Part shown: positions 1 through 64,000 of the stretch, in pieces | How positions within the stretch are numbered: position 1 is the stretch's first letter | Layout: the number at the start of each line of letters is the position of its first letter | Source: Alphaproteobacteria bacterium LSUCC0396 | GTDB lineage: Bacteria; Pseudomonadota; Alphaproteobacteria; Puniceispirillales; Puniceispirillaceae | Assembly: GCA_041228345.1 (NCBI GenBank) | Contig: CP166131.1 | Location: 1,543,001-1,607,000, forward strand | Length of the DNA: 64,000 bases | Reading direction: 5' to 3' | Translations under genes and position numbers: made by a program | The notes under the pieces: generated by a model | Database searches by the model: none | What the model saw: the letters and a program-made list of their open reading frames with translations, nothing else | What the model was told of the DNA's origin: nothing

Positions 1-498
1 CAAGAAGAGTTTAAAACCCGCTCGACACGGTTCATTGATGCGCTGAATATTGATGATGTGATTGCGCATCTGCTGGTTGCAGAGGGATTTGTCTTTCCCG
101 AAGAAATCGCCGAAAGCACGTTGGAAGAGCTTGGTGCCATTCAGGGCTTTGACGAAGATATCGCCGCAGAATTGCAGAATCGTGCCGTCGAATATGTCGA
201 GCGCGAGTCAAACCGTATCAATGTGGCACTTGATGAATTGAAGGTCGCCGATGATCTGCGCGCTTTTGAATATATCAGCCTTGCGATGTTGCTTACCCTT
301 GCTGAAAACGACATTCGCACCCTTGATGATTTGGCCGGTCTCGATAATGAAGAATTGGTTGAGCTTCTTGGTCAGCACGGCCTTAGCGATGATGGCGAAG
401 CCGGTGATATCATCATGGCGGCACGGGCGCATTGGTTTGATGATGAAACCGCCGATAGCACAGACACCGACGATATGTCGGCACCGTCTGACAGCTAG
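1..498 (+). CDS. nusA: Transcription termination/antitermination factor NusA, C-terminal part
   Basis: The reading frame is open from the first base of the window, so the start lies upstream. The visible 165 residues are acidic and contain two helix-hairpin-helix-like repeats, as in the C-terminal acidic repeats of proteobacterial NusA, which contact RNA polymerase and modulate RNA binding. The S1 and KH domains would lie to the left. The gene is followed 20 bp later by ylxR and then infB, the standard nusA operon order, which is the main support for the name. It ends with TAG. Confidence 0.9.
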   Translation, partial: QEEFKTRSTRFIDALNIDDVIAHLLVAEGFVFPEEIAESTLEELGAIQGFDEDIAAELQNRAVEYVERESNRINVALDELKVADDLRAFEYISLAMLLTLAENDIRTLDDLAGLDNEELVELLGQHGLSDDGEAGDIIMAARAHWFDDETADSTDTDDMSAPSDS

Positions 499-518
499 GC
501 CATGAGGGGCTTTCTGTC

Positions 519-1124
519 ATGGCTGAGCGCACCTGTATCGCAACTGGGCAAACGCTTCCCCCGCAAAAGCTAATTCGCTTTGTCGCGGCACCGGATGGCT
601 ATGCTGTTGCTGATCTTGCGGGGCGTTTGCCTGGCCGTGGTGCTTGGGTGACAGCCGAAGAGGCGGTCATACGGAAAGCTGATAAAAAAGGTCATTTTAA
701 ACGTGTTTTGGGTGTGGGGTTGAAATCGGTGGATGCCGATATTAACGTCATTGCACATGGGTTAAGGGCGCGGATTATCGCCACCGCATCAATGGCGCGC
801 CGTGCTGGTGCGCTTCTTGGTGGCGGCGGTAAACTGCTATCGGAAGGCCATTTTGAGGGCTTGCTCGCGGCCATTGATGCGTCTCCGCGTGAGCTTGCCA
901 AAATGAAATCCAAGCTTGAGGTGGACTGGGTCAGCCAATCATTTAGCGCTACCGAGCTGGGTCAGATTTGTGGGCGCGACAGCCTGGCTTTTGTCGGATT
1001 GCGCGTAGTGGGCAGCGGTGGTGCCGGAACATTAGTGCGTAAGGTTCATCAAGATATTTTGCGTTTAGAGGGATTTTACACAACAGCGGGTTGTAATGAC
1101 CTGCCTGACCGGTGTATCACCTAG
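519..1124 (+). CDS. ylxR: YlxR-family RNA-binding protein with L7Ae-like C-terminal domain
   Basis: The 201-residue protein starts with the YlxR (DUF448) fold: RTCIATGQTLP near residues 4-14, then GRLPGRGAWV near 35-45. A second half of about 100 residues resembles the L7Ae/L30e RNA-binding fold (SMARRAGALLGG near 92-103). Alphaproteobacteria often carry this two-domain form, while Gram-positive YlxR is only the first domain. ATG 519 follows a GAGGGG ribosome-binding site. It sits between nusA and infB in one operon. Its molecular role is poorly defined; nucleic-acid binding is the family expectation. Confidence 0.88.
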   Translation: MAERTCIATGQTLPPQKLIRFVAAPDGYAVADLAGRLPGRGAWVTAEEAVIRKADKKGHFKRVLGVGLKSVDADINVIAHGLRARIIATASMARRAGALLGGGGKLLSEGHFEGLLAAIDASPRELAKMKSKLEVDWVSQSFSATELGQICGRDSLAFVGLRVVGSGGAGTLVRKVHQDILRLEGFYTTAGCNDLPDRCIT

Positions 1125-1184
1125 GCGGAACGGGTTGATCACAGCGTATAAACGCGGCGTGGTCGATGCCAAGAAAGGTTCAAA

Positions 1185-3794
1185 ATGACTGACGATAGCA
1201 GTAAACCAAAAAAACTGAGTCTCTCAGGTAGCAAGCTGACGCTTGGCAATATTGATGCCAGCAAGCTACGTGCAGGGTCGACAATTGGTGGTGCGCGCAA
1301 AACGGTACAGGTTGAGGTTCGGCGGAAACGTGCCCCGGCAGCCCCACAACGTGGCGGCGCCCCTGTCGTTGAACCAGCGGCGGTTGAACCGGTAAAAACT
1401 GAGGCAACGCCGCCAGCAACCCCAGCACCAGCGGCCGATGACCGGTTAACTGCACAAGAGCGTGCTGCCCGCGTTCGCGCCTTGCAAGAAGGGCTGGCAA
1501 AGGCCGAAGCCCCAACCAGTGCCCTAGTTGACAGTGCCGCCGATCCCGTTGATGCCCCTGATGAAGCCGCGAATGAGGCGGTTGAAACACCAACTGAAAT
1601 CGCGCCGCCAGCACCTGTTGCAGAAATTGCCGTGCCGCTTGATCCGATTGCGGCTCGTCGTGCTGCCGAGCTGGCTGAATTGCAGGAAACCGAAGCCGCT
1701 GAAGAGCGCCGTCGCAGCGAAGAAAACAAAAAGCATACCGATGCACACGCCGCCCGCCGGCAAAGTGCTGATGACACATCAAAAGATACGGCAGCGGCTA
1801 ATAAATTTGGGCCGACCCCAACCGAGCTGCAAACGCGTCGCCGCCGCGAAGCCGAAGAAATGGCCCCGCGCCGTCCGGCCCCGCGCCGTGATGCGTCAGG
1901 TCGCCGCCAATCTGGTAAAATGACCATCACCCAGGCATTATCGGGTGATGACAGCCGCCGCCAGCGTTCGCTGGCCTCGGTCAAACGCCAGCGTGAGCGT
2001 GCTCGCATGCGTGAGGATCAACCGCAGGCAAAGCAACTTCGCGATGTGGTGATCCCCGATAGCATCACCGTTGGTGAGCTGGCTAACCGGATGGCCGAGC
2101 GTACCGCCGATGTGGTCAAAGAGCTCATGAAGCTAAACATCATGGCAACCGCCACCCAGACAATTGATGGCGAAACCGCCGAGTTGGTCGCGGGTGAATT
2201 TGGTCACCGGATTCAACGTGTGTCTGAGTCAGATATTGAAATCGGTCTTGGCGGTGATGATGATGCGCAAGAAAGCCTACAGCCTCGCCCGCCTGTCGTT
2301 ACCATCATGGGCCATGTTGACCATGGTAAAACCAGCCTTCTTGACGCGATCCGTCGTACCGATGTTGCGGCTGGCGAGTCTGGCGGTATTACCCAGCATA
2401 TTGGTGCCTATCAGATTAAGACTGCGGCTGATAATGTTATCACTTTTATTGATACGCCTGGCCATGAGGCTTTTACCGAAATGCGGTCTCGTGGGGCCAA
2501 TATCACTGATATTGTGGTCTTGGTCGTCGCTGCGGACGACTCGGTTATGATGCAAACCATCGAAGCTATCAATCACGCCAAGGCAGCTGGCTGTCCGACG
2601 ATTGTGGCGGTCAATAAATGCGACAAGCCTGCCGCAGACCCGGCGCGCGTCCGCAGTGATTTGTTGCAGCATGAAATCATCACTGAAGATTTTGGCGGTG
2701 ATGTGCTTTGTGTTGATGTTTCGGCGCATACCGGAATGGGCCTTGATAAGCTGGAAGAAGCCATCATGTTGCAGGCTGAGCTTCTCGAGCTGAAAGCCAA
2801 CCCTGATCGTCCGGCTGAGGGTGTTGTTGTCGAGTCGAAAGTCGAGCGCGGTAAGGGATCGGTTGCAACATTGCTGGTTCAACGCGGTACCCTGAAGCAA
2901 GGCGATATATTTGTCATGGGTGCCGAAAGCGGCCGTGTTCGTGCGTTGCTTGATGATCGCGGCAGAAAATTGGAATTCGCTGGGCCGGGCCAGCCAGTTG
3001 AGATCTTGGGGCTTAATGGCACGCCAATGGCCGGTGATAATTGCGTTGTTGTTGAAAGCGAAGCGCGTGCGCGTGAAATTGCCGAATACCGGACGCGCCG
3101 CAACCGTGACCATGAGGCCGCCCGCGGTGCGCGTGGATCGGTTGAACAGATGCTGTCGGCAATTGCTGCTGGTGAGGCTGAAGAGCTGCCGGTAGTGATC
3201 AAGACTGATGTTCACGGCTCGCTTGAGGCAATCCGTGTGGCGCTTGAAAAGCTTGGAACCGAACAGGTAAAGGTGCGGTTGCTATCGGCCGGTGTTGGCG
3301 CGCTTAGTGAGTCAGACATTAGCCTTGCGGCGGCGTCGAATGCGATTGTTGTTGGCTTTAACGTGCGGGCAATCCCGCAAGCGCGTGATCTGGCCAAGCG
3401 TGATGGTGTTGAAATACGCTATCACTCGATCATCTATGAACTTATCGACGAAGTGAAAGCGGCGATGGGCGGTCTTTTGAGCCCGGACACGCAGGAAGAC
3501 TTCATTGGATATGCCGAAATTCGTCAGGTCTTTGGCGTGTCGAAAATTGGCAAAATTGCCGGTTGTCTGGTAACCGAAGGCGTCATCAAGCGTGGCTGCA
3601 AAGTGCGCTTGCTGCGTGATAATGTGGTCATCCATGAAGGATCGCTCAAAACCCTCAAGCGCTTTAAGGACGAGGTCAAAGAAGTGCGCGAAGGCTTTGA
3701 ATGCGGAATGGGATTTGAGAACTATTCCGATATTCAGGAAGGCGATATGATCGAATGTTTTGAGCTTCGTGAAGTGGCACGCACGCTCGGTTAA
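1185..3794 (+). CDS. infB: Translation initiation factor IF-2
   Basis: This 869-residue GTPase brings formyl-methionyl tRNA to the 30S subunit. The N-terminal 280 residues are low-complexity, rich in Ala, Pro, Glu and Arg, typical of the proteobacterial IF2 linker. The G domain shows GHVDHGKT near residue 376 (P-loop), DTPGHEAF near 423 (G3) and NKCD near 476 (G4). Beta-barrel domains and the C-terminal fMet-tRNA binding domain follow, ending in a long [13 protein letters not shown] segment. It sits between ylxR and rbfA in the nusA operon. Confidence 0.98.
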
Positions 3795-3869
3795 AACCGG
3801 CTAAATACCGGCTAAATAATGTTGCAGTGCGCACCGATCTGATGCGTGCTAGCTGCGGAGATCAGGGTA

Positions 3870-4256
3870 ATGCCATCAAAATCGCGTCGTCCGCAAAGTG
3901 CAACCGGTCCAAGCCAGCGTCAGTTACGCGTTGGTGAAACCTTGCGGCACGCCTTGTCGGAAATATTGATGCGGGAGGATTTTTTTGATCCTGACCTTGC
4001 CAATGTGTCGATCACAATTTCGGAAATTTCTGTTAGCCCAGATCTGGCGAATGCGCGCGTTTATACAATGCCGCTTGGCGGGGTTAATATCGAACTTGTG
4101 CTGCCAGCATTGAACCGTCTTGCACCGGTGATCCAGTCGCTTGTTGCAAAGAAGGTTCATTTACGGCGCACGCCTAGGCTGCGGTTCTTGCTTGATGACA
4201 GTTTTGAGAATGCGGCGCGGATGAACAAGCTTTTTGCCGCAATCCGCCAAGAGTAA
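3870..4256 (+). CDS. rbfA: 30S ribosome-binding factor RbfA
   Basis: The 128-residue protein has the single KH-like RbfA fold, with RVGETLRHALSEIL near the N-terminus and a conserved RRTPRLRFLLDDS segment near residues 100-112. RbfA helps mature the 5' end of 16S rRNA and is a cold-shock factor. I chose ATG 3870, preceded by GGAG at 3857-3860; an in-frame GTG at 3846 would add eight residues with no better ribosome-binding site. It lies between infB and truB, as in most proteobacteria. Confidence 0.95.
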   Translation: MPSKSRRPQSATGPSQRQLRVGETLRHALSEILMREDFFDPDLANVSITISEISVSPDLANARVYTMPLGGVNIELVLPALNRLAPVIQSLVAKKVHLRRTPRLRFLLDDSFENAARMNKLFAAIRQE

Positions 4257-4263
4257 TGGCGCA

Positions 4264-5196
4264 ATGGCACGCAAACGCGGTCAGCCGGTTCATGGCTGGG
4301 TTAATCTAGATAAACCAAAGGGTGTCAGTTCGGCAAAGGCGGTGGCCATTGTCCGGCGTGTCTTTGATGCAGCAAAGGCAGGTCATGGCGGCACGCTTGA
4401 CCCGCTGGCAAGCGGTATTTTGCCGATTGCGCTTGGCGAGGCGACCAAAACCGTTTCCTTTGCCATGGGTCAACAGAAATCCTATGAATTTGAGCTGGCT
4501 TGGGGCAGTGAGACAAGCACCGATGATACCGAAGGTGACGTCACGCACCAGTCGGATCACCGGCCAGATGATGCCGCAATTGATACAGCGCTGGCAAAGT
4601 TCCAAGGCCATATCGAGCAGGCACCGCCGGTCTATTCGGCAATTAAGATTGATGGTAAACGCGCCTATGATCTGGCGCGAAAGGCGGTGGATGATGCACC
4701 GGCTATAACGCTGGAATCACGGCCGATTTATATCGAATCATTTCGCCGGATCACATCGGATGAACATCATGCCAGATTCTATGTGGCTTGCGGCAAGGGC
4801 GCTTATATCCGCGCGCTGGCAAGAGATTTGGGCCGTGAACTTGGCACGGCGGCCCATGTAACGGCATTGCGCCGGCTTTCGGTAGGACAATTTCACGCCG
4901 ATCATGCGATTTCGCTGGATTTTTTGGAGAGCCTACCGCATAGTGCGGCCGCTTTCGAGCATTTGCATCCTGTTGTGAGTGCGCTGGACGACATCCCGGC
5001 GCTACCCATTTCAGGGAATGAGGCAGCTAAGCTTCGCCACGGCCAGACGCTCCCTGCGATTAGTGCATCAGCACAAGATCGCTTTCAGGCGCTTCTGACC
5101 GGTGCAACCGCAATCGCGATGGACGGAGACCGTCCTGTGGCGCTGGTGGTGATCAAGGCTGGTGCGGTATGCCCCGTTCGTGTGCTGAATATTTAA
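4264..5196 (+). CDS. truB: tRNA pseudouridine-55 synthase
   Basis: TruB converts U55 of the tRNA T-loop to pseudouridine. The 310-residue protein shows GWVNLDKPKGVSSAKAV near the start, then GHGGTLDPLASGILP, which holds the catalytic Asp (motif GTLDP) near residue 45, and the PPVYSAIKIDGKRAYDLAR motif near residue 125. ATG 4264 lies 7 bp after the rbfA stop; a TTG at 4234 inside rbfA is less likely. The C-terminal domain resembles a short PUA-like region. It is part of the infB-rbfA-truB-rpsO run. Confidence 0.96.
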   Translation: MARKRGQPVHGWVNLDKPKGVSSAKAVAIVRRVFDAAKAGHGGTLDPLASGILPIALGEATKTVSFAMGQQKSYEFELAWGSETSTDDTEGDVTHQSDHRPDDAAIDTALAKFQGHIEQAPPVYSAIKIDGKRAYDLARKAVDDAPAITLESRPIYIESFRRITSDEHHARFYVACGKGAYIRALARDLGRELGTAAHVTALRRLSVGQFHADHAISLDFLESLPHSAAAFEHLHPVVSALDDIPALPISGNEAAKLRHGQTLPAISASAQDRFQALLTGATAIAMDGDRPVALVVIKAGAVCPVRVLNI

Positions 5197-5222
5197 CTTA
5201 AACCCGTTTATAGGAGGTTTTG

Positions 5223-5492
5223 ATGTCGATTACACAGGAACGTAAAGCTGAGCTTATCAAAGAGTTCGGTAAAAACGACAAGGATTCAGGATCTGCATCA
5301 GTTCAGGTGGCTATTTTGTCTGAGCGCATCCGTAATCTGACTGAGCATCTAAAAGACCATAAGAAAGATTTTGGTTCACGCCGCGGTCTTTTGACCATGG
5401 TAGGTCAGCGCCGTAGCCTGCTTGACTATATCAAGGCTGGTGATGTGGCGACCTATAAGGCGCTTATCGAAAAGCTGGGCCTGCGCCGCTAG
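5223..5492 (+). CDS. rpsO: 30S ribosomal protein S15
   Basis: At 89 residues this is the usual length of S15. It has the typical four-helix sequence including [17 protein letters not shown] and [17 protein letters not shown], which bind the 16S rRNA central domain. The strong AGGAGG at 5212-5217 sets the start at ATG 5223, not the TTG three bases earlier. A rho-independent terminator follows at 5513-5565, so rpsO probably ends the main nusA-rpsO transcript, with pnp possibly having its own promoter. Confidence 0.98.
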
Positions 5493-5511
5493 ATTTCACA
5501 AAATCGAAGAC

Positions 5512-5566
5512 TAAAAAACCGTCTTGTCATTTGGCTGTCGTGCCAATTGGCACGGCGGTTTTTGCA
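5512..5566 (+). terminator. Rho-independent terminator after rpsO
   Basis: A perfect hairpin, CGTGCC-AATT-GGCACG at 5539-5554, is nested inside an outer AAAAACCG/CGGTTTTT pairing and followed by a T run at 5559-5563. It lies about 45 bp after the rpsO stop. Confidence 0.75.
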
Positions 5567-5831
5567 TGTGGCGCATTTTATTTGCTTTTTATGACATTGC
5601 GTGCGAGAAAAGCCCGAGACCAAAGGGATTATGAATTAACAGGGCACGAACAAGGCCGATTGAGGGTGCCCCCGACAACCAGATGCAGACAGAGCGCTGG
5701 CACGACGAGATAACCTTCAAAACATTTAAGTCCCTAGTCACAGCAATGCTCATCATGAGGATGTGCGTTGTATTTTTGCTGTTCTCTCGCCGGATTGATG
5801 GCGTTGAGATGAAATGAAAGAGATGAAATAG
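5567..5831. other. rpsO-pnp intergenic region, no supported gene
   Basis: About 265 bp separate the rpsO terminator from pnp. A 60-codon frame overlaps the terminator (5531-5713), but it lacks a ribosome-binding site and its C-terminal half looks noncoding. I see no clear promoter, though pnp should need one or read-through from rpsO. In other proteobacteria the pnp leader is a regulatory target of PNPase itself. Confidence 0.5.
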
Positions 5832-7946
5832 ATGTTCAAGTTATTCCGCAAAGAATTGGAATGGGGCGGTACAAAGCTGGTTATGGAAACCGGTAAAGTT
5901 GCCCGCCAGGCCGATGGCGCCGTTATGGTCAGCCTTGGCGAAACAAAAGTATTATGTACAGCTGTTGCGGCGCAAAGCCCAAAGCCGGGTCAGGATTTCT
6001 TTCCATTGACCGTTAATTATCAAGAAAAAGCCTTTGCCGCGGGAAAGATTCCCGGCGGCTTTTTCAAGCGTGAAGGCCGTCCGTCGGAAAATGAAACCCT
6101 CGTTTGCCGTCTGATTGACCGTCCAATCCGCCCGTTATTCCCAAAATCATTCAAATGTGAAACGCAGGTGATCTGTACGGTGCTTGCGCATGATATGGAA
6201 AACAACCCCGATATTGCTGCGATGATTGGTGCCTCGGCTGCCCTGACCCTGTCAGGCGTGCCATTCTTTGGTCCGATTGCGGCTGCACGTATTGGCTGGA
6301 TTGATGGTTCTTATGTGCTGAACCCGAGCGTTGACCAGATGGATGAAAGCGAACTTGATCTGGTGATGGCCGGAACGCATGAAGGCGTGCTGATGGTTGA
6401 GTCAGAGGCCAAGGAACTATCCGAAGACATCATGCTTGGCGCGGTGAATTTCGGTCATCAGGCGATCAAGCCGGTGATTGATGCGATTATTGAGCTTGCC
6501 GAATCCTGTGCCAAGGAACCTCGTCCTTTGCCTGAAGAGCCAGCTGAAATCGCTGACATCAACAAGGTTTTAAAAGGTTTTGCCAAAGGCTTTGAAGCGG
6601 CTTACAAGATCGCCGATAAGACCGATCGTCAATCAGCATTGAACGAAGTTCGCGCCGAGGCAAAAGAAGCCCTTGGTGATGAATATGATGCTGTGCTTGT
6701 TGGTGGCCTGATCAAAGGCATGGAAGCCGATGTTGTTCGTGGTGCCATTTTGAAAACCGGCGTCCGCATTGATGGCCGGGATACAAAGACAGTTCGTCAG
6801 ATTGTCGCCGAGGCCGGGTTCCTGCCGCGTGCGCATGGATCGTCTTTGTTTACCCGCGGCGAAACCCAGGCGATGGTTGTTGCCACGCTTGGCACTGGTC
6901 AGGACGAACAGATCATTGATGCGCTGGTTGGCGAAAGCCGGTCCAGCTTTATGCTGCATTATAACTTCCCGCCTTATTCAGTTGGTGAGGCTGGCCGGGT
7001 TGGCTCGCCGGGTCGTCGTGAGATCGGCCATGGCAAATTGGCATGGCGTGCATTGCGCCCCTTGCTGCCGACAAAGGAAGAGTTCCCCTATACTATTCGT
7101 CTGGTTTCTGAAATCACCGAGTCAAACGGATCATCATCAATGGCAACCGTCTGTGGTGGCTCATTGGCAATGATGGATGCAGGCGTGCCGATTAAACGGC
7201 CGGTTGCCGGTATTGCGATGGGGTTGATCAAAGAAGGCAATGATTTTGCGGTTCTGTCTGACATTCTTGGTGATGAAGATCACCTCGGCGATATGGACTT
7301 TAAAGTTGCCGGTTCAGAAAATGGTGTAACCTCGTTGCAGATGGACATCAAGATTACCTCGATCACGCCTGAGATCATGCAGATCGCGCTTGATCAGGCA
7401 CGCGATGGTCGTCTGCATATCCTTGGCGAAATGGCCAAGGCATTAACCTCGGCGCGTGACGATCTAGCTGATAGCGCACCAAAGATCACAACGTTGAAAA
7501 TCCCGGTTGATAAAATCCGTGATATCATTGGCCCGGGTGGCAAGATCATTCGTGAAATCTGTGAAGAAACAGGTGCCAAGATTGATATTGAAGATGATGG
7601 AACCGTCAAGGTTGCAGCGGTATCTGGCCCGTCAGGTGAAGCCGCTGTTGCGCGGATTCGTGATATCGTTGCCGAGCCTGAGCTGGGTGTGATCTATAAT
7701 GGTACCGTCGTGAAAACCGTTGATTTTGGCGCCTTTGTCAATTTCCTTGGGGCAAAAGACGGTCTGGTTCATATCTCCGAGCTGCAAAATGGCCGTACCG
7801 AAAAAACCACCGATATTTGTAAAGAAGGTGATGCGGTAAAGGTCAAGGTCATCGGCTTTGATGATCGGGGCAAGGTAAAGCTGTCAATGAAGCGCGTTGA
7901 TCAGGAAACTGGTGACGATCTTGAGACAGCTGGCGAAGCTGAATAA
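5832..7946 (+). CDS. pnp: Polyribonucleotide nucleotidyltransferase (PNPase)
   Basis: This 704-residue phosphorolytic 3'-5' exoribonuclease is a degradosome and RNA-turnover enzyme. Two RNase PH cores (about residues 10-230 and 310-545) contain [12 protein letters not shown] in the first and [12 protein letters not shown] and [19 protein letters not shown] in the second. A KH domain ([12 protein letters not shown] near residue 563) and an S1 domain ([16 protein letters not shown] near 624) follow. ATG 5832 is preceded by GAAAGAGATGAAATAG. The order rpsO-pnp is conserved across bacteria. A terminator follows closely. Confidence 0.98.
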
Positions 7947-7976
7947 CTGAAGCTGAACAAATAGTATAAAAACGCA

Positions 7977-8006
7977 AAAGGCGGTGCCACAAGCACCGCC
8001 TTTTTT
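7977..8006 (+). terminator. Rho-independent terminator after pnp
   Basis: The stem AAAGGCGGTGC / GCACCGCCTTT flanks a short CACAA loop and runs into six Ts. It also has an A run on its left side, so it can work in both directions for the converging pnp and fabI transcripts. Confidence 0.85.
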
Positions 8007-8026
8007 ATACGCTATAAAACGCCGGC

Positions 8027-8815
8027 TTATGATTCGCCCGGAATACCAACCGAATTAAAGCCGCCATCGACAAAATGCACTTCGCCGGTTACGCCTGATG
8101 ACAGATCAGATACCAGATAAAGACCAGCCCGCCCCACCTCATCAAGACCGGGGTTGCGCCGTAAGGGGGCATGGTGTTCGGCATGACGAAAGATATGTCT
8201 TGCACCGGTAATGGCCGCACCGGCAAGGGTGCGCATGGGCCCGGCAGATAGCGCATTGACCCGAATATTTTGACCACCAAGATCAACCGCAAGATACCGA
8301 ACCGATGCTTCAAGCGCTGCTTTGGCAACCCCCATCACATTATAGTTTGGCGTGCTGCGTTGTGCGCCAAGAAAGCTAAGCGTAACCAAGGCACCGCCAT
8401 TTGGCATCATGGTGCTGGCGGCACGCGCGGCCTCGGTAAAGGAATAGGCCGATACCATCATGGTGTTTTCAAAATTCTCTCGGCTGGTATCCATATAGGC
8501 GCCTTTCAATTCATTCTTGTCGGAAAATGCCAGCGCATGAACGACAAAATCAATTGTTGGCCAATGGGTTGCCAGTTCGGCAAAACAGCGATCAACTGCC
8601 CCTTCCTTGGCAACATCACATTCGATCATGATGTTCGAGCCAATCGAGGCTGCCAGCGGTGCTAGCCGTTTGCCAAACCCTTCCATCTGATAGGAAAAGG
8701 CAATCTCTGCGCCTTGCTTGGCGGCGGCTTCGGCGATGCCCCAAGCAATGGATTTGTCATTTGCAACGCCCATGACAAGGCCGCGTTTGCCAGCCAATAA
8801 TGTTCCGGGCTGCAT
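8027..8815 (-). CDS. fabI: Enoyl-[acyl-carrier-protein] reductase (NADH), FabI type
   Basis: FabI performs the last reduction of each fatty-acid elongation round. The 262-residue short-chain dehydrogenase has the FabI nucleotide-binding start GLVMGVANDKSIAWGIA and the catalytic Tyr-x6-Lys (YNVMGVAK) near residue 155, plus SFLGAQRSTPNYN. It is the third gene of a - strand run fabA-fabB-fabI, with 2 bp between fabB and fabI, so the three are probably cotranscribed. It ends at a bidirectional terminator shared with pnp. Confidence 0.96.
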   Translation of the reverse strand: MQPGTLLAGKRGLVMGVANDKSIAWGIAEAAAKQGAEIAFSYQMEGFGKRLAPLAASIGSNIMIECDVAKEGAVDRCFAELATHWPTIDFVVHALAFSDKNELKGAYMDTSRENFENTMMVSAYSFTEAARAASTMMPNGGALVTLSFLGAQRSTPNYNVMGVAKAALEASVRYLAVDLGGQNIRVNALSAGPMRTLAGAAITGARHIFRHAEHHAPLRRNPGLDEVGRAGLYLVSDLSSGVTGEVHFVDGGFNSVGIPGES

Positions 8816-8817
8816 AT

Positions 8818-10050
8818 TTACACCTTCCGCAAAGCCAATGTGGCGTTGGTGCCGCCAAAGCCAAACGAGTTGGATAATGCCAGATTAATGGAAAAATCAT
8901 CTATGCGGCTTTGGGCAACCGGAATATCACCAATGGCCGGATCAGGTGTCTGGATATTGGCGGATGCGGCAATGAAGTTATTCTGCATCATAATGATTGT
9001 ATAGATGGCCTCTTGCACACCGGTCGCGCCAAGCGAATGGCCGGTTAGTGATTTTGTTGAGGTGACCACTGGCAGATGGCCACGCGGGCCAAAGACTGTG
9101 CGAACCGCGTCAAGTTCCTTTACATCGCCAACGGGGGTCGATGTGCCATGCGCATTGATGTAATCAACCTTTTCGGTCACTGCGTTACCATCAAAACCGG
9201 CAAGCGCCAGTTCCATACACCGCACTGCACCCTCGCCGGAGGGGGCAACCATGTCCTCACCGTCAGAATTGGCACCATAGCCAACAAGCTCGGCATAGAT
9301 TTTGGCACCGCGCGCAATGGCGTGATCCATATCTTCAAGCACCACCATGCCGCCGCCGCCAGCGATTACAAACCCGTCGCGATCAGCATCATAGGGGCGT
9401 GATGCCAGTTCAGGCGTATTATTATATTTTGATGACATTGCGCCCATTGCGTCAAATAACACAGATAATGTCCAATGCAGCTCTTCACCGCCGCCAGCAA
9501 AGACAATGTCCTGACTGCCGCTGCGAATGGCATCAGCACCCGCAGTGATGCAATGTGCTGAGGTCGAACAGGCTGATGAGATCGAATAATTTATGCCCCT
9601 GATTTTGAAAAAGGTGGCGATACAGGCAGACACGGTCGATGACATACAGCGCGGCACCATATAAGGCCCAATACGCTTTGGCCCTTTTTCGCGGGTAATG
9701 TCAAATGCGGCAAGAAGATTGGCTGTTGATGGCCCGCCAGATCCGGCAACAAGCCCAGTTCTTACATTCGATACATCGCTGTCTTCAAGGCCTGAATCGG
9801 CAATCGCCTGTTCCATCGCCAGTACCGCATAGGCCGCACCTTCACCCATGAAGCGAAGCTGCTTCCGGTCGACATGATCGGCGACATCCAGCTTTACCGT
9901 ACCATGCACCTGACTGCGAAACCCAAGTTCGGTATATTCCGGTGCAGCAACGATGCCCGAGGTTCCGTTCCGCAAAGAAGCGGTCACTTCACTGACGTTA
10001 TTTCCGATCGAGGAAACGATCCCGATTCCGGTAATGGCAACACGGCGCAT
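8818..10050 (-). CDS. fabB: 3-oxoacyl-[acyl-carrier-protein] synthase I
   Basis: FabB condenses malonyl-ACP with acyl-ACP and is needed to elongate unsaturated intermediates made by FabA. The 410-residue protein has the active-site Cys in [11 protein letters not shown] near residue 161, and the two His in [12 protein letters not shown] (near 297) and [11 protein letters not shown] (near 332). A C-terminal [12 protein letters not shown] motif closes the thiolase fold. It sits 5 bp after fabA, as expected for the anaerobic-type unsaturated fatty-acid pathway. The pairing with fabA favours FabB over FabF. Confidence 0.95.
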
Positions 10051-10055
10051 GATCT

Positions 10056-10574
10056 TTAACCTCCTTCAGGGGTAAACAGGCCAACGCGGATATCATTGGC
10101 TTCAAAAACAACCTCGCCATCGCATAGCACCTTGCCATCGGCAATGCCCATAACAAGGCGGCGCATGATGACGCGCTTTAGATCAAGGCGAAAGCTGACA
10201 AGCTTGTTGCTTGGCAAAATCTGGCCGGTGAATTTTACCTCGCCAACCGATAATGCGCGTCCCCGCCCTTGCCCACCTGACCAGCCAAGGAAAAAGCCGA
10301 CAAGCTGCCACAGCGCGTCCATGCCAAGACAGCCCGGCATAACCGGATCGCCTTCAAAATGGCACGGAAAGAACCAGAGATCAGGATTGAGATCAAATTC
10401 GGCGTCAATCTGGCCCTTGCCAAATTCGCCACCATTATCGTCAATATGGGTGATACGGTCACACATCAGCATCGGCGGCATTGGCAATTGGGGATTTCCC
10501 GGGCCGAACATTTGGCCTTTGGCGCAGCTGATCAATTCATCAAAGGTAAAAGAGTTCTGGTCTTTAGGCGACAT
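10056..10574 (-). CDS. fabA: 3-hydroxydecanoyl-ACP dehydratase/isomerase
   Basis: FabA dehydrates 3-hydroxydecanoyl-ACP and isomerises the trans-2 to the cis-3 enoyl product, starting unsaturated fatty-acid synthesis. The 172-residue protein carries the hot-dog fold with the catalytic His in [20 protein letters not shown], where the conserved Asp follows 14 residues later. I set the start at the ATG ending at 10574, behind AAGGAAG; a longer frame to 10601 lacks support. In many alphaproteobacteria irr lies beside fabA, as here. Confidence 0.95.
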
Positions 10575-10902
10575 CTTATCTTCCTTGTTACAAGCTGGCA
10601 CGGGACAACATCAAAAGCTGACCTTGCATGGCCTACCGGTTTTATGGATTTCCAATTTGGCGGGTCGAAAGGGACGCATGACCAATGTCGGACAAGAATC
10701 ACAGATCGACACGACTGCTCACGATATGACTGCCCGCGATATAACCGCCCACGGTCTATCCGATTATGGAAAACCACATGATTTTATGTTTATTGCCACA
10801 GCCTGAACCACAGCACTAAACGCCCTATAGAAAGCACGAAACACCCCTCCAAGCCAAGGCATTATTGACATTTAGCCGCTGACCGCCCATTTTTACCGGG
10901 CA
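10575..10902. other. Divergent fabA-irr intergenic region with 15-bp repeats
   Basis: These 328 bp separate the divergent fabA and irr starts and must hold promoters for both. I see no supported gene. Three degenerate 15-bp tandem units lie at 10713-10757. No box matching the Irr or Fur consensus stands out by eye. Confidence 0.5.
10713..10757. repeat. Three degenerate 15-bp tandem repeats
   Basis: Units read gactgctcacgatat, gactgcccgcgatat and aaccgcccacggtct. The first two differ at two positions, the third is more diverged. They lie between fabA and irr. Confidence 0.6.
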
Positions 10903-11364
10903 ATGGGAAAACTGACTGAACAAAAGCTGAGCCAAAAAACCAAGACGCCAGGCCAGGCTAATCTTGCCGAAACATTGCGTCTTGCCGGATTGCGGCCAAC
11001 ACGCCAGCGACTGGCGATTGCGGCCTTGCTTTTGGATGGTCGGCATCGTCATGTCACCGCTGACAGCCTGACCGAAGAAATTGCCGCGGCAGGCCTCTCT
11101 GTATCGGGCGGCACTGTTTATAACACGCTGAACCAGTTTACCGATGCTGGTTTGCTGCGGCGGGTCGTGGTGCATAATGAATACAGCCTGTTTGATACAA
11201 ACACCGACCATCACCATCATTTTTACGAAGCGGAAAATGACCAGCTTGTCGATATTCCGAACGATGATGTGATCCTTGCGCAATTGCCAAATGCGCCTGC
11301 GGGACATGAAATCAAGGCAGTCGATGTTGTTATCCATATCCAGAGCAAAGCGGCGCCAAAATAA
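10903..11364 (+). CDS. irr: Fur-family iron response regulator Irr
   Basis: Irr is the heme-sensing Fur-family regulator of alphaproteobacteria. The 153-residue protein has the winged-helix segment LRPTRQRLAIAALLL near residues 27-41 and SGGTVYNTLNQFTDAGLLRR near 66-85, then NTDHHHHFYEAEN near 102-114. The run of His matches the Irr metal/heme site, and the C-terminal Cys-x2-Cys pairs of zinc-type Fur are absent. The N-terminal heme motif seen in Bradyrhizobium Irr is not present. Adjacency to fabA and an ICE-like box before katG support Irr over Fur. Confidence 0.87.
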   Translation: MGKLTEQKLSQKTKTPGQANLAETLRLAGLRPTRQRLAIAALLLDGRHRHVTADSLTEEIAAAGLSVSGGTVYNTLNQFTDAGLLRRVVVHNEYSLFDTNTDHHHHFYEAENDQLVDIPNDDVILAQLPNAPAGHEIKAVDVVIHIQSKAAPK

Positions 11365-11480
11365 CGCTAAAATTTTGCGCCGAAGCGGCCTTTTTTGGTT
11401 AAAGAAATCTTGCCCGCAATTTTCCGCAATTGAGCCCGCAATTTAATCTGTCACAGCTGGCGCATTCTGCCATCATCCAG

Positions 11481-11497
11481 TTTAAAATCATTCTAAA
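11481..11497. promoter_or_regulatory. Candidate Irr operator (ICE box) upstream of katG
   Basis: The sequence TTTAAAATCATTCTAAA matches the palindromic ICE consensus TTTAGAA-N3-TTCTAAA with one difference. It ends 5 bp before the -35 element of the probable katG promoter and 117 bp after irr. Confidence 0.65.
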
Positions 11498-11502
11498 CAG
11501 CC

Positions 11503-11531
11503 TTGACCCAACTTGGTATCATACTTATCTT
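11503..11531 (+). promoter_or_regulatory. Probable sigma-70 promoter of katG
   Basis: TTGACC at 11503-11508 and TATCTT at 11526-11531 are 17 bp apart. The ICE-like box lies just upstream. This leaves a leader of about 100 bp before the katG start. Confidence 0.55.
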
Positions 11532-11623
11532 CACCTCAGAGCAGACTTGGAGAGCAAACCTAGCAAATATCGGTGTCATGGTCACTTTATCGATCATGGA
11601 TATGCCGGTGCTATTGATCATGA

Positions 11624-13774
<2,151 letters not shown>

Positions 13775-13814
13775 GCCGGTAATCGGTAAAAAAATAACTG
13801 GTCACTAGACCATC

Positions 13815-13851
13815 ACGGCATCCTGTCTTTCTGGCAGGGTGCCGTATTTTT
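13815..13851 (+). terminator. Rho-independent terminator after katG
   Basis: A 10-bp stem, CGGCATCCTG paired with CAGGGTGCCG (one G-U), has a loop of nine bases and is followed by TATTTTTA. It lies about 40 bp after the katG stop. Confidence 0.75.
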
Positions 13852-13923
13852 ATGGGCGTCTTATGCGGCAGAGACGCTGGTGTTGTGGGGTATTGGTGAA
13901 AAGAGAATGGCCTGATTGCTGGT

Positions 13924-14499
13924 TTAATCAAGGCTCTCATTTTCAAGAACGCCCCAGACCACCTGCCGCTTGATCCAGCCACGAACATCATCACTGGCAA
14001 CGCGGCACCATGCTTTGGGACAGGATTGTAGCTCCATCAATGCCAGCCGTTCCGCCAGTGCAATAACATCTGACGCCTCATCAGGGTCGGCATAGATTTT
14101 TGCCATATTGGTCTGCACCAGCGCCATGCGCCGTAACGAGAGAACCGAGCCATGCATCCAGCCAGCCGTGCCGTCATGGTCAACAACCTTGCGCCAAATG
14201 CCGAATTCAGCATCGACCATAAGCGGCAGGCCGGCTTGGCGATATTGCCACAGAACCGGATATTCCCGCCCGGGTCCGGCGCGAAGGTTGGCCTCGTCAA
14301 ACTTCAGCGTTACATAGCGCGGTACCGGCAAACCGCTGCCCCGCACGGTTAATTTGGCTTCTTGTGCGAATGCTGGCGTGGTAATCTGCCCGTCCAGCAA
14401 GCTGGTAGGTGATTTAAGCGATGGCACCAGCCAGAAAAGGCCAAAAACCAGTGTCAATGTCAGCGATTTTTGAAACATCACAATAAATTTTTTTTTCAT
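13924..14499 (-). CDS. Secreted SH3-domain protein
   Basis: The 191-residue protein has an N-terminal signal peptide: basic MKKKFIVMFQK, a hydrophobic stretch, and cleavage probably near AFA-QEA around residue 45. Two bacterial SH3-like repeats follow, the first with NLRAGPGREYPVLWQY near residue 71 and WMHGSVLSL near 113. Such proteins may bind cell-wall material in the periplasm. It is divergent from the neighbouring D-2-hydroxyacid dehydrogenase gene, a pairing I recall from other alphaproteobacteria. The function is not known. Confidence 0.82.
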   Translation of the reverse strand: MKKKFIVMFQKSLTLTLVFGLFWLVPSLKSPTSLLDGQITTPAFAQEAKLTVRGSGLPVPRYVTLKFDEANLRAGPGREYPVLWQYRQAGLPLMVDAEFGIWRKVVDHDGTAGWMHGSVLSLRRMALVQTNMAKIYADPDEASDVIALAERLALMELQSCPKAWCRVASDDVRGWIKRQVVWGVLENESLD

Positions 14500-14662
14500 G
14501 CTGCCCGTTGTTCTGGTAGAGTTCTAGCCGTACCTGTTGCAGAGTGATATGGGTTAAAGGTTAAATTCAATACCGGTATCGGTTGCGTCGCAAGCTTAGG
14601 ATTTTTTCCGGCTAATTGCCAGTCGCAGTTCGGTATTTATGTCTAATTTGAGAGAGTTGTCT

Positions 14663-15649
14663 ATGGTTCAAAGCAAACCAAAAGTAATTTTGACACGCAA
14701 GCTACCGGAAACCATCGAAACCCGGATGCGTGAGCTTTTTGACACGACATTAAACAATGATGACAAAGCTTTAACCCGCGACCAGCTGATTGCAGCAGTC
14801 CAAAGCGCCGATGTGTTAGTGCCGACTGTCACCGATAAGATTGACGCCGACTTAATTGCCAAGGCGGGCAAGCAGCTGCGGTTAATCGCCTCATTTGGAA
14901 CTGGTGTTGATCATATTGATCTTGCGGCGGCAAAGGCGCAGGGCATTACCGTTACCAACACGCCCGGCGTGCTAACCGAAGATACGGCTGATGTGGCTAT
15001 GGCGTTGATTTTGGCTGTGCCGCGCCGTATTGCCGAGGGTGATGCGCTGGCGCGTTCGGGCAAATGGAAGGGCTGGTCGCCAACGGGCATGCTTGGCCAT
15101 CGCATTAATGGCAAGCGGCTTGGCATTATCGGCATGGGCCGGATTGGCGAGGCGGTTGCGCGGCGCGCGCGCGGTTTTGGTCTTTCGGTGCATTACCACA
15201 ATCGTAAACCGGTTCATCCGCAGACAGAAGCAGAGCTTGAGGCGACTTACTGGGAATCACTCGAGCAAATGCTGGCACGGGTCGATATTGTTTCAGTGAA
15301 TTGTCCACATACGCCGGCGACCAATCATTTATTGTCACGTGAGCGGTTATCATTGATGCAGCCCTCCGCCTATTTGGTGAATACATCACGCGGCGAGGTG
15401 ATTGATGAGGCGGCGTTGGCCGAGCTGTTGGCGCAACGCCATATTGCCGGTGCAGGCCTGGATGTGTACAGCAATGAGCCAGACATTCTGGCAGGTCTTC
15501 GTGATCTGGCCAATGTTGTCCTGCTGCCGCATATCGGCTCGGCAACAATTGAGGGCCGTCTGCAAATGGGCGATAAGGTGATTATTAACGTGCAGACCTT
15601 CTGGGATGGCCATACCCCGCCTGATCGGGTGATCGAGGCAATGCTCTAG
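14663..15649 (+). CDS. D-isomer-specific 2-hydroxyacid dehydrogenase (glyoxylate/hydroxypyruvate reductase type)
   Basis: The 328-residue NAD(P)-dependent enzyme shows GTGVDHIDLAAAKAQGI near residue 76, the Rossmann motif GIIGMGRIGEAVARRARGFG near 155-174, the Arg region NTSRGEVIDEAAL near 241 and the catalytic His in LLPHIGSATIEGR near 291. The pattern fits the GyaR glyoxylate reductase / D-glycerate dehydrogenase branch; the exact substrate cannot be fixed from sequence alone. ATG 14663 has GAGAG upstream; an ATG at 14639 would add eight residues with no ribosome-binding site. Confidence 0.88.
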   Translation: MVQSKPKVILTRKLPETIETRMRELFDTTLNNDDKALTRDQLIAAVQSADVLVPTVTDKIDADLIAKAGKQLRLIASFGTGVDHIDLAAAKAQGITVTNTPGVLTEDTADVAMALILAVPRRIAEGDALARSGKWKGWSPTGMLGHRINGKRLGIIGMGRIGEAVARRARGFGLSVHYHNRKPVHPQTEAELEATYWESLEQMLARVDIVSVNCPHTPATNHLLSRERLSLMQPSAYLVNTSRGEVIDEAALAELLAQRHIAGAGLDVYSNEPDILAGLRDLANVVLLPHIGSATIEGRLQMGDKVIINVQTFWDGHTPPDRVIEAML

Positions 15650-15678
15650 CCGCGGTTAATTTGCCAGCCAAGATCAGA

Positions 15679-16479
15679 TCAACCGACCTCAAAACTTTCT
15701 GCCGCTGTTGCCGGACTTGCTGCCCCGCAGCACCCGCAATCATCGCGGGCGGTTGTTTGAATTTCCATGAAATCACTTCCCGCCGCTTCAATCAGCAATA
15801 GCCGTCCGGTAAGTGTCCTTGGTTTGCCAAGAATGATCTTGATCGTCTCAAGCGCCTGTAGCGTGCCAACTAAACCGGCAACGGGACCAAGGATACCTGC
15901 CTCAGAACAGCCCGGTGCCTGTTTTGCATTGGGCATTGCCGGAAAGACACAGCGGTAACAAGGGCTGCCAATATGGCCTTTGACACTGCTCTGGAACACT
16001 GAAACCTGGCCTTCCATTCGAACCGCACCACCAAACACCAGCGGTTTGCCGCAAGCATGGGCGGTATCCCCAAGAAGATAGCGGGTATCAGCATTATCGG
16101 TGCAATCAATGATGACATCATTCGGCGTAAACAGCTGCGCGGCATTACCGCTACTAAGCCGCAAATTAAGCTGCGAGACATGAATGGCAGGGTTGATCGC
16201 GCTTGCGGCCACTGCTGCCCGGCGTGATTTGGACCTGCCAACATCGCTGTCATTATAAATCACCTGCCGGTTTAAATCGGTGCGCGACACATCATCATGG
16301 TCAATGATGGTGATGTTACCAATTCCGGCGGCGGCAAGATACATGATCACCGGCGCACCAAGTCCGCCAGCACCAACCACCAGTACCCGCGCCGCAAGCA
16401 GCTTTTCCTGACCCTCTTCGCCAATCGCCGGCATGATGGCCTGACGGGCATAGCGTTCTAAATCTTCGTCACTTAGCAT
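15679..16479 (-). CDS. moeB: E1-like adenylyltransferase, HesA/MoeB/ThiF family
   Basis: These enzymes adenylate the C-terminal Gly-Gly of ubiquitin-like sulfur carriers (MoaD or ThiS). The 266-residue protein has VVGAGGLGAPVIMYLAAAGI near residues 35-54, DHDDVSRTDLNRQVIY near 60-75, DCTDNADTRYLL near 126, and two zinc Cys pairs, CYRC near 174 and CGCC near 252. There is no rhodanese domain. Whether it serves molybdopterin or thiamine synthesis is open, since no moa or thi genes are nearby. It is followed upstream by dut and coaBC on the same strand. Confidence 0.85.
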   Translation of the reverse strand: MLSDEDLERYARQAIMPAIGEEGQEKLLAARVLVVGAGGLGAPVIMYLAAAGIGNITIIDHDDVSRTDLNRQVIYNDSDVGRSKSRRAAVAASAINPAIHVSQLNLRLSSGNAAQLFTPNDVIIDCTDNADTRYLLGDTAHACGKPLVFGGAVRMEGQVSVFQSSVKGHIGSPCYRCVFPAMPNAKQAPGCSEAGILGPVAGLVGTLQALETIKIILGKPRTLTGRLLLIEAAGSDFMEIQTTARDDCGCCGAASPATAAESFEVG

Positions 16480-16485
16480 AATGTC

Positions 16486-16935
16486 TCACAAACCTGTTGA
16501 TCCAAACCCACCAGCCGCACGCTGGGTTGTGTCAAGATCATCCACCTCAACCGGCGTCATTATTGTCACCGCGGCAATCACCATCTGTGCAATGCGCATA
16601 CCGCGGGTGATGGTAAAATCTTCGGATCCGGCATTCATCAGAATTACGGCAATTTCGCCCCGATAGTCACTATCAATCGTACCGGGCGCATTGGCAACGG
16701 TAATTCCATGCTTTAGCGCGAGTCCTGAGCGTGGCCGGATTTGTGCTTCATAATTGGCGGGCAAGGCCATGGCAAAACCGGTGGGAATGGCCTGCCGCAT
16801 GCCTGGCTGTAGGGTGATGGGCTGATCAATTGCAGCGGCAAGGTCAAGCCCGGCTGCACCGCCGGTTGCATAGGATGGCAGCGGCAGATCATCGGCATGA
16901 TCAAGACGTTTAAAGTTCACAGAAATTGTCGTCAT
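16486..16935 (-). CDS. dut: dUTP diphosphatase
   Basis: Dut hydrolyses dUTP to dUMP, keeping uracil out of DNA and feeding dTMP synthesis. At 149 residues it has the usual trimeric dUTPase length. Motifs seen are AGLDLAAA (1), [11 protein letters not shown] (2), [14 protein letters not shown] (3), RIAQMV (4) and the C-terminal GGFGSTG (5). It overlaps coaBC by 4 bp and is 6 bp from moeB, so the three are probably one operon. The pairing dut-coaBC is common in proteobacteria. Confidence 0.97.
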
Positions 16936-18443
16936 GATGAATATTCTGCTTCGATTTGATCGGCCAGCTTTTCAGCAAGCTCGGTTTTCTGCATTCGCGG
17001 CCATTCCTCGACGCGGTCGCTGGTAAGCAGCATAGCCTGATTTAGGGCACTGCCAAAAACCGGGTCATCACTGCCGCCAACCTGATTGGCAATGATCCAG
17101 TCACAGCCTTTGCGGCGGCGCTTTGCGGCAGCATTTGCCAATAGATTTTCAGTTTCGGCAGCAAATCCGATCACCAACTTTGGCCGGTTTGGTGCGGTCG
17201 ATAATATAGCGAGAATATCGGGGTTCTGGCATAGCTCTAGGGTCATGCCGGCATCGGGGTTTTTGGGTTTTTTCAGTTTCTGATCTGCTGCGGTTTTTAC
17301 CCGCCAATCCGCCACTGCCGCGGCGCAAATTGCAATATCTGCGGGCAAAGCCGCAGTGCAAGCAGCCAGCATTTGGTCAGCAGTTGTCACATTGACAAGG
17401 CTTACATTTGTCGGTGCAGGCTCGGTAACAGGTCCGCTTATCAATGTCACAACCGCGCCCCTCTTCGCCAGCGCAGCGGCAATGGCATGCCCTTGTTTTC
17501 CCGATGACCGGTTTGCAATAAACCGCACTTTATCAATCGGCTCAATTGTTGGGCCGGAAGTTATCAGAATATGTTTGCCACTTAGAGGGCCCGACGTGCC
17601 AGCATCAGAAATCGTGCCAGAAATCGTGCCAGAATCGTCCCGCGCAGCATTTGCCGGAAGTAACCGCATCGCAGCAGCAGCGATCATCGCTGGCTCACAC
17701 ATCCGGCCCTCGCCCTCTTCGCCGCAGGCTGTATCGCCACTAACAGGCCCGATCATCTCGACACCGCGCTGGCGCAAACTGGCAAAATTGCTTTGCGTTG
17801 CTGGATGCGCCCACATTGCCGGATTCATTGCTGGTGCCATCGCCACCCTTGCCGTGGTGGCAAGCAGGATTGTGGTCGCCAGATCATCGGCAATACCAGC
17901 GTTGGCGCGTGCCATGAAATTTGCTGTTGCCGGCACCACAAGAACCAGATCAGCCGACCGTGCCAGCCGGATATGCCCCATCTCGGCCTCATCGGTTAGC
18001 GAAAATAAACTGTCATAGCATTTCTCACCGGTCAGTGCGGCAAGACTAAGCGGGGTGATAAACTGTTTGGCGCTATCGGTCATTACACCGGTTACATGGG
18101 CCCCTAATTGCTGGAGCTGGCGTGCGACCTCCAGCGCCTTATAGGCGGCAATCCCACCGGCAACAATTAACAAGATGCGCGGACCTTTATGGTTGCCAAG
18201 TGACGCGGCGTGCGGCGTTATCGCCGCAGGGCTAGCCATAATTTCGAGATCATCGGGGCGAAGCTGATAGCCTTTGGCGGTGAGCGCGGCATAGATAATG
18301 GGCTTGGCGCGTTCGGGTAACTGGCCACGGGCGAGGTAATTGCTGATGGCGCTCGGCCCCACATCGAGCAATTGTTGCATCGCATGGCGCCCACCCAGAG
18401 CTGTCAAAATTGCTGATAAGTTCACAGGAAATGCCTTTTTCAT
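16932..18443 (-). CDS. coaBC: CoaBC (phosphopantothenoylcysteine synthetase/decarboxylase) with N-terminal helix-turn-helix extension
   Basis: CoaBC makes 4'-phosphopantetheine from phosphopantothenate and cysteine. Core motifs: [17 protein letters not shown] near residue 92 (flavoprotein start), APAMNPAMW near 202, [16 protein letters not shown] near 235 (CoaC lid with Cys), and [10 protein letters not shown] near 402 in CoaB. The protein is 503 residues, about 85 longer than usual. The extra N-terminal part has [10 protein letters not shown] followed by [19 protein letters not shown], a Cro/YdaS-like helix-turn-helix. No strong ribosome-binding site precedes the 18443 ATG; a GTG seven codons in has AAGG upstream. 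An internal ATG near codon 68 has none, so the fusion looks genuine. Confidence 0.93.
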
Positions 18444-18497
18444 GTAATAAAGAAAGTTATATCACAAAAAATCACAATATTTTCATTTTTTCAAAAA

Positions 18498-20018
18498 TCA
18501 CTGATAATTTGTGAAAAAACTTGCAATAGCCAATAATAACGCTAGGACCGCGACAAGGCCGGGCCAAACCGGCGCCGATGGTTTTGCCGGTTTTTGCTGA
18601 TGAGCCTCAAGATCGGCAAGATATTTCGGCAAATGAGAGATGATTTGCACCGCATCATCCAAAATCTGCTCGGCACGTTTTTTCACACTGGCTTCACGCT
18701 GCATCCAAGCCTCGGCAAGTGGCCGTGATAATTGCCACATATCGGCGCCGGGGTTTAATTGCCGTGCCACGCCTTCGGCCATCATCATGGTTTTCTGCAA
18801 CAGATTATATTGCGGCTGAACCTCAATTTCAAAGCGGGTGGCAAGCTGGAAAATCTGCCCAAGCACAAGACCAAGCGAGACCTCGCCAAGCGGTTTGCCC
18901 ATAACCGGGTCGGCAACCGCACGAACTGATTGTGAAAACTGGTGCGTCGACACGCCCTCGCCAAGCATGCCGGCGTCTTTATGCAAACGTGCCACCATAT
19001 CATAGTCGCGGTCTAGCATGGCACTTAGCAGGCGTGCCAGAAACAGCCGGTCTTGGAAATCGAGATAGCCCATAATGCCAAAATCAATCGGGACTAAAAT
19101 ACCGTCGGGGCGCACAAAGATATTTCCCGGATGCATATCCGCATGGAAATACCCGTCGCGGAACACCTGATTGAAAAAGCTTCTGGCGGCATATTCGGTA
19201 ATTTTTTCGATATTATGTCCGGCCTTGCCCAGTCCAGCGATATCATCAATCCGGATCCCGTCCACCCATTCGATGATTAGCATCTGGCTGGTGCTGTTTT
19301 CCAGATCCACCCACGGCACATAAATACCCTCATCATCGCGCATATTATCGGCAAGGCGTCCGGCCGCTGCGGCCTCAAGGCGCAGGTCAAGCTCCATCTC
19401 AGATAGCTGGCCAAACTGTTTGACAGCCGTGACCAGATGCAGCCGCCGCAAGGCCGGTGCCAGCCATTCCAGTATCTGCGCCAGCGAGTAAAACAGCGCC
19501 GTGTCAGCCTGCATATGCTTGTGAATATCGGGGCGCAGCAATTTGACCGCCACTTCGCGCCCGTCAAATAGTGTCGCGCGATGCACTTGGGCAATTGACG
19601 CGGCGGCAACGGCAGCATCATCAAACTTGGCAAACATATCTTCAATCGGCTGGCCAATTTCACGGGCAACGATCTGGCGCGCCCGCGCGGCGGCAAAGGG
19701 TGGTAACCGGTCTTGCAGCATGGCCAAGGACTGTCCCAATGACGGGCCAATTAAATCTGCGCGTGTCGAGAGCGCCTGGCCAAATTTGATAAAGCCTGGC
19801 CCCAATCTGGCTAATGCATGACATAACGCGCCGCCAGCATCATTAACGGCACTTCGCGAGCGAACGGCTTTGTCGAGAAAGCGGCAAATCTGCCGCAGCC
19901 ATCCGGGCAAAAGCGTGATATTGGCAACATGACCTAAAACGCCAGCGCGCCCCAGATGCCAGGCGATATTCGGCAAGCGTAATAACGCACGGATCATGGA
20001 CAGGCTGCGCACCACCAT
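18498..20018 (-). CDS. ubiB: UbiB-family ABC1/ADCK protein for ubiquinone synthesis
   Basis: UbiB is an atypical kinase-like ATPase required for ubiquinone biosynthesis. The 506-residue protein has the family's KxGQ-type FGQALSTRADL segment near residue 70, an Ala-rich loop AAVAAASIAQVHRATL, the nucleotide-binding VAVKLLRP, the catalytic HADMHPGNIF near 295 and PIDFGIMGYL. Two hydrophobic segments close the C-terminus (VAVLALLLAIASFF). The ATG overlaps the ubiE stop as TAATG, which I prefer over a TTG at 20048. It is translationally coupled to ubiE. Confidence 0.94.
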   Translation of the reverse strand: MVVRSLSMIRALLRLPNIAWHLGRAGVLGHVANITLLPGWLRQICRFLDKAVRSRSAVNDAGGALCHALARLGPGFIKFGQALSTRADLIGPSLGQSLAMLQDRLPPFAAARARQIVAREIGQPIEDMFAKFDDAAVAAASIAQVHRATLFDGREVAVKLLRPDIHKHMQADTALFYSLAQILEWLAPALRRLHLVTAVKQFGQLSEMELDLRLEAAAAGRLADNMRDDEGIYVPWVDLENSTSQMLIIEWVDGIRIDDIAGLGKAGHNIEKITEYAARSFFNQVFRDGYFHADMHPGNIFVRPDGILVPIDFGIMGYLDFQDRLFLARLLSAMLDRDYDMVARLHKDAGMLGEGVSTHQFSQSVRAVADPVMGKPLGEVSLGLVLGQIFQLATRFEIEVQPQYNLLQKTMMMAEGVARQLNPGADMWQLSRPLAEAWMQREASVKKRAEQILDDAVQIISHLPKYLADLEAHQQKPAKPSAPVWPGLVAVLALLLAIASFFTNYQ

Positions 20019-20839
20019 TAATCGAGTTTCCAGCCAGAATGGATACAAGCGATCCCCGCCGACAGGCTGCGCACCCGTATCTGCACAAAACCGGCTTCGG
20101 CAAACATATCGGCAAGGACTTCCTTTGTTGGAAACTGGCGGATCGACTCGGCCAGATAGCGATAGCTGTCTGCATCACCGGCGATCATCTGGCCCATTAC
20201 CGGCAGAACATTAAACGACCAGCTGTCATAAAGCCTTGCCAATGGGCGGCTTTGTACATGAGAAAATTCCAGACAGAGAAAGCGTCCGCCCGGCTTTAAA
20301 ACCCGGTAGGCTTCGTTTAGTGCGGCCTGCCGGTCAGTGACATTGCGAAGCCCGAAAGCGATGGTAACAAAATCGGCGCTATGATCATCAAACGGCAGTG
20401 TTTCAGCATTGGCAACAGCCCAGCGCAGACGATGCGCCATCTTTTGCAGGTCGCGCCGTCCACGACCTGCCGCAAGCATGGCGTGATTAATATCGGTAAT
20501 TACCGCCTCACCACCGCCGCTGCGCAGAAACCGTAGTGAGATATCACCAGTGCCGCCAGCCAGATCAATCAGCTTTTGATACGGTTGCGGCGCCATCCAG
20601 TCAATCATCGCGGCTTTCCACAGCCGGTGAATACCGCCACTCATGACGTCATTCATGATGTCATAGCGACTGGCAACCGAATCGAAGACGCCGCGTACCA
20701 TGCGTGCCTTTTCGCCGCGCTGAACGGTGCGAAAGCCAAAATCTATGGTATCGTCATCATGGTCAGCCGCGTTATTATGTGAAACACGGTCGGTATATGA
20801 ATTTTGCTGATCCGCTTTGCCAAAGGCAGGGTCTGTCAT
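20018..20839 (-). CDS. ubiE: Demethylmenaquinol/2-methoxybenzoquinol C-methyltransferase
   Basis: UbiE performs the C-methylation step in ubiquinone synthesis using S-adenosylmethionine. The 273-residue protein carries RYDIMNDVMSGGIHRLWKAA near residues 55-74, the SAM loop LIDLAGGTGDISLRFL near 88-103 and ITDINHAML, then TIAFGLRNVTDRQAALNEAY near 160-179 and GGRFLCLEFS. The start at 20839 has TAGGA upstream. It lies in one operon with ubiB and is divergent from mutM, an order shared with many Rhodospirillales. Confidence 0.96.
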   Translation of the reverse strand: MTDPAFGKADQQNSYTDRVSHNNAADHDDDTIDFGFRTVQRGEKARMVRGVFDSVASRYDIMNDVMSGGIHRLWKAAMIDWMAPQPYQKLIDLAGGTGDISLRFLRSGGGEAVITDINHAMLAAGRGRRDLQKMAHRLRWAVANAETLPFDDHSADFVTIAFGLRNVTDRQAALNEAYRVLKPGGRFLCLEFSHVQSRPLARLYDSWSFNVLPVMGQMIAGDADSYRYLAESIRQFPTKEVLADMFAEAGFVQIRVRSLSAGIACIHSGWKLD

Positions 20840-20989
20840 GATTAATGTCCTAAAAGAATGCAAAAAAGCCAGATTATCTATATCAGCCTGACGCCAATTC
20901 CGAAATGATCTTCACCAATTCATTTGATCGTTTTGCCGGATCACCAGATAAATGTCCCTCTATTTTCATTTTGAAACGAGCCAAATCCA

Positions 20990-21829
20990 ATGCCTGAATT
21001 GCCCGAAGTTGAAACTGTCAAGCTAGCGCTAGTGCCCGCATTGCAGGGCCGTATGGTGCGTCAGGCCTATGTTGGCCGCAAGGATTTACGCTGGCCCCTG
21101 CCGGAAAATTTGGCCGAACGTTTGACCGGACGCTATTTTACCCAGCTTAGCCGGCGCGGCAAATATGTATTGATGACGCTTGATAATGCCGAGGTGTTGT
21201 TACTGCATCTTGGCATGTCTGGATCAATCCGTATTCACCAATCGCCACCCCAATTGGGCAAGCACGACCATTTTATGCTTGAAATGGCACCAGCGCATGA
21301 TCAAGATCTAGCGTCTTATGTTGTATTGAATGATCCGCGCCGGTTTGGCTGGATTGACCTTTTTGCCGAATCGGAAATGCCGAACCACAAATTACTAAGC
21401 GGCATGGGCCCAGAGCCGCTGGGTAATGAATTTTCTGCGGCCCATCTCAAGGCCGTGTTTCAGGGCCGGACCGGCCCGATAAAGAACGCGCTTTTGAACC
21501 AGCAATTGATTGCCGGCATTGGCAATATCTATGCTAGCGAGGCCCTGTTCTATGCGGGGATTTCGCCGCGCCGCAAGGCCAGTACAATTGCTGGTCGGCG
21601 CGCCGAACGGCTGGCGGCATCGATTGTTTCGGTATTGCGCGCCGCGATTGAAGATGGCGGCACATCGCTTCGCGATCATGTGCAGCCGGGTGGCGAGATC
21701 GGCTATTTTGTCCAACGCCTTGCCGTTTATGGGCGGGCGGGAGAGCCCTGTCCGGTTTGTGCTGAACCGGTAAAGACCCTGATCCAGTCGGGCCGATCCA
21801 GTTTTTACTGTTCTCGCTGCCAAGGCTAG
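20990..21829 (+). CDS. mutM: Formamidopyrimidine-DNA glycosylase
   Basis: MutM (Fpg) removes 8-oxoguanine and other oxidised purines and cuts the abasic site. The 279-residue protein begins MPELPEVETVK, with catalytic Pro2 and Glu3, has the catalytic Lys in SRRGKYVLM near residue 57, a helix-two-turn-helix with NQQLIAGIGNIYASEALF near 169-186, and a C-terminal zinc finger CPVC...CSRC near 253-278. All key residues are present. It stands between ubiE (divergent) and a small secreted protein gene, upstream of rpsT. Confidence 0.97.
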   Translation: MPELPEVETVKLALVPALQGRMVRQAYVGRKDLRWPLPENLAERLTGRYFTQLSRRGKYVLMTLDNAEVLLLHLGMSGSIRIHQSPPQLGKHDHFMLEMAPAHDQDLASYVVLNDPRRFGWIDLFAESEMPNHKLLSGMGPEPLGNEFSAAHLKAVFQGRTGPIKNALLNQQLIAGIGNIYASEALFYAGISPRRKASTIAGRRAERLAASIVSVLRAAIEDGGTSLRDHVQPGGEIGYFVQRLAVYGRAGEPCPVCAEPVKTLIQSGRSSFYCSRCQG

Positions 21830-21870
21830 GTTTATAGTAAAGCTCCAGTCAATTAACAGCGGTGATCCAA

Positions 21871-22269
21871 ATGATCCTGTCGTGTCACAAGCTTTTTACA
21901 CTCATTTATCGTGGCCTTGCGAGGGCTTGCTTGTTGATCTTGCTTGGCGGCGGACTGCTTGGCGGCCAGCCAGCGTTAGCCGAGGCGCCGCAACTGCGGT
22001 GGGCAGGTGATGTGCCGATCATGCAGGGGTGGGAAATTGAACCTGAGCTGGGTTTTGCCTTTGATTCGCCGAATGGGCGTATTGTGATGATTTTTGCGTC
22101 ATCGGCGGCCAGTGAAGATGCGGTTATGGCGTTCTATGGGAAAAGCTTGGCACAACTTGGTTGGACGGGCGGTGCCGGAAATTGGTCGCGTGATGCGGAA
22201 AAGCTGGTGATTGGCAAGGTTGAAACCGCGCGCGGCCCGCTTTGGCGATTAATGCTGCAACCGCGCTAG
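21871..22269 (+). CDS. Small secreted protein of unknown function
   Basis: The 132-residue product starts with a signal peptide: LSCHKLFTLIYRG, a hydrophobic run LLILLGGGLLGG, and likely cleavage after ALA-EA near residue 38. The mature part of about 95 residues has an alpha/beta look, with FDSPNGRIVMIFASS and a DAVMAFYGKSLAQLGW segment resembling small domains that score a Tyr-x-x-Leu-x-x-x-Gly-Trp pattern in outer-membrane-associated proteins. I do not recognise the family. The start at ATG 21871 is preferred over GTG 21862. It is 41 bp after mutM. Confidence 0.7.
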   Translation: MILSCHKLFTLIYRGLARACLLILLGGGLLGGQPALAEAPQLRWAGDVPIMQGWEIEPELGFAFDSPNGRIVMIFASSAASEDAVMAFYGKSLAQLGWTGGAGNWSRDAEKLVIGKVETARGPLWRLMLQPR

Positions 22270-22333
22270 CGTCTGTTTTAAGTGTTGATTAGCGGCTGAA
22301 GCCAAGGCTGGTGTTAAAACCTGCGGTATCCGA

Positions 22334-22368
22334 ATGATGGCAAAATCGCTTGACGATGATGGCAAAAT
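22334..22368. repeat. 13-bp direct repeat at the rpsT promoter
   Basis: ATGATGGCAAAAT occurs at 22334-22346 and again at 22356-22368, 22 bp apart, about two helical turns. The second copy fills most of the spacer of the rpsT promoter. Confidence 0.7.
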
Positions 22369-22378
22369 AGGCCTATAA
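22350..22378 (+). promoter_or_regulatory. Probable sigma-70 promoter of rpsT
   Basis: TTGACG at 22350-22355 and CTATAA at 22373-22378 are separated by exactly 17 bp, 47 bp before the rpsT start. Confidence 0.7.
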
Positions 22379-22425
22379 GCCCGCTTCAGTTACGTATTTT
22401 CGAACGACAGGGACGTAAAAACCCG

Positions 22426-22692
22426 ATGGCAAATCATAAGTCTTCCAAAAAGCGGATCATCCGCAACGCCAACCGCGCCATGATCAATGGTGCCCGCATG
22501 AGCCGGATCCGTACTTTTGTGAAAAAAGTGGAAACAGCCATTGCATCTGGGGATGCGAATAGTGCGCGCGAGGCCCTTCGTGAGGCACAGCCGGAAATGC
22601 AGCGCGGAGTATCACGCGGTATTCTGCATAAAAATACCGTATCACGGAAAATTTCACGCCTTGCAGCCCGGGTCAAAGCCCTCGCCGCATAG
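22426..22692 (+). CDS. rpsT: 30S ribosomal protein S20
   Basis: The 88-residue basic protein has the S20 start [21 protein letters not shown] and the C-terminal [21 protein letters not shown], which contact 16S rRNA. It has its own promoter and a strong terminator and is the gene just before dnaA, an arrangement common in alphaproteobacteria. Confidence 0.98.
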
Positions 22693-22828
22693 GGGTGTAA
22701 TCGCCGCCTACTAGGCCTTTGCTTCATCCGCGGCGGCGTGATGTTGCTGCCTAGATGCGCGAAGCATGCTTGTATTTAGGGGCGAATCACCAGCGCTGCA
22801 CTGAAAAAAGCGGAAACATCATTCAAAA

Positions 22829-22862
22829 GCCTGCTCCTGAAAAATTGGGAGCGGGCTTTTTT
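22829..22862 (+). terminator. Rho-independent terminator after rpsT
   Basis: A 9-bp stem GCCTGCTCC / GGAGCGGGC (one G-U pair) with an A-rich loop is followed by six Ts. It lies 137 bp after the rpsT stop. Confidence 0.9.
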
Positions 22863-23217
22863 GCGTTTTTTTGAGACTCAAAATGATGATGTGATGGTTG
22901 TGGGTGTAGCGTTGCCAAAACTGGTAGACGACACTTAGCGCAAAAAATTGGCATATTGGATTATCTAAACGCGATTCGGCATTTGATTGTGTTTGGTTTT
23001 TCCCTGAAATGGCGGTTTTCCGTGCAGGTTTATGTCAATAGAAATAAGCGTCATTTTAAGAGGTTTATTTTGCTCTTTACCCTTATTGCTCTCTTGCAAC
23101 ACAGGGCGAAAGGTCGGTATTCTCAAACTTCATCACCGGGGGTCTTAGTCGCAATATTCGTCGGCAGCCATGCCCATTAGTTGGGATGAAATTTAAACCC
23201 ATTTGGAGGCGTGGCAG
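22863..23217. other. Upstream region of dnaA, no gene and no clear origin
   Basis: These 355 bp between the rpsT terminator and dnaA presumably hold the dnaA promoter. I find no TTATCCACA-like DnaA boxes or AT-rich 13-mers, so this is not an obvious oriC. A TTG-started 74-codon frame at 22956-23180 has no ribosome-binding site and I do not call it. Confidence 0.5.
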
Positions 23218-24744
23218 ATGTCTGGCGATATGTCGAATAACCCTGATACAACGACAACGCTGCACGCATATACCGACGCCGCGACAAATACCCCATCCAC
23301 CAGTTTGCCAACAGCGCCAGCCCCATCCGCTGCTGATGCAGATCATCCGCGCAGTGATGACAGCATCGTGCAGGCCTGTTGGGGACGTGTGAACCAGCGG
23401 ATGCGCAACGACATTGGTGACGCCGCATGGCGCCATTGGATTAAGCCGCTTCGTGTTAGCCGGCTTGAGGATGGCACGTTAACGCTGGAGGCCGAGTCAA
23501 CCTTGGCCCGCGAGCGGGTAAGCAGCCAATATGCCGATCGGCTGCGGGTAATTTCGGCGGCTGAATTCAGTGATCTGTCTCCGGCAATCCGGCATATTGA
23601 GGTGCGTCTTGCCGCTGGCAGGGGCCGGACCGCACAGCCGCACCGGCTCAGCGAGCAGAGGCAAGCCGCTGCACCCGTTTCCCCGGCCGCATCAAATCAA
23701 CCGCGTGAGCGCAGTGACGATTTGATGGCGGGACTTGATCCGCGTTATACATTTGCTAATTTCGTTGTTGGCAAGCCGAATGAGTTGGCTTTTGCGGTTG
23801 CTCGCCGCACCGCCGAAAGCGAAAAAGTTGCGTTTAATCCCCTGTTCCTCTACGGCGGCGTTGGTCTTGGAAAAACCCATTTGATGCACGCGATTGCATG
23901 GCATATCCGCCAGCAATCCCCTGCGCGTAAAGTGCTGTATCTGTCAGCTGAAAAATTCATGTATCGCTTTGTTCGTGCGCTGCGGTTCCGCGATACGATG
24001 TCATTCAAGGAACAGTTCCGTTCGGTTGACGTGTTGATGATTGACGATGTGCAATTCATCAGCGGCAAGGATTCAACCCAAGAAGAATTTTTCCATACCT
24101 TTAATGCGCTGGTTGAAGACGGCCGTCAGGTAATCATCTCGGCAGATAAATCGCCAACTGACCTTGAGGGCATGGAAGAAAGACTTCGTTCACGCCTTGG
24201 CTGGGGCATGGTGGCCGATATCCATCCGGCGGACTATGAATTGCGGCTCGGTATCCTGCAGTCAAAGGCGGAACAGGCATCGGTCGAGGTTGCTGATAAG
24301 GTACTGGAATTCATGGCGCACCGCATTGTAAGCAATGTGCGAGAGCTTGAGGGTGCGTTAAACCGTATTCTGGCCCATGCGATGCTGGTTGGCCGTGAAA
24401 TCACCATTGAGAGTGCGGCTGAACTGCTTGCCGATTTGTTGCGTGCCAGTAGCCGTCAGGTTAGCGTTGACGCCATTCAAAAGCGCGTTGCGGCGCATTA
24501 TGATGTCCGGGTTAGTGAAATGTTTTCGGCGCGCCGGTCACGCGATATTGCGCGGCCGCGTCAGGTGGCGATGTATTTGGCGAAAAACCTGACATCATTA
24601 TCCTATCCCGATATTGGCCGGCAATTTGGTGGCCGCGACCATACAACTGTTATGCACGCTGTTAAAACAATCGATTCACTGTCAAAAAGTGATGGCCAGC
24701 TTGCCGAAGATGTCCAGCTGCTAAAATCGATTCTGGCGGGTTAG
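23218..24744 (+). CDS. dnaA: Chromosomal replication initiator DnaA
   Basis: DnaA binds the origin and opens it. The 508-residue protein has an N-terminal DnaB/DiaA-interacting domain, a variable linker near 135-165, then the AAA+ core with YTFANFVVGKPNELAFA, Walker A LYGGVGLGKTHLMHA near residue 217, Walker B VLMIDDVQFI near 278 and the arginine-finger region. The DNA-binding domain ends with RQFGGRDHTTVMHAVKTI near 474-491. ATG 23218 has GGAGG eight bases upstream, favouring it over a TTG at 23203. It heads the replication gene cluster. Confidence 0.98.
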   Translation: MSGDMSNNPDTTTTLHAYTDAATNTPSTSLPTAPAPSAADADHPRSDDSIVQACWGRVNQRMRNDIGDAAWRHWIKPLRVSRLEDGTLTLEAESTLARERVSSQYADRLRVISAAEFSDLSPAIRHIEVRLAAGRGRTAQPHRLSEQRQAAAPVSPAASNQPRERSDDLMAGLDPRYTFANFVVGKPNELAFAVARRTAESEKVAFNPLFLYGGVGLGKTHLMHAIAWHIRQQSPARKVLYLSAEKFMYRFVRALRFRDTMSFKEQFRSVDVLMIDDVQFISGKDSTQEEFFHTFNALVEDGRQVIISADKSPTDLEGMEERLRSRLGWGMVADIHPADYELRLGILQSKAEQASVEVADKVLEFMAHRIVSNVRELEGALNRILAHAMLVGREITIESAAELLADLLRASSRQVSVDAIQKRVAAHYDVRVSEMFSARRSRDIARPRQVAMYLAKNLTSLSYPDIGRQFGGRDHTTVMHAVKTIDSLSKSDGQLAEDVQLLKSILAG

Positions 24745-24838
24745 AAACCAACATTTTCAAGGGCTGAATTTAGCCCCATGGCCATAGGGCCGCGAATCGG
24801 TAAAAATCCAATATTTTGATGCTTGTTTGTTAATCTCA

Positions 24839-24847
24839 TGCTATATT
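24839..24847 (+). promoter_or_regulatory. Possible extended -10 of a dnaN promoter
   Basis: TGCTATATT resembles an extended -10 element (TGnTATAAT). No good -35 is seen. It lies about 75 bp before the dnaN start, in a 177-bp gap. Confidence 0.35.
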
Positions 24848-24921
24848 TTGTAGATAGCGTGGATTGGCCGTTTAACGGCATCGTAACAATACGAAAACTG
24901 CCCTAAAAAAAGAGAAAGCTG

Positions 24922-26025
24922 ATGAAACTGACCATTGATCGTATGAGCCTGTTGCGGCCCCTGGGTCATGTGCAATCTGTTGTTGAACGGCGTAACACCA
25001 TTCCCATTCTGGCGAATGTTGTGCTTCGCGCTGAAGATGGCGGGTTGTCATTTACCGCGACTGATATGGACATGGATATTGCCACTGAAGTTGGCTGTTC
25101 GGTGATGACGTCTGGCACCACCACGATGTCGGCACATCTATTATATGATATCGCCCGCAAGCTGCCTGATGGTGCCGAAGTTGAAATCGCGGTCAGTGAT
25201 GGCCATGCGATGGTCAGTGCGGGTCGGTCAAGCTTTCGCCTGCCAACCCTGCCGGTTGAGGATTTTCCAGCGATTAGCAGCAATGAATTGCCGGTGAATT
25301 TTTCCCTGACCGCAGCCGATATGCGCGATCTGATTGATGCAACACGCTTTGCCATCTCGACCGAAGAAACCCGTTATTATCTGAACGGCATTTATCTCCA
25401 TAAAGCCGAATCTGGTGAGTTATGTGCAGTGGCAACTGATGGCCATCGTCTTGCGTTAACGCGTCAGGCATTGCCGTCAGGTGCGGCGCAAATGCCGTCA
25501 ATCATCCTTCCCCGCAAGGCGGTCAGCGAATTGCGCAAGCTGCTTGATGATTTTGACGGTGATGTCGAGGTTGGTCTGTCTGAAACCCGCGCTGAATTCC
25601 GCTTTGGCGTTGTGCGGCTGACCAGTAAATTGATTGATGGCACATTCCCTGACTATACCCGGGTAATTCCGGTGGGTAATGACCGCATCATGCAGGTGGA
25701 TGTAAGTGCTTTTTCCGCCGCTGTTGATCGCGTATCAACCATCGCCTCGGAAAAATCACGATCTGTTAAGATGGGGCTAAAGCCGGGAATTCTTACTCTG
25801 TCTGCCAGCAACACCGACGCGTCAAGTGCGACCGAAGAGCTGGAAGTGTCATATGATGGCGCCGAAATGGAAATCGGTTTTAATGCGCGTTATCTCTTGG
25901 ATATTGCCGGTCAGGTGAACAGCGATATGGTCGAGTTTGCGCTGGCTGATCAGGGCTCGCCAAGCCTTGTCCGTGCTCCGGGTGACGAATCTAGTTTATT
26001 TGTTTTGATGCCAATGCGTGTGTGA
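24922..26025 (+). CDS. dnaN: DNA polymerase III beta sliding clamp
   Basis: The beta clamp is a ring that holds the polymerase on DNA. The 367-residue protein shows the three-domain clamp pattern: MKLTIDRMSLLRPLGHVQSV with RRNTIPILANVVL near residues 24-36, TRYYLNGIYLH near 152, ATDGHRLALT near 170, LIDGTFPDYTRVIP near 238 and the C-terminal FVLMPMRV, equivalent to the usual end at the protein-binding pocket. ATG 24922 follows AAAGAGAAAG. It lies between dnaA and recF in the classical order. Confidence 0.98.
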   Translation: MKLTIDRMSLLRPLGHVQSVVERRNTIPILANVVLRAEDGGLSFTATDMDMDIATEVGCSVMTSGTTTMSAHLLYDIARKLPDGAEVEIAVSDGHAMVSAGRSSFRLPTLPVEDFPAISSNELPVNFSLTAADMRDLIDATRFAISTEETRYYLNGIYLHKAESGELCAVATDGHRLALTRQALPSGAAQMPSIILPRKAVSELRKLLDDFDGDVEVGLSETRAEFRFGVVRLTSKLIDGTFPDYTRVIPVGNDRIMQVDVSAFSAAVDRVSTIASEKSRSVKMGLKPGILTLSASNTDASSATEELEVSYDGAEMEIGFNARYLLDIAGQVNSDMVEFALADQGSPSLVRAPGDESSLFVLMPMRV

Positions 26026-26032
26026 GTGACAT

Positions 26033-29697
<3,665 letters not shown>

Positions 29698-29752
29698 ATC
29701 GCTATAAAATTGGCTGACTCCAGGGGGGCAAAGCCAACATAAAGGACAGATA

Positions 29753-31030
29753 ATGCCGCTCCGGCAGTTATATTCAGGCGCCGATGCCGGTATGAGCAAT
29801 CCGATTGACGTCCGGGTGATTTTGACCATCCGCTGGGTGGCGATTATCGGACAGGCGGCAGCGCTGTTGTTCACCTATTTGTTTTTGGGGCTGGATCTAC
29901 CGTTATTGCCAGCTTTGGTCGTGATTAGCCTGTCGGTTGCGGTCAATCTCTGGCAGATCATGCAGCCGCCACAAAGCCGTCAAAACCACGAACAGAACTC
30001 GTTGACGCTTGGCTTTGACGTTGTCCAGCTGGCCGGCCTGCTTTACCTCACCGGCGGATTGCTCAATCCGTTTTCGGTGATGATTTTGGCGCCAGTGGTG
30101 GTGTCGGCGGCGGTATTGCGGCGTAAATCAACCTTGATGCTGATCGGTTTGGTCGCAGCTTCGGTTAGTTTTCTGGTAATTTTCAGCCACCCGCTTGACT
30201 GGCGGCAGGATGTTCAACTGCCGCCCTATTACTTGGTCGGGGTCTGGATGGCGCTGATTTTGTCCAGCTGTTTTCTGGGCGGCTATACATGGTGGGTTGC
30301 ATCAAATGCGCGCCGGTTGTCGGCGGCGTTGACCGAGGCAAGATTTGCCATCGCCGAAGAGCAGCAAGTGCGGGCGCTTGGCTCGCTGGCAACGGCGGCG
30401 GCGCATAAGCTTGGATCTCCATTGAACACCATTACCGTCATTGGTCATGAGCTTGCCCGCGATATATCCCCTGATGATCCGATTTATGAGGATATCCAGC
30501 TGCTGCGTGCCGAAATTGAACGCTGCCGGGTGATTCTAAGCGAGCTTGACGTGGTTCAGGGGCGCCGCGCCATCGCCGAAGAGCCGCCAGTTCCGGTGAC
30601 GTTGATTTTAGAAGAAGTGATTTATCAGCGGCTTGGCAGTGACTCAATTAATTTTGTAATCACCCATAGCGGTACCAGCGATGTTGAAATTCCGACGGTA
30701 ACGCAACGTCCTGAATGGATCCATGCGCTAGAAAATCTACTGCAAAATGCCAAACAATTTGCAGTTCACGAGGTCAATATCCATATAGAGTGGAGCGCCG
30801 ATGATATCGGGATCAAAATCGGTGATGACGGCCCGGGGTTTTCAGCCTCAATTTTGGCGCAGGCGGGGCAGCCTTGGAATAGTAGCCGCCGGGGTAAAGG
30901 CGGGCATCGCGGCTTGGGTCTATTTATCGCGCGTAGCTTAATCGAGTCGATTGGCGGGTCGGTAAAGTTTGGAAATGCGATCGGCGGCGGCAGCATGGTT
31001 GAAGTGAGTGTGCCGCGGTCGGTCTTGTAA
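29753..31030 (+). CDS. regB: Redox sensor histidine kinase RegB/PrrB
   Basis: RegB is a membrane kinase that responds to the redox state of the ubiquinone pool. The 425-residue protein has about six membrane segments in the first 185 residues, with the family signature GGLLNPF near 101-107 that binds ubiquinone. The H-box is ATAAAHKLGSPLNTITVIG with His near 218, and a Cys lies in EIERCRVILSEL near 257, matching the redox-active Cys position. ATPase boxes ENLLQNAKQFA near 327 and GDDGPGF near 360 follow. ATG 29753 has AAAGGA upstream. regA lies next to it. Confidence 0.92.
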   Translation: MPLRQLYSGADAGMSNPIDVRVILTIRWVAIIGQAAALLFTYLFLGLDLPLLPALVVISLSVAVNLWQIMQPPQSRQNHEQNSLTLGFDVVQLAGLLYLTGGLLNPFSVMILAPVVVSAAVLRRKSTLMLIGLVAASVSFLVIFSHPLDWRQDVQLPPYYLVGVWMALILSSCFLGGYTWWVASNARRLSAALTEARFAIAEEQQVRALGSLATAAAHKLGSPLNTITVIGHELARDISPDDPIYEDIQLLRAEIERCRVILSELDVVQGRRAIAEEPPVPVTLILEEVIYQRLGSDSINFVITHSGTSDVEIPTVTQRPEWIHALENLLQNAKQFAVHEVNIHIEWSADDIGIKIGDDGPGFSASILAQAGQPWNSSRRGKGGHRGLGLFIARSLIESIGGSVKFGNAIGGGSMVEVSVPRSVL

Positions 31031-31142
31031 TAAAGGCACCGTTATAAAGGCCTCTAATGAGGGCAGTGATCGTCACATTTTTATAAGGTTGGCTGGGCAG
31101 GAACCGGGCCGTTTCATTGATAGAGGTTTTCACAAGGTGGAG

Positions 31143-31679
31143 ATGGTTGTGACAGATAAAACACTATTGATTCTTGACGATGATGCACCGCTTCGTGGCC
31201 GGTTGCGCCGCGCGATGGAAGTCCGCGGTTTTGAGGTGATGGATGCTGGCACAGTTCAAGAAGGTGTTGAGATGGTGCGCAAAACGCCGCCTGCCTTTGC
31301 CATTCTTGATATGAAGCTAGAAGACGGTACCGGCCTGACACTGGTTCAAGAATTACGCAAAAAACGCGCCGATTGCCGCATCGTTATGTTGACCGGCTTT
31401 GGCAATATCGCCACCGCCGTGGCCGCGGTAAAGGCGGGCGCATTGGATTATCTGCCAAAACCTGCTGATCCTGATCAGATTAACGCCGCGCTTATGCAAT
31501 CAGGCGATGAAATGCCGCCACCACCCCAAGACCCGATGAGTGCTGATCGGGTTCGCTGGGAGCATATTCAGCGGGTCTATGAGCAATGCGGGCGCAACGT
31601 ATCCGAGACGGCACGCCGTCTTCGAATGCACCGCCGCACATTGCAACGTATCTTAAGCAAGCACGCACCGCGTGATTGA
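31143..31679 (+). CDS. regA: Redox response regulator RegA/PrrA
   Basis: RegA is the partner of RegB and controls energy-metabolism genes in alphaproteobacteria. The 178-residue protein has a receiver domain with LLILDDDAPLR near the start, phospho-Asp in FAILDMKLEDG near residue 56 and VMLTGFGNIATAVAAVKAGA near 83-102. A Fis-type helix-turn-helix, NVSETARRLRMHRRTLQRIL, ends the protein. The length matches RegA. The start is ATG 31143 or GTG 31149, both close to AAGGTGG. It follows regB by 112 bp. Confidence 0.93.
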   Translation: MVVTDKTLLILDDDAPLRGRLRRAMEVRGFEVMDAGTVQEGVEMVRKTPPAFAILDMKLEDGTGLTLVQELRKKRADCRIVMLTGFGNIATAVAAVKAGALDYLPKPADPDQINAALMQSGDEMPPPPQDPMSADRVRWEHIQRVYEQCGRNVSETARRLRMHRRTLQRILSKHAPRD

Positions 31680-31762
31680 CCTTCGTCATCCATCCGATTA
31701 AACCAACTGAATAGGCTAGCCGGTTACCGCAAGGCCTTCTGGATGGTTTTGGGAAAATCAAA

Positions 31763-31969
31763 ATGCAAAAATCATATCGCTTTTTGAGCGGCGTCGATGA
31801 TGCCGCCTTTTGTCAGCGCGTTTCGGATGTGCTTGCTGAGGGTTATGTTTTATATGGTAATCCGGTAATGGTCATGGATAATGGCAGCCGGATTGTCGGT
31901 CAGGCGGTTATTTTGCCAGATGTGGCAAACGGCCAGGATGCAGCGAACAGGAACAGCAGCCGTGACTGA
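31763..31969 (+). CDS. DUF1737-family small protein
   Basis: The 68-residue product has SYRFLSGVDDAAFCQRVSDV and LAEGYVLYGNPVMVMDNGSR followed by VGQAVILPD, typical of the DUF1737 domain of about 55 residues. No function is known to me. The gene is upstream of metZ and overlaps its probable start by 8 bp, so the two may be cotranscribed. The 83-bp leader contains interleaved inverted repeats (31690-31749). Confidence 0.75.
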   Translation: MQKSYRFLSGVDDAAFCQRVSDVLAEGYVLYGNPVMVMDNGSRIVGQAVILPDVANGQDAANRNSSRD

Positions 31970-33146
31970 AAAGGATTATCAAATAGCCACAAAGCTAGTG
32001 CGTGGCGGTCAGCACCGGTCAGAAAATCGCGAAACCTCAGAAGCGTTATATATGACGTCTGGTTTTGTTTATGATTCGGCCGAGCAGGCGGCGGCGGCGT
32101 TTCGTGATGAGATTGATACATTTGTCTATTCGCGTTATGGCAACCCGACTGTCAAGATGTTCGAGCAGCGTCTGGCGTTGCTTGAAGGTGCTGAGGCGTG
32201 CCGCGCCACGGGCACCGGTATGGCGGCTGTATTTGGGGCGCTTGCCTGCCAGCTGGAAAGCGGCGACCGTATTGTTGCCAGCCGCGCCCTGTTTGGTGCC
32301 TGTCATGCCATTGTTACGAAAATCCTGCCAAAATGGGGGGTCAAGACCGAGCTTGTCGACGGAACTGATCTTTCCGCATGGCAAGCCGCATTAAAAACGC
32401 CGGCCAAGCTGGTGTTTCTGGAAAGCCCATCAAATCCGGTTCTCGAACTTGTTGATATTGCCGCGGTAAGCGCGCTTGCGCATAAGGCGGGGGCGGTTGT
32501 TGTGGTCGATAATGTGTTTGCCTCGCCGCTTTATCAAAAGCCGCTGGAGCTTGGCGCTGACATCGTTATTTATTCGACAACGAAACATATTGACGGTCAG
32601 GGTCGATTGCTGGGTGGCGCGGTTCTTGGCAAGGCCAGCTTTGTCGAAGATGTGTTTTTGCCTTTTTACCGTCAGACCGGTGCAGCAATCAGCGCCTTTA
32701 ACGCTTGGGTGATGTTAAAATCACTGGAAACATTGCCGCTGCGGGTGGCGGCACAAACTGAAAATGCGCATCATGTGGCGGCGTTTTTACATGCGCATCA
32801 AAAGGTAAAATCGATCCGTTACCCCGGGCATGAAAGCCATCCACAGCATGACCTTGCCAAACGTCAGATGAGTGGCTTTGGCAATATGCTGGCGTTTGAA
32901 ATTGACGGGGATCAGGGAACGGCCTTCCGCTTTTTAAATGGCCTGCAACTGATCGATATCTCGAATAATCTTGGCGATTCAAAATCGCTGGCCTGTCACC
33001 CCTTTACCACGACGCACGCTAATCTAAGTGATGAAGATCGCGCCAGCCTGAATATAACGCCAAGCCATGTCAGGCTGTCGGTTGGGCTGGAGGATAAGAT
33101 TGATTTGATTGCCGATCTTAAGGCGGCTCTGGCGGCAGCGGGCTGA
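31962..33146 (+). CDS. metZ: O-succinylhomoserine sulfhydrylase
   Basis: MetZ makes homocysteine from O-succinylhomoserine and sulfide in methionine synthesis. The 394-residue PLP enzyme has SEALYMTSGFVYDSAEQAAA near residue 25, YSRYGNPTVKMFEQRLALLE near 56, and the PLP lysine in YSTTKHIDGQGRLLGG near 206. The DNA allows starts at 31881, 31938 or GTG 31962. I chose 31962, because the MetZ family usually begins close to TEKDYQIATKLVRGG. The sulfhydrylase name rests on family resemblance and not on a distinguishing residue. Confidence 0.9.
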   Translation: MTEKDYQIATKLVRGGQHRSENRETSEALYMTSGFVYDSAEQAAAAFRDEIDTFVYSRYGNPTVKMFEQRLALLEGAEACRATGTGMAAVFGALACQLESGDRIVASRALFGACHAIVTKILPKWGVKTELVDGTDLSAWQAALKTPAKLVFLESPSNPVLELVDIAAVSALAHKAGAVVVVDNVFASPLYQKPLELGADIVIYSTTKHIDGQGRLLGGAVLGKASFVEDVFLPFYRQTGAAISAFNAWVMLKSLETLPLRVAAQTENAHHVAAFLHAHQKVKSIRYPGHESHPQHDLAKRQMSGFGNMLAFEIDGDQGTAFRFLNGLQLIDISNNLGDSKSLACHPFTTTHANLSDEDRASLNITPSHVRLSVGLEDKIDLIADLKAALAAAG

Positions 33147-33350
33147 GGTTTTTGACGCGCCCGCTAAACAAAGTTTGATTATCAATGATCGAAAGCGACG
33201 CATTTGCCCTGATGCCGCGTTACCTTGTGATGCTGCGTTGGTTGACCTATATTGAAACAGGCGGGATTTTTAGGTTAAAAAATGCCCAAAAGGCTGAATT
33301 TGATTGTCTTGAAACGGCTGTCTTCCAATTTGAATTAAAGGACTAGTTGC

Positions 33351-34604
33351 GTGAATTTTTTTGCTGATATCCTGTCCAGCCTATTTGACCGCAAACTTGG
33401 TCTGGTTAGTCGTGCAAAGGATGATAATCAGCCCATTGATGTATTGTGCCAGGCGTTATTATCGAGCCGCGGTGACGTATCAGGCATGTCACTGGCGCAG
33501 CTTATCCTTGATCGATATGCCGCCCTTGATGACGCTGATAAACTGGCGTGGTTTTCACTTTTGGCAAACGATATGGATGTGCCAACCGATATGGCGATTG
33601 CCGCGATTAAAGCCTATCAGACTACCCCATCAGCAAAAAGCTATGAGGATATGATTGCAACGGTTGAGCCGGCAAGATTGCAATTGATCCGGCGGTTAAA
33701 TCAGACGCATGACGCCACCGCAAAACTGGTGAAAATGCGCGAAGATTTGATCCGGTTTCTTCCCGAACACCCGCATCTGGGCAAATTGAATGTCGATTTC
33801 AAACATCTGTTTGCCTCATGGTTTAATCGGGGTTTTCTGGTGCTGCGGCCCATAAGCTGGTCAAGCCCGGCGGATATTCTGGAAAAAATCATCACTTATG
33901 AATCGGTCCATGAAATTGAAAACTGGGATGATTTACGTCGCCGGTTACAGCCCGAAGATCGGCGTTGTTTTGCTTTTTTCCATCCGGCAATGCCTGATGA
34001 ACCGCTGATTTTTGTCGAGGTTGCCCTGACCAAAGGAACACCGAACTCGATCCAGACGATCCTGCTTGAAAATCGCGACGTGATACCGGCTGAAAAAGCC
34101 GACACGGCGACCTTTTATTCAATCTCGAACTGTCAGGCTGGCCTTGCTGGCATTTCCTTTGGCAATTCATTGATTAAGACAGTGGTTCAACATCTGCTTC
34201 GCGAGCTGCCGCAGATTCGCAATTTTGTGACCTTGTCGCCGATCCCGGGATTGGTGAAATGGCTTCGTGAATCTGGCCAGTTTGACGCCGATGCCACGGC
34301 TGAAACTCATCGGCAGCAGGCGGCGTATTATCTGTTGAATGCCAAACATCATAACGGCCAGCCTCGTGATCCGGTGGCGCGCTTTCATCTGAATAATGGC
34401 GCGCTTATTGGGGCGGTTCACGCAAATGCTGACAAGTCGAAAAATGGCATAGCGCAATCTTGTGGTGTCATGGTAAATTATCGGTATGATCTGTCCCGGA
34501 TCAGCGAAAATCATGAAGCTTTCGCCAATCAACAAACCGTGATCGCAGAAAAACCGGTAAAGGCTTTAGCGGCTGAAATTGAAATCGCCGATCCAGCCGC
34601 CTAG
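33351..34604 (+). CDS. Malonyl-CoA decarboxylase
   Basis: The enzyme decarboxylates malonyl-CoA to acetyl-CoA. The 417-residue protein has the two-domain MCD layout: a helical N-terminal part (DRYAALDDADKLAWFSLLAN near residue 55) and a catalytic C-terminal part with FNRGFLVLRPISWSSPADIL near 159-178, EALTKG-like VALTKGTPNSIQTIL, TFYSISNCQAGLAGISFGN near 250, FVTLSPIPGLVKWL near 287 and ARFHLNNGALIG near 340. It starts with GTG 33351 behind AGGACTAG. The next gene encodes malonyl-CoA synthetase, so the pair forms a malonate-to-acetyl-CoA route. Confidence 0.93.
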   Translation: MNFFADILSSLFDRKLGLVSRAKDDNQPIDVLCQALLSSRGDVSGMSLAQLILDRYAALDDADKLAWFSLLANDMDVPTDMAIAAIKAYQTTPSAKSYEDMIATVEPARLQLIRRLNQTHDATAKLVKMREDLIRFLPEHPHLGKLNVDFKHLFASWFNRGFLVLRPISWSSPADILEKIITYESVHEIENWDDLRRRLQPEDRRCFAFFHPAMPDEPLIFVEVALTKGTPNSIQTILLENRDVIPAEKADTATFYSISNCQAGLAGISFGNSLIKTVVQHLLRELPQIRNFVTLSPIPGLVKWLRESGQFDADATAETHRQQAAYYLLNAKHHNGQPRDPVARFHLNNGALIGAVHANADKSKNGIAQSCGVMVNYRYDLSRISENHEAFANQQTVIAEKPVKALAAEIEIADPAA

Positions 34605-34637
34605 CGGTTTGGTTTGATATTTTTGTAGGAATTTTTT

Positions 34638-36146
34638 ATGTCGAATTTGCTGTATGACCGTCTGTTTGGGTGCCATCAGGGTGAAGAAAAGCCATTTTTA
34701 ATTTTTGCTGATGGCGCGCAGCAATCCTATGACAGTTTCCTGCGTCAGACGGCGCGTTTTGCGAATGTAATCGAAGCGATCGGGCTTGAGGTTGGTGATC
34801 GGCTTGCCGCGCAGGTTGAAAAATCTGCCGAGGCGCTGGCGCTCTATGCAGCTTGTGTCCAGTCGGGGGTGATTTTCCTGCCGTTGAATACAGCTTACAC
34901 ACCTGCTGAAGTGTCCTATTTTGTTGGTGATTCAGGGGCCAAGCTGGTTGTTGCTGATCAGAATTTTGATCTGGAGCTGGTGGCGCGTGAACATGGCGCT
35001 GCACTGGAGCGTTTGAACGCCGACGGCAGTGGCAGCTTTACCGAGCGTGCGGCGACCGCCAGCGAAACTTTTGCGACTGTGCCGCGTGGTGCCGATGATC
35101 TGGCGGCCTTTCTTTACACATCCGGTACAACCGGCCGCTCAAAAGGCGCGATGTTGACGCAGAATAACCTGTTGTCCAATGCCGAAACGCTGATCGGTGA
35201 ATGGCGGTTTGACGAGCATGATGTGCTGCTGCATGCGCTGCCAATTTTTCACACGCATGGCCTATTTGTTGCGACCAATATTATCCTGCTGGCGAAGGCA
35301 AGCATGATTTTCCTGCCAAAGTTTTCTGCTGATATGGTGATTGACGCTTTGCCAAAGGCGACCTCGATGATGGGCGTCCCAACCTTCTATACAAGGTTGC
35401 TTGATGATCCACGGTTGACGCCTGATCTGACGGGTCATATGCGCCTGTTTATTTCGGGAAGTGCGCCATTACTGGCGGAAACCCATATCCAGTTTGAAAG
35501 CCGTACCGGGCACCGTATCCTTGAACGCTATGGCATGACCGAAACCAATATGAACACATCGAACCCCTATGATGGCGCGCGGCGTGCGGGCACAGTCGGT
35601 ATGGCGCTCCCCGGTGTCGATATGAAAATCACCAATCCAGATACCGGCGAAACCTTGGCTGATGGGGAAATTGGTCAGATTGAAGTGCGCGGGCCTAATG
35701 TGTTTGTCGGCTATTGGAATATGCCAGAAAAAACGCGCGAAGAATTGCGTGAGGACGGGTTCTTTATCACTGGCGATTTAGGTCGCATTGATGAATTTGG
35801 CTATTTGCAGATTGTTGGCCGGAACAAGGATCTGATTATTTCAGGTGGTTATAACATCTACCCAAAGGAAATTGAGCTTATCCTTGATGAACAGCCGGGC
35901 ATTCTGGAAAGCGCAGTGATTGGGGCACCGCACCCTGATTTTGGCGAGAGCGTCATCGGCATTCTGGTTGCTGATGGCAGCCAGCCGGTTGATCTTGAGG
36001 CCATTGAAGCCTCGCTCGGTAAGACATTGGCACGCTTTAAGCAGCCCCGCAAATTGATCTTGGTCGATGCATTGCCGCGCAATACGATGGGCAAGGTGCA
36101 GAAAAATATTCTTCGTGACGAGTTTGGCGCAGCCTTTCAAAGCTGA
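34638..36146 (+). CDS. matB: Malonyl-CoA synthetase (AMP-forming)
   Basis: MatB activates malonate to malonyl-CoA using ATP. The 502-residue adenylate-forming enzyme has the P-loop-like AFLYTSGTTGRSKGAMLTQ near residue 155, ILERYGMTETNMNTSNPYDG near 294-313 and GRNKDLIISGGYNIYPKEIE near 395-414, plus the catalytic Lys in PRNTMGKVQKNIL near 482. It starts at ATG 34638 behind AGGA, 33 bp after the malonyl-CoA decarboxylase gene. Context decides the substrate; on sequence alone a methylmalonate-type ligase would also be possible. Confidence 0.9.
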   Translation: MSNLLYDRLFGCHQGEEKPFLIFADGAQQSYDSFLRQTARFANVIEAIGLEVGDRLAAQVEKSAEALALYAACVQSGVIFLPLNTAYTPAEVSYFVGDSGAKLVVADQNFDLELVAREHGAALERLNADGSGSFTERAATASETFATVPRGADDLAAFLYTSGTTGRSKGAMLTQNNLLSNAETLIGEWRFDEHDVLLHALPIFHTHGLFVATNIILLAKASMIFLPKFSADMVIDALPKATSMMGVPTFYTRLLDDPRLTPDLTGHMRLFISGSAPLLAETHIQFESRTGHRILERYGMTETNMNTSNPYDGARRAGTVGMALPGVDMKITNPDTGETLADGEIGQIEVRGPNVFVGYWNMPEKTREELREDGFFITGDLGRIDEFGYLQIVGRNKDLIISGGYNIYPKEIELILDEQPGILESAVIGAPHPDFGESVIGILVADGSQPVDLEAIEASLGKTLARFKQPRKLILVDALPRNTMGKVQKNILRDEFGAAFQS

Positions 36147-36199
36147 CCTAAATCGCGGCCATATAGATAGTACAAGTGCGCGGCAATAAAGCCCGTGGC

Positions 36200-36628
36200 C
36201 TAGCCAGTTTCGGCAACCAGACCAGCTGCCGCAATACCGGCAAGCGCGGCGGCTTCGTCATTATCCGATGTGTCGCCAGAAATGCCAACGGCACCAAGCA
36301 GTTTGCCATCAGCATCACGAATTAGAACGCCGCCTGGTACCGGCACAAAATCACCATCGGCAAGGCCGTTCATCGCTTGAATGAAATAGGCTTGCTGTTC
36401 GGCGCGCGCCATCAATGCGCGTGTGCCCATGCCAATCTTGATTGCGGCATTGGCCTTGCCGTGAGCGATGCGCCAGCGCATCTGGCTGACCCCATCTTCT
36501 GATGAACAGGCAACAAGCGATGTGCGCGGGTCCAGAACAATCACGCTAATTGGCTTGAGGCCAAGTTCACGCCCCTTGACAAGGCTGGCTTCAGTGATAA
36601 TACGGGCTTGATCCAATGTTACTGACAT
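36200..36628 (-). CDS. HbpS/GlcG-family protein
   Basis: The 142-residue protein is a single GlcG/HbpS domain: LDQARIITEASLVKGRELGL at the start, then ISVIVLDPRTSLVACSSEDG, MGTRALMARAEQQAYF and a Gly-rich PVPGGVLIRDADGKLLGAVGISG ending near residue 118. Members bind heme or cobalamin or occur with glycolate oxidation genes, but most have no assigned role. It is on the opposite strand from matB and shares its strand with the downstream-oriented SAF-domain oxidoreductase gene, from which it is separated by 190 bp. Confidence 0.82.
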   Translation of the reverse strand: MSVTLDQARIITEASLVKGRELGLKPISVIVLDPRTSLVACSSEDGVSQMRWRIAHGKANAAIKIGMGTRALMARAEQQAYFIQAMNGLADGDFVPVPGGVLIRDADGKLLGAVGISGDTSDNDEAAALAGIAAAGLVAETG

Positions 36629-36760
36629 AAGAAATTCCTTTGATGGTTATAGGCCTAAAAAAAGCGGACGTATCTGTATCTAGGCCGGATGCAGTTTGAC
36701 TGGGGGAAGCCTGTCCCTTTGTTCGATTTCTGTTGTAGCGGCATTGCCGCTTTCGGGCAA

Positions 36761-36816
36761 GATCGTCTGGTCGAGATCGTCTGGTCGAGACGATTTGGCC
36801 AAGATCGTGAGGTCAA
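36761..36816. repeat. Four 14-bp tandem repeats
   Basis: Two perfect copies of gatcgtctggtcga (36761-36774, 36775-36788) are followed by two diverged copies, gacgatttggccaa and gatcgtgaggtcaa. The array ends 3 bp from the stop codon of the SAF-domain oxidoreductase gene, in its 3' flank. Confidence 0.75.
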
Positions 36817-36819
36817 AGC

Positions 36820-38160
36820 CTAGCCAGCAAGCATGGCAGTGGTTTTTTCGCGCATCTTGTAGGCTGGTGAGGTCGTTTCGATCTCGACATCATCAAGGCT
36901 GATCGGCTGGTCTTTTTTGACCGGACGCACCAGCTTGACGTGATTGGCAAGCCCCAATGGCAGATAGTTATTTGCCACTGATATGGCGGCCGGACGTACC
37001 CCACCATAAATGGTAAACCCGCCCTCGCCATCCAGCATACTGCCCGCACCAAGATCGGCCTTGGCGATTGCGGGCACATCAGCGTTGAAGCAGGTTGCCG
37101 CCCCCGTCGCCTCGCGGCGCAGCCCAACTGACGCCACCGACATGCCAAGCTCTAGCCCGATAAGATGCCATTTTTTATAAAGGCTCATATAGCGGCCAGT
37201 TGTGTCGGTAACGACCTTATATTCCTCAAAACAATTGCGGATGTAATCATTATCGGCCTCAATCGCCACCCAGACGCCTTTGCGGATATCATGCGGAATT
37301 TCGGCGCCATCTTCGGTAAGGCAGGAAATCACCTCGACAAGCCCATCACATTCAAGCACGCCGCCGGCTGATTTTGGCCGCATCAGATTAGGGATATCAT
37401 CAACCCCACCTGGCGGAAATGCCAAGCCGTTTGTAGGCACGCCAAGACCGGTAGCATTGGCAATGGCGGCCGATTCAATTGCCGGTTTTGAGCCGTCAAG
37501 AAACGAATTAAACATTTTTGGATTCAACCGGCCCCGTTCGGCCTGTTCGGCGGTAAGCCCCCAATAGTTCCAGATTGTCTCGGGTGTTGAAAACCGATAT
37601 TCGGGAAGCCATTTATGCCCACGCCCTGCGGCGGTAACCTTAAAACCGCAGGTGCGCGCCCAATCAACAAGCTCGCAAGTCAGTGCAGGCTGGTCGCCAT
37701 AGGCCATCGAATAAACAACACCTGCCTCAATTGCAGCTTGGCTTAGGCCGGGGCCACAAAAGGCATCAGCCTCAACCGTGACATTGATCACATCCTTGCC
37801 ATGCGCATAAGCGGTTACGATATGATGCACCGCGGCAACCGGATCGCCGGTACATTCAACAATTATATCAATGGCCGAATGGCTGACCAGCGCTTGCCAA
37901 TCATCGCCAACAAAGCTGGCGCCAGTTTGCAGGGCGTCATCTAGCGAGGCGGCACTGTATTTTTCCGTGGGCCAGCCAACATAGGCAAGGTTCGAGCGCG
38001 CGTTTGCCGGGTTAAGATCGGCAATGCCAACAATATGAATACCGGGTAAACGGTTGGCTTGTGCCAAAAACATACTACCAAATTTACCGGCACCGATCAT
38101 GCCAATGCGAATGGGGTTCCGGTCAGCCTCGCGTTGCTGAAGTTTACTAAAAAGGTTCAT
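36820..38160 (-). CDS. SAF-domain NAD(P)-dependent oxidoreductase (homoserine-dehydrogenase-like)
   Basis: The 446-residue protein has an N-terminal Rossmann fold, RIGMIGAGKFGSMFLAQANR near residues 19-38, a substrate domain with DIIVECTGDPVAAVHHIV near 98-115, and a C-terminal SAF-like region ending in ANHVKLVRPVKKDQPISLDD. SAF-containing members of this family are often called Gfo/Idh/MocA oxidoreductases or homoserine-dehydrogenase-like; the substrate is not known. ATG 38160 has GGAG upstream; a longer frame to 38244 adds 28 unlikely residues. It sits near the HbpS/GlcG-like gene. Confidence 0.8.
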   Translation of the reverse strand: MNLFSKLQQREADRNPIRIGMIGAGKFGSMFLAQANRLPGIHIVGIADLNPANARSNLAYVGWPTEKYSAASLDDALQTGASFVGDDWQALVSHSAIDIIVECTGDPVAAVHHIVTAYAHGKDVINVTVEADAFCGPGLSQAAIEAGVVYSMAYGDQPALTCELVDWARTCGFKVTAAGRGHKWLPEYRFSTPETIWNYWGLTAEQAERGRLNPKMFNSFLDGSKPAIESAAIANATGLGVPTNGLAFPPGGVDDIPNLMRPKSAGGVLECDGLVEVISCLTEDGAEIPHDIRKGVWVAIEADNDYIRNCFEEYKVVTDTTGRYMSLYKKWHLIGLELGMSVASVGLRREATGAATCFNADVPAIAKADLGAGSMLDGEGGFTIYGGVRPAAISVANNYLPLGLANHVKLVRPVKKDQPISLDDVEIETTSPAYKMREKTTAMLAG

Positions 38161-38395
38161 GCTACCGGCTCCGGTGTCTCTTTTTATGGGATTTGTTTTG
38201 TAAAAAACTAGCCTTCTCGTTAAAGGGTATCGGCCTTGTGACATTGCGACAAGCCTATTTTATGGCCGATTTTGCAATCTTAACGCCGAGAATGCCGTTA
38301 TTAAAAAATCAATCGACCGGCCTTACAAAAACCTGAATAGGGTCGTTACAAGAACTGCAAGAAGACCAAACATAATAGACAAAACGGGCTGAAAC

Positions 38396-38980
38396 ATGAT
38401 GATGATCCGCCGTGCAATGGGAGCCGCCCTGATCGGGCTGTGGCTGGGTGGCTGTAGCGTCGTTGTGTTTGAAGATGGGCCAGCCTGCCCTGCGGATACC
38501 GCCTGTCCGGTTGGCGTGACGGCGCCCGATATTGCGCCTGATCCAGCAATTGCGCTGGCCGAGCAGGTTCCACAACCAGCGCCACAACCATCACTATCTC
38601 AGCCGGTGGCAGCAGATCAATCAGACCCCAAAAGCGATGTTATTATTGATGGCTATCGCAGCTATTTCGATTATGACAGCGCCGCGTTAAGCCAAGAGAC
38701 CCTGTCTGGATTGGTGTTTATTGCGGATCATCTAAAGGCCAACCCGGCCATGCACATCCTGATCGAAGGTCATTGTGATGAGCGTGGTACCCGTGACTAT
38801 AATATTGCGCTTGGGCATAAACGCGCAAATGCGGTGCGGATGCAGCTTGCCAAATTGGGGATTGATCGCCGCCGCATAAAGACCCAATCCTTTGGCAAGG
38901 AACGGCCAGAGGTGCTTGGCGCAACGGCTGCGGCTTGGGCTAAAAACCGCCGAACAGTGATCCGCTTGCAAAATAACTAA
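38396..38980 (+). CDS. Pal-like OmpA-family lipoprotein
   Basis: The 194-residue protein starts with a lipoprotein signal: basic MMMIRRAMGAALIGLW then LGGC, with the modified Cys near residue 20. A Pro-rich linker precedes the OmpA/Pal domain, with DYDSAALSQETL near 93, ILIEGHCDERGTRDYNIALG near 122-141 (peptidoglycan-binding), RANAVRMQLAKLGI and KNRRTVIRL at the end. It resembles Pal of the Tol system but stands outside any visible tol operon, so it may be an additional Pal-like protein. Outer-membrane location is inferred. Confidence 0.88.
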   Translation: MMMIRRAMGAALIGLWLGGCSVVVFEDGPACPADTACPVGVTAPDIAPDPAIALAEQVPQPAPQPSLSQPVAADQSDPKSDVIIDGYRSYFDYDSAALSQETLSGLVFIADHLKANPAMHILIEGHCDERGTRDYNIALGHKRANAVRMQLAKLGIDRRRIKTQSFGKERPEVLGATAAAWAKNRRTVIRLQNN

Positions 38981-39182
38981 ACCGGCTGATAACGTCCGGT
39001 CCAATGATCGAGTGCGCCCAATGATCAGATGATACGAACTATAATGGCGACGGCTGTTTGCAGGCTTGCCGTTTTGGGGCTTTCTTGTCACTCTTCGGCA
39101 ATGTACCCGTTTGTTCCTAATCTTATTTTTGGCCGAGAGCTGATTGCCGTCACTCTGGCGGTGAAGCACGATCCGCAATTAC

Positions 39183-39929
39183 ATGATGTCAATCATGGCT
39201 GATCCGGGCTTGCTGATTTTGGTTGCGCTGGCATTTTGCCTTGCTGGATTTGTCAAAGGTGTTGTCGGGCTCGGCTTGCCGACGGTTAGTCTTGGCCTGT
39301 TGTCTTTGGCGGTTACCTTGCCGACGGCGATGGCACTTTTGGTAATCCCATCATTGGCGACAAATATCTGGCAAGCGCTGGCCGGCGGCCAATTTAAAGC
39401 ATTGCTGCGGCGGTTATGGCTGTTTTTGCTAATGGCGGTAATGATGGTTCATGTTGGCGCGTGGATTTTCAGCCATGTCGATATTATCATGCTTCATCGC
39501 GGGTTAGGGGCGCTATTATTGCTCTATTCCCTTTCCAGCCTAATGACAAAAACCCTAGAAATACCGCCGCGCTTAGAGATGTTTCTAGGGCCAGTTTGCG
39601 GTGCAATAAATGGGGTATTAACCGGTCTGACGGGCACATTATTTGTACCGGGGGTGATGTTTCTACAGTCAATTGGCCTTGGGCGTGATGCGCTGGTTCA
39701 GGCGATGGGAATGTTGTTCGCTGCATCAACCGCGTCATTGGGACTGGCCCTATACCGGCATGGTCTAATGCCGGTATCACTTGGCCTGATGTCGGGCGCG
39801 GCTCTGGTGCCGGCATTGATTGGAATGCAGCTTGGTCTACTAGTCCGCCATCGCCTGTCGCAGGAATTTTTCCGGCGGTTGTTTTTGGTCGCGCTAGGCG
39901 GGTTAGGTGGTTATATTTTGCTGTCGTAA
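39183..39929 (+). CDS. TauE/SafE-family membrane transporter
   Basis: The 248-residue protein has about eight hydrophobic segments and the family start LILVALAFCLAGFVKGVVGLG near residues 9-29, followed by PTVSLGLLSL. A second repeat begins near MFLGPVCGAINGVLTGLTGT around residue 134-153. TauE/SafE proteins export or import sulfite, sulfonates and other organic anions. The substrate here is unknown. A nearby ATP-dependent ligase could use an organic acid moved by it, but this is only context. Confidence 0.85.
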   Translation: MMSIMADPGLLILVALAFCLAGFVKGVVGLGLPTVSLGLLSLAVTLPTAMALLVIPSLATNIWQALAGGQFKALLRRLWLFLLMAVMMVHVGAWIFSHVDIIMLHRGLGALLLLYSLSSLMTKTLEIPPRLEMFLGPVCGAINGVLTGLTGTLFVPGVMFLQSIGLGRDALVQAMGMLFAASTASLGLALYRHGLMPVSLGLMSGAALVPALIGMQLGLLVRHRLSQEFFRRLFLVALGGLGGYILLS

Positions 39930-40019
39930 ATGTCTCTTAAATAGCGGTTATCTTGCCTGATCTGTGAATGTTTTTTCCCACTCAAAAACGGTTAAGGCGA
40001 CGATTTAAAGGAAGTTTCA

Positions 40020-41555
40020 ATGTCTCAAGTCATGATGCCAATTGATAATTTTTTCAGGTCCGCAGCACGCTGGCCGGATCGGATTGCAGTTGAAATCAGT
40101 AATGGTGCTAATCAGCGAAGCATCAGCTATGCCGAACTCGCCGCGTCGGTAAATGCGCTTGCAGCCGGGTTGCAGACGATTGATCCAGCCCCGCAAAGCC
40201 GCGTTGGGATCTGCGCATATAATAGTTTTGAGCATCTTCTTGGCTGGCTTGCGGCCTATGCTGCTGGCAAGGTTTGGGTACCGTTGAACCCGCGTAATGG
40301 CCGCGATGAGCTTGACCGGATTATTGATCTTACCACGCCAAGCATCATTATTTTTGATGCTGATTGCGGTGAAAAATTTGGGCCAAACGCCGCACATCTT
40401 CTTGTCGGAAAAGATGGGGTGGATGCGGTGCGTGCGAACAGTGTGATGGCAAATCTGCTGACGGCTAATGCAGGCAAGATGCCACGCCGCTATCCGGTTA
40501 ATTCTGACGATTTGCAGGCGATTAAATTTACCGGCGGTTCATCAGGAATGCCGAAAGGTGTGATGCAAACATATCGTGTATTCAACAGCTGTATCGCCTC
40601 GATGATTGCGTCATTTGGGTTTGATATGAATGATCGTCACTTGCTGGCGGCACCGATGACGCATGGCGCCAATACGATGATCTTGCCAATTTTTGCGGTT
40701 GGTGGCACGCAGCTATTCATGGGTCAGCCAAGCCCCAGTGCTATCTTGGAGGCCATTTCGTCCATGCGGGCGACGACGATTTTTGTGCCGCCAACGGTTT
40801 GCTATATGATGCTTGAAGATGACCGGATTGATGAAATTGACCTTTCATCATTACGCCATTTTATTATTGGCGGTGCGACGATAAGGCCGGATGTTGTGGC
40901 GCGGGCAATGCCGATTTTCAATCATGCGATGGAAACCTGTTTTGGCCAGACGGAGGTGCCGCAGATTGCCATCTGTATGCGTGCTGATGACTGGCAAGAT
41001 CCGGCGAATCACGCATCAACTGGACGCGCCACGGTAATGACGCAAATCGGGATTATGGACGCCGCCGGCACTCTATTGCCCGCGGGCGAGACTGGCGAGC
41101 TGGTGCTGGCTGGTGATCTTGTCATGAAGGGTTATTACAAAATGCCGGAAAAAACCGCCGAAACCATTATTGATGGATGGCTGCATACCGGCGATGTTGG
41201 CTATGTTGATGAGCGCGGTTTTGTCTTTATTAAGGACCGGATTCGCGATGTGGTTGTTACTGGCGGGTTCAATGTTTATCCAAACGATGTTGAGGCGGTG
41301 CTTGGCCAGCATCCCGATGTTGTCGAATGTGTTGTTTTTGGCCTGCCAGACGATAAATGGGGTGAGGCGGTTCACGCCGCGGTCGAGCTATCGAAACTGG
41401 CGAGCTGTGATGAGGCAGCATTGATCGATTTTGTTAAATCACGGCTTGATTCTATCAAAGCCCCAAAACGGATTCATATTACCGATGCGTTGCCCCGAAG
41501 CCCGGTAGGCAAGGTGCTGCGCCGTGAAGCTAAAATCGCCTTTGCCACTCACTAG
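40020..41555 (+). CDS. Acyl-CoA synthetase-like AMP-forming ligase
   Basis: The 511-residue adenylate-forming enzyme has IKFTGGSSGMPKGVMQTYRV near residues 167-186, CFGQTEVPQIAICM near 303, GELVLAGDLVMKGYYKMPEK near 355, RIRDVVVTGGFNVYPNDVEA near 404-423 and the catalytic Lys of PRSPVGKVLRREAK near 496. These fit class I acyl/aryl-CoA ligases. The substrate is not clear; its second motif, TGGSSG in place of the more common TSGTTG, is slightly unusual. ATG 40020 has AAGGAAG upstream. A TauE transporter and MFS transporter flank it. Confidence 0.85.
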   Translation: MSQVMMPIDNFFRSAARWPDRIAVEISNGANQRSISYAELAASVNALAAGLQTIDPAPQSRVGICAYNSFEHLLGWLAAYAAGKVWVPLNPRNGRDELDRIIDLTTPSIIIFDADCGEKFGPNAAHLLVGKDGVDAVRANSVMANLLTANAGKMPRRYPVNSDDLQAIKFTGGSSGMPKGVMQTYRVFNSCIASMIASFGFDMNDRHLLAAPMTHGANTMILPIFAVGGTQLFMGQPSPSAILEAISSMRATTIFVPPTVCYMMLEDDRIDEIDLSSLRHFIIGGATIRPDVVARAMPIFNHAMETCFGQTEVPQIAICMRADDWQDPANHASTGRATVMTQIGIMDAAGTLLPAGETGELVLAGDLVMKGYYKMPEKTAETIIDGWLHTGDVGYVDERGFVFIKDRIRDVVVTGGFNVYPNDVEAVLGQHPDVVECVVFGLPDDKWGEAVHAAVELSKLASCDEAALIDFVKSRLDSIKAPKRIHITDALPRSPVGKVLRREAKIAFATH

Positions 41556-41592
41556 GCTGGTGCCCGATCAGTCATATCTATCCAGTGTATAA

Positions 41593-42807
41593 CTATTCGG
41601 CTGGCGCGTGATCAAGGCGTTGGTCGCTTTGCTGTTGCGGCAGGATGACCGCCGCTAGCACGATCAGAACCGCAACGGCACTCATGATGGTAAATAATGT
41701 CGTCATCGAAAACCCAGCTTGCAATATCAATCCACAGGCTGGCAAAACACTGGCACCAATTGTGAGGTTGAGTAAAAATTTCACGCTGAAAACACGCCCC
41801 CGCCACGCATCTGGCACATAGCGCGACAAGATAGCATCGGTGATCGGGATCTGACCAAACACGAAACTCATTGCCAAAAGCATCGCAACAAACAGGGCAA
41901 GATCATTGAATTGTGCTGCCAGATAGATGAACAGAACCTGACCAACCGCCATAATGAATAGAATATTTTTGGGTGAATAGCGATCAATCAGCCAGCCAAT
42001 GGCAATTTGCGAAAATGATGCCACCGCATAGACCAGCGATGCCAACAGACCGGTTATGGCAACAGATGTCGAAATATTGGTCATTGAAATTTCAAAATAG
42101 CGCGGCACAACAAAGGTCATCGCGCCAAAGATAAAGCCGCCACTAGCGGTTGATAACGCCATTGCGGCAAGCGCCCGCTTCCAGTTTGGGGCAAAGGAAT
42201 CAGCCGCGCTGGCGCGGGCTTTTGCCGGGCCATCCTGATCTGGTTTTAACGCCCGGGCAAAGGCCATTCCATAAAAAAGGCAAAACACACCGGGCAGAAT
42301 AAAGCAGAGCCGCCAGTCACCAACGGTTAGCAATAGCCCGGTAATTAACGGCGCAGCGGCGACTCCCATATTTCCAAAAACACCATTAACCCCGAGGCGA
42401 TAACCGATAAATTTATTGCTTTTGACAAGCATCGGAATACCAACCGGATGATAAATAGCGGCAAAAATACCAATAACGCCAATCGCCGCAGCAAGATGAT
42501 ATATGCTTTGCGACAGGCCAGCCATTATCGCCCCGATGCCGATGCCAAAATGGAAAGTTACCATTAAGAGCGAGCGCGAAAAACGGTCGGCAAGCTGGGC
42601 GGCGACAGGTGCCATGCCGCCAAACAGCACAAAGCCAATTGCGCCGTAAACGATAATTTCGTCATAGGTAAATCCGAAATACCGACCCGCATCATATGCC
42701 GCTTTTGCAAAAATCAGCATGATGAAATGGTCAAGGAAATGACTGATATTGATATAGATGTCATCCACCGCTTTGGCACGGAACGGGCGCGTTATACTGT
42801 CAATCAT
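41593..42807 (-). CDS. Major facilitator superfamily transporter
   Basis: The 404-residue protein has about twelve hydrophobic helices in two halves. Motif-like features include YDEIIVYGAIGFVLFGGMAPV near residue 49-69, AAQLADRFSRSLLMVTFHFG near 70-89 (the loop 2-3 motif) and YAVASFSQIAIGWLIDRYSP near 259-278 in the second half. The N-terminus is unusually hydrophilic for 15 residues. The substrate is not recognisable. It converges on the preceding ligase gene (38 bp apart) and is divergent from the small ORF at 43128. Confidence 0.82.
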   Translation of the reverse strand: MIDSITRPFRAKAVDDIYINISHFLDHFIMLIFAKAAYDAGRYFGFTYDEIIVYGAIGFVLFGGMAPVAAQLADRFSRSLLMVTFHFGIGIGAIMAGLSQSIYHLAAAIGVIGIFAAIYHPVGIPMLVKSNKFIGYRLGVNGVFGNMGVAAAPLITGLLLTVGDWRLCFILPGVFCLFYGMAFARALKPDQDGPAKARASAADSFAPNWKRALAAMALSTASGGFIFGAMTFVVPRYFEISMTNISTSVAITGLLASLVYAVASFSQIAIGWLIDRYSPKNILFIMAVGQVLFIYLAAQFNDLALFVAMLLAMSFVFGQIPITDAILSRYVPDAWRGRVFSVKFLLNLTIGASVLPACGLILQAGFSMTTLFTIMSAVAVLIVLAAVILPQQQSDQRLDHAPAE

Positions 42808-43127
42808 CTCAGGTTTCCTGTCACACCGCTGGCTTTAAAAGCCCATCTATTAACAACAAGATCCAAAAATATAGTCCTCGGATGAAAAAAGAGTGGCCTG
42901 TCTTCGGTTCTATGGCAAGTCTCAAAACATATCGCCGGCTGGTTTAAAAATTTAGGCGGTCACGAGGTTTCGTGGCGCTATGCCGCCAGAACTAATTAAA
43001 TTTAACTAAGTAAATTTAAACAATCAAATTTATCCGGCCTATCATGCGGGTTTTCATGGTAATTGCCGCCGCTGTCCGGCTAGAGTGAAGCCGGTGGGGT
43101 GCTTTCGCGGTGAATATAGGATCAGAT
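42808..43127. other. AT-rich divergent intergenic region
   Basis: About 320 bp between the MFS gene and a small + strand ORF contain no supported gene. The region holds three AAATTTA iterons with a 14-bp period at 42998-43032, listed separately. It probably contains the MFS promoter. Confidence 0.5.
42998..43032. repeat. Three AAATTTA iterons spaced 14 bp
   Basis: AAATTTA starts at 42998, 43012 and 43026, an exact 14-bp period in an AT-rich stretch about 100 bp before the small ORF at 43128. They may bind a regulator or form flexible DNA. Confidence 0.65.
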
Positions 43128-43271
43128 ATGCGTGAGGATGAGTCCGAACAGCCATTGACCGAACATCTTGTCGATCAATTTGCGTCTTATTTCCTGATCA
43201 CCATGCTTGCATTTCATCTGGTTGGCTACATGAAAAAACAATATGAAAAACGGCACGCCGAAGAGCGTTAG
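43128..43271 (+). CDS. Small membrane protein, 47 residues
   Basis: A complete 47-codon frame runs from ATG 43128 to TAG 43269-43271, with AGGAT about seven bases upstream. It encodes an acidic N-terminus (MREDESEQPLTEHLVDQ), one probable membrane helix SYFLITMLAFHLVGYM near residues 19-34 and a basic tail KKQYEKRHAEER. The charge arrangement and ribosome-binding site support it as real. No family is recognised. It stands alone between the MFS gene (-) and the LysE gene (+). Confidence 0.6.
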   Translation: MREDESEQPLTEHLVDQFASYFLITMLAFHLVGYMKKQYEKRHAEER

Positions 43272-43401
43272 ATAGCATCACGCGCCTAGATCAATCATCG
43301 CAAATGCAATGAGTATGATCCGAGGGGTATGATCCGAGGGTATGATCTTTCCTTCTTTTTTAATCTTTACATCAACCCATTATAACAAAACGGCTAATGT
43401 G

Positions 43402-44022
43402 ATGACGATAACCGGTAGTGAAATTTGGCTTTATAGCGCCGCGCTTTTTTTGCTGTTTTTGACGCCCGGGCCGGTCTGGGTTGCGATGCTGGCGCGTGGT
43501 CTGAAAGGCGGTTTTGCCGGTGTCTGGCCGCTTGCGCTTGGGGTTGCGGTTGGTGATACGGCGTGGTCAGTTGCGGCGCTGCTTACGCTAAATCAGGTCG
43601 CTGGCATTCATGCTGATCTGATGATCTGGCTGAAATATGTTGCGGTTCTGGTGTTTTTTGCGATGGGGTTTAGCCTGCTACGGTCAGCAGGCGACGCGAT
43701 TAGCGCACCAATTCAATTGACCCGCCCCGGCATCTTAGCCGGGTTTCTTGCTGGCTTTTTGGTTATCCTTGGCAACCCAAAGGCGATTTTGTTCTATATC
43801 GGTATTTTGCCCGGATTTTTTAACGTCGATAGATTACAGCCGATTGATATAGCAGTCATTGGCGGGCTATCGGCACTGGTGCCGTTTTTGGGGAATCTTG
43901 GCATGGGGGTGCTGGTTGATCATGTCTCAAAAACGCTGAATTCATCATCTTTGCGCCGCCGGATAAATCGAATAACGGGCGGCGTTCTGATCCTTGTTGG
44001 TGCGATTATACTCGTTAGCTAG
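43402..44022 (+). CDS. LysE/RhtB-family amino-acid exporter
   Basis: The 206-residue membrane protein has about six helices and the LysE signature LFLLFLTPGPVWVAMLARGL near residues 14-33, then GGFAGVWPLALGVAVGDTAW near 35-54. Family members export amino acids such as lysine, homoserine, threonine or leucine. The substrate here is unknown. I set the start at ATG 43402, where the LysE family normally begins; an ATG at 43342 would add 20 residues. Confidence 0.87.
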   Translation: MTITGSEIWLYSAALFLLFLTPGPVWVAMLARGLKGGFAGVWPLALGVAVGDTAWSVAALLTLNQVAGIHADLMIWLKYVAVLVFFAMGFSLLRSAGDAISAPIQLTRPGILAGFLAGFLVILGNPKAILFYIGILPGFFNVDRLQPIDIAVIGGLSALVPFLGNLGMGVLVDHVSKTLNSSSLRRRINRITGGVLILVGAIILVS

Positions 44023-44034
44023 GTTTTGGCATCA

Positions 44035-44484
44035 CTAGGAATTGATGAATTGTCTGAGCTGTTCGGCCTCTTGCTCATATTTTTCCAAAAGCCGTTTGAC
44101 CACATCGCCAATCGACACAATGCCAACAAGATGACCATCACGGGTGATGGGCACATGGCGAATGCGGTTTTCGGTCATAAGCTGCATAAGCTGAGATGAG
44201 GTGACGTTGGTTTCGACCGTGATAACCTTGCTTGTCATAATGTCTTTGGTCTTGGTGCCGGCGGTTTGGGCGCCGGTTGATAAATGCCGGATGATGTCAC
44301 GTTCTGAAACGATTCCAATCACCTGATTATCGCCGTCAATCACCACAATCGTACCGATGCGCCGTTGTGCAAGCACCTGTATCAGATCATCAATTGGGCA
44401 GTCTCTATGCGTCGTAACGCAGCCCCGTTTGATTAATTTTGCAATAAATGGTGTCATGATTTGTCTCGGTATTTGTGTGATCAT
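44035..44484 (-). CDS. Protein with a pair of CBS domains
   Basis: The 149-residue protein is almost entirely two CBS domains: CPIDDLIQVLAQRRIGTIVV near residues 29-48 with GIVSERDIIRHLS, then DIMTSKVITVETNVTSSQLM near 80-99 and RHVPITRDGHLVGIVSIGDV near 109-128. Such stand-alone proteins bind adenosine nucleotides and can regulate enzymes. A start nine codons later, at 44457, is also possible. It overlaps no other gene and faces the LysE gene tail to tail. Confidence 0.85.
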   Translation of the reverse strand: MITQIPRQIMTPFIAKLIKRGCVTTHRDCPIDDLIQVLAQRRIGTIVVIDGDNQVIGIVSERDIIRHLSTGAQTAGTKTKDIMTSKVITVETNVTSSQLMQLMTENRIRHVPITRDGHLVGIVSIGDVVKRLLEKYEQEAEQLRQFINS

Positions 44485-44662
44485 CTCCGTTTGTTCTGGC
44501 GGTGTTATGTTTTACCAAGCACCGCAATATCTACGCCAAGTTTGTGACGACTAACCTATTCTGTCAAATGCGGGCTTGGCAGGGGCGTTAAATTTGGGCT
44601 TTAACGCTGGTCTGGTGCCGGTTTGTCGCCAGTTTGACACCAGATCGTCACCATCATCGTGA

Positions 44663-44770
44663 TTAATTCCTATCATGATCCCGTTTACGGCCAGTAAGCG
44701 CTTTGCCGATAAGCGCAAGACACAGAATAGCAATGCCGCCATAGAGCAGAAAGTCAGCTAGGTTATCCAT
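44663..44770 (-). CDS. Very small membrane protein, 35 residues
   Basis: The frame from ATG (complement of 44768-44770) to TAA (complement of 44663-44665) has GAGG at the expected distance upstream. It encodes DNLADFLLYGGIAILCLALI, a membrane helix, and a basic tail GKALTGRKRDHDRN. The helix plus basic C-terminal end is typical of small membrane proteins. A 63-codon frame on the same strand in another phase lacks these traits. No family is recognised. Confidence 0.5.
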   Translation of the reverse strand: MDNLADFLLYGGIAILCLALIGKALTGRKRDHDRN

Positions 44771-45223
44771 TTTTGCCTCATATGAAATTTTGGTAAGCGG
44801 GTATTTCAAATATCAGGTTAGCTGGTTTTTGCAGATCTTGTCACGGGGGGGGGTGGATAATTGGAACGGGGCCTTTGGCTTGACCGATATCTTTGCAGCA
44901 TCAAGCATAATAGGTCTGTCGATTTCTGATGATGATTATTGTGACTTTTCATTAAAGAAAAACCCCCACCAGTCGTTCAAACTGATGAGGGTTCTCATCG
45001 GAGGTCTAGTCCAAGGCTAATCAGGATCAAATGCTCGTTTACGTAAGCTTTGGACTGATTAGAGGGCTGACCTTGATGAGGCCCTTGCAATTGTCATGCC
45101 ATGTAATGCTGTGTAATGCCGTTTTCGTGCCGACTTACTGCAGGCGAAAGTCGGTTATTTTGCCGCGTTTAACTCAACGCCAGCCGAAAAACGCCAGCCG
45201 AAACTTGATATGGCGGTGCTTTA
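44771..45223. other. Gap with no gene but structured RNA signals
   Basis: About 450 bp carry no convincing gene. Frames at 44790-45020 and 45031-45285 lack ribosome-binding sites and family resemblance. The part at 44955-45062 contains a hairpin and interleaved inverted repeats, annotated separately. A run of nine G lies near 44845. Confidence 0.5.
44953..45065 (-). ncRNA. Candidate small RNA with terminator
   Basis: On the - strand a hairpin, CCCTCATCAGT paired imperfectly with ACTGGTGGGGG, is followed by GTTTTTCTTT, as in a rho-independent terminator. Just before it, the repeats AGTCCAA/TTGGACT and CTAATCAG/CTGATTAG are interleaved, so alternative hairpins or a pseudoknot could form. The start is not known and no promoter was found. 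Confidence 0.4.
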
Positions 45224-45517
45224 TTAGGCGTTTTCGTCAACCCATGCTTGAACCTGCTCGGGGAATTCAGGGAAATAGTGGGTGATGGTCTTGATGGTGA
45301 AGGATGATTGAATCTCCTCAACCGTCTCGCGTTCGAGCAGAAAATTAAAGGCAAATTCGATAAGATGTTCCTTATCAACTCGGCTCTCGGTCAGTTCATG
45401 AAGGTCGGCGTCTGATATATTTACCTTAAAAATTGATTGCTTGGTTTGGTGCATCTTCTCGCTATTGACGATCACACCAAAATCATCGCGGCTTCGCGCA
45501 ATAATTGTAAGTTTCAT
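45224..45517 (-). CDS. Conserved-looking hypothetical protein, 97 residues
   Basis: The 97-residue product has no signal peptide or membrane segment. It is acidic, with MKLTIIARSRDDFGVIVNSE at the start and a C-terminal HYFPEFPEQVQAWVDENA. The central HLIEFAFNFLLERE suggests a helix. A GAGGACGGG ribosome-binding site lies just upstream, which supports the start. I do not recognise the family. Its transcript could end at the terminator hairpin near 44955. Confidence 0.65.
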   Translation of the reverse strand: MKLTIIARSRDDFGVIVNSEKMHQTKQSIFKVNISDADLHELTESRVDKEHLIEFAFNFLLERETVEEIQSSFTIKTITHYFPEFPEQVQAWVDENA

Positions 45518-45721
45518 CCCGTCCTCCCAACGCCGACCGGCTTTATTAAGGTTGCGATGGTAAAGGCTAGCATGACGTCGCGCAGAATTTCAACGAGCCA
45601 AACTATAGGTTGTCGTCAAAGGCTGGCAGCAGAGAGCTGGCCAGTGATGGCAGCAATTGGCACAATTATTGGATGCAGATCACCATTGCTGTTCCGCTGG
45701 AAATTTTGTCGGTAGAGCTGA

Positions 45722-46351
45722 TTATCCGACTGGAATTTCGCCCATATGCTTTGGCACATGATAGCCTTTTTGCACGGCGTCACGCGAAAGCAGGCGTTGA
45801 TACCATGCGCGGACATTCGGATAATCGGCCAGATTGACCTGCTGCCATTCATAGCGTGAAACCCACGGCCAGATCGCCATATCGGCAATCGAATAATCAT
45901 CGCAAATATAGTCACGCCCCCCAAGCCGCCGGTCGAGAACGCCGTAAAGTCGTGCAACTTCATTACGGAACCGCTCTTCGGCATAGTCTGATTTGCCCGG
46001 ATTGAAATGCAGGAAATGATGCGCCTGACCAAGGATTGGGCCAAACCCGCCCATTTGCCACATCAGCCATTCATTGACACGGGCACGCTCTGCCGGATCT
46101 GTTGGCAGAAACCGTCCATGCTTTTCCGCAAGATAGTGCATGATAGCACCCGACTCCATTAGGGTCAGGCCATTATCCCGATCAACAATTGCCGGGATTT
46201 TATTATTCGGACTGATTTTCAAAAATTCGGGACTGTTCTGATCGCCCCGAGTGATGTTGATCGAATGTGTTACATAATCAATGCCAAGCTCTTCGAGCAG
46301 GATCGAAACTTTACGCCCGTTCGGCGTCGTCCAAGTGTAAAAATCAATCAT
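45722..46351 (-). CDS. Glutathione S-transferase-like protein
   Basis: The 209-residue protein has a thioredoxin-like N-terminal domain starting IDFYTWTTPNGRKVSILLEE, with NKIPAIVD near residues 50-57 (cis-Pro) and LMESGAIMHYLAEKHG near 64-79 (Glu-Ser glutathione contact). The helical C-terminal domain contains DDYSIADMAIWPWV near 150. The TTPNG start resembles YfcG-like disulfide-bond oxidoreductases of the Nu class, so it may act on glutathione disulfides. The reaction is not proven. Confidence 0.88.
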   Translation of the reverse strand: MIDFYTWTTPNGRKVSILLEELGIDYVTHSINITRGDQNSPEFLKISPNNKIPAIVDRDNGLTLMESGAIMHYLAEKHGRFLPTDPAERARVNEWLMWQMGGFGPILGQAHHFLHFNPGKSDYAEERFRNEVARLYGVLDRRLGGRDYICDDYSIADMAIWPWVSRYEWQQVNLADYPNVRAWYQRLLSRDAVQKGYHVPKHMGEIPVG

Positions 46352-46454
46352 GCGGGCATTCCTTTTCTCATCATAGGGTTGTCCTGGGTTTTACCTTCGG
46401 GTGGTTTTCACTGTGGTAAGGGGCGACATGGGCAATCATACCTGCCGATAGCGG

Positions 46455-46898
46455 CTATCCGGAAGCAAATTTTTCAGCAAATAATGCAATCACGATGTAA
46501 CGCGAGGTTTTTGCCAACGCAACAATCAAAATAAAACTTTTGAACGGTTCTCTTAACACGCCAGCAACAACCGTGATCGGATCACCAATGATCGGCACCC
46601 AGCTTAAAAGCAGCGTCCAGCGACCATATTTTTGATACCATCTGGTGATTGCTTGATATCGCGGTGATGCCTGAATTTTCTCCAGCCGCATAACCGATTT
46701 GCCAATACCGCGTCCAACGATCCAATTGACCATCGCGCCAAGCGTATTGCCAAGGCTGGCAATCAGGATGAGCACTGCCATTGAATAATTCGAACTCATC
46801 ACCAAATAACCTAGGCCAAGTTCAGATTGCGCTGGCAAAATGGTGGCGGCCAGAAATGCCGATAGAAACAGGCCGAAAATAGCACCAGCTTCAGTCAC
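46455..46898 (-). CDS. YqaA/DedA-family membrane protein
   Basis: The 147-residue membrane protein has four to five hydrophobic segments. Its LGYLVMSSNYSMAVLILIAS and LGNTLGAMVNWIVGRGIGKS pieces, and RWTLLLSWVPIIGDPITVVA with LREPFKSFILIVALAKTSRY, fit the short YqaA-type SNARE-associated/DedA family. Full DedA proteins transport phospholipids; whether short YqaA members do is not known. It lies between the GST gene and a hypothetical gene. Confidence 0.8.
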   Translation of the reverse strand: MTEAGAIFGLFLSAFLAATILPAQSELGLGYLVMSSNYSMAVLILIASLGNTLGAMVNWIVGRGIGKSVMRLEKIQASPRYQAITRWYQKYGRWTLLLSWVPIIGDPITVVAGVLREPFKSFILIVALAKTSRYIVIALFAEKFASG

Positions 46899-47008
46899 CG
46901 GTTTTGACCTTTAGGTTTTGGGCTGTTAAGGCGCGGTTTCGCATTTGGCTTTGCTAGGTTTCGATCTGATAGGCTGGTTTCAAAAAAAGGCAGGTCGCAA
47001 TATTTTAC

Positions 47009-47362
47009 ATGAATTGGAGCCATCAATCTATGACCGCGAATGATCATTCATTACTTACGACCATCGAGGCTGATTACCGGTCTAATCATATGTATTGGAT
47101 CGAGCGTAAATTAAACAAGCGGTTTGAACGCTGGTTCCGCAACAGAACGAGTTACGAGATAAATGACTTGCTCGCAGAACGGCAAATTCATGATCTGCAA
47201 GTTGAGATCTTTGCCTATTACAATAAGCTCGATTACGAACCGGTGACACGATTGTCACCCGCGCTTTACGAAAAATGGATTACCACAATTATCATGGGGT
47301 GGCTGATGCGAAAATCGGTGTCCTGCTGGTCAAAAATCAAGATGGCTAGCGCCAGCGCTTAA
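47009..47362 (+). CDS. Hypothetical protein, 117 residues
   Basis: The protein is soluble-looking and rich in aromatic and charged residues: RSNHMYWIERKLNKRFERWF then SYEINDLLAERQIHDLQVEI. The first ATG is at 47009; one at 47030 (after GGAG) is also possible. No family is recognised. It is the only + strand gene between the DedA-like and cytochrome genes, and the C-terminal ten residues look low in complexity. I regard it as a probable but unproven gene. Confidence 0.5.
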   Translation: MNWSHQSMTANDHSLLTTIEADYRSNHMYWIERKLNKRFERWFRNRTSYEINDLLAERQIHDLQVEIFAYYNKLDYEPVTRLSPALYEKWITTIIMGWLMRKSVSCWSKIKMASASA

Positions 47363-47378
47363 CACCTGTCCAATGGCA

Positions 47379-47900
47379 TTATGATCCGGATTTGTGATTT
47401 TCCATTGCTTTATTGAGACGGTAATCAGCATTGATTCTATCGTGGATTTGTCTGACATCGGCCGGCCATGTCGATTTGATATAAGACAAGGCTGCAATAA
47501 TTTCCTGATCGGTAATGATACCATCATAAACGGGCATACTGACCTTATAGTCACTGCCAATCATCGCCGCAAAACCATATTTGGTCAGCTGGTAAAGCAA
47601 TTCGTCAGGGTGATGCCATGTGTGCCCTGATTTATCATGCGGCGGGGCAAGCCGCATCCCGTCGACCATCATATCGCGCCAGCCAGCCTGCCCTTCCAGA
47701 TTGACACCATGACAGCTTGCGCACTGTTCAAGATATATCTTTTGACCTAGCTTTACGTGATCTGCATCATCCGGACGCAACTCGATAATTCCGGTTGCCA
47801 TTGCCGCCTCGTTTGCCATTGCTGGCGCAGTGGCGACGCTTGACAACAATCCAGCAAGGCCAAGCATTAAACATAAACTAGCACCGGTAAAAATGCGCAT
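47379..47900 (-). CDS. Periplasmic class I c-type cytochrome
   Basis: The 173-residue protein has a signal peptide (MRIFTGASLCLMLGLAGLLS, cleavage probably after PAMA-NE near residue 29) and one heme motif, CASCH, near residue 58. KVSMPVYDGIITDQEIIAAL offers the distal Met near residue 130. It begins 4 bp after the stop of the cytochrome c'-like gene upstream, so both are probably cotranscribed. The electron partners are not evident. A longer frame to 48185 includes unlikely leader residues. Confidence 0.85.
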   Translation of the reverse strand: MRIFTGASLCLMLGLAGLLSSVATAPAMANEAAMATGIIELRPDDADHVKLGQKIYLEQCASCHGVNLEGQAGWRDMMVDGMRLAPPHDKSGHTWHHPDELLYQLTKYGFAAMIGSDYKVSMPVYDGIITDQEIIAALSYIKSTWPADVRQIHDRINADYRLNKAMENHKSGS

Positions 47901-47904
47901 GATC

Positions 47905-48351
47905 TTAATCCAATCGGTATGATTTATGACAAGTTTTGCAGGTGGCCGCAGTGGCTTTAAACGCGTTTCGCGTGGCGGCGGCATCACCAGACTGGGCGGC
48001 AAGAACCAGTTCATTTGCGGCTTGATAATGGGTCGCGGCGGCGCGCTCAAACCCGGAAAAATCTGCCCAGATTTCAGGAGATGCTTCAGATGGTTTGGCG
48101 TTGCTGCCAGCTGGAAAATAATCAGGCATTTGTTGTGCCCAATCGCTAATCTCTTTTGCTGGTGGAATGATAGCCGCCAGATCACCCGCGGCGAGATATG
48201 TTTTAATCGCTTTCAAATTATCCTTGCTCTGGCTAAAGCGATCCATGCGATCTTTGACAATGCCGGTTGCACCACTATGCGCAAAGGCCAGTGCACAAAG
48301 ACCGAATGACAGGATAAGAGCTGTTGCAAAGCTAGTTTTTTTAAACGCCAT
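47905..48351 (-). CDS. Cytochrome c'-like periplasmic heme protein
   Basis: The 148-residue protein has a signal peptide (MAFKKTSFATALILSFGLCA, cleavage near AFA-HS) and a C-terminal heme motif CKTCHKSYR about ten residues from the end, as in cytochromes c'. The mature helices include VKDRMDRFSQSKDNLKAIKT near the start. Cytochromes c' bind NO or other gases or transfer electrons. I set the start at the ATG ending 48351. It precedes the class I cytochrome gene. Confidence 0.85.
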   Translation of the reverse strand: MAFKKTSFATALILSFGLCALAFAHSGATGIVKDRMDRFSQSKDNLKAIKTYLAAGDLAAIIPPAKEISDWAQQMPDYFPAGSNAKPSEASPEIWADFSGFERAAATHYQAANELVLAAQSGDAAATRNAFKATAATCKTCHKSYRLD

Positions 48352-48461
48352 GTTATGCGATGTCCCTTTTGTCATTTATTGGTCATCATATGCCGGTTGA
48401 TCATATGCGTGCTAACGCTATTCGCCGTTGGCTGGCAGCGGCTGTCTTTGGCATTATGACT

Positions 48462-48908
48462 TTAATGGCAGGCTTTCCCCAATGCTTTCAGACGCCAGTA
48501 ATTATAAGGCAGCGGCGTTACAAAACCGGCCACCAGCATTAACGGAACCGCCCACCATGTCAGCATTGCACCACCGGTTAGGAAAAAGTCGGTGAGGTTC
48601 ATCGCGGCTTCCATTGATATCATCGAGATCAATGACATGCCCAAAGCCGTCTTCAATGCCAATTTAAAGGCCATTTGCCGCGATAGGATAATCGTCTCTA
48701 GGATGATGGAGGTCACAAGGCCGTTCATAATCGCCAATGACATAATCCATAATACCGGCCATTGAATACCGGTAATCTGGAAATATAATATTGTTCCCAT
48801 ATCGCCGATCGAACAACCAAGCAAACACCAGCTGGTGTTATAGCTGGCGGTTCGCCATGTATGTTTACATTTCCAATGGATATTCAGCGCTTGAATTGCA
48901 ATTGCCAT
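48462..48908 (-). CDS. DUF4396-family membrane protein
   Basis: The 148-residue protein has a Cys/His-rich start, NIHWKCKHTWRTASYNTSW followed by CLLGCSIGDMG, then about four membrane helices (VLWIMSLAIMNGLVTSIIL, ALGMSLISMISMEAAM, GAMLTWWAVPLMLVAGF). This is the DUF4396 pattern. The His and Cys residues suggest metal binding. Its promoter (48928-48958) has the shape of copper-responsive MerR-family promoters, so copper handling is a reasonable guess but not shown. The two cytochrome genes follow in the same direction. Confidence 0.78.
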   Translation of the reverse strand: MAIAIQALNIHWKCKHTWRTASYNTSWCLLGCSIGDMGTILYFQITGIQWPVLWIMSLAIMNGLVTSIILETIILSRQMAFKLALKTALGMSLISMISMEAAMNLTDFFLTGGAMLTWWAVPLMLVAGFVTPLPYNYWRLKALGKACH

Positions 48909-48927
48909 AGCGGCCTCCTGTGACGCG

Positions 48928-48958
48928 AAAATAGATATTCCCCTAAGGGGAAGGTCAA
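48928..48958 (-). promoter_or_regulatory. CueR/HmrR-type promoter
   Basis: On the - strand TTGACC is followed by a 19-bp spacer and TATTTT. The spacer holds the near-perfect palindrome TTCCCCTTAGGGGAA (48938-48952). Long 19-bp spacers with a central palindrome of this type are the mark of copper-responsive MerR-family promoters. It lies 20 bp upstream of the DUF4396 start. Confidence 0.7.
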
Positions 48959-49268
48959 TAGGAAAAGAGACAATGGCCTATTTCTGGAATGGAAATAAAG
49001 ATCCTGTGCTGATGGCGCGCGTAATCCCCCTCACGACGCGCATCGGCGGCTTTTTTTAATCATTGGCATGACCAAGCTGGATGATGGCATCGGAACGCAA
49101 TGCGTTATTTCGCGTAAAAAGATGAATAGATTGCCGTTTTGGACGCGTCTGTAATCTATTTTTTCCTAACGGGTTTTGGATATTGACCTATGCGCAAGAA
49201 CGCGAAAAAATACTCATAATGGCGTTTATGATGCGCTAATTGGAAAAATAATCTACTGTGGGTCAATA
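48959..49268. other. Intergenic region without a supported gene
   Basis: About 310 bp before the broken DsrE gene. No cueR-like regulator gene is present here. A C/G-rich segment at 49024-49055 could form a weak hairpin followed by seven T, possibly a terminator on the + strand. Confidence 0.4.
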
Positions 49269-49694
49269 ATGTTTAGAAAAATTTTAACAATTATGGTCCC
49301 CTGTATTGGGCTTATGGCAAGTGGCCTGATGGCCGAAGCTGGTGAACGCTATAGCAAGTAGAAGGTTGCGTACCATATCAATTATCCGGGCGGCAAGGAC
49401 GATAAAGCGTATCTTGGTGCGCTTCGGAACATCCAAAATCATATCAATGCTGTCGGCGCAGAAAATATGGAAATTAAGGTGGTAATCCATGGTAATGGCA
49501 TCGGGTTGCTGCAAAGTGCAAAAGCAAATGACAAGCTGCAAAGCAACGTGGCCAATTTAAAGGCGCAGAATGTCTCGTTTAACGTATGCGCGAATACATT
49601 GAAGGGCAAAAAACTAAGCCCTGAAAAAGATCTCTATGATGTCTTTGAAGAGGATATTGTGCCAAGCGGCGTTGCCGAGTTAAGTCATCTGTAG
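49269..49694 (+). pseudogene. DsrE-family secreted protein, broken by one in-frame TAG
   Basis: One reading frame of 142 codons is interrupted only by TAG at 49359-49361 (codon 31). Before it, MFRKILTIMVPCIGLMASGL is a signal peptide; directly after it the frame continues with KVAYHINYPGG, NIQNHINAVG, MEIKVVIHGNGIGLLQSA and VSFNVCANTLKG, the DsrE/DUF1791 pattern. Everything but the stop is intact, so this is a fresh mutation, a read error or a read-through codon. The likely original codon is CAG. The Cys of FNVCANTL is kept. Confidence 0.75.
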
Positions 49695-49822
49695 ATGCAG
49701 GGTTACACCTATATAAAGCCATAATGCTACAGCATCAAAATTGAGTGTAAGGCCATCATCAAACCGCCAAAGGACAAGTGTTAAGCTCTCATGCCTTTAG
49801 GTTGGTCTTGCCAGCTTTATGC

Positions 49823-49859
49823 AAAAAATAGCAGCGCCGCATTGGCGCTGTTATTTTTT
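49823..49859. terminator. Bidirectional rho-independent terminator
   Basis: Stem AAAAATAGCAGCGCC / GGCGCTGTTATTTTT with a 5-base loop GCATT. A runs on the left and T runs on the right let it stop both the + strand DsrE transcript and the - strand dehydrogenase transcript. Confidence 0.8.
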
Positions 49860-49862
49860 GGC

Positions 49863-49895
49863 GCTACGGGCTTTTGTCGCTACGGGCTTTTTGTC
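49863..49895. repeat. 16/17-bp tandem duplication
   Basis: gctacgggcttttgtc is repeated at once as gctacgggctttttgtc, differing by one T. It lies just after the terminator at 49823-49859. Confidence 0.7.
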
Positions 49896-49965
49896 TGGCG
49901 ATAGCATTGATAGCCGTGAGATTGTTTCTCGATTTATCTAATTATTCTAATCTAGCTGACCTAAT

Positions 49966-52392
49966 CTATCTTATGAGGGCTTTGCGCTGCAGGGTTGCCG
50001 GAATGGCACGCCCTTCAACGAGCACGGTATAATCGCCTTTTTCCAGCGCCTCATAGCCAGATGTTCCAGCCGGCGCCTCAATCAAACAAAGCCCTATCGC
50101 TGTCCCTAGCTTGGCCGAGAATGCGCCACTTGTAACAAAGCCAACAGCCTCACCATCACGCAACACCGGTTCATTATGATGCAGCATTGCATCGGGCTGA
50201 TGCAATTTGACCGAACATAGGAAGGGACCCTTCCCCTCGGCCTTTCGGGCAAGATAGGCCTGCTTGCCGGTGAAAGGGATGTTTTTGCTAGGCCGACAAG
50301 CAAAATCTAACCCAATTTGATGGGGCGATTCAGTATAGGCCATGTCAGATCCCCAATGCACAAAGCCTTTTTCAATGCGCAAAGCGTTTAAAGCCTCACC
50401 GCCCGCAAGCCGCAAATCATAACCCTGTCCTGCCTGATAAAGCACTTCAAATACATATTCGGCAAAGTCAGGGGTGATAAAAATTTCCCAACCCATCTCG
50501 CCGGTAAAGGACAGGCGTTGGGCAAAGACAGGTGCGTGGCCAATGTAGAATTGCTGCAAGCTATATGGCGGGAAATCCTTATCTGATAGGGAAATATCAA
50601 TAAGCGTCTCTAACACGGCGCGTGATAACGGCCCGCTTAGCGCAAGCACGGCATAGGCGCTGGTCACATCACGGATGACAACATCTTCATCGGCTAAGAT
50701 CGCATTTTGCAGATGGTCTCGGTTGCGCCGGGTATGTGAGATTGCACTCATGACCATAAAGCGTGTTTTGTTATGTCGGGCAATCGTAACATCGCCCTCG
50801 ATACCACCGCGTTCATTCAGCATGAGGCTGTATGTTACACGCCCATCGGGCAATGAGACATCATTGGTAAGAACGCGTTGAAGAAAATTTTCGGCATCGG
50901 GTCCTTCAACCATATGTTTGCCAAGCATCGAGTAATCAATCATCACAACGCCGTTACGCGCGAATGTCTGCTCGCTCTGCGCATGGTCAAACCAGTTTGG
51001 TTTGCCAAAGGCATAATCATGAACCGGTGCAACGCCTTTCGGGGCGAACCAGCTTGGCCGCTCCCATCCTTGCATTTCCGAATAAACCGCTCCCTTGGAT
51101 TTTAAGGCTTGGTAAAATGGTGTTCGTCTTAGCCCGCGCGCGGTTTCGCGCTGGCGAGACGGCCAGTGCATTGCATAAGTCAGCACAAGGGTTTCTGGGC
51201 AGCGTTCCTGAAGATACTGATCCTGTGCCTGAAATTCTTCTATACGTGCAGGGTCCATTTCCGACAGATCCATCGTTGGATGGCCAGCCATTATCCAGTC
51301 GGCAACGGCCTTTCCAGCCCCAGATCCAGACTGGATACCAGTAGAGTTAACCCCTGCAAGAACAAAGTAATTTTTTACATCAGGAGCCTCACCCAAGGTA
51401 AACCGCCCGTCATGTGAATAGCTCTCAGGGCCATTGAAAAAGGTACGAATACCGACCTCGGTAAGGCATGGCACGCGCGCCATCGCCAATTCCAGAACTT
51501 CCATAACGTCATCCTCGACGAATGGCAGACTGTCAAATTCGAAATGGTCTGGGATGCCGTCTTTTGACCAGGCTTTTGCATGGAAATGGGCAAAGCCGAA
51601 TAACAGTTTGCCAGCATCCTCTTTCCAATAGGTACCATCACAATATGACCGAAGAACAGGAAGATCAGATGGAAGGCCGGCAATCGGTTCGGTAACAAGA
51701 TAATAATGCTCGCAAGCATGAAGCGGAACACCAACGCCATTTTTCCGGCCCAGATCGCGGGCCCACATTCCGGCGCAGTTAACCACAAACTCGGCCGTGA
51801 TAAATCCAGCATCAGTATCAACACCAGTTACTTTCCCGTCTGACGTCAAGACTGTCTCAACCTTAATATTTTCAAAAATTCTGGCACCATTCATTCGCGC
51901 CCCACGGGCCAATGCCTGCGTCAGGTCGGTCGGATTTGCCGACCCGTCGCTGGGCATATAGATACCGCCAATTACACCGTCAGCGTTCATTAATGGCCAT
52001 CGTTCCTTGATTGCATCTGTTTCAATAAATGATGCTTCGACACCGAATAGCTTGGCGAAATCGGCTTTGCGCTTTAGCTCGGCAAGGCGATCTGGGTTCA
52101 GGGCTATCGAGATTGAACCATTTTGCCGGAACCCCGGATTAAGGCCTGTTTCGGCTTCAATCTCTTGCAGTAGCTCGACCCCATAGCTGGCAAAGGCTGT
52201 GGTGGCATGGCTGCCTTGAAGCTGGCCAACTAAACCGGCAGCATGCCATGTGGTGCCGCTGGTAAGCTTCTTCCGCTCGACAAGAACCACATCCTTCCAG
52301 CCATTCTTGGCAAGGTGATAAGCAACCGAACAGCCATGGATGCCGCCGCCGATGACAACAACCTGTGCCTGTTTTGGAAAAGGTGCTGGCAT
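49966..52392 (-). CDS. FAD-dependent dehydrogenase of the sarcosine/dimethylglycine dehydrogenase family
   Basis: The 808-residue protein has a DAO/FAD domain at the N-terminus: [20 protein letters not shown] near residues 10-29, [18 protein letters not shown] near 39-56, then [20 protein letters not shown] near 353-372. The C-terminal half is a GcvT-like folate-binding aminomethyltransferase module. The layout matches dimethylglycine and sarcosine dehydrogenases, which oxidise N-methyl groups and pass one-carbon units to folate. Which N-methylamine it uses is not clear. It shares its strand with the PhyH dioxygenase gene upstream. Confidence 0.88.
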
Positions 52393-52545
52393 CAGAAAAA
52401 TCCTTCAAATATGCGCTACCCAGAAATTATGTGTTACCTTGAACCGTTACCAAACATACAGGTCTTTACCGCAAAGTAACAAGGGGGGTGTAGCCAGTGG
52501 GCTGTTTTGGTCTTGCGGCCGAATGAGACGCGCCCCTTTGCCGCC

Positions 52546-53412
52546 TTAAATATCGGTGCCTTCTTGCTGGGCAAAAAAGGATGTGCCTTTGGGAATAGCT
52601 GGCAATTGCATCGCATATTGAGAACAGCGGACACTGCCTGTTTCTGTGCCCCGCACCAGTTCATGCGTGAACCGGCTTGGTAAATGGTTTGGGCTTAATT
52701 CAATCGCATCTTCGGCATAATAGGTGGTGATATAAAGTGTCCGTGGTGTGGTAGATAAATTAGGCGCTGACCCGTGCAACAGATTGACGTGCATCAAACA
52801 GACCGTACCGGCTTTGCCAGTGCATTTAACAATCTTGTCATGCTGCGGTTCGATAATGCTGTCATCAATGGCACCGGTAAATACGCCATTATGCCAGTGC
52901 GGATAAAGCGGGCCTTTATGACTGCCCGGGATAATCTCAAGCGGCCCATTCTCAAATGTTACGTCATCAACAAACAGCAAGCAGGTGATCATGTCGTCAT
53001 TGGTCATTGGCTGGAATAAAAAATCCTGATGCCATTTCACCGCAGTTGCCGAGCCGGGCAGTTTTGAATTTACCTTGCCGTGATGAAAGCGAATATTGGG
53101 GCCAAGCAATTCAGCGCAATAATCAACGGTGCGGGCGTTGCGCATTACATCTTCATAAAGGGGCGAGACCTCTTCGGGTGATTGGACGCGCCGAAGCGCT
53201 GGAGTTGTTGCGCTATGGCCGGGCTGTAGGTCGAATCTTGCTCGCCCATCCATTGTCTCACCATAGTCGCAATTATGATTTCGGCTTTCATCTACCCAGC
53301 TTTGAAATTCTGTGCGAAGGGCGGTCAGCTGGCGCGCCGAGACCGCATTATCGACGAGTAGAACGCCATCTTGCCAAAAACTGTCTTTTTGCGCTTGTGT
53401 AAGTAATCCCAT
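52546..53412 (-). CDS. Phytanoyl-CoA dioxygenase (PhyH)-family enzyme
   Basis: This 288-residue Fe(II)/2-oxoglutarate oxygenase has the iron ligands His-x-Asp in AVKWHQDFLFQPM near residue 124 and a distal His in MHVNLLHGSAPNLSTTPRTL near 205-224, where Arg binds 2-oxoglutarate. Its substrate is unknown. It is 153 bp upstream of the dehydrogenase gene on the same strand, so both may be used in breakdown of an osmolyte-like compound. The N-terminal start MGLLTQAQKDSFWQDGVLLV is typical of the family. Confidence 0.88.
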   Translation of the reverse strand: MGLLTQAQKDSFWQDGVLLVDNAVSARQLTALRTEFQSWVDESRNHNCDYGETMDGRARFDLQPGHSATTPALRRVQSPEEVSPLYEDVMRNARTVDYCAELLGPNIRFHHGKVNSKLPGSATAVKWHQDFLFQPMTNDDMITCLLFVDDVTFENGPLEIIPGSHKGPLYPHWHNGVFTGAIDDSIIEPQHDKIVKCTGKAGTVCLMHVNLLHGSAPNLSTTPRTLYITTYYAEDAIELSPNHLPSRFTHELVRGTETGSVRCSQYAMQLPAIPKGTSFFAQQEGTDI

Positions 53413-53588
53413 CTTTTTCCCCTATTACTGCTTGGCATAAAAGCGGCATCCACGACACATTTTTCATCCAAAAACTTTTCAATCAAAAGACCACTGCGTC
53501 AAGCCTTATTGTTTGTTAGGAATTTGTACGTTAGGGCAATTCTATGCTAGATTTTTCGCGGTAGAAAGACTGTGTCAGGCGAGGGAAA

Positions 53589-54971
53589 ATGACGTTTAAT
53601 CAGGACTCGATAGATCAGGCAATTGCTGTATTAAAACAGCAGTTTGGCGACCGGTTAAGCGTTGCGCAAACGGTGCGTGAGCAGCATGGTCACACCACCA
53701 CTAGAATGCCCAACCAGCCACCTGATGCAGTTATTTTTGCCAAGAGTGCCGAAGAAATTTCCAGCATCATGCAAACCTGTCACAAGCTTGGCTGTCCGGT
53801 GATTGCGTTTGGTGCTGGCTCGTCACTTGAGGGGCATGTCAACGCGCCATATGGCGGCATCTCGATTGATATGAACCAGCTTGATCAGGTGCTAGCGGTG
53901 AATAATGAAGATTTGGATGTGGTGGTACAGCCCGGCATTACCCGAGAGGCGCTGAATGATTATCTGCGTGATAGTGGGTTGTTTTTCCCGATTGACCCGG
54001 GCGCGAATGCCAGTATTGGCGGCATGGCGGCAACGGGTGCTTCGGGAACGAATGCGGTTCGTTATGGCACCATGCGCGACAATATCTTGGGGATGCAGGT
54101 GGTAATGGCCGATGGGCGCATCGTCCGGGTTGGCGGGCGTGCGCGTAAATCATCAGCCGGTTATGATTTAACGCGGCTATTCATCGGATCTGAGGGCACG
54201 CTTGGCATTATCACCGAGCTGACCTTGCGGCTGCATGGTATTCCTGAGGTCATCGCTGGTGGCATTTGTTCTTTTCCCACCATTCACGCGGCCTGTGATG
54301 CGGTGATTATGACAGTTCAGATGGGCATTCCAATGGCACGGATAGAGCTATTGGATCCGCTGCAAGTTCGCGCCTGTAATACCTATTCAAAGCTGGATCT
54401 GCCCGAAGAGCCGCTATTGCTGGTTGAGTTCCACGGCTCGGCAGTTTCTGTGGATGATGATGTAAAGAGGTTTGCCGCAATTTGTGCCGAACTTACAAGC
54501 TCAGATTTTCAATGGTCGAATGAGCCAGAACAACGCAGCAAATTATGGAAGGCAAGGCATGATGCCTATTGGGCGGCGCTGGCGCTTATCCCGGGGGCAA
54601 AGGCCTATGCAACTGATGTTTGTGTGCCGATTTCAAACCTTGCCTCATGTGTCGAGGAAACCATCAAAGACATCAAAGAAAATGGTCTGACCGCACCGAT
54701 TGTGGGCCATGTTGGCGATGGTAATTTTCATGTCCTGCCGCTGGCGATGCCGGATGATGATGCGATGAATGACAAGGTGAGCGCCTTTGCCAAACGGCTG
54801 ACGACGCGGGCGTTGGCTTTTGGTGGTACCTGCACGGGCGAGCATGGCATTGGCCAAGGCAAGCGCGACTCGTTGTTCGAGGAAATGGGGGATGCGGTTG
54901 ATCTGATGGCCGGAATTAAGGCTAGGTTTGATCCGGCGGGCATTTTGAACCCGGGCAAGGTTTTTCACTAA
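53589..54971 (+). CDS. FAD-linked 2-hydroxyacid dehydrogenase (D-lactate dehydrogenase/GlcD type)
   Basis: The 460-residue protein has the PCMH FAD-binding fold: CPVIAFGAGSSLEGHVNAPY near residues 72-91, PGANASIGGMAATGASGTNA near 137-156 and SEGTLGIITELTLRLHG near 200-216. The C-terminal substrate domain has VGHVGDGNFHVLPLAM near 375-390 and CTGEHGIGQGKRDSL near 416-430. This favours a D-lactate dehydrogenase (cytochrome) over the narrower GlcD, but glycolate is possible. ATG 53589 follows GCGAGGG. Divergent from PhyH. Confidence 0.9.
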   Translation: MTFNQDSIDQAIAVLKQQFGDRLSVAQTVREQHGHTTTRMPNQPPDAVIFAKSAEEISSIMQTCHKLGCPVIAFGAGSSLEGHVNAPYGGISIDMNQLDQVLAVNNEDLDVVVQPGITREALNDYLRDSGLFFPIDPGANASIGGMAATGASGTNAVRYGTMRDNILGMQVVMADGRIVRVGGRARKSSAGYDLTRLFIGSEGTLGIITELTLRLHGIPEVIAGGICSFPTIHAACDAVIMTVQMGIPMARIELLDPLQVRACNTYSKLDLPEEPLLLVEFHGSAVSVDDDVKRFAAICAELTSSDFQWSNEPEQRSKLWKARHDAYWAALALIPGAKAYATDVCVPISNLASCVEETIKDIKENGLTAPIVGHVGDGNFHVLPLAMPDDDAMNDKVSAFAKRLTTRALAFGGTCTGEHGIGQGKRDSLFEEMGDAVDLMAGIKARFDPAGILNPGKVFH

Positions 54972-55145
54972 CACCCGCTCAACATGGCTTTAGGCCTTTA
55001 TAAAGGCTGTGCGTACGGTCAAAAAGCAAATAGCGCGCAACAGTTTATACCATCTGCGCCTATTGACGGATGTCTAGGGTTCTTTAGCATACTGATATTA
55101 CTTGAGGTCATTCAAAGATGACGCATAAGCAAGGCAATGATAGCA
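54972..55145. other. Left flank of the recombinase cassette
   Basis: This 174-bp stretch between the hydroxyacid dehydrogenase gene and the left inverted repeat has no gene. It holds a perfect palindrome GCCTTTATAAAGGC at 54994-55007, probably a weak terminator or cruciform, and TTGACG at 55063-55068 that could be a -35 reading into the cassette with a 19-bp spacer to CATACT. Confidence 0.4.
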
Positions 55146-55226
55146 TCCCGAGCGCGCCATTTCCTTACAAAGGTTAAGCCATCCTATTGATCTTCAAGGA
55201 TTCTTTTGAATTGCCGTGAGGGGGGG
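55146..55226. repeat. Left 81-bp inverted repeat, with tRNA-Arg 3' end
   Basis: 79 of 81 bases match the reverse complement of 57280-57360, with mismatches at 55198 and 55223. Its first 14 bases (TCCCGAGCGCGCCA) are the 3' end of tRNA-Arg. Its other end holds GTGAGGGGGG, the ribosome-binding site of the gene starting at 55231. It reads into the cassette. Confidence 0.95.
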
Positions 55227-55230
55227 CTGA

Positions 55231-55821
55231 TTGAGTATACTACGTAAATTTACCCAACACTGGCTTGGCATAACCACGCTTGCCTATCTGCTCACATTCG
55301 TTATTTGGCGATATTTGATACTGCCTTTTGAAATCAGCCTCACCAACGAGAACGCTATATTTGCCAGCTTCCTGTTCTTGCCTCACGCAGTTCGTGTTTT
55401 GAGTGCATGGTTATTAGGCCCTAAATCACTCATCGCTATGATTCCAGTTGGCATTGCTGTATCCCTGATTGGCGGCGTATCGCCTCCGCAGGGCTATGAA
55501 TTACTGTTGGAAGTAATTCTAGCAACCTTTGCTGCATCATCAGCAGTAATGGCTTTTGAGTTTATGCGGTTTTGTAAAATAGATGCCTACCCAAAGGATG
55601 CGGGTATAGTCAGCTGGCGCACTGTACTGTTCGGCGGTGTCTTGGCGTCAATCATTAACTCGCTAGGTTCAACATGGCTGAAATCTGGTTATTTTGATGC
55701 TGCCCTAATTCTTGAAGTCATAACTCGCTTTATTCTTGGGGATGTAATGGGCTTGATTGTAGGGATGTTAACTATCATGTTCGTAGCTAGATATATGCGT
55801 AAACAAGGGTTTTCGTCGTAA
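55231..55821 (+). CDS. Cassette membrane protein of unknown function
   Basis: The 196-residue protein has about five or six hydrophobic helices, for example TTLAYLLTFVIWRYLILPF near residues 15-33 and SLIAMIPVGIAVSLIGGV near 66-83, then a likely lipid-facing VITRFILGDVMGLIVGMLTI near 165-184. The central PHAVRVLSAWLLGPKS slightly recalls MASE1-like membrane modules. The start is TTG 55231, just after the left repeat, with GAGGGGGGG as ribosome-binding site. It is followed 9 bp later by a small gene. Transporter or sensor roles are both open. Confidence 0.72.
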   Translation: MSILRKFTQHWLGITTLAYLLTFVIWRYLILPFEISLTNENAIFASFLFLPHAVRVLSAWLLGPKSLIAMIPVGIAVSLIGGVSPPQGYELLLEVILATFAASSAVMAFEFMRFCKIDAYPKDAGIVSWRTVLFGGVLASIINSLGSTWLKSGYFDAALILEVITRFILGDVMGLIVGMLTIMFVARYMRKQGFSS

Positions 55822-55830
55822 GAGAAGCAA

Positions 55831-56115
55831 ATGGCAAACAGAAAGATTTATGCCGACCTATTGCGGGTCACCAAGTCAATGGAAGCAGATTTAGGACTGG
55901 ATGGGTTGACCAATACAGACCAACAGGTTCTTGCGTCTATCGTTCTGCTATCCAATGACGGTCAAAGCGAAGCTTTGTTGCAAGACCTAAAAGTACACGA
56001 ATTAACAAAGGATATACCAACGCCCTCACTTTATAGGTCACTTAAAAACCTTATTGAGTGCGGCATTGTTATAAAGGTTGGTAGTGAACGGTCAGGTATA
56101 TATAAACTAGCTTAA
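55831..56115 (+). CDS. Cassette small protein, possible winged helix
   Basis: The 94-residue product is soluble. Its C-terminal half, LTKDIPTPSLYRSLKNLIEC then GIVIKVGSERSGIYKLA, has the helix-turn-helix then beta-wing look of MarR-like regulators, and the N-terminal half ADLGLDGLTNTDQQVLASIV fits the first helices. AGAAG lies just upstream of ATG 55831. It ends 4 bp before the recombinase stop. It could be a regulator or excision factor; I do not recognise the family. Confidence 0.65.
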   Translation: MANRKIYADLLRVTKSMEADLGLDGLTNTDQQVLASIVLLSNDGQSEALLQDLKVHELTKDIPTPSLYRSLKNLIECGIVIKVGSERSGIYKLA

Positions 56116-56119
56116 GTGG

Positions 56120-57271
56120 CTATTTCGTTAGTTCATCCATCCAACTCTTTGTCAAATCCAACACATACCCCTCTCCATAACTCTGTCCTACACCAGCAGT
56201 AGACCACCCGCCTATCTGGTCAATCATGTCTGATGGACATTGAACAGCCCTCAGCCTGTCTCTGAGGCTATGCCTGAAGGAGTGAATTACACACCCATCT
56301 GATACTCTAGGCTTAAGCCACTTGTTAATTGCTGCTGATGCTGAGTTGGCATTAGTCCCTTTAGGTGATGTGTATCTTGGGAAGGCATAAGGACTAGTAG
56401 TACTAGTCTCCTTAACTCTCGTAGCAGCCCACAGGGAGGCTCCTACCAGTGGTATCTGTCTTTGACTGCCCCTTGTCTTTAGACCTCTCCATGAGTGAGG
56501 CTTCAGGTCTATGTGAGGTATCTCACAATCCAGCTTTATATCATCTACACTCAGACCAGCAGCTTCAGATAACCTCATGCCTGTGTCTGATATGAGTGCT
56601 ACTAGCCACCTGGCTTCATCATCAATAGACATACATTCCTTCTGTATCTCTCTGATGTTCTCAATAGGTATAGGTTTTCTTTTCTTGGCATCATCAAGGT
56701 CAGGAAGATAAACACGCGAGAAAGCGTTCTTACACTCTAAGCCATGTTCTTGAATAGCTAGATTGATAACAGACCTGATGGTGGCAAAGTTCCTCTTAAC
56801 TGAGTTAGTCGTAAGACCTCGTTTAAGAAGGTAATCCCTGTAAGCAGCAGCATCAGAGGATGAATATTCATCTAAGGGCCTATCACTCAGTACATCTACT
56901 ACTGACTGGATGTTCCTCTCAGCACCTCTGTGGAAGGTCTTATCCTTATTGACACCCTTCAGCCTTAGATACAGGTCCAAAGCCTCTGTAAGAGTCATAC
57001 AGGAGGATTGAGATAGCTTCTGAGGCTCACCTCTAAGCAAATGAAAGGCTGGTATATCTAGGTTAGCCAGCCTCAAAGACATCCAATAGTCTTCAAGCCT
57101 CTGTGCGATAGACCTAGCTGCACGAATAGCTTGGTCTTTTCTGCTTGTCTTTAAGCAAATAACGATTCTGGAAGCTTTGTAGTGTGCCTGAACATCCTTA
57201 GGCACACGCCTATTAAAGTAATAGGTTTGCCCCTTAACCCACAGGTAAGAGGCCATGTCATGGTATACCAT
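56120..57271 (-). CDS. Tyrosine recombinase/integrase of the cassette
   Basis: The 383-residue enzyme has an N-terminal arm/SAM-like DNA-binding part (YFNRRVPKDVQAHYK) and the catalytic domain with Arg in DTGMRLSEAAGLSV near residue 234, His-x-x-Arg in HSFRHSLRDRL near 332-342, then GGWSTAGVGQSYGEGY near 356-371 with the nucleophile Tyr. Arg codons are often AGG/AGA, unlike the host genes, a sign of transfer. ATG 57271 has GAGGGTGGG upstream, inside the right repeat. The gene is read away from tRNA-Arg, so the tRNA promoter can drive it. Confidence 0.92.
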   Translation of the reverse strand: MVYHDMASYLWVKGQTYYFNRRVPKDVQAHYKASRIVICLKTSRKDQAIRAARSIAQRLEDYWMSLRLANLDIPAFHLLRGEPQKLSQSSCMTLTEALDLYLRLKGVNKDKTFHRGAERNIQSVVDVLSDRPLDEYSSSDAAAYRDYLLKRGLTTNSVKRNFATIRSVINLAIQEHGLECKNAFSRVYLPDLDDAKKRKPIPIENIREIQKECMSIDDEARWLVALISDTGMRLSEAAGLSVDDIKLDCEIPHIDLKPHSWRGLKTRGSQRQIPLVGASLWAATRVKETSTTSPYAFPRYTSPKGTNANSASAAINKWLKPRVSDGCVIHSFRHSLRDRLRAVQCPSDMIDQIGGWSTAGVGQSYGEGYVLDLTKSWMDELTK

Positions 57272-57279
57272 CTGTACTA

Positions 57280-57360
57280 CCCACCCTCACGGCAATTCAA
57301 AAGAATCTTTGAAGATCAATAGGATGGCTTAACCTTTGTAAGGAAATGGCGCGCTCGGGA
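57280..57360. repeat. Right 81-bp inverted repeat, next to tRNA-Arg
   Basis: 79 of 81 bases match the reverse complement of the left copy at 55146-55226. Its tRNA side overlaps the 3' end of the intact tRNA-Arg gene, and its other end holds the ribosome-binding site of the recombinase. It is the likely recombination (att) site. Confidence 0.95.
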
Positions 57361-57423
57361 AGATTCGAACTCCCGACCCCCAGATTCGTAGTCTGGTGCT
57401 CTATCCAGCTGAGCTACGAGCGC
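57347..57423 (-). tRNA. tRNA-Arg (anticodon ACG)
   Basis: A complete 77-base cloverleaf runs on the - strand from GCGCTCGTAG at 57423 to an encoded CCA at 57347-57349. The anticodon stem-loop is CCAGA-CTACGAA-TCTGG, giving ACG, and the T arm has GTTCGAATC. The acceptor stem GCGCTCG pairs with CGAGCGC. The ACG wobble base would be read as inosine, which needs TadA. The gene lies next to the recombinase cassette and is intact. Confidence 0.97.
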
Positions 57424-57705
57424 GTCTTTGGCGATTTGCAAAAAAGGCGGTGCTTTGCAGCAGCGCATTAATGCCGTCCAATCCGCCGCAACATAGGTCA
57501 AGCCTGACGTGCTTGCAAGTGAATATTCATCCCCTTGCATCCACTTTCTTTACAGACGAATTTTATGGATGATGCTGGCGGCCTCAATTTCTGATAGCAA
57601 AAATACAAGATCAGGCTTGCTTTGGCTTTACAGCATTTAACCGAAACCGATATGATGGCGCGGCAGGGGGCCAATCGCCTCTGTTTTTGGTCATGGATGG
57701 ATAAT
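57424..57705. other. Region upstream of tRNA-Arg and gpt
   Basis: About 280 bp with no supported gene. It must hold the tRNA promoter on the - strand and the gpt promoter on the + strand. A frame extending gpt upstream to 57622 lacks a ribosome-binding site. Confidence 0.4.
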
Positions 57706-58185
57706 ATGACAGACCCGCGCATAAAATCATTCCCAGTTTCGTGGGAAGAGCTGCATCGCACCTCGAAAGCGTTGGCATGGCGCCTGCTTGAGCTGGGCCC
57801 GTTTGAGGGGTTGATCGCGGTTACACGCGGCGGGCTAGTGCCAGCTGCTATTGTTGCGCGTGAACTAGAAATTCGTCTTATAGATACGGCCTGCATCTCG
57901 TCTTATTCGGGTAACAAGCGTGGTGATCTTGATATTTTGAAACCGTCACCGATGGCGGGGGATGGCAGCGGATGGCTGATTGTTGACGATCTTGTCGATA
58001 CTGGCGAGACGGCGAAAGCCTTAAAAGCCATGATGCCAAAAGCTCATCTGGCAACGGTTTATGCAAAACCGGCAGGCCGGCCACTTGTCGATACGTTTGT
58101 CACCGAGGTCTCTCAAGATACATGGATTTTCTTTCCGTGGGATCTTGAGCCGCAACCATCAACGCCGATCATCGGCCAGCGTTAG
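57706..58185 (+). CDS. gpt: Xanthine-guanine phosphoribosyltransferase
   Basis: Gpt salvages xanthine and guanine to nucleotides. The 159-residue protein is near the 152-residue norm. It has the [20 protein letters not shown] start of the fold near residues 29-48, the PRPP motif [17 protein letters not shown] near 85-101 and a C-terminal [12 protein letters not shown] near 141-152. ATG 57706 follows GGATGG. It is tail to tail with the broken sensor-kinase gene. Confidence 0.93.
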
Positions 58186-58246
58186 CCCGTATCCGCCATA
58201 AGATTTTTCTATCGGGTTTAAGCGGGCGCAATTTTATTCCCCAATC

Positions 58247-59665
58247 TTATGCCCCAAACTTGTGCCAAGACAGTACCGGTTTGGTGATCAGGGTCGGGAA
58301 TGTCCGCATCGTAAATTGAAGCCTAAATTCAGAACCTTCGCTGCTTGACCGGCTCAGCCGAAGCATGCCGCCTTGGACAATCGTTAAATCGCGTGCGATC
58401 GCCAGCCCCAGCCCGCCACCGCTGCTTTGCCGGCTTTTGAAGGGTGAGAAAAGATCCGGCCAGGCGGGTCGTGGAATGCCACTGCCGTCATCGCCAATGT
58501 CGATAATAGCGAGATGGCCAACTTGCCAGACCTCAACAAACATAGATTTGGCACCAGCCGTCCCGGCATTACGGGCAAGATTTAGCAAAATGCGAAACAT
58601 CATTTGGCGGTCGGCAAACATCAATTCTGGCCCCTGAAAATGTAATTCCAGCAACGATGCTGCCTTAATTTCGGCAAGCAGTTTTGGAAAATTAAAATTC
58701 TGCGGGCGTGGCTCAGGTGTTGGGGCAAGGTAATCAAGCATCGATTGGCATAGATCGACCGCCTGTTCGAGTGAGCGCAGAACTAGCGGTGCCGATTTGC
58801 GCACATTTTCATCATTGGCTGACAACAAAGCATCACTAACAAGCGTTGCCGACCTTAGAACATTTCGGATGTCGTGATTGATTTTGGCAACAGCCTCGCC
58901 AATATCGGCAAGCCGTTCACGCTGGGTGAGTTCACGTGCCATATTGCGCTGCAAATCCTCGATTGCTTGGGCAACAGTTTGCAGGTCGCCGAAAGATTGA
59001 AGGCTGTTTGGAATCGGTTGAATGATGGTTGGATCACCAGAAATCAGCCGCAGGATTTTCAATAGGTCGCGTAAAGGGTGGCGCTGAAACCGCAAATGTA
59101 GCCATAAAACAATCAGGCAGGTCGGAATACTGATCCCTAAAACGATGATGATAAGGAAAGATGCGTGCCCCAAAGTTTGATGATAAATCGTTTGCTGATC
59201 GATGGTGAAGCCGACGATTTGACTGTCAATTCTGCCAATTAGTTCGATTGGCTTGTCATGGCTTGTGACGATCATGGCCATTGTCGGGATGATTTGAGAA
59301 ATACCCGTATTTTGACTCATGAATACATGGCGCTGCGGCGTGTTATTTGGGTTGAAATTATAGATAAGCTAACCAACGATGTTGAGGTCGTCTAGCGTTG
59401 CCGGCGCCAACATGCTGGGGCTGCGATCAATAATGCGAAGCGCAACTAAATCATAACTCCCAAGTCGCGAAAGCTGGCTAATCTTGGATGTATTATCGCC
59501 ATTCTGGCGGGCCTTTCTGTAGTTTGCGGAGAGTTTTTTCCATTCATGCTGGATCACAAGACTGCGCTGGATGGATAGAAACAAAAGCGAGATCAGACCA
59601 ATAAGCACCGATACGACAAGAATAAGAATCACACAATTCTGCGGTTTGAGACTAAATAATTTCAA
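58247..59665 (-). pseudogene. Membrane sensor histidine kinase split by one in-frame TAG
   Basis: A single 472-codon frame on the - strand is interrupted only by TAG (complement of 59369-59371, codon 99). The first part has a membrane helix (VILILVVSVLIGLISLLFL, near residues 12-30) and the start of a periplasmic sensor domain. The rest has a second helix near 168-190, an H-box INHDIRNVLRSATLVSDAL with His near 265, an N-box LLNLARNAGTAGA near 359 and GDDGSGIP. Read together, it is a complete kinase. If the second part starts at ATG 59320, it lacks its first membrane helix. No response regulator is adjacent. Confidence 0.82.
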
Positions 59666-60057
59666 GATGTCACGGCTCCTATTGCATTTTTTGATACGCG
59701 GTCATCCTTCTCAAAGGTGTGGCGGCCTTGTGCCGATCAGCCAAACACTGGACGTTTAGCGGGGCAAAGCCCCACGCTGGCAAAACCTTAAACCTGTTAG
59801 TAATTCTGCCAAAATTGTATGAGAGTTACGCGAGGTTTGCTCATGCAAATGGTTCCAAACTCATACAAAACACGCCAAATTTGTGGACAAATACGCAGCG
59901 CGTTGCGGCGCGGTTACCGATTTGGGCGTTCTAATGCTGCTGTTTGGTGCCAAAATCCTTGGTGTGCAGGTGCAAATATCATTGACAGACGTTGCCATGC
60001 CGCCTATACCCCGCACTCAGTAATTTTCTCGATTAACAGCCATAAAGGAGCGTTCAG
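59666..60057. other. Upstream region of rpmH
   Basis: About 390 bp without a supported gene. It holds the rpmH promoter and one DnaA-box-like TTTGTGGACAAA near 59879-59890, a single palindromic copy. I see no cluster of such boxes that would suggest an origin. Confidence 0.45.
59982..60010 (+). promoter_or_regulatory. Probable sigma-70 promoter of rpmH-rnpA
   Basis: TTGACA at 59982-59987, a 17-bp spacer and TATACC at 60005-60010, 48 bp before the rpmH start. Confidence 0.75.
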
Positions 60058-60192
60058 ATGAAACGCACCTATCAGCCAAGCGTATTGGTTCGCAAGCGCC
60101 GCCACGGTTTCCGTTCACGTATGGCCACCGTTGGTGGTCGCCGGGTTATCCAAGCTCGCCGTGCAAAAGGTCGTGCGCGCCTCTCAGCGTAA
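60058..60192 (+). CDS. rpmH: 50S ribosomal protein L34
   Basis: The 44-residue basic protein begins [20 protein letters not shown] and ends [17 protein letters not shown], the complete L34 pattern. It was found by reading the DNA, as it is too short for ordinary frame lists. AAGGAG lies 8 bp upstream. It starts the conserved rpmH-rnpA-yidD-yidC run. Confidence 0.98.
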
Positions 60193-60228
60193 CTGCGTTT
60201 TGAAGGATACCTATTTCTGGTGTCTGAT

Positions 60229-60594
60229 ATGAAAACCATACCGTCACGCGCCGGATTCCTTGCGGCGCGTTCCAAGGGTGAAAAAGCCCTTGCTCGAGGC
60301 CTCGTGATCCAAGCCGTTTTTCGCGAATCAGAAGAATGGCGGGTCGGGCTCACAGCTACCAAAAAAATTGGCAATGCCGTGACGCGTAATCGGGCGCGTC
60401 GTCGTATGCGCGCGCTGGCCCGTGAACGCTTATCAGGGCTTGCCAAGCCGGGTATGGATTATGTGCTGATTGCGCGCCATGACACGGCGACTGCGAACTG
60501 GCAAGAGATGGGACATGGGCTTGAAAAAGCGGTTCGCTATCTGAATCGCACCATTGCGGCCAAATCAGTACCATTTTCAAAGGCGCGATCATGA
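60229..60594 (+). CDS. rnpA: Ribonuclease P protein component
   Basis: RnpA is the protein part of RNase P, which trims the 5' end of tRNAs. The 121-residue protein has [20 protein letters not shown] then [13 protein letters not shown] near residues 43-75, the family RNR motif in the conserved central helix, and [20 protein letters not shown] near 81-100. ATG 60229 is preferred over GTG 60220. It overlaps yidD by 4 bp (ATGA). Confidence 0.96.
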
Positions 60595-60881
60595 GTCGGG
60601 CTGGCGCGTTGCTGCAGAATGCGGCAGTAACGGCTTTGCTGGGGCTGATTGGTGCCTATCGCCTGCTGATTTCGCCGCTTTTGGGGGCAAACTGCCGGCA
60701 TTTGCCAACCTGCTCGCAATATGCGAAAGATGCAGTAATCCTACATGGACCCTTGCATGGATCTTACTATGCGCTAAAACGTATCCTGCGCTGTCACCCT
60801 TGGGCTGAACCAAAGGTCGATCCAGTGCCTGAATTCTTGAACGGACAAAAGATTGTCAAAAATAGGAATGCCAAAAATTAA
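60591..60881 (+). CDS. yidD: Membrane-insertion efficiency factor YidD
   Basis: YidD is a small protein that aids YidC-dependent membrane insertion. The 96-residue protein has the membrane-close helix [20 protein letters not shown] near residues 17-36 and three conserved Cys in [15 protein letters not shown] and RCHPW, typical of YidD. It lies between rnpA and yidC as in most bacteria; the last ten residues are low in complexity. Confidence 0.96.
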
Positions 60882-60892
60882 AGGTTAGGTGA

Positions 60893-62659
60893 ATGACTCC
60901 CGAAAATCGTAATCTGATTCTGGCTGTTGCGTTGTCAATGGCTGTTTTGTTTGGCTGGCAGATATTGGTCATTCAACCTGAAATCGAAAAGGAACAGGCA
61001 CAGCAAGCCCTGATCGCCGAACAGCAAGCCGCCAAACGCGAAGCCGATGCTGCTGCGGGTACGCCAACAATTGCCAGCAATGGCACCACGGCAAATCCAA
61101 CGCCCGGTATGCCCGGTATGATAGTGCAGGAAATTGCTCCTGCTGATACTGCCAAGCGTGTCACCATTGATGCGCCGCTCGTTCAAGGATCATTTTCACT
61201 TCAGGGTGCGCGGATCGACGATATTATCCTGACAAGCTATCGTGAGACGCTGGATACCGAGTCTGATAATATTCACTTTTTGAAAAAAACCAGTTCCCAA
61301 GCGCCATTTTTTGCCGAATTTGGCTGGGCCAGCTCGGATGCTGATCAGCCGATGCCTTCGGCACAAACCTTGTGGAGTGCGGATCGTGACCTCCTGTCGC
61401 CATCAAGCCCGGTGACATTGCGTTGGGATAATGGCAAGGGACTAGTATTTACCCGGAAAATCTCGATCAATGATGATTATCTGATTACTTATGATGATGC
61501 GGTCGCCAGTACGCTTGGCAACGCCATCACGATGTATCCTTTTGGTCTGGTCCGTCGTCAGGGAACGCCGCCAACAAGCGGCATCTATATTTTGCATGAA
61601 GGCCCGCTTGGGGTGTTTGATGAAACCCTGAAAGAAGAAGATTATTCCGACCTGAAAGATGCGGCTGCTGGCGGTATCAAGATCACGCCTGAGGGCGCTG
61701 GTGGCTGGATTGGTATCACTGACAAATACTGGCTTGCGGCCCTGTTGCCATCGCAGCAGGAAAAATTCACCTACAGCTTTCAGTCCTTGCCAGGTACTGC
61801 CGACCGGTATCAAGTCGATTACATCGATAATAAGGGTCTGACACTTGCCGCAGGGTCTGCGGTCAGCACCCAAGGTCGGCTGTTCGCAGGCGCCAAGAAA
61901 GTGGCGCTGCTCGATTATTACAAGGAAGAGATGGGCATCCCAAATTTTGATCTGGCGATTGATTTTGGCTGGTTCTATTTCCTGACCAAGCCGTTCTTCT
62001 ATGCGCTTGATTATCTGTTCCAGCTGTTTGGGAATTTTGGTGTTGCAACCCTTGCCTTTACCGTGGTGATCAAGCTGGCATTCTTCCCACTTGCCAATAA
62101 ATCATACCGCTCAATGGCAAAAATGCGGATTTTAACGCCGAAGCTACAGTCGCTTCGTGAACGTTTTGGTGATGACCGGATGCGTTTAAATCAGGAAATG
62201 ATGGCGCTCTATAAGGCAGAAAAAGTGAATCCGGCAGCCGGCTGTTTGCCTGTTCTGTTGCAGATTCCGGTGTTTTTTGCGCTTTATAAGGTGCTGTTTG
62301 TGACGATCGAAATGCGCCATGCGCCATTCTTTGGCTGGGTTGCAGATTTGTCGGCGCCTGACCCAACATCAATTTTCAATATTTTCGGATTGCTGCCTTA
62401 TTCGGTCGATTTTCTGCCGCCATTCCTTCAGCTTGGTGCATGGCCGATTTTGATGGGCATCTCAATGTTTCTGCAAATGCGGCTGAATCCGGCGCCGCCT
62501 GACCCGGTTCAGGCCAAGATTTTCCAATTCATGCCATTCTTCTTTACCTTCCTGCTTGCCACATTCCCGGCCGGTTTGGTGATTTACTGGACATGGAACA
62601 ACCTCCTTTCAATGGCGCAGCAATGGTACATCATGAAACAAGTGGCGAAGAGCAGCTAG
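60893..62659 (+). CDS. yidC: Membrane protein insertase YidC
   Basis: YidC inserts and folds inner-membrane proteins, alone or with SecYEG. The 588-residue protein has an N-terminal helix (NLILAVALSMAVLFGWQILV near residues 6-25), a large periplasmic P1 domain to about 345, and a five-helix C-terminal core with LFGNFGVATLAFTVVIKLAF near 380-399, the KLQSLRERFGDDRMRLNQEM cytoplasmic loop near 419-438 and the Pro-rich PAAGCLPVLLQIPVFFALYK near 450-469. ATG 60893 follows AGGTTAGGTGA. It overlaps the start of yihA. Confidence 0.97.
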   Translation: MTPENRNLILAVALSMAVLFGWQILVIQPEIEKEQAQQALIAEQQAAKREADAAAGTPTIASNGTTANPTPGMPGMIVQEIAPADTAKRVTIDAPLVQGSFSLQGARIDDIILTSYRETLDTESDNIHFLKKTSSQAPFFAEFGWASSDADQPMPSAQTLWSADRDLLSPSSPVTLRWDNGKGLVFTRKISINDDYLITYDDAVASTLGNAITMYPFGLVRRQGTPPTSGIYILHEGPLGVFDETLKEEDYSDLKDAAAGGIKITPEGAGGWIGITDKYWLAALLPSQQEKFTYSFQSLPGTADRYQVDYIDNKGLTLAAGSAVSTQGRLFAGAKKVALLDYYKEEMGIPNFDLAIDFGWFYFLTKPFFYALDYLFQLFGNFGVATLAFTVVIKLAFFPLANKSYRSMAKMRILTPKLQSLRERFGDDRMRLNQEMMALYKAEKVNPAAGCLPVLLQIPVFFALYKVLFVTIEMRHAPFFGWVADLSAPDPTSIFNIFGLLPYSVDFLPPFLQLGAWPILMGISMFLQMRLNPAPPDPVQAKIFQFMPFFFTFLLATFPAGLVIYWTWNNLLSMAQQWYIMKQVAKSS

Positions 62660-63300
62660 CCAGTGTAATCGAGTCTGGTCGGCTGTTATTTGCCGGCCAG
62701 TGTGATTTCATTGCCGCCGCCAACAACATGAAGGCACTGCCGCCGGTAACCCTGCCGGAAATTTGCTTTGTGGGGCGTTCAAATGTTGGCAAATCGTCGC
62801 TGGTTAATGGACTGACCGGTCGGCGCATGCTGGCCCGCACATCACAAACCCCCGGCCGCACCCGGCAATTGATTTTTTTCAATCTGGCGGACCGGCTGCA
62901 ATTGGTTGATTTGCCGGGCTATGGATATGCGTCAGCGCCAAAGGCCGACATTAAGGCATGGACGACCCTGACCCGCAAATATCTTGCTGGCCGGCCATCG
63001 CTCCAGCGGGTGTTTTTGCTGATTGATAGCCGCCGCGGCATTGGCCCGACGGATCACGAGATTATGGCCTTACTTGATGAAACGGCAGTGTCTTGGGCAG
63101 TGGTTATCACCAAGGCGGATAAACAGAAATCCGAAGCCTTGGCAAAGGTTTGCAAGGACACGCAAACCAAAATCAGCAAATATGTTGCGGCGTATCCGGA
63201 GTTGTTTGTCACCTCATCCGAGGACGGCACCGGCATCGAAGCCTTGCGGGCGCATCTGGCAGGCTTTGCCTTGCCGAAAACTGGTACCGGTCTAGCTTAG
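62623..63300 (+). CDS. yihA: Ribosome biogenesis GTP-binding protein YsxC/EngB
   Basis: EngB is an essential GTPase in 50S subunit assembly. The 225-residue protein has G1 CFVGRSNVGKSSLVNGL near residue 50, the G2/switch region TSQTPGRTRQLIFF near 77, G3 VDLPGYGYA near 97 and G4 TKAD near 164. It overlaps the end of yidC; the start could be ATG 62593 (67 bp overlap) or ATG 62623 (37 bp), neither with a strong ribosome-binding site. I use 62623. The gene order matches that of many alphaproteobacteria (yidC-engB-argB). Confidence 0.92.
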   Translation: MVHHETSGEEQLASVIESGRLLFAGQCDFIAAANNMKALPPVTLPEICFVGRSNVGKSSLVNGLTGRRMLARTSQTPGRTRQLIFFNLADRLQLVDLPGYGYASAPKADIKAWTTLTRKYLAGRPSLQRVFLLIDSRRGIGPTDHEIMALLDETAVSWAVVITKADKQKSEALAKVCKDTQTKISKYVAAYPELFVTSSEDGTGIEALRAHLAGFALPKTGTGLA

Positions 63301-63452
63301 GGCTGGAAACCGAATTAAATTGCGTCAAGCTATTGCGCAATTGGCCGGATTGCCGATAATCAGCCCGGTATTTATGTGGTGTGCCTCTGGCAACTGCGTT
63401 CTTTTTCTATAAAACCCGGCCTCGGACAGGCCGTGCTTTAAAGGCTATTAAG

Positions 63453-64000
63453 ATGGAAAATTCAGCTGACCAGGTGCAAATTGATCTGCTGGCAAAAACC
63501 GGAATGCTTGTCGAGGCGCTTCCCTATATGCGCCGCTATTCCGGCAAAACCATTCTGATTAAATTCGGTGGTCACGCAATGGGCAAGGCAGATTATGTGA
63601 ACGCCTTTGCCGCTGATATCGCCCTGCTTGATCAGGTGGGCGCGCGGCCGGTCGTGGTGCATGGCGGCGGCCCGCAAATTGGTGATATGCTAAAAAAGCT
63701 GCAAATCGAGTCCAGCTTTGTCCATGGTCTGCGCGTAACTGATGAGGCGACGATTTCAGTTGTTGAAATGGTACTGGCTGGCGGCATCAATAAGGGGCTT
63801 GTTGCGGCGATTGCCGGTGCTGGTGGACGTGCGGTTGGGGTTTCGGGAAAAGACGGGGGCCTTATTACCGCCCGTAAATTAATGGCCGTTTCAAAAAATA
63901 ATGATAGCGCTATCCAGCAGGCGGTTGATCTGGGATTTGTTGGCGAGCCGGCGCATGTTGATGTGACCGTTTTGAACGCGCTGATGGCGCATAATCTTAT
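63453..64000 (+). CDS. argB: N-acetylglutamate kinase, 5' part
   Basis: ArgB phosphorylates N-acetylglutamate, the second step of arginine synthesis. The visible 182 residues include the start [20 protein letters not shown], the nucleotide-binding [20 protein letters not shown] near residues 30-49, [17 protein letters not shown] near 69-85, and [20 protein letters not shown] near 95-114. The gene runs off the right edge. AAGG lies about 9 bp upstream of ATG 63453, and a small hairpin CGGCCT/AGGCCG near 63416-63432 precedes it. Confidence 0.95.

Follow-up and report, generated by a model that had tools for sequence, protein, structure and literature searches.

Inverted repeats at the tRNA-Arg gene

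Ordinary integration at a tRNA gene produces a single attL and a single attR, oriented as direct repeats. The recombinase cassette at tRNA-Arg in the 64,000-nt stretch of DNA analysed here (the window) lies between two repeats in inverted orientation, which raises the question of what the second site is and what role it could have. A repeat search of the window gives two 81-nt arms (55146-55226 and 57280-57360), inverted, 98% complementary and 2053 nt apart, and self-BLAST aligns them with 79/81 identical positions (97.53% over 81 nt). ARAGORN finds a single intact target gene, tRNA-Arg(acg), on the minus strand (57347-57423). These searches confirm the first-pass annotation of the locus, which had described the inverted pair and the 14-base tRNA-Arg end in both members.

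The right-hand site, attL (57280-57360, minus strand), was placed by the repeat search and its sequence and has the same place in relatives. It consists of a 14-nt core, which is the 3' end of the tRNA (57347-57360), and an arm that we call a (57280-57346). The int gene (56120-57271, minus strand) begins 8 nt from arm a and encodes a DUF6538-type tyrosine recombinase of 383 aa, with the DUF6538 domain at the N-terminus according to Pfam. In an alignment of 65 sequences its catalytic set is complete (R233, K265, H330, R333, W356 and Y365, for R-K-H-R-H/W-Y), and the earlier assignment as a tyrosine recombinase stands. The rest of the cassette, cargo1, is made up of two plus-strand genes identified by ORF and Pfam searches. 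The first (55231-55821) encodes a membrane protein of 196 aa with a sub-threshold match to MASE1, and the second (55831-56115) a winged-HTH-like protein of 94 aa with a weak match to TrmB.

The left-hand site, which we call attI, has two halves, both on the plus strand. The inner half (55146-55226), placed by the repeat search and its sequence, is a copy of the same 14 nt reversed in orientation (55146-55159) followed by arm a' (55160-55226); the MASE1-like gene begins 4 nt from this arm. The outer half (55047-55159) is an attP arm, b, with the core. It is the single match in the window (nhmmer, E=3e-7) to a b-arm HMM that was built from other elements with the window element left out. The first-pass annotation had given the extent of the 81-nt pair correctly and had missed that beyond 55146 the left member goes on into a full attP arm. 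Further left lies host DNA with a gene for a FAD-linked oxidase (53589-54971, plus strand, Pfam). Homology of this flank to the relative G008 extends to 55003, so the element should end between 55003 and approximately 55047. A degenerate attR that seemed visible to the eye next to the FAD oxidase in G008 drew no match from the b-arm model, and we have discarded it.

The window copy has the marks of a tRNA-integrated tyrosine-integrase element in that an int gene with a full catalytic set lies next to a tRNA with a restored 3' end. The directly oriented, displaced tRNA 3' end that would form attR is present in relatives (at least 11 elements) and missing here: there is no direct-orientation core within 57 kb and only the one b-arm match. 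The window copy is therefore best read as truncated: attL and attI are present, and attR and the distal segment are missing. Lacking attR, it would be unable to excise itself and could at most undergo inversion. Random deletion is one conceivable origin of such attR-less copies.

Recurrence of the inverted arms in other genomes

Random 16-mers from the same loci have an inverted copy (no more than 2 mismatches, 0.8-6.5 kb away) in only 32/3000 cases, or approximately 1%. Set against a match of 79/81, this background excludes a chance origin of the arms. We then scored the loci of 65 recombinases: inverted arms are present in 39 (INV) and absent from 17 (DIR), and 9 have too little flank. Of the 56 scorable loci, 39 have inverted arms with the tRNA end in them, compared with the 1% expected by chance; they belong to SAR116 genomes and, in a few cases, to Rhodobacterales and gammaproteobacteria. 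This count is an underestimate because one G000 locus, at tRNA-Gly(tcc), was first scored as direct-only and has an attI by the b-arm model. The arms occur at many tRNAs and their sequences differ.

In the integrase tree the INV layout is found throughout a clade of 56 sequences (support 100/100) with members from SAR116, Rhodobacteraceae IMCC1909, Glaciecola HTCC2999 and a Pseudomonadales MAG. A scan of viral_contigs gave no relatives of the recombinase. In a more distant Rhodobacterales group inverted arms are absent from 8/9 members, most of which have direct repeats 4.5-9 kb apart. In the ninth, L198, 80-nt inverted arms (9917-9996 and 11096-11175, 97.5%) are accompanied by a direct core at a distance of 1.5 kb from the tRNA, and this may reflect either an independent gain or an older origin of the arms. 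A subclade at tRNA-Gly(gcc) (L179, L180, L185, L189 and L209) has neither inverted arms nor a detectable b arm and has apparently lost attI. Longer inverted repeats (179-344 nt) flank int in L193 and L206 (IMCC1909), where no tRNA was recognised, and L084, near the G019 tRNA-Phe element, contains an inverted repeat of 931 nt with 100% identity (769-1699 and 3801-4731).

The first-pass annotation had raised the possibility that the left repeat is an assembly artefact. Short repeats carry a general risk of this kind. However, the host genome assembled as a single 2.59-Mb contig, and many independent assemblies, including G019 and G037 (each a single contig) and that of the Glaciecola sp. HTCC2999 isolate, show this layout at many tRNAs and with different arm sequences. 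An artefact is for these reasons very unlikely, and we give it virtually no weight.

The host genome has 12 matches to the window recombinase. A second whole cassette, with MASE1-like, HTH and int genes, is found at tRNA-Leu(taa) (L060, G000:C1:2518000-2535000, positions 6920-9594). Its membrane and HTH proteins are 64% and 67% identical, respectively, to those of the window, and its int is interrupted. It has inverted arms of its own (100 nt at 97%) that carry the tRNA-Leu end and are otherwise unrelated to the tRNA-Arg arms. The genome also contains tandem arrays of at least two elements (L061, G000:C1:1632000-1648000, and G000:C1:518000-584000) at tRNA-Thr(cgt) and tRNA-Leu(gag), in which the cores alternate or repeat and some recombinases are broken.

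Organization of intact relatives

We examined relatives with up to 30 kb of flanking DNA. The order in intact relatives is attL (tRNA-core-a), int, attI (a'-core'-b), cargo or replication genes, attR (b'-core) and host DNA. The orientation of the core alternates in at least nine extended loci, being plus at the tRNA, minus after int and plus again 3-15 kb away. Arms b and b' form an inverted pair that ends at the core; in 11 elements they are 195-435 nt long with 96.5-100% identity. Where int lies beside a tRNA, the b-arm HMM places attI beyond int in 35 loci, and attR is seen in at least 11 relatives. The first-pass annotation had proposed a comparison with related genomes for direct-repeat versions, and the attR in direct orientation is what this comparison yields.

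Because attI joins the inner arm of attL to the inner arm of attR, it has the composition of a complete attP in inverted orientation. Taken by itself, this architecture, with a second full and inverted attP inside the element, is in our judgement very probable. The left arm of the window is best read as half of an internal attP and not as the far end of the element. The earlier description of an element bounded by the inverted pair is thus superseded, as the far end in relatives lies at the direct attR further out. The sites set two segments, an int/cargo1 cassette (between a and a') and a distal segment (between b and b') with replication or cargo genes. A circle produced by attL x attR excision would hold a pair of attPs in inverted orientation, comparable to the two inverted sites of the yeast 2-micron plasmid.

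Similarity of the arms and orientation of int

The arms could be alike because they formed recently or because recombination keeps them so, and both had been suggested for the window pair. We compared five pairs of sister elements and scored alignment columns as concerted (the two arms of an element match each other but not those of its sister) or orthologous (the opposite pattern). There are 89 concerted columns and 7 of the orthologous pattern, and where sister elements occupy different tRNAs both arms carry the new tRNA end. These counts favour upkeep and show that the two arms of an element are kept homogeneous, whether through inversion by Int or through gene conversion.

The first-pass annotation had also envisaged that the recombinase freely flips the 2.05 kb between the repeats while the element is integrated. 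The alike inverted arms, the intact catalytic residues and one reversed relative would all fit a switch of this kind. However, a phase-variable switch should be found in both orientations, and across loci int lies directly beside the tRNA and reads away from it in 75 cases and is reversed in one (L062/L169, AH-135-F23). We consider free flipping highly improbable. A fixed orientation together with an inactive recombinase had been named as grounds for giving up the flip; the near-fixed orientation is borne out, whereas the inactivity is not. The bias would equally be expected if attL and attI never recombine. In the reversed locus cargo lies at the tRNA and int at attI, with b upstream of int, and the C-terminus of Int is altered.

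No flipped cassette was observed directly, the same-species data consisting of one fragmented MAG. In this MAG (G061) the tRNA-Leu junction between b and host is common to both genomes and the a' arm and cargo differ, which might be taken for a cassette exchange. We do not rely on it: the 3' end of tRNA-Leu is missing at the junction, so we do not trust the assembly there.

A promoter-like block in arm b and a possible latch

A promoter-like block, TTGACn-N16-TAAnCT, is present in 22/28 b arms and points through the core. In these 22 arms T, A and A at +22 to +24 are conserved in 20/22, 21/22 and 21/22, respectively, and T at +27 in 20/22. The spacer between TTGAC and TAA is unconserved, and 16 nt is a spacing typical of promoters. 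Shuffled arms have TTGAC in the same interval in 6% of cases. Exact IHF-like sites are found in 8/28 b arms compared with 0.45% of shuffles. The sole promoter-like match in the window element, TTGACG-N16-TAGCAT (55063-55090, plus strand, by consensus match), is directed from attI across the core and a' towards the MASE1-like gene. We infer that the block is a promoter, although Int, Xis or IHF may instead bind there.

The arrangement of the genes fits with this. The int start is 0-77 nt from its arm in all scored loci. In 15/20 loci the gene of cargo1 closest to attI begins at the opposite arm and is directed inward (outward in 5/20), so that int and usually cargo1 begin at the inner arm edges and face each other. 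The symmetry is not universal, as several elements have no cargo1, an outward cargo1 or a diverged a' (G019 Phe).

Taken together, these features lead us to favour a self-terminating latch. In the circle, or in a flipped cassette, the putative b promoter would drive int. Integration beside the tRNA would part b from int, Int expression would fall and the cassette would be locked, with cargo1 now driven from attI. If integration took place via the other attP, int would retain the b promoter and Int would invert the cassette until it came to lie beside the tRNA. A latch would explain the inverted site, the promoter-like block, the inward gene starts, the alike arms and the near-fixed orientation, and the reversed L062/L169 looks as a jammed latch would. 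The promoter activity, the inversion and the locking are all deduced from sequence, and for the architecture and the latch jointly we regard the case as almost evenly balanced, leaning slightly against. There is an in vitro precedent for such inversion in another tyrosine integrase, Int-pTN3 of Thermococcus, which inverts DNA flanked by inverted tRNA att sites (PMC5495485).

Much of the same evidence could be read as a static module, in which attI, as a fixed att duplicate, equips cargo1 with a promoter and a 5' leader, the similarity of the arms is maintained by host gene conversion and Int inverts nothing. The inward cargo1 starts at the arm edge and the block in b are consistent with this, as are the almost invariant orientation of int and the element G010, which has a decayed int and retains arms identical over 91 nt. 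It does not explain why a whole attP is retained, including the core and the IHF-like site, why attI persists in minimal elements without cargo1 (G000 Thr and G040 Leu) or why L062 is reversed. We think a static module unlikely.

Filamentous phage CTXphi offers a further model, as inverted arms in its single-stranded form are reported to pair with each other on folding and so to make a duplex attP. If the present element did likewise, one strand would be exchanged with the tRNA and replication would resolve the product, which would account for both the fixed orientation and a pressure for near-perfect arms. We identified no sign of a single-stranded stage, though, and int cassettes of 1-4 kb would have to lie in the loop; the IHF-like and arm-type features also suggest ordinary duplex recombination. 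A folded attP is accordingly improbable in our estimation, and the latch remains the reading that we favour.

Comparison with known elements

Islander-type tRNA islands (PMC4383910) resemble the element in having an integrase beside a restored tRNA and, as in the intact relatives, a direct, displaced tRNA fragment at the far end. They differ in that the present element has an extra complete inverted attP inside, and the window copy is without the direct far-end fragment. Tycheposons, as discussed in PMC10872708, are likewise marine and associated with tRNAs, and they carry a tyrosine recombinase and cargo; the secondary description given there, on which our comparison is based, makes no mention of an internal inverted attP. 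Strand-biased circularizing elements (SEs), RITs and GInts (PMC10214605) are also tyrosine-recombinase elements, and SEs and RITs have inverted repeats at their ends. However, they have two or three recombinases and the terminal repeats are 13-34 bp (SE and RIT). The present element falls outside these groups, with one recombinase, a tRNA target, an internal inverted site and arms of at least 81 nt. Int-pTN3 is similar as a tRNA-targeting tyrosine integrase, but the inverted sites that it acts on were engineered or are chance chromosomal repeats and not parts of the element (PMC5495485). A literature search for natural elements with two inverted attPs, which covered few subscription papers, gave only engineered systems and the cases cited here, and a prior description is possible.

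A whole clade, with many members in SAR116, retains this third site, a full inverted attP matched to both ends and bearing a promoter-like block. If our reading is true, the site would be a simple built-in stop for the integrase after integration or a bacterial counterpart of 2-micron amplification. Mosaic arrays at marine tRNA hotspots would then have an explanation, and island-finding tools that use direct repeats alone would be affected.

The predicted circle and the distal segment

The yeast 2-micron Flp/FRT system (PMC6594588) is similar in that the recombinase is encoded by the element and its sites lie in long identical inverted repeats that split the circle into two unique segments. 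Two sites in identical inverted repeats of one circle can be deduced here from the integrated order in 11 elements, though not from the window copy alone. Unlike the yeast plasmid, the present element is bacterial and integrates at tRNAs, and amplification is only a candidate function. Such an amplifier would have the inverted attPs act in a replicating circle as FRT sites do, with Int inversion during replication turning one fork round; the integrated form would merely display both sites.

The inverted repeats, made up of a, core and b, are roughly 270-530 bp long with the recombination site inside, and would divide the circle so that the recombinase is on one segment and the replication genes are on the other. 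In the yeast plasmid amplification is driven by the FRTs, which sit in inverted repeats of 599 bp (PMC6594588). Distal replication genes encode a Prim-Pol with an AAA helicase in G037 and G015 and a primase-helicase in G019, with a polymerase-like gene elsewhere, but in many elements no replication gene was recognised. The replication module is oppositely oriented in G037 Asn and G015 Leu, as an amplifier might leave it. This is weak evidence and we do not accept it as proof of inversion, because the direction of the polymerase-like gene varies in direct-only elements too. An amplifier also leaves the fixed orientation at the tRNA unexplained, and as an alternative to the latch it is doubtful. 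The broader proposal, of a widespread marine family in which an inverted promoter-bearing attP serves as a recombination latch and possibly also as a 2-micron-like amplifier in the circle, is possible rather than probable.

Finally, a small protein with a weak match to a terminase small subunit PHROG is encoded in L086 (15495-15845) and L085 (13019-13369). Within the distal segment its gene adjoins those for the Prim-Pol or the primase-helicase, and it may point to a link with phage satellites.
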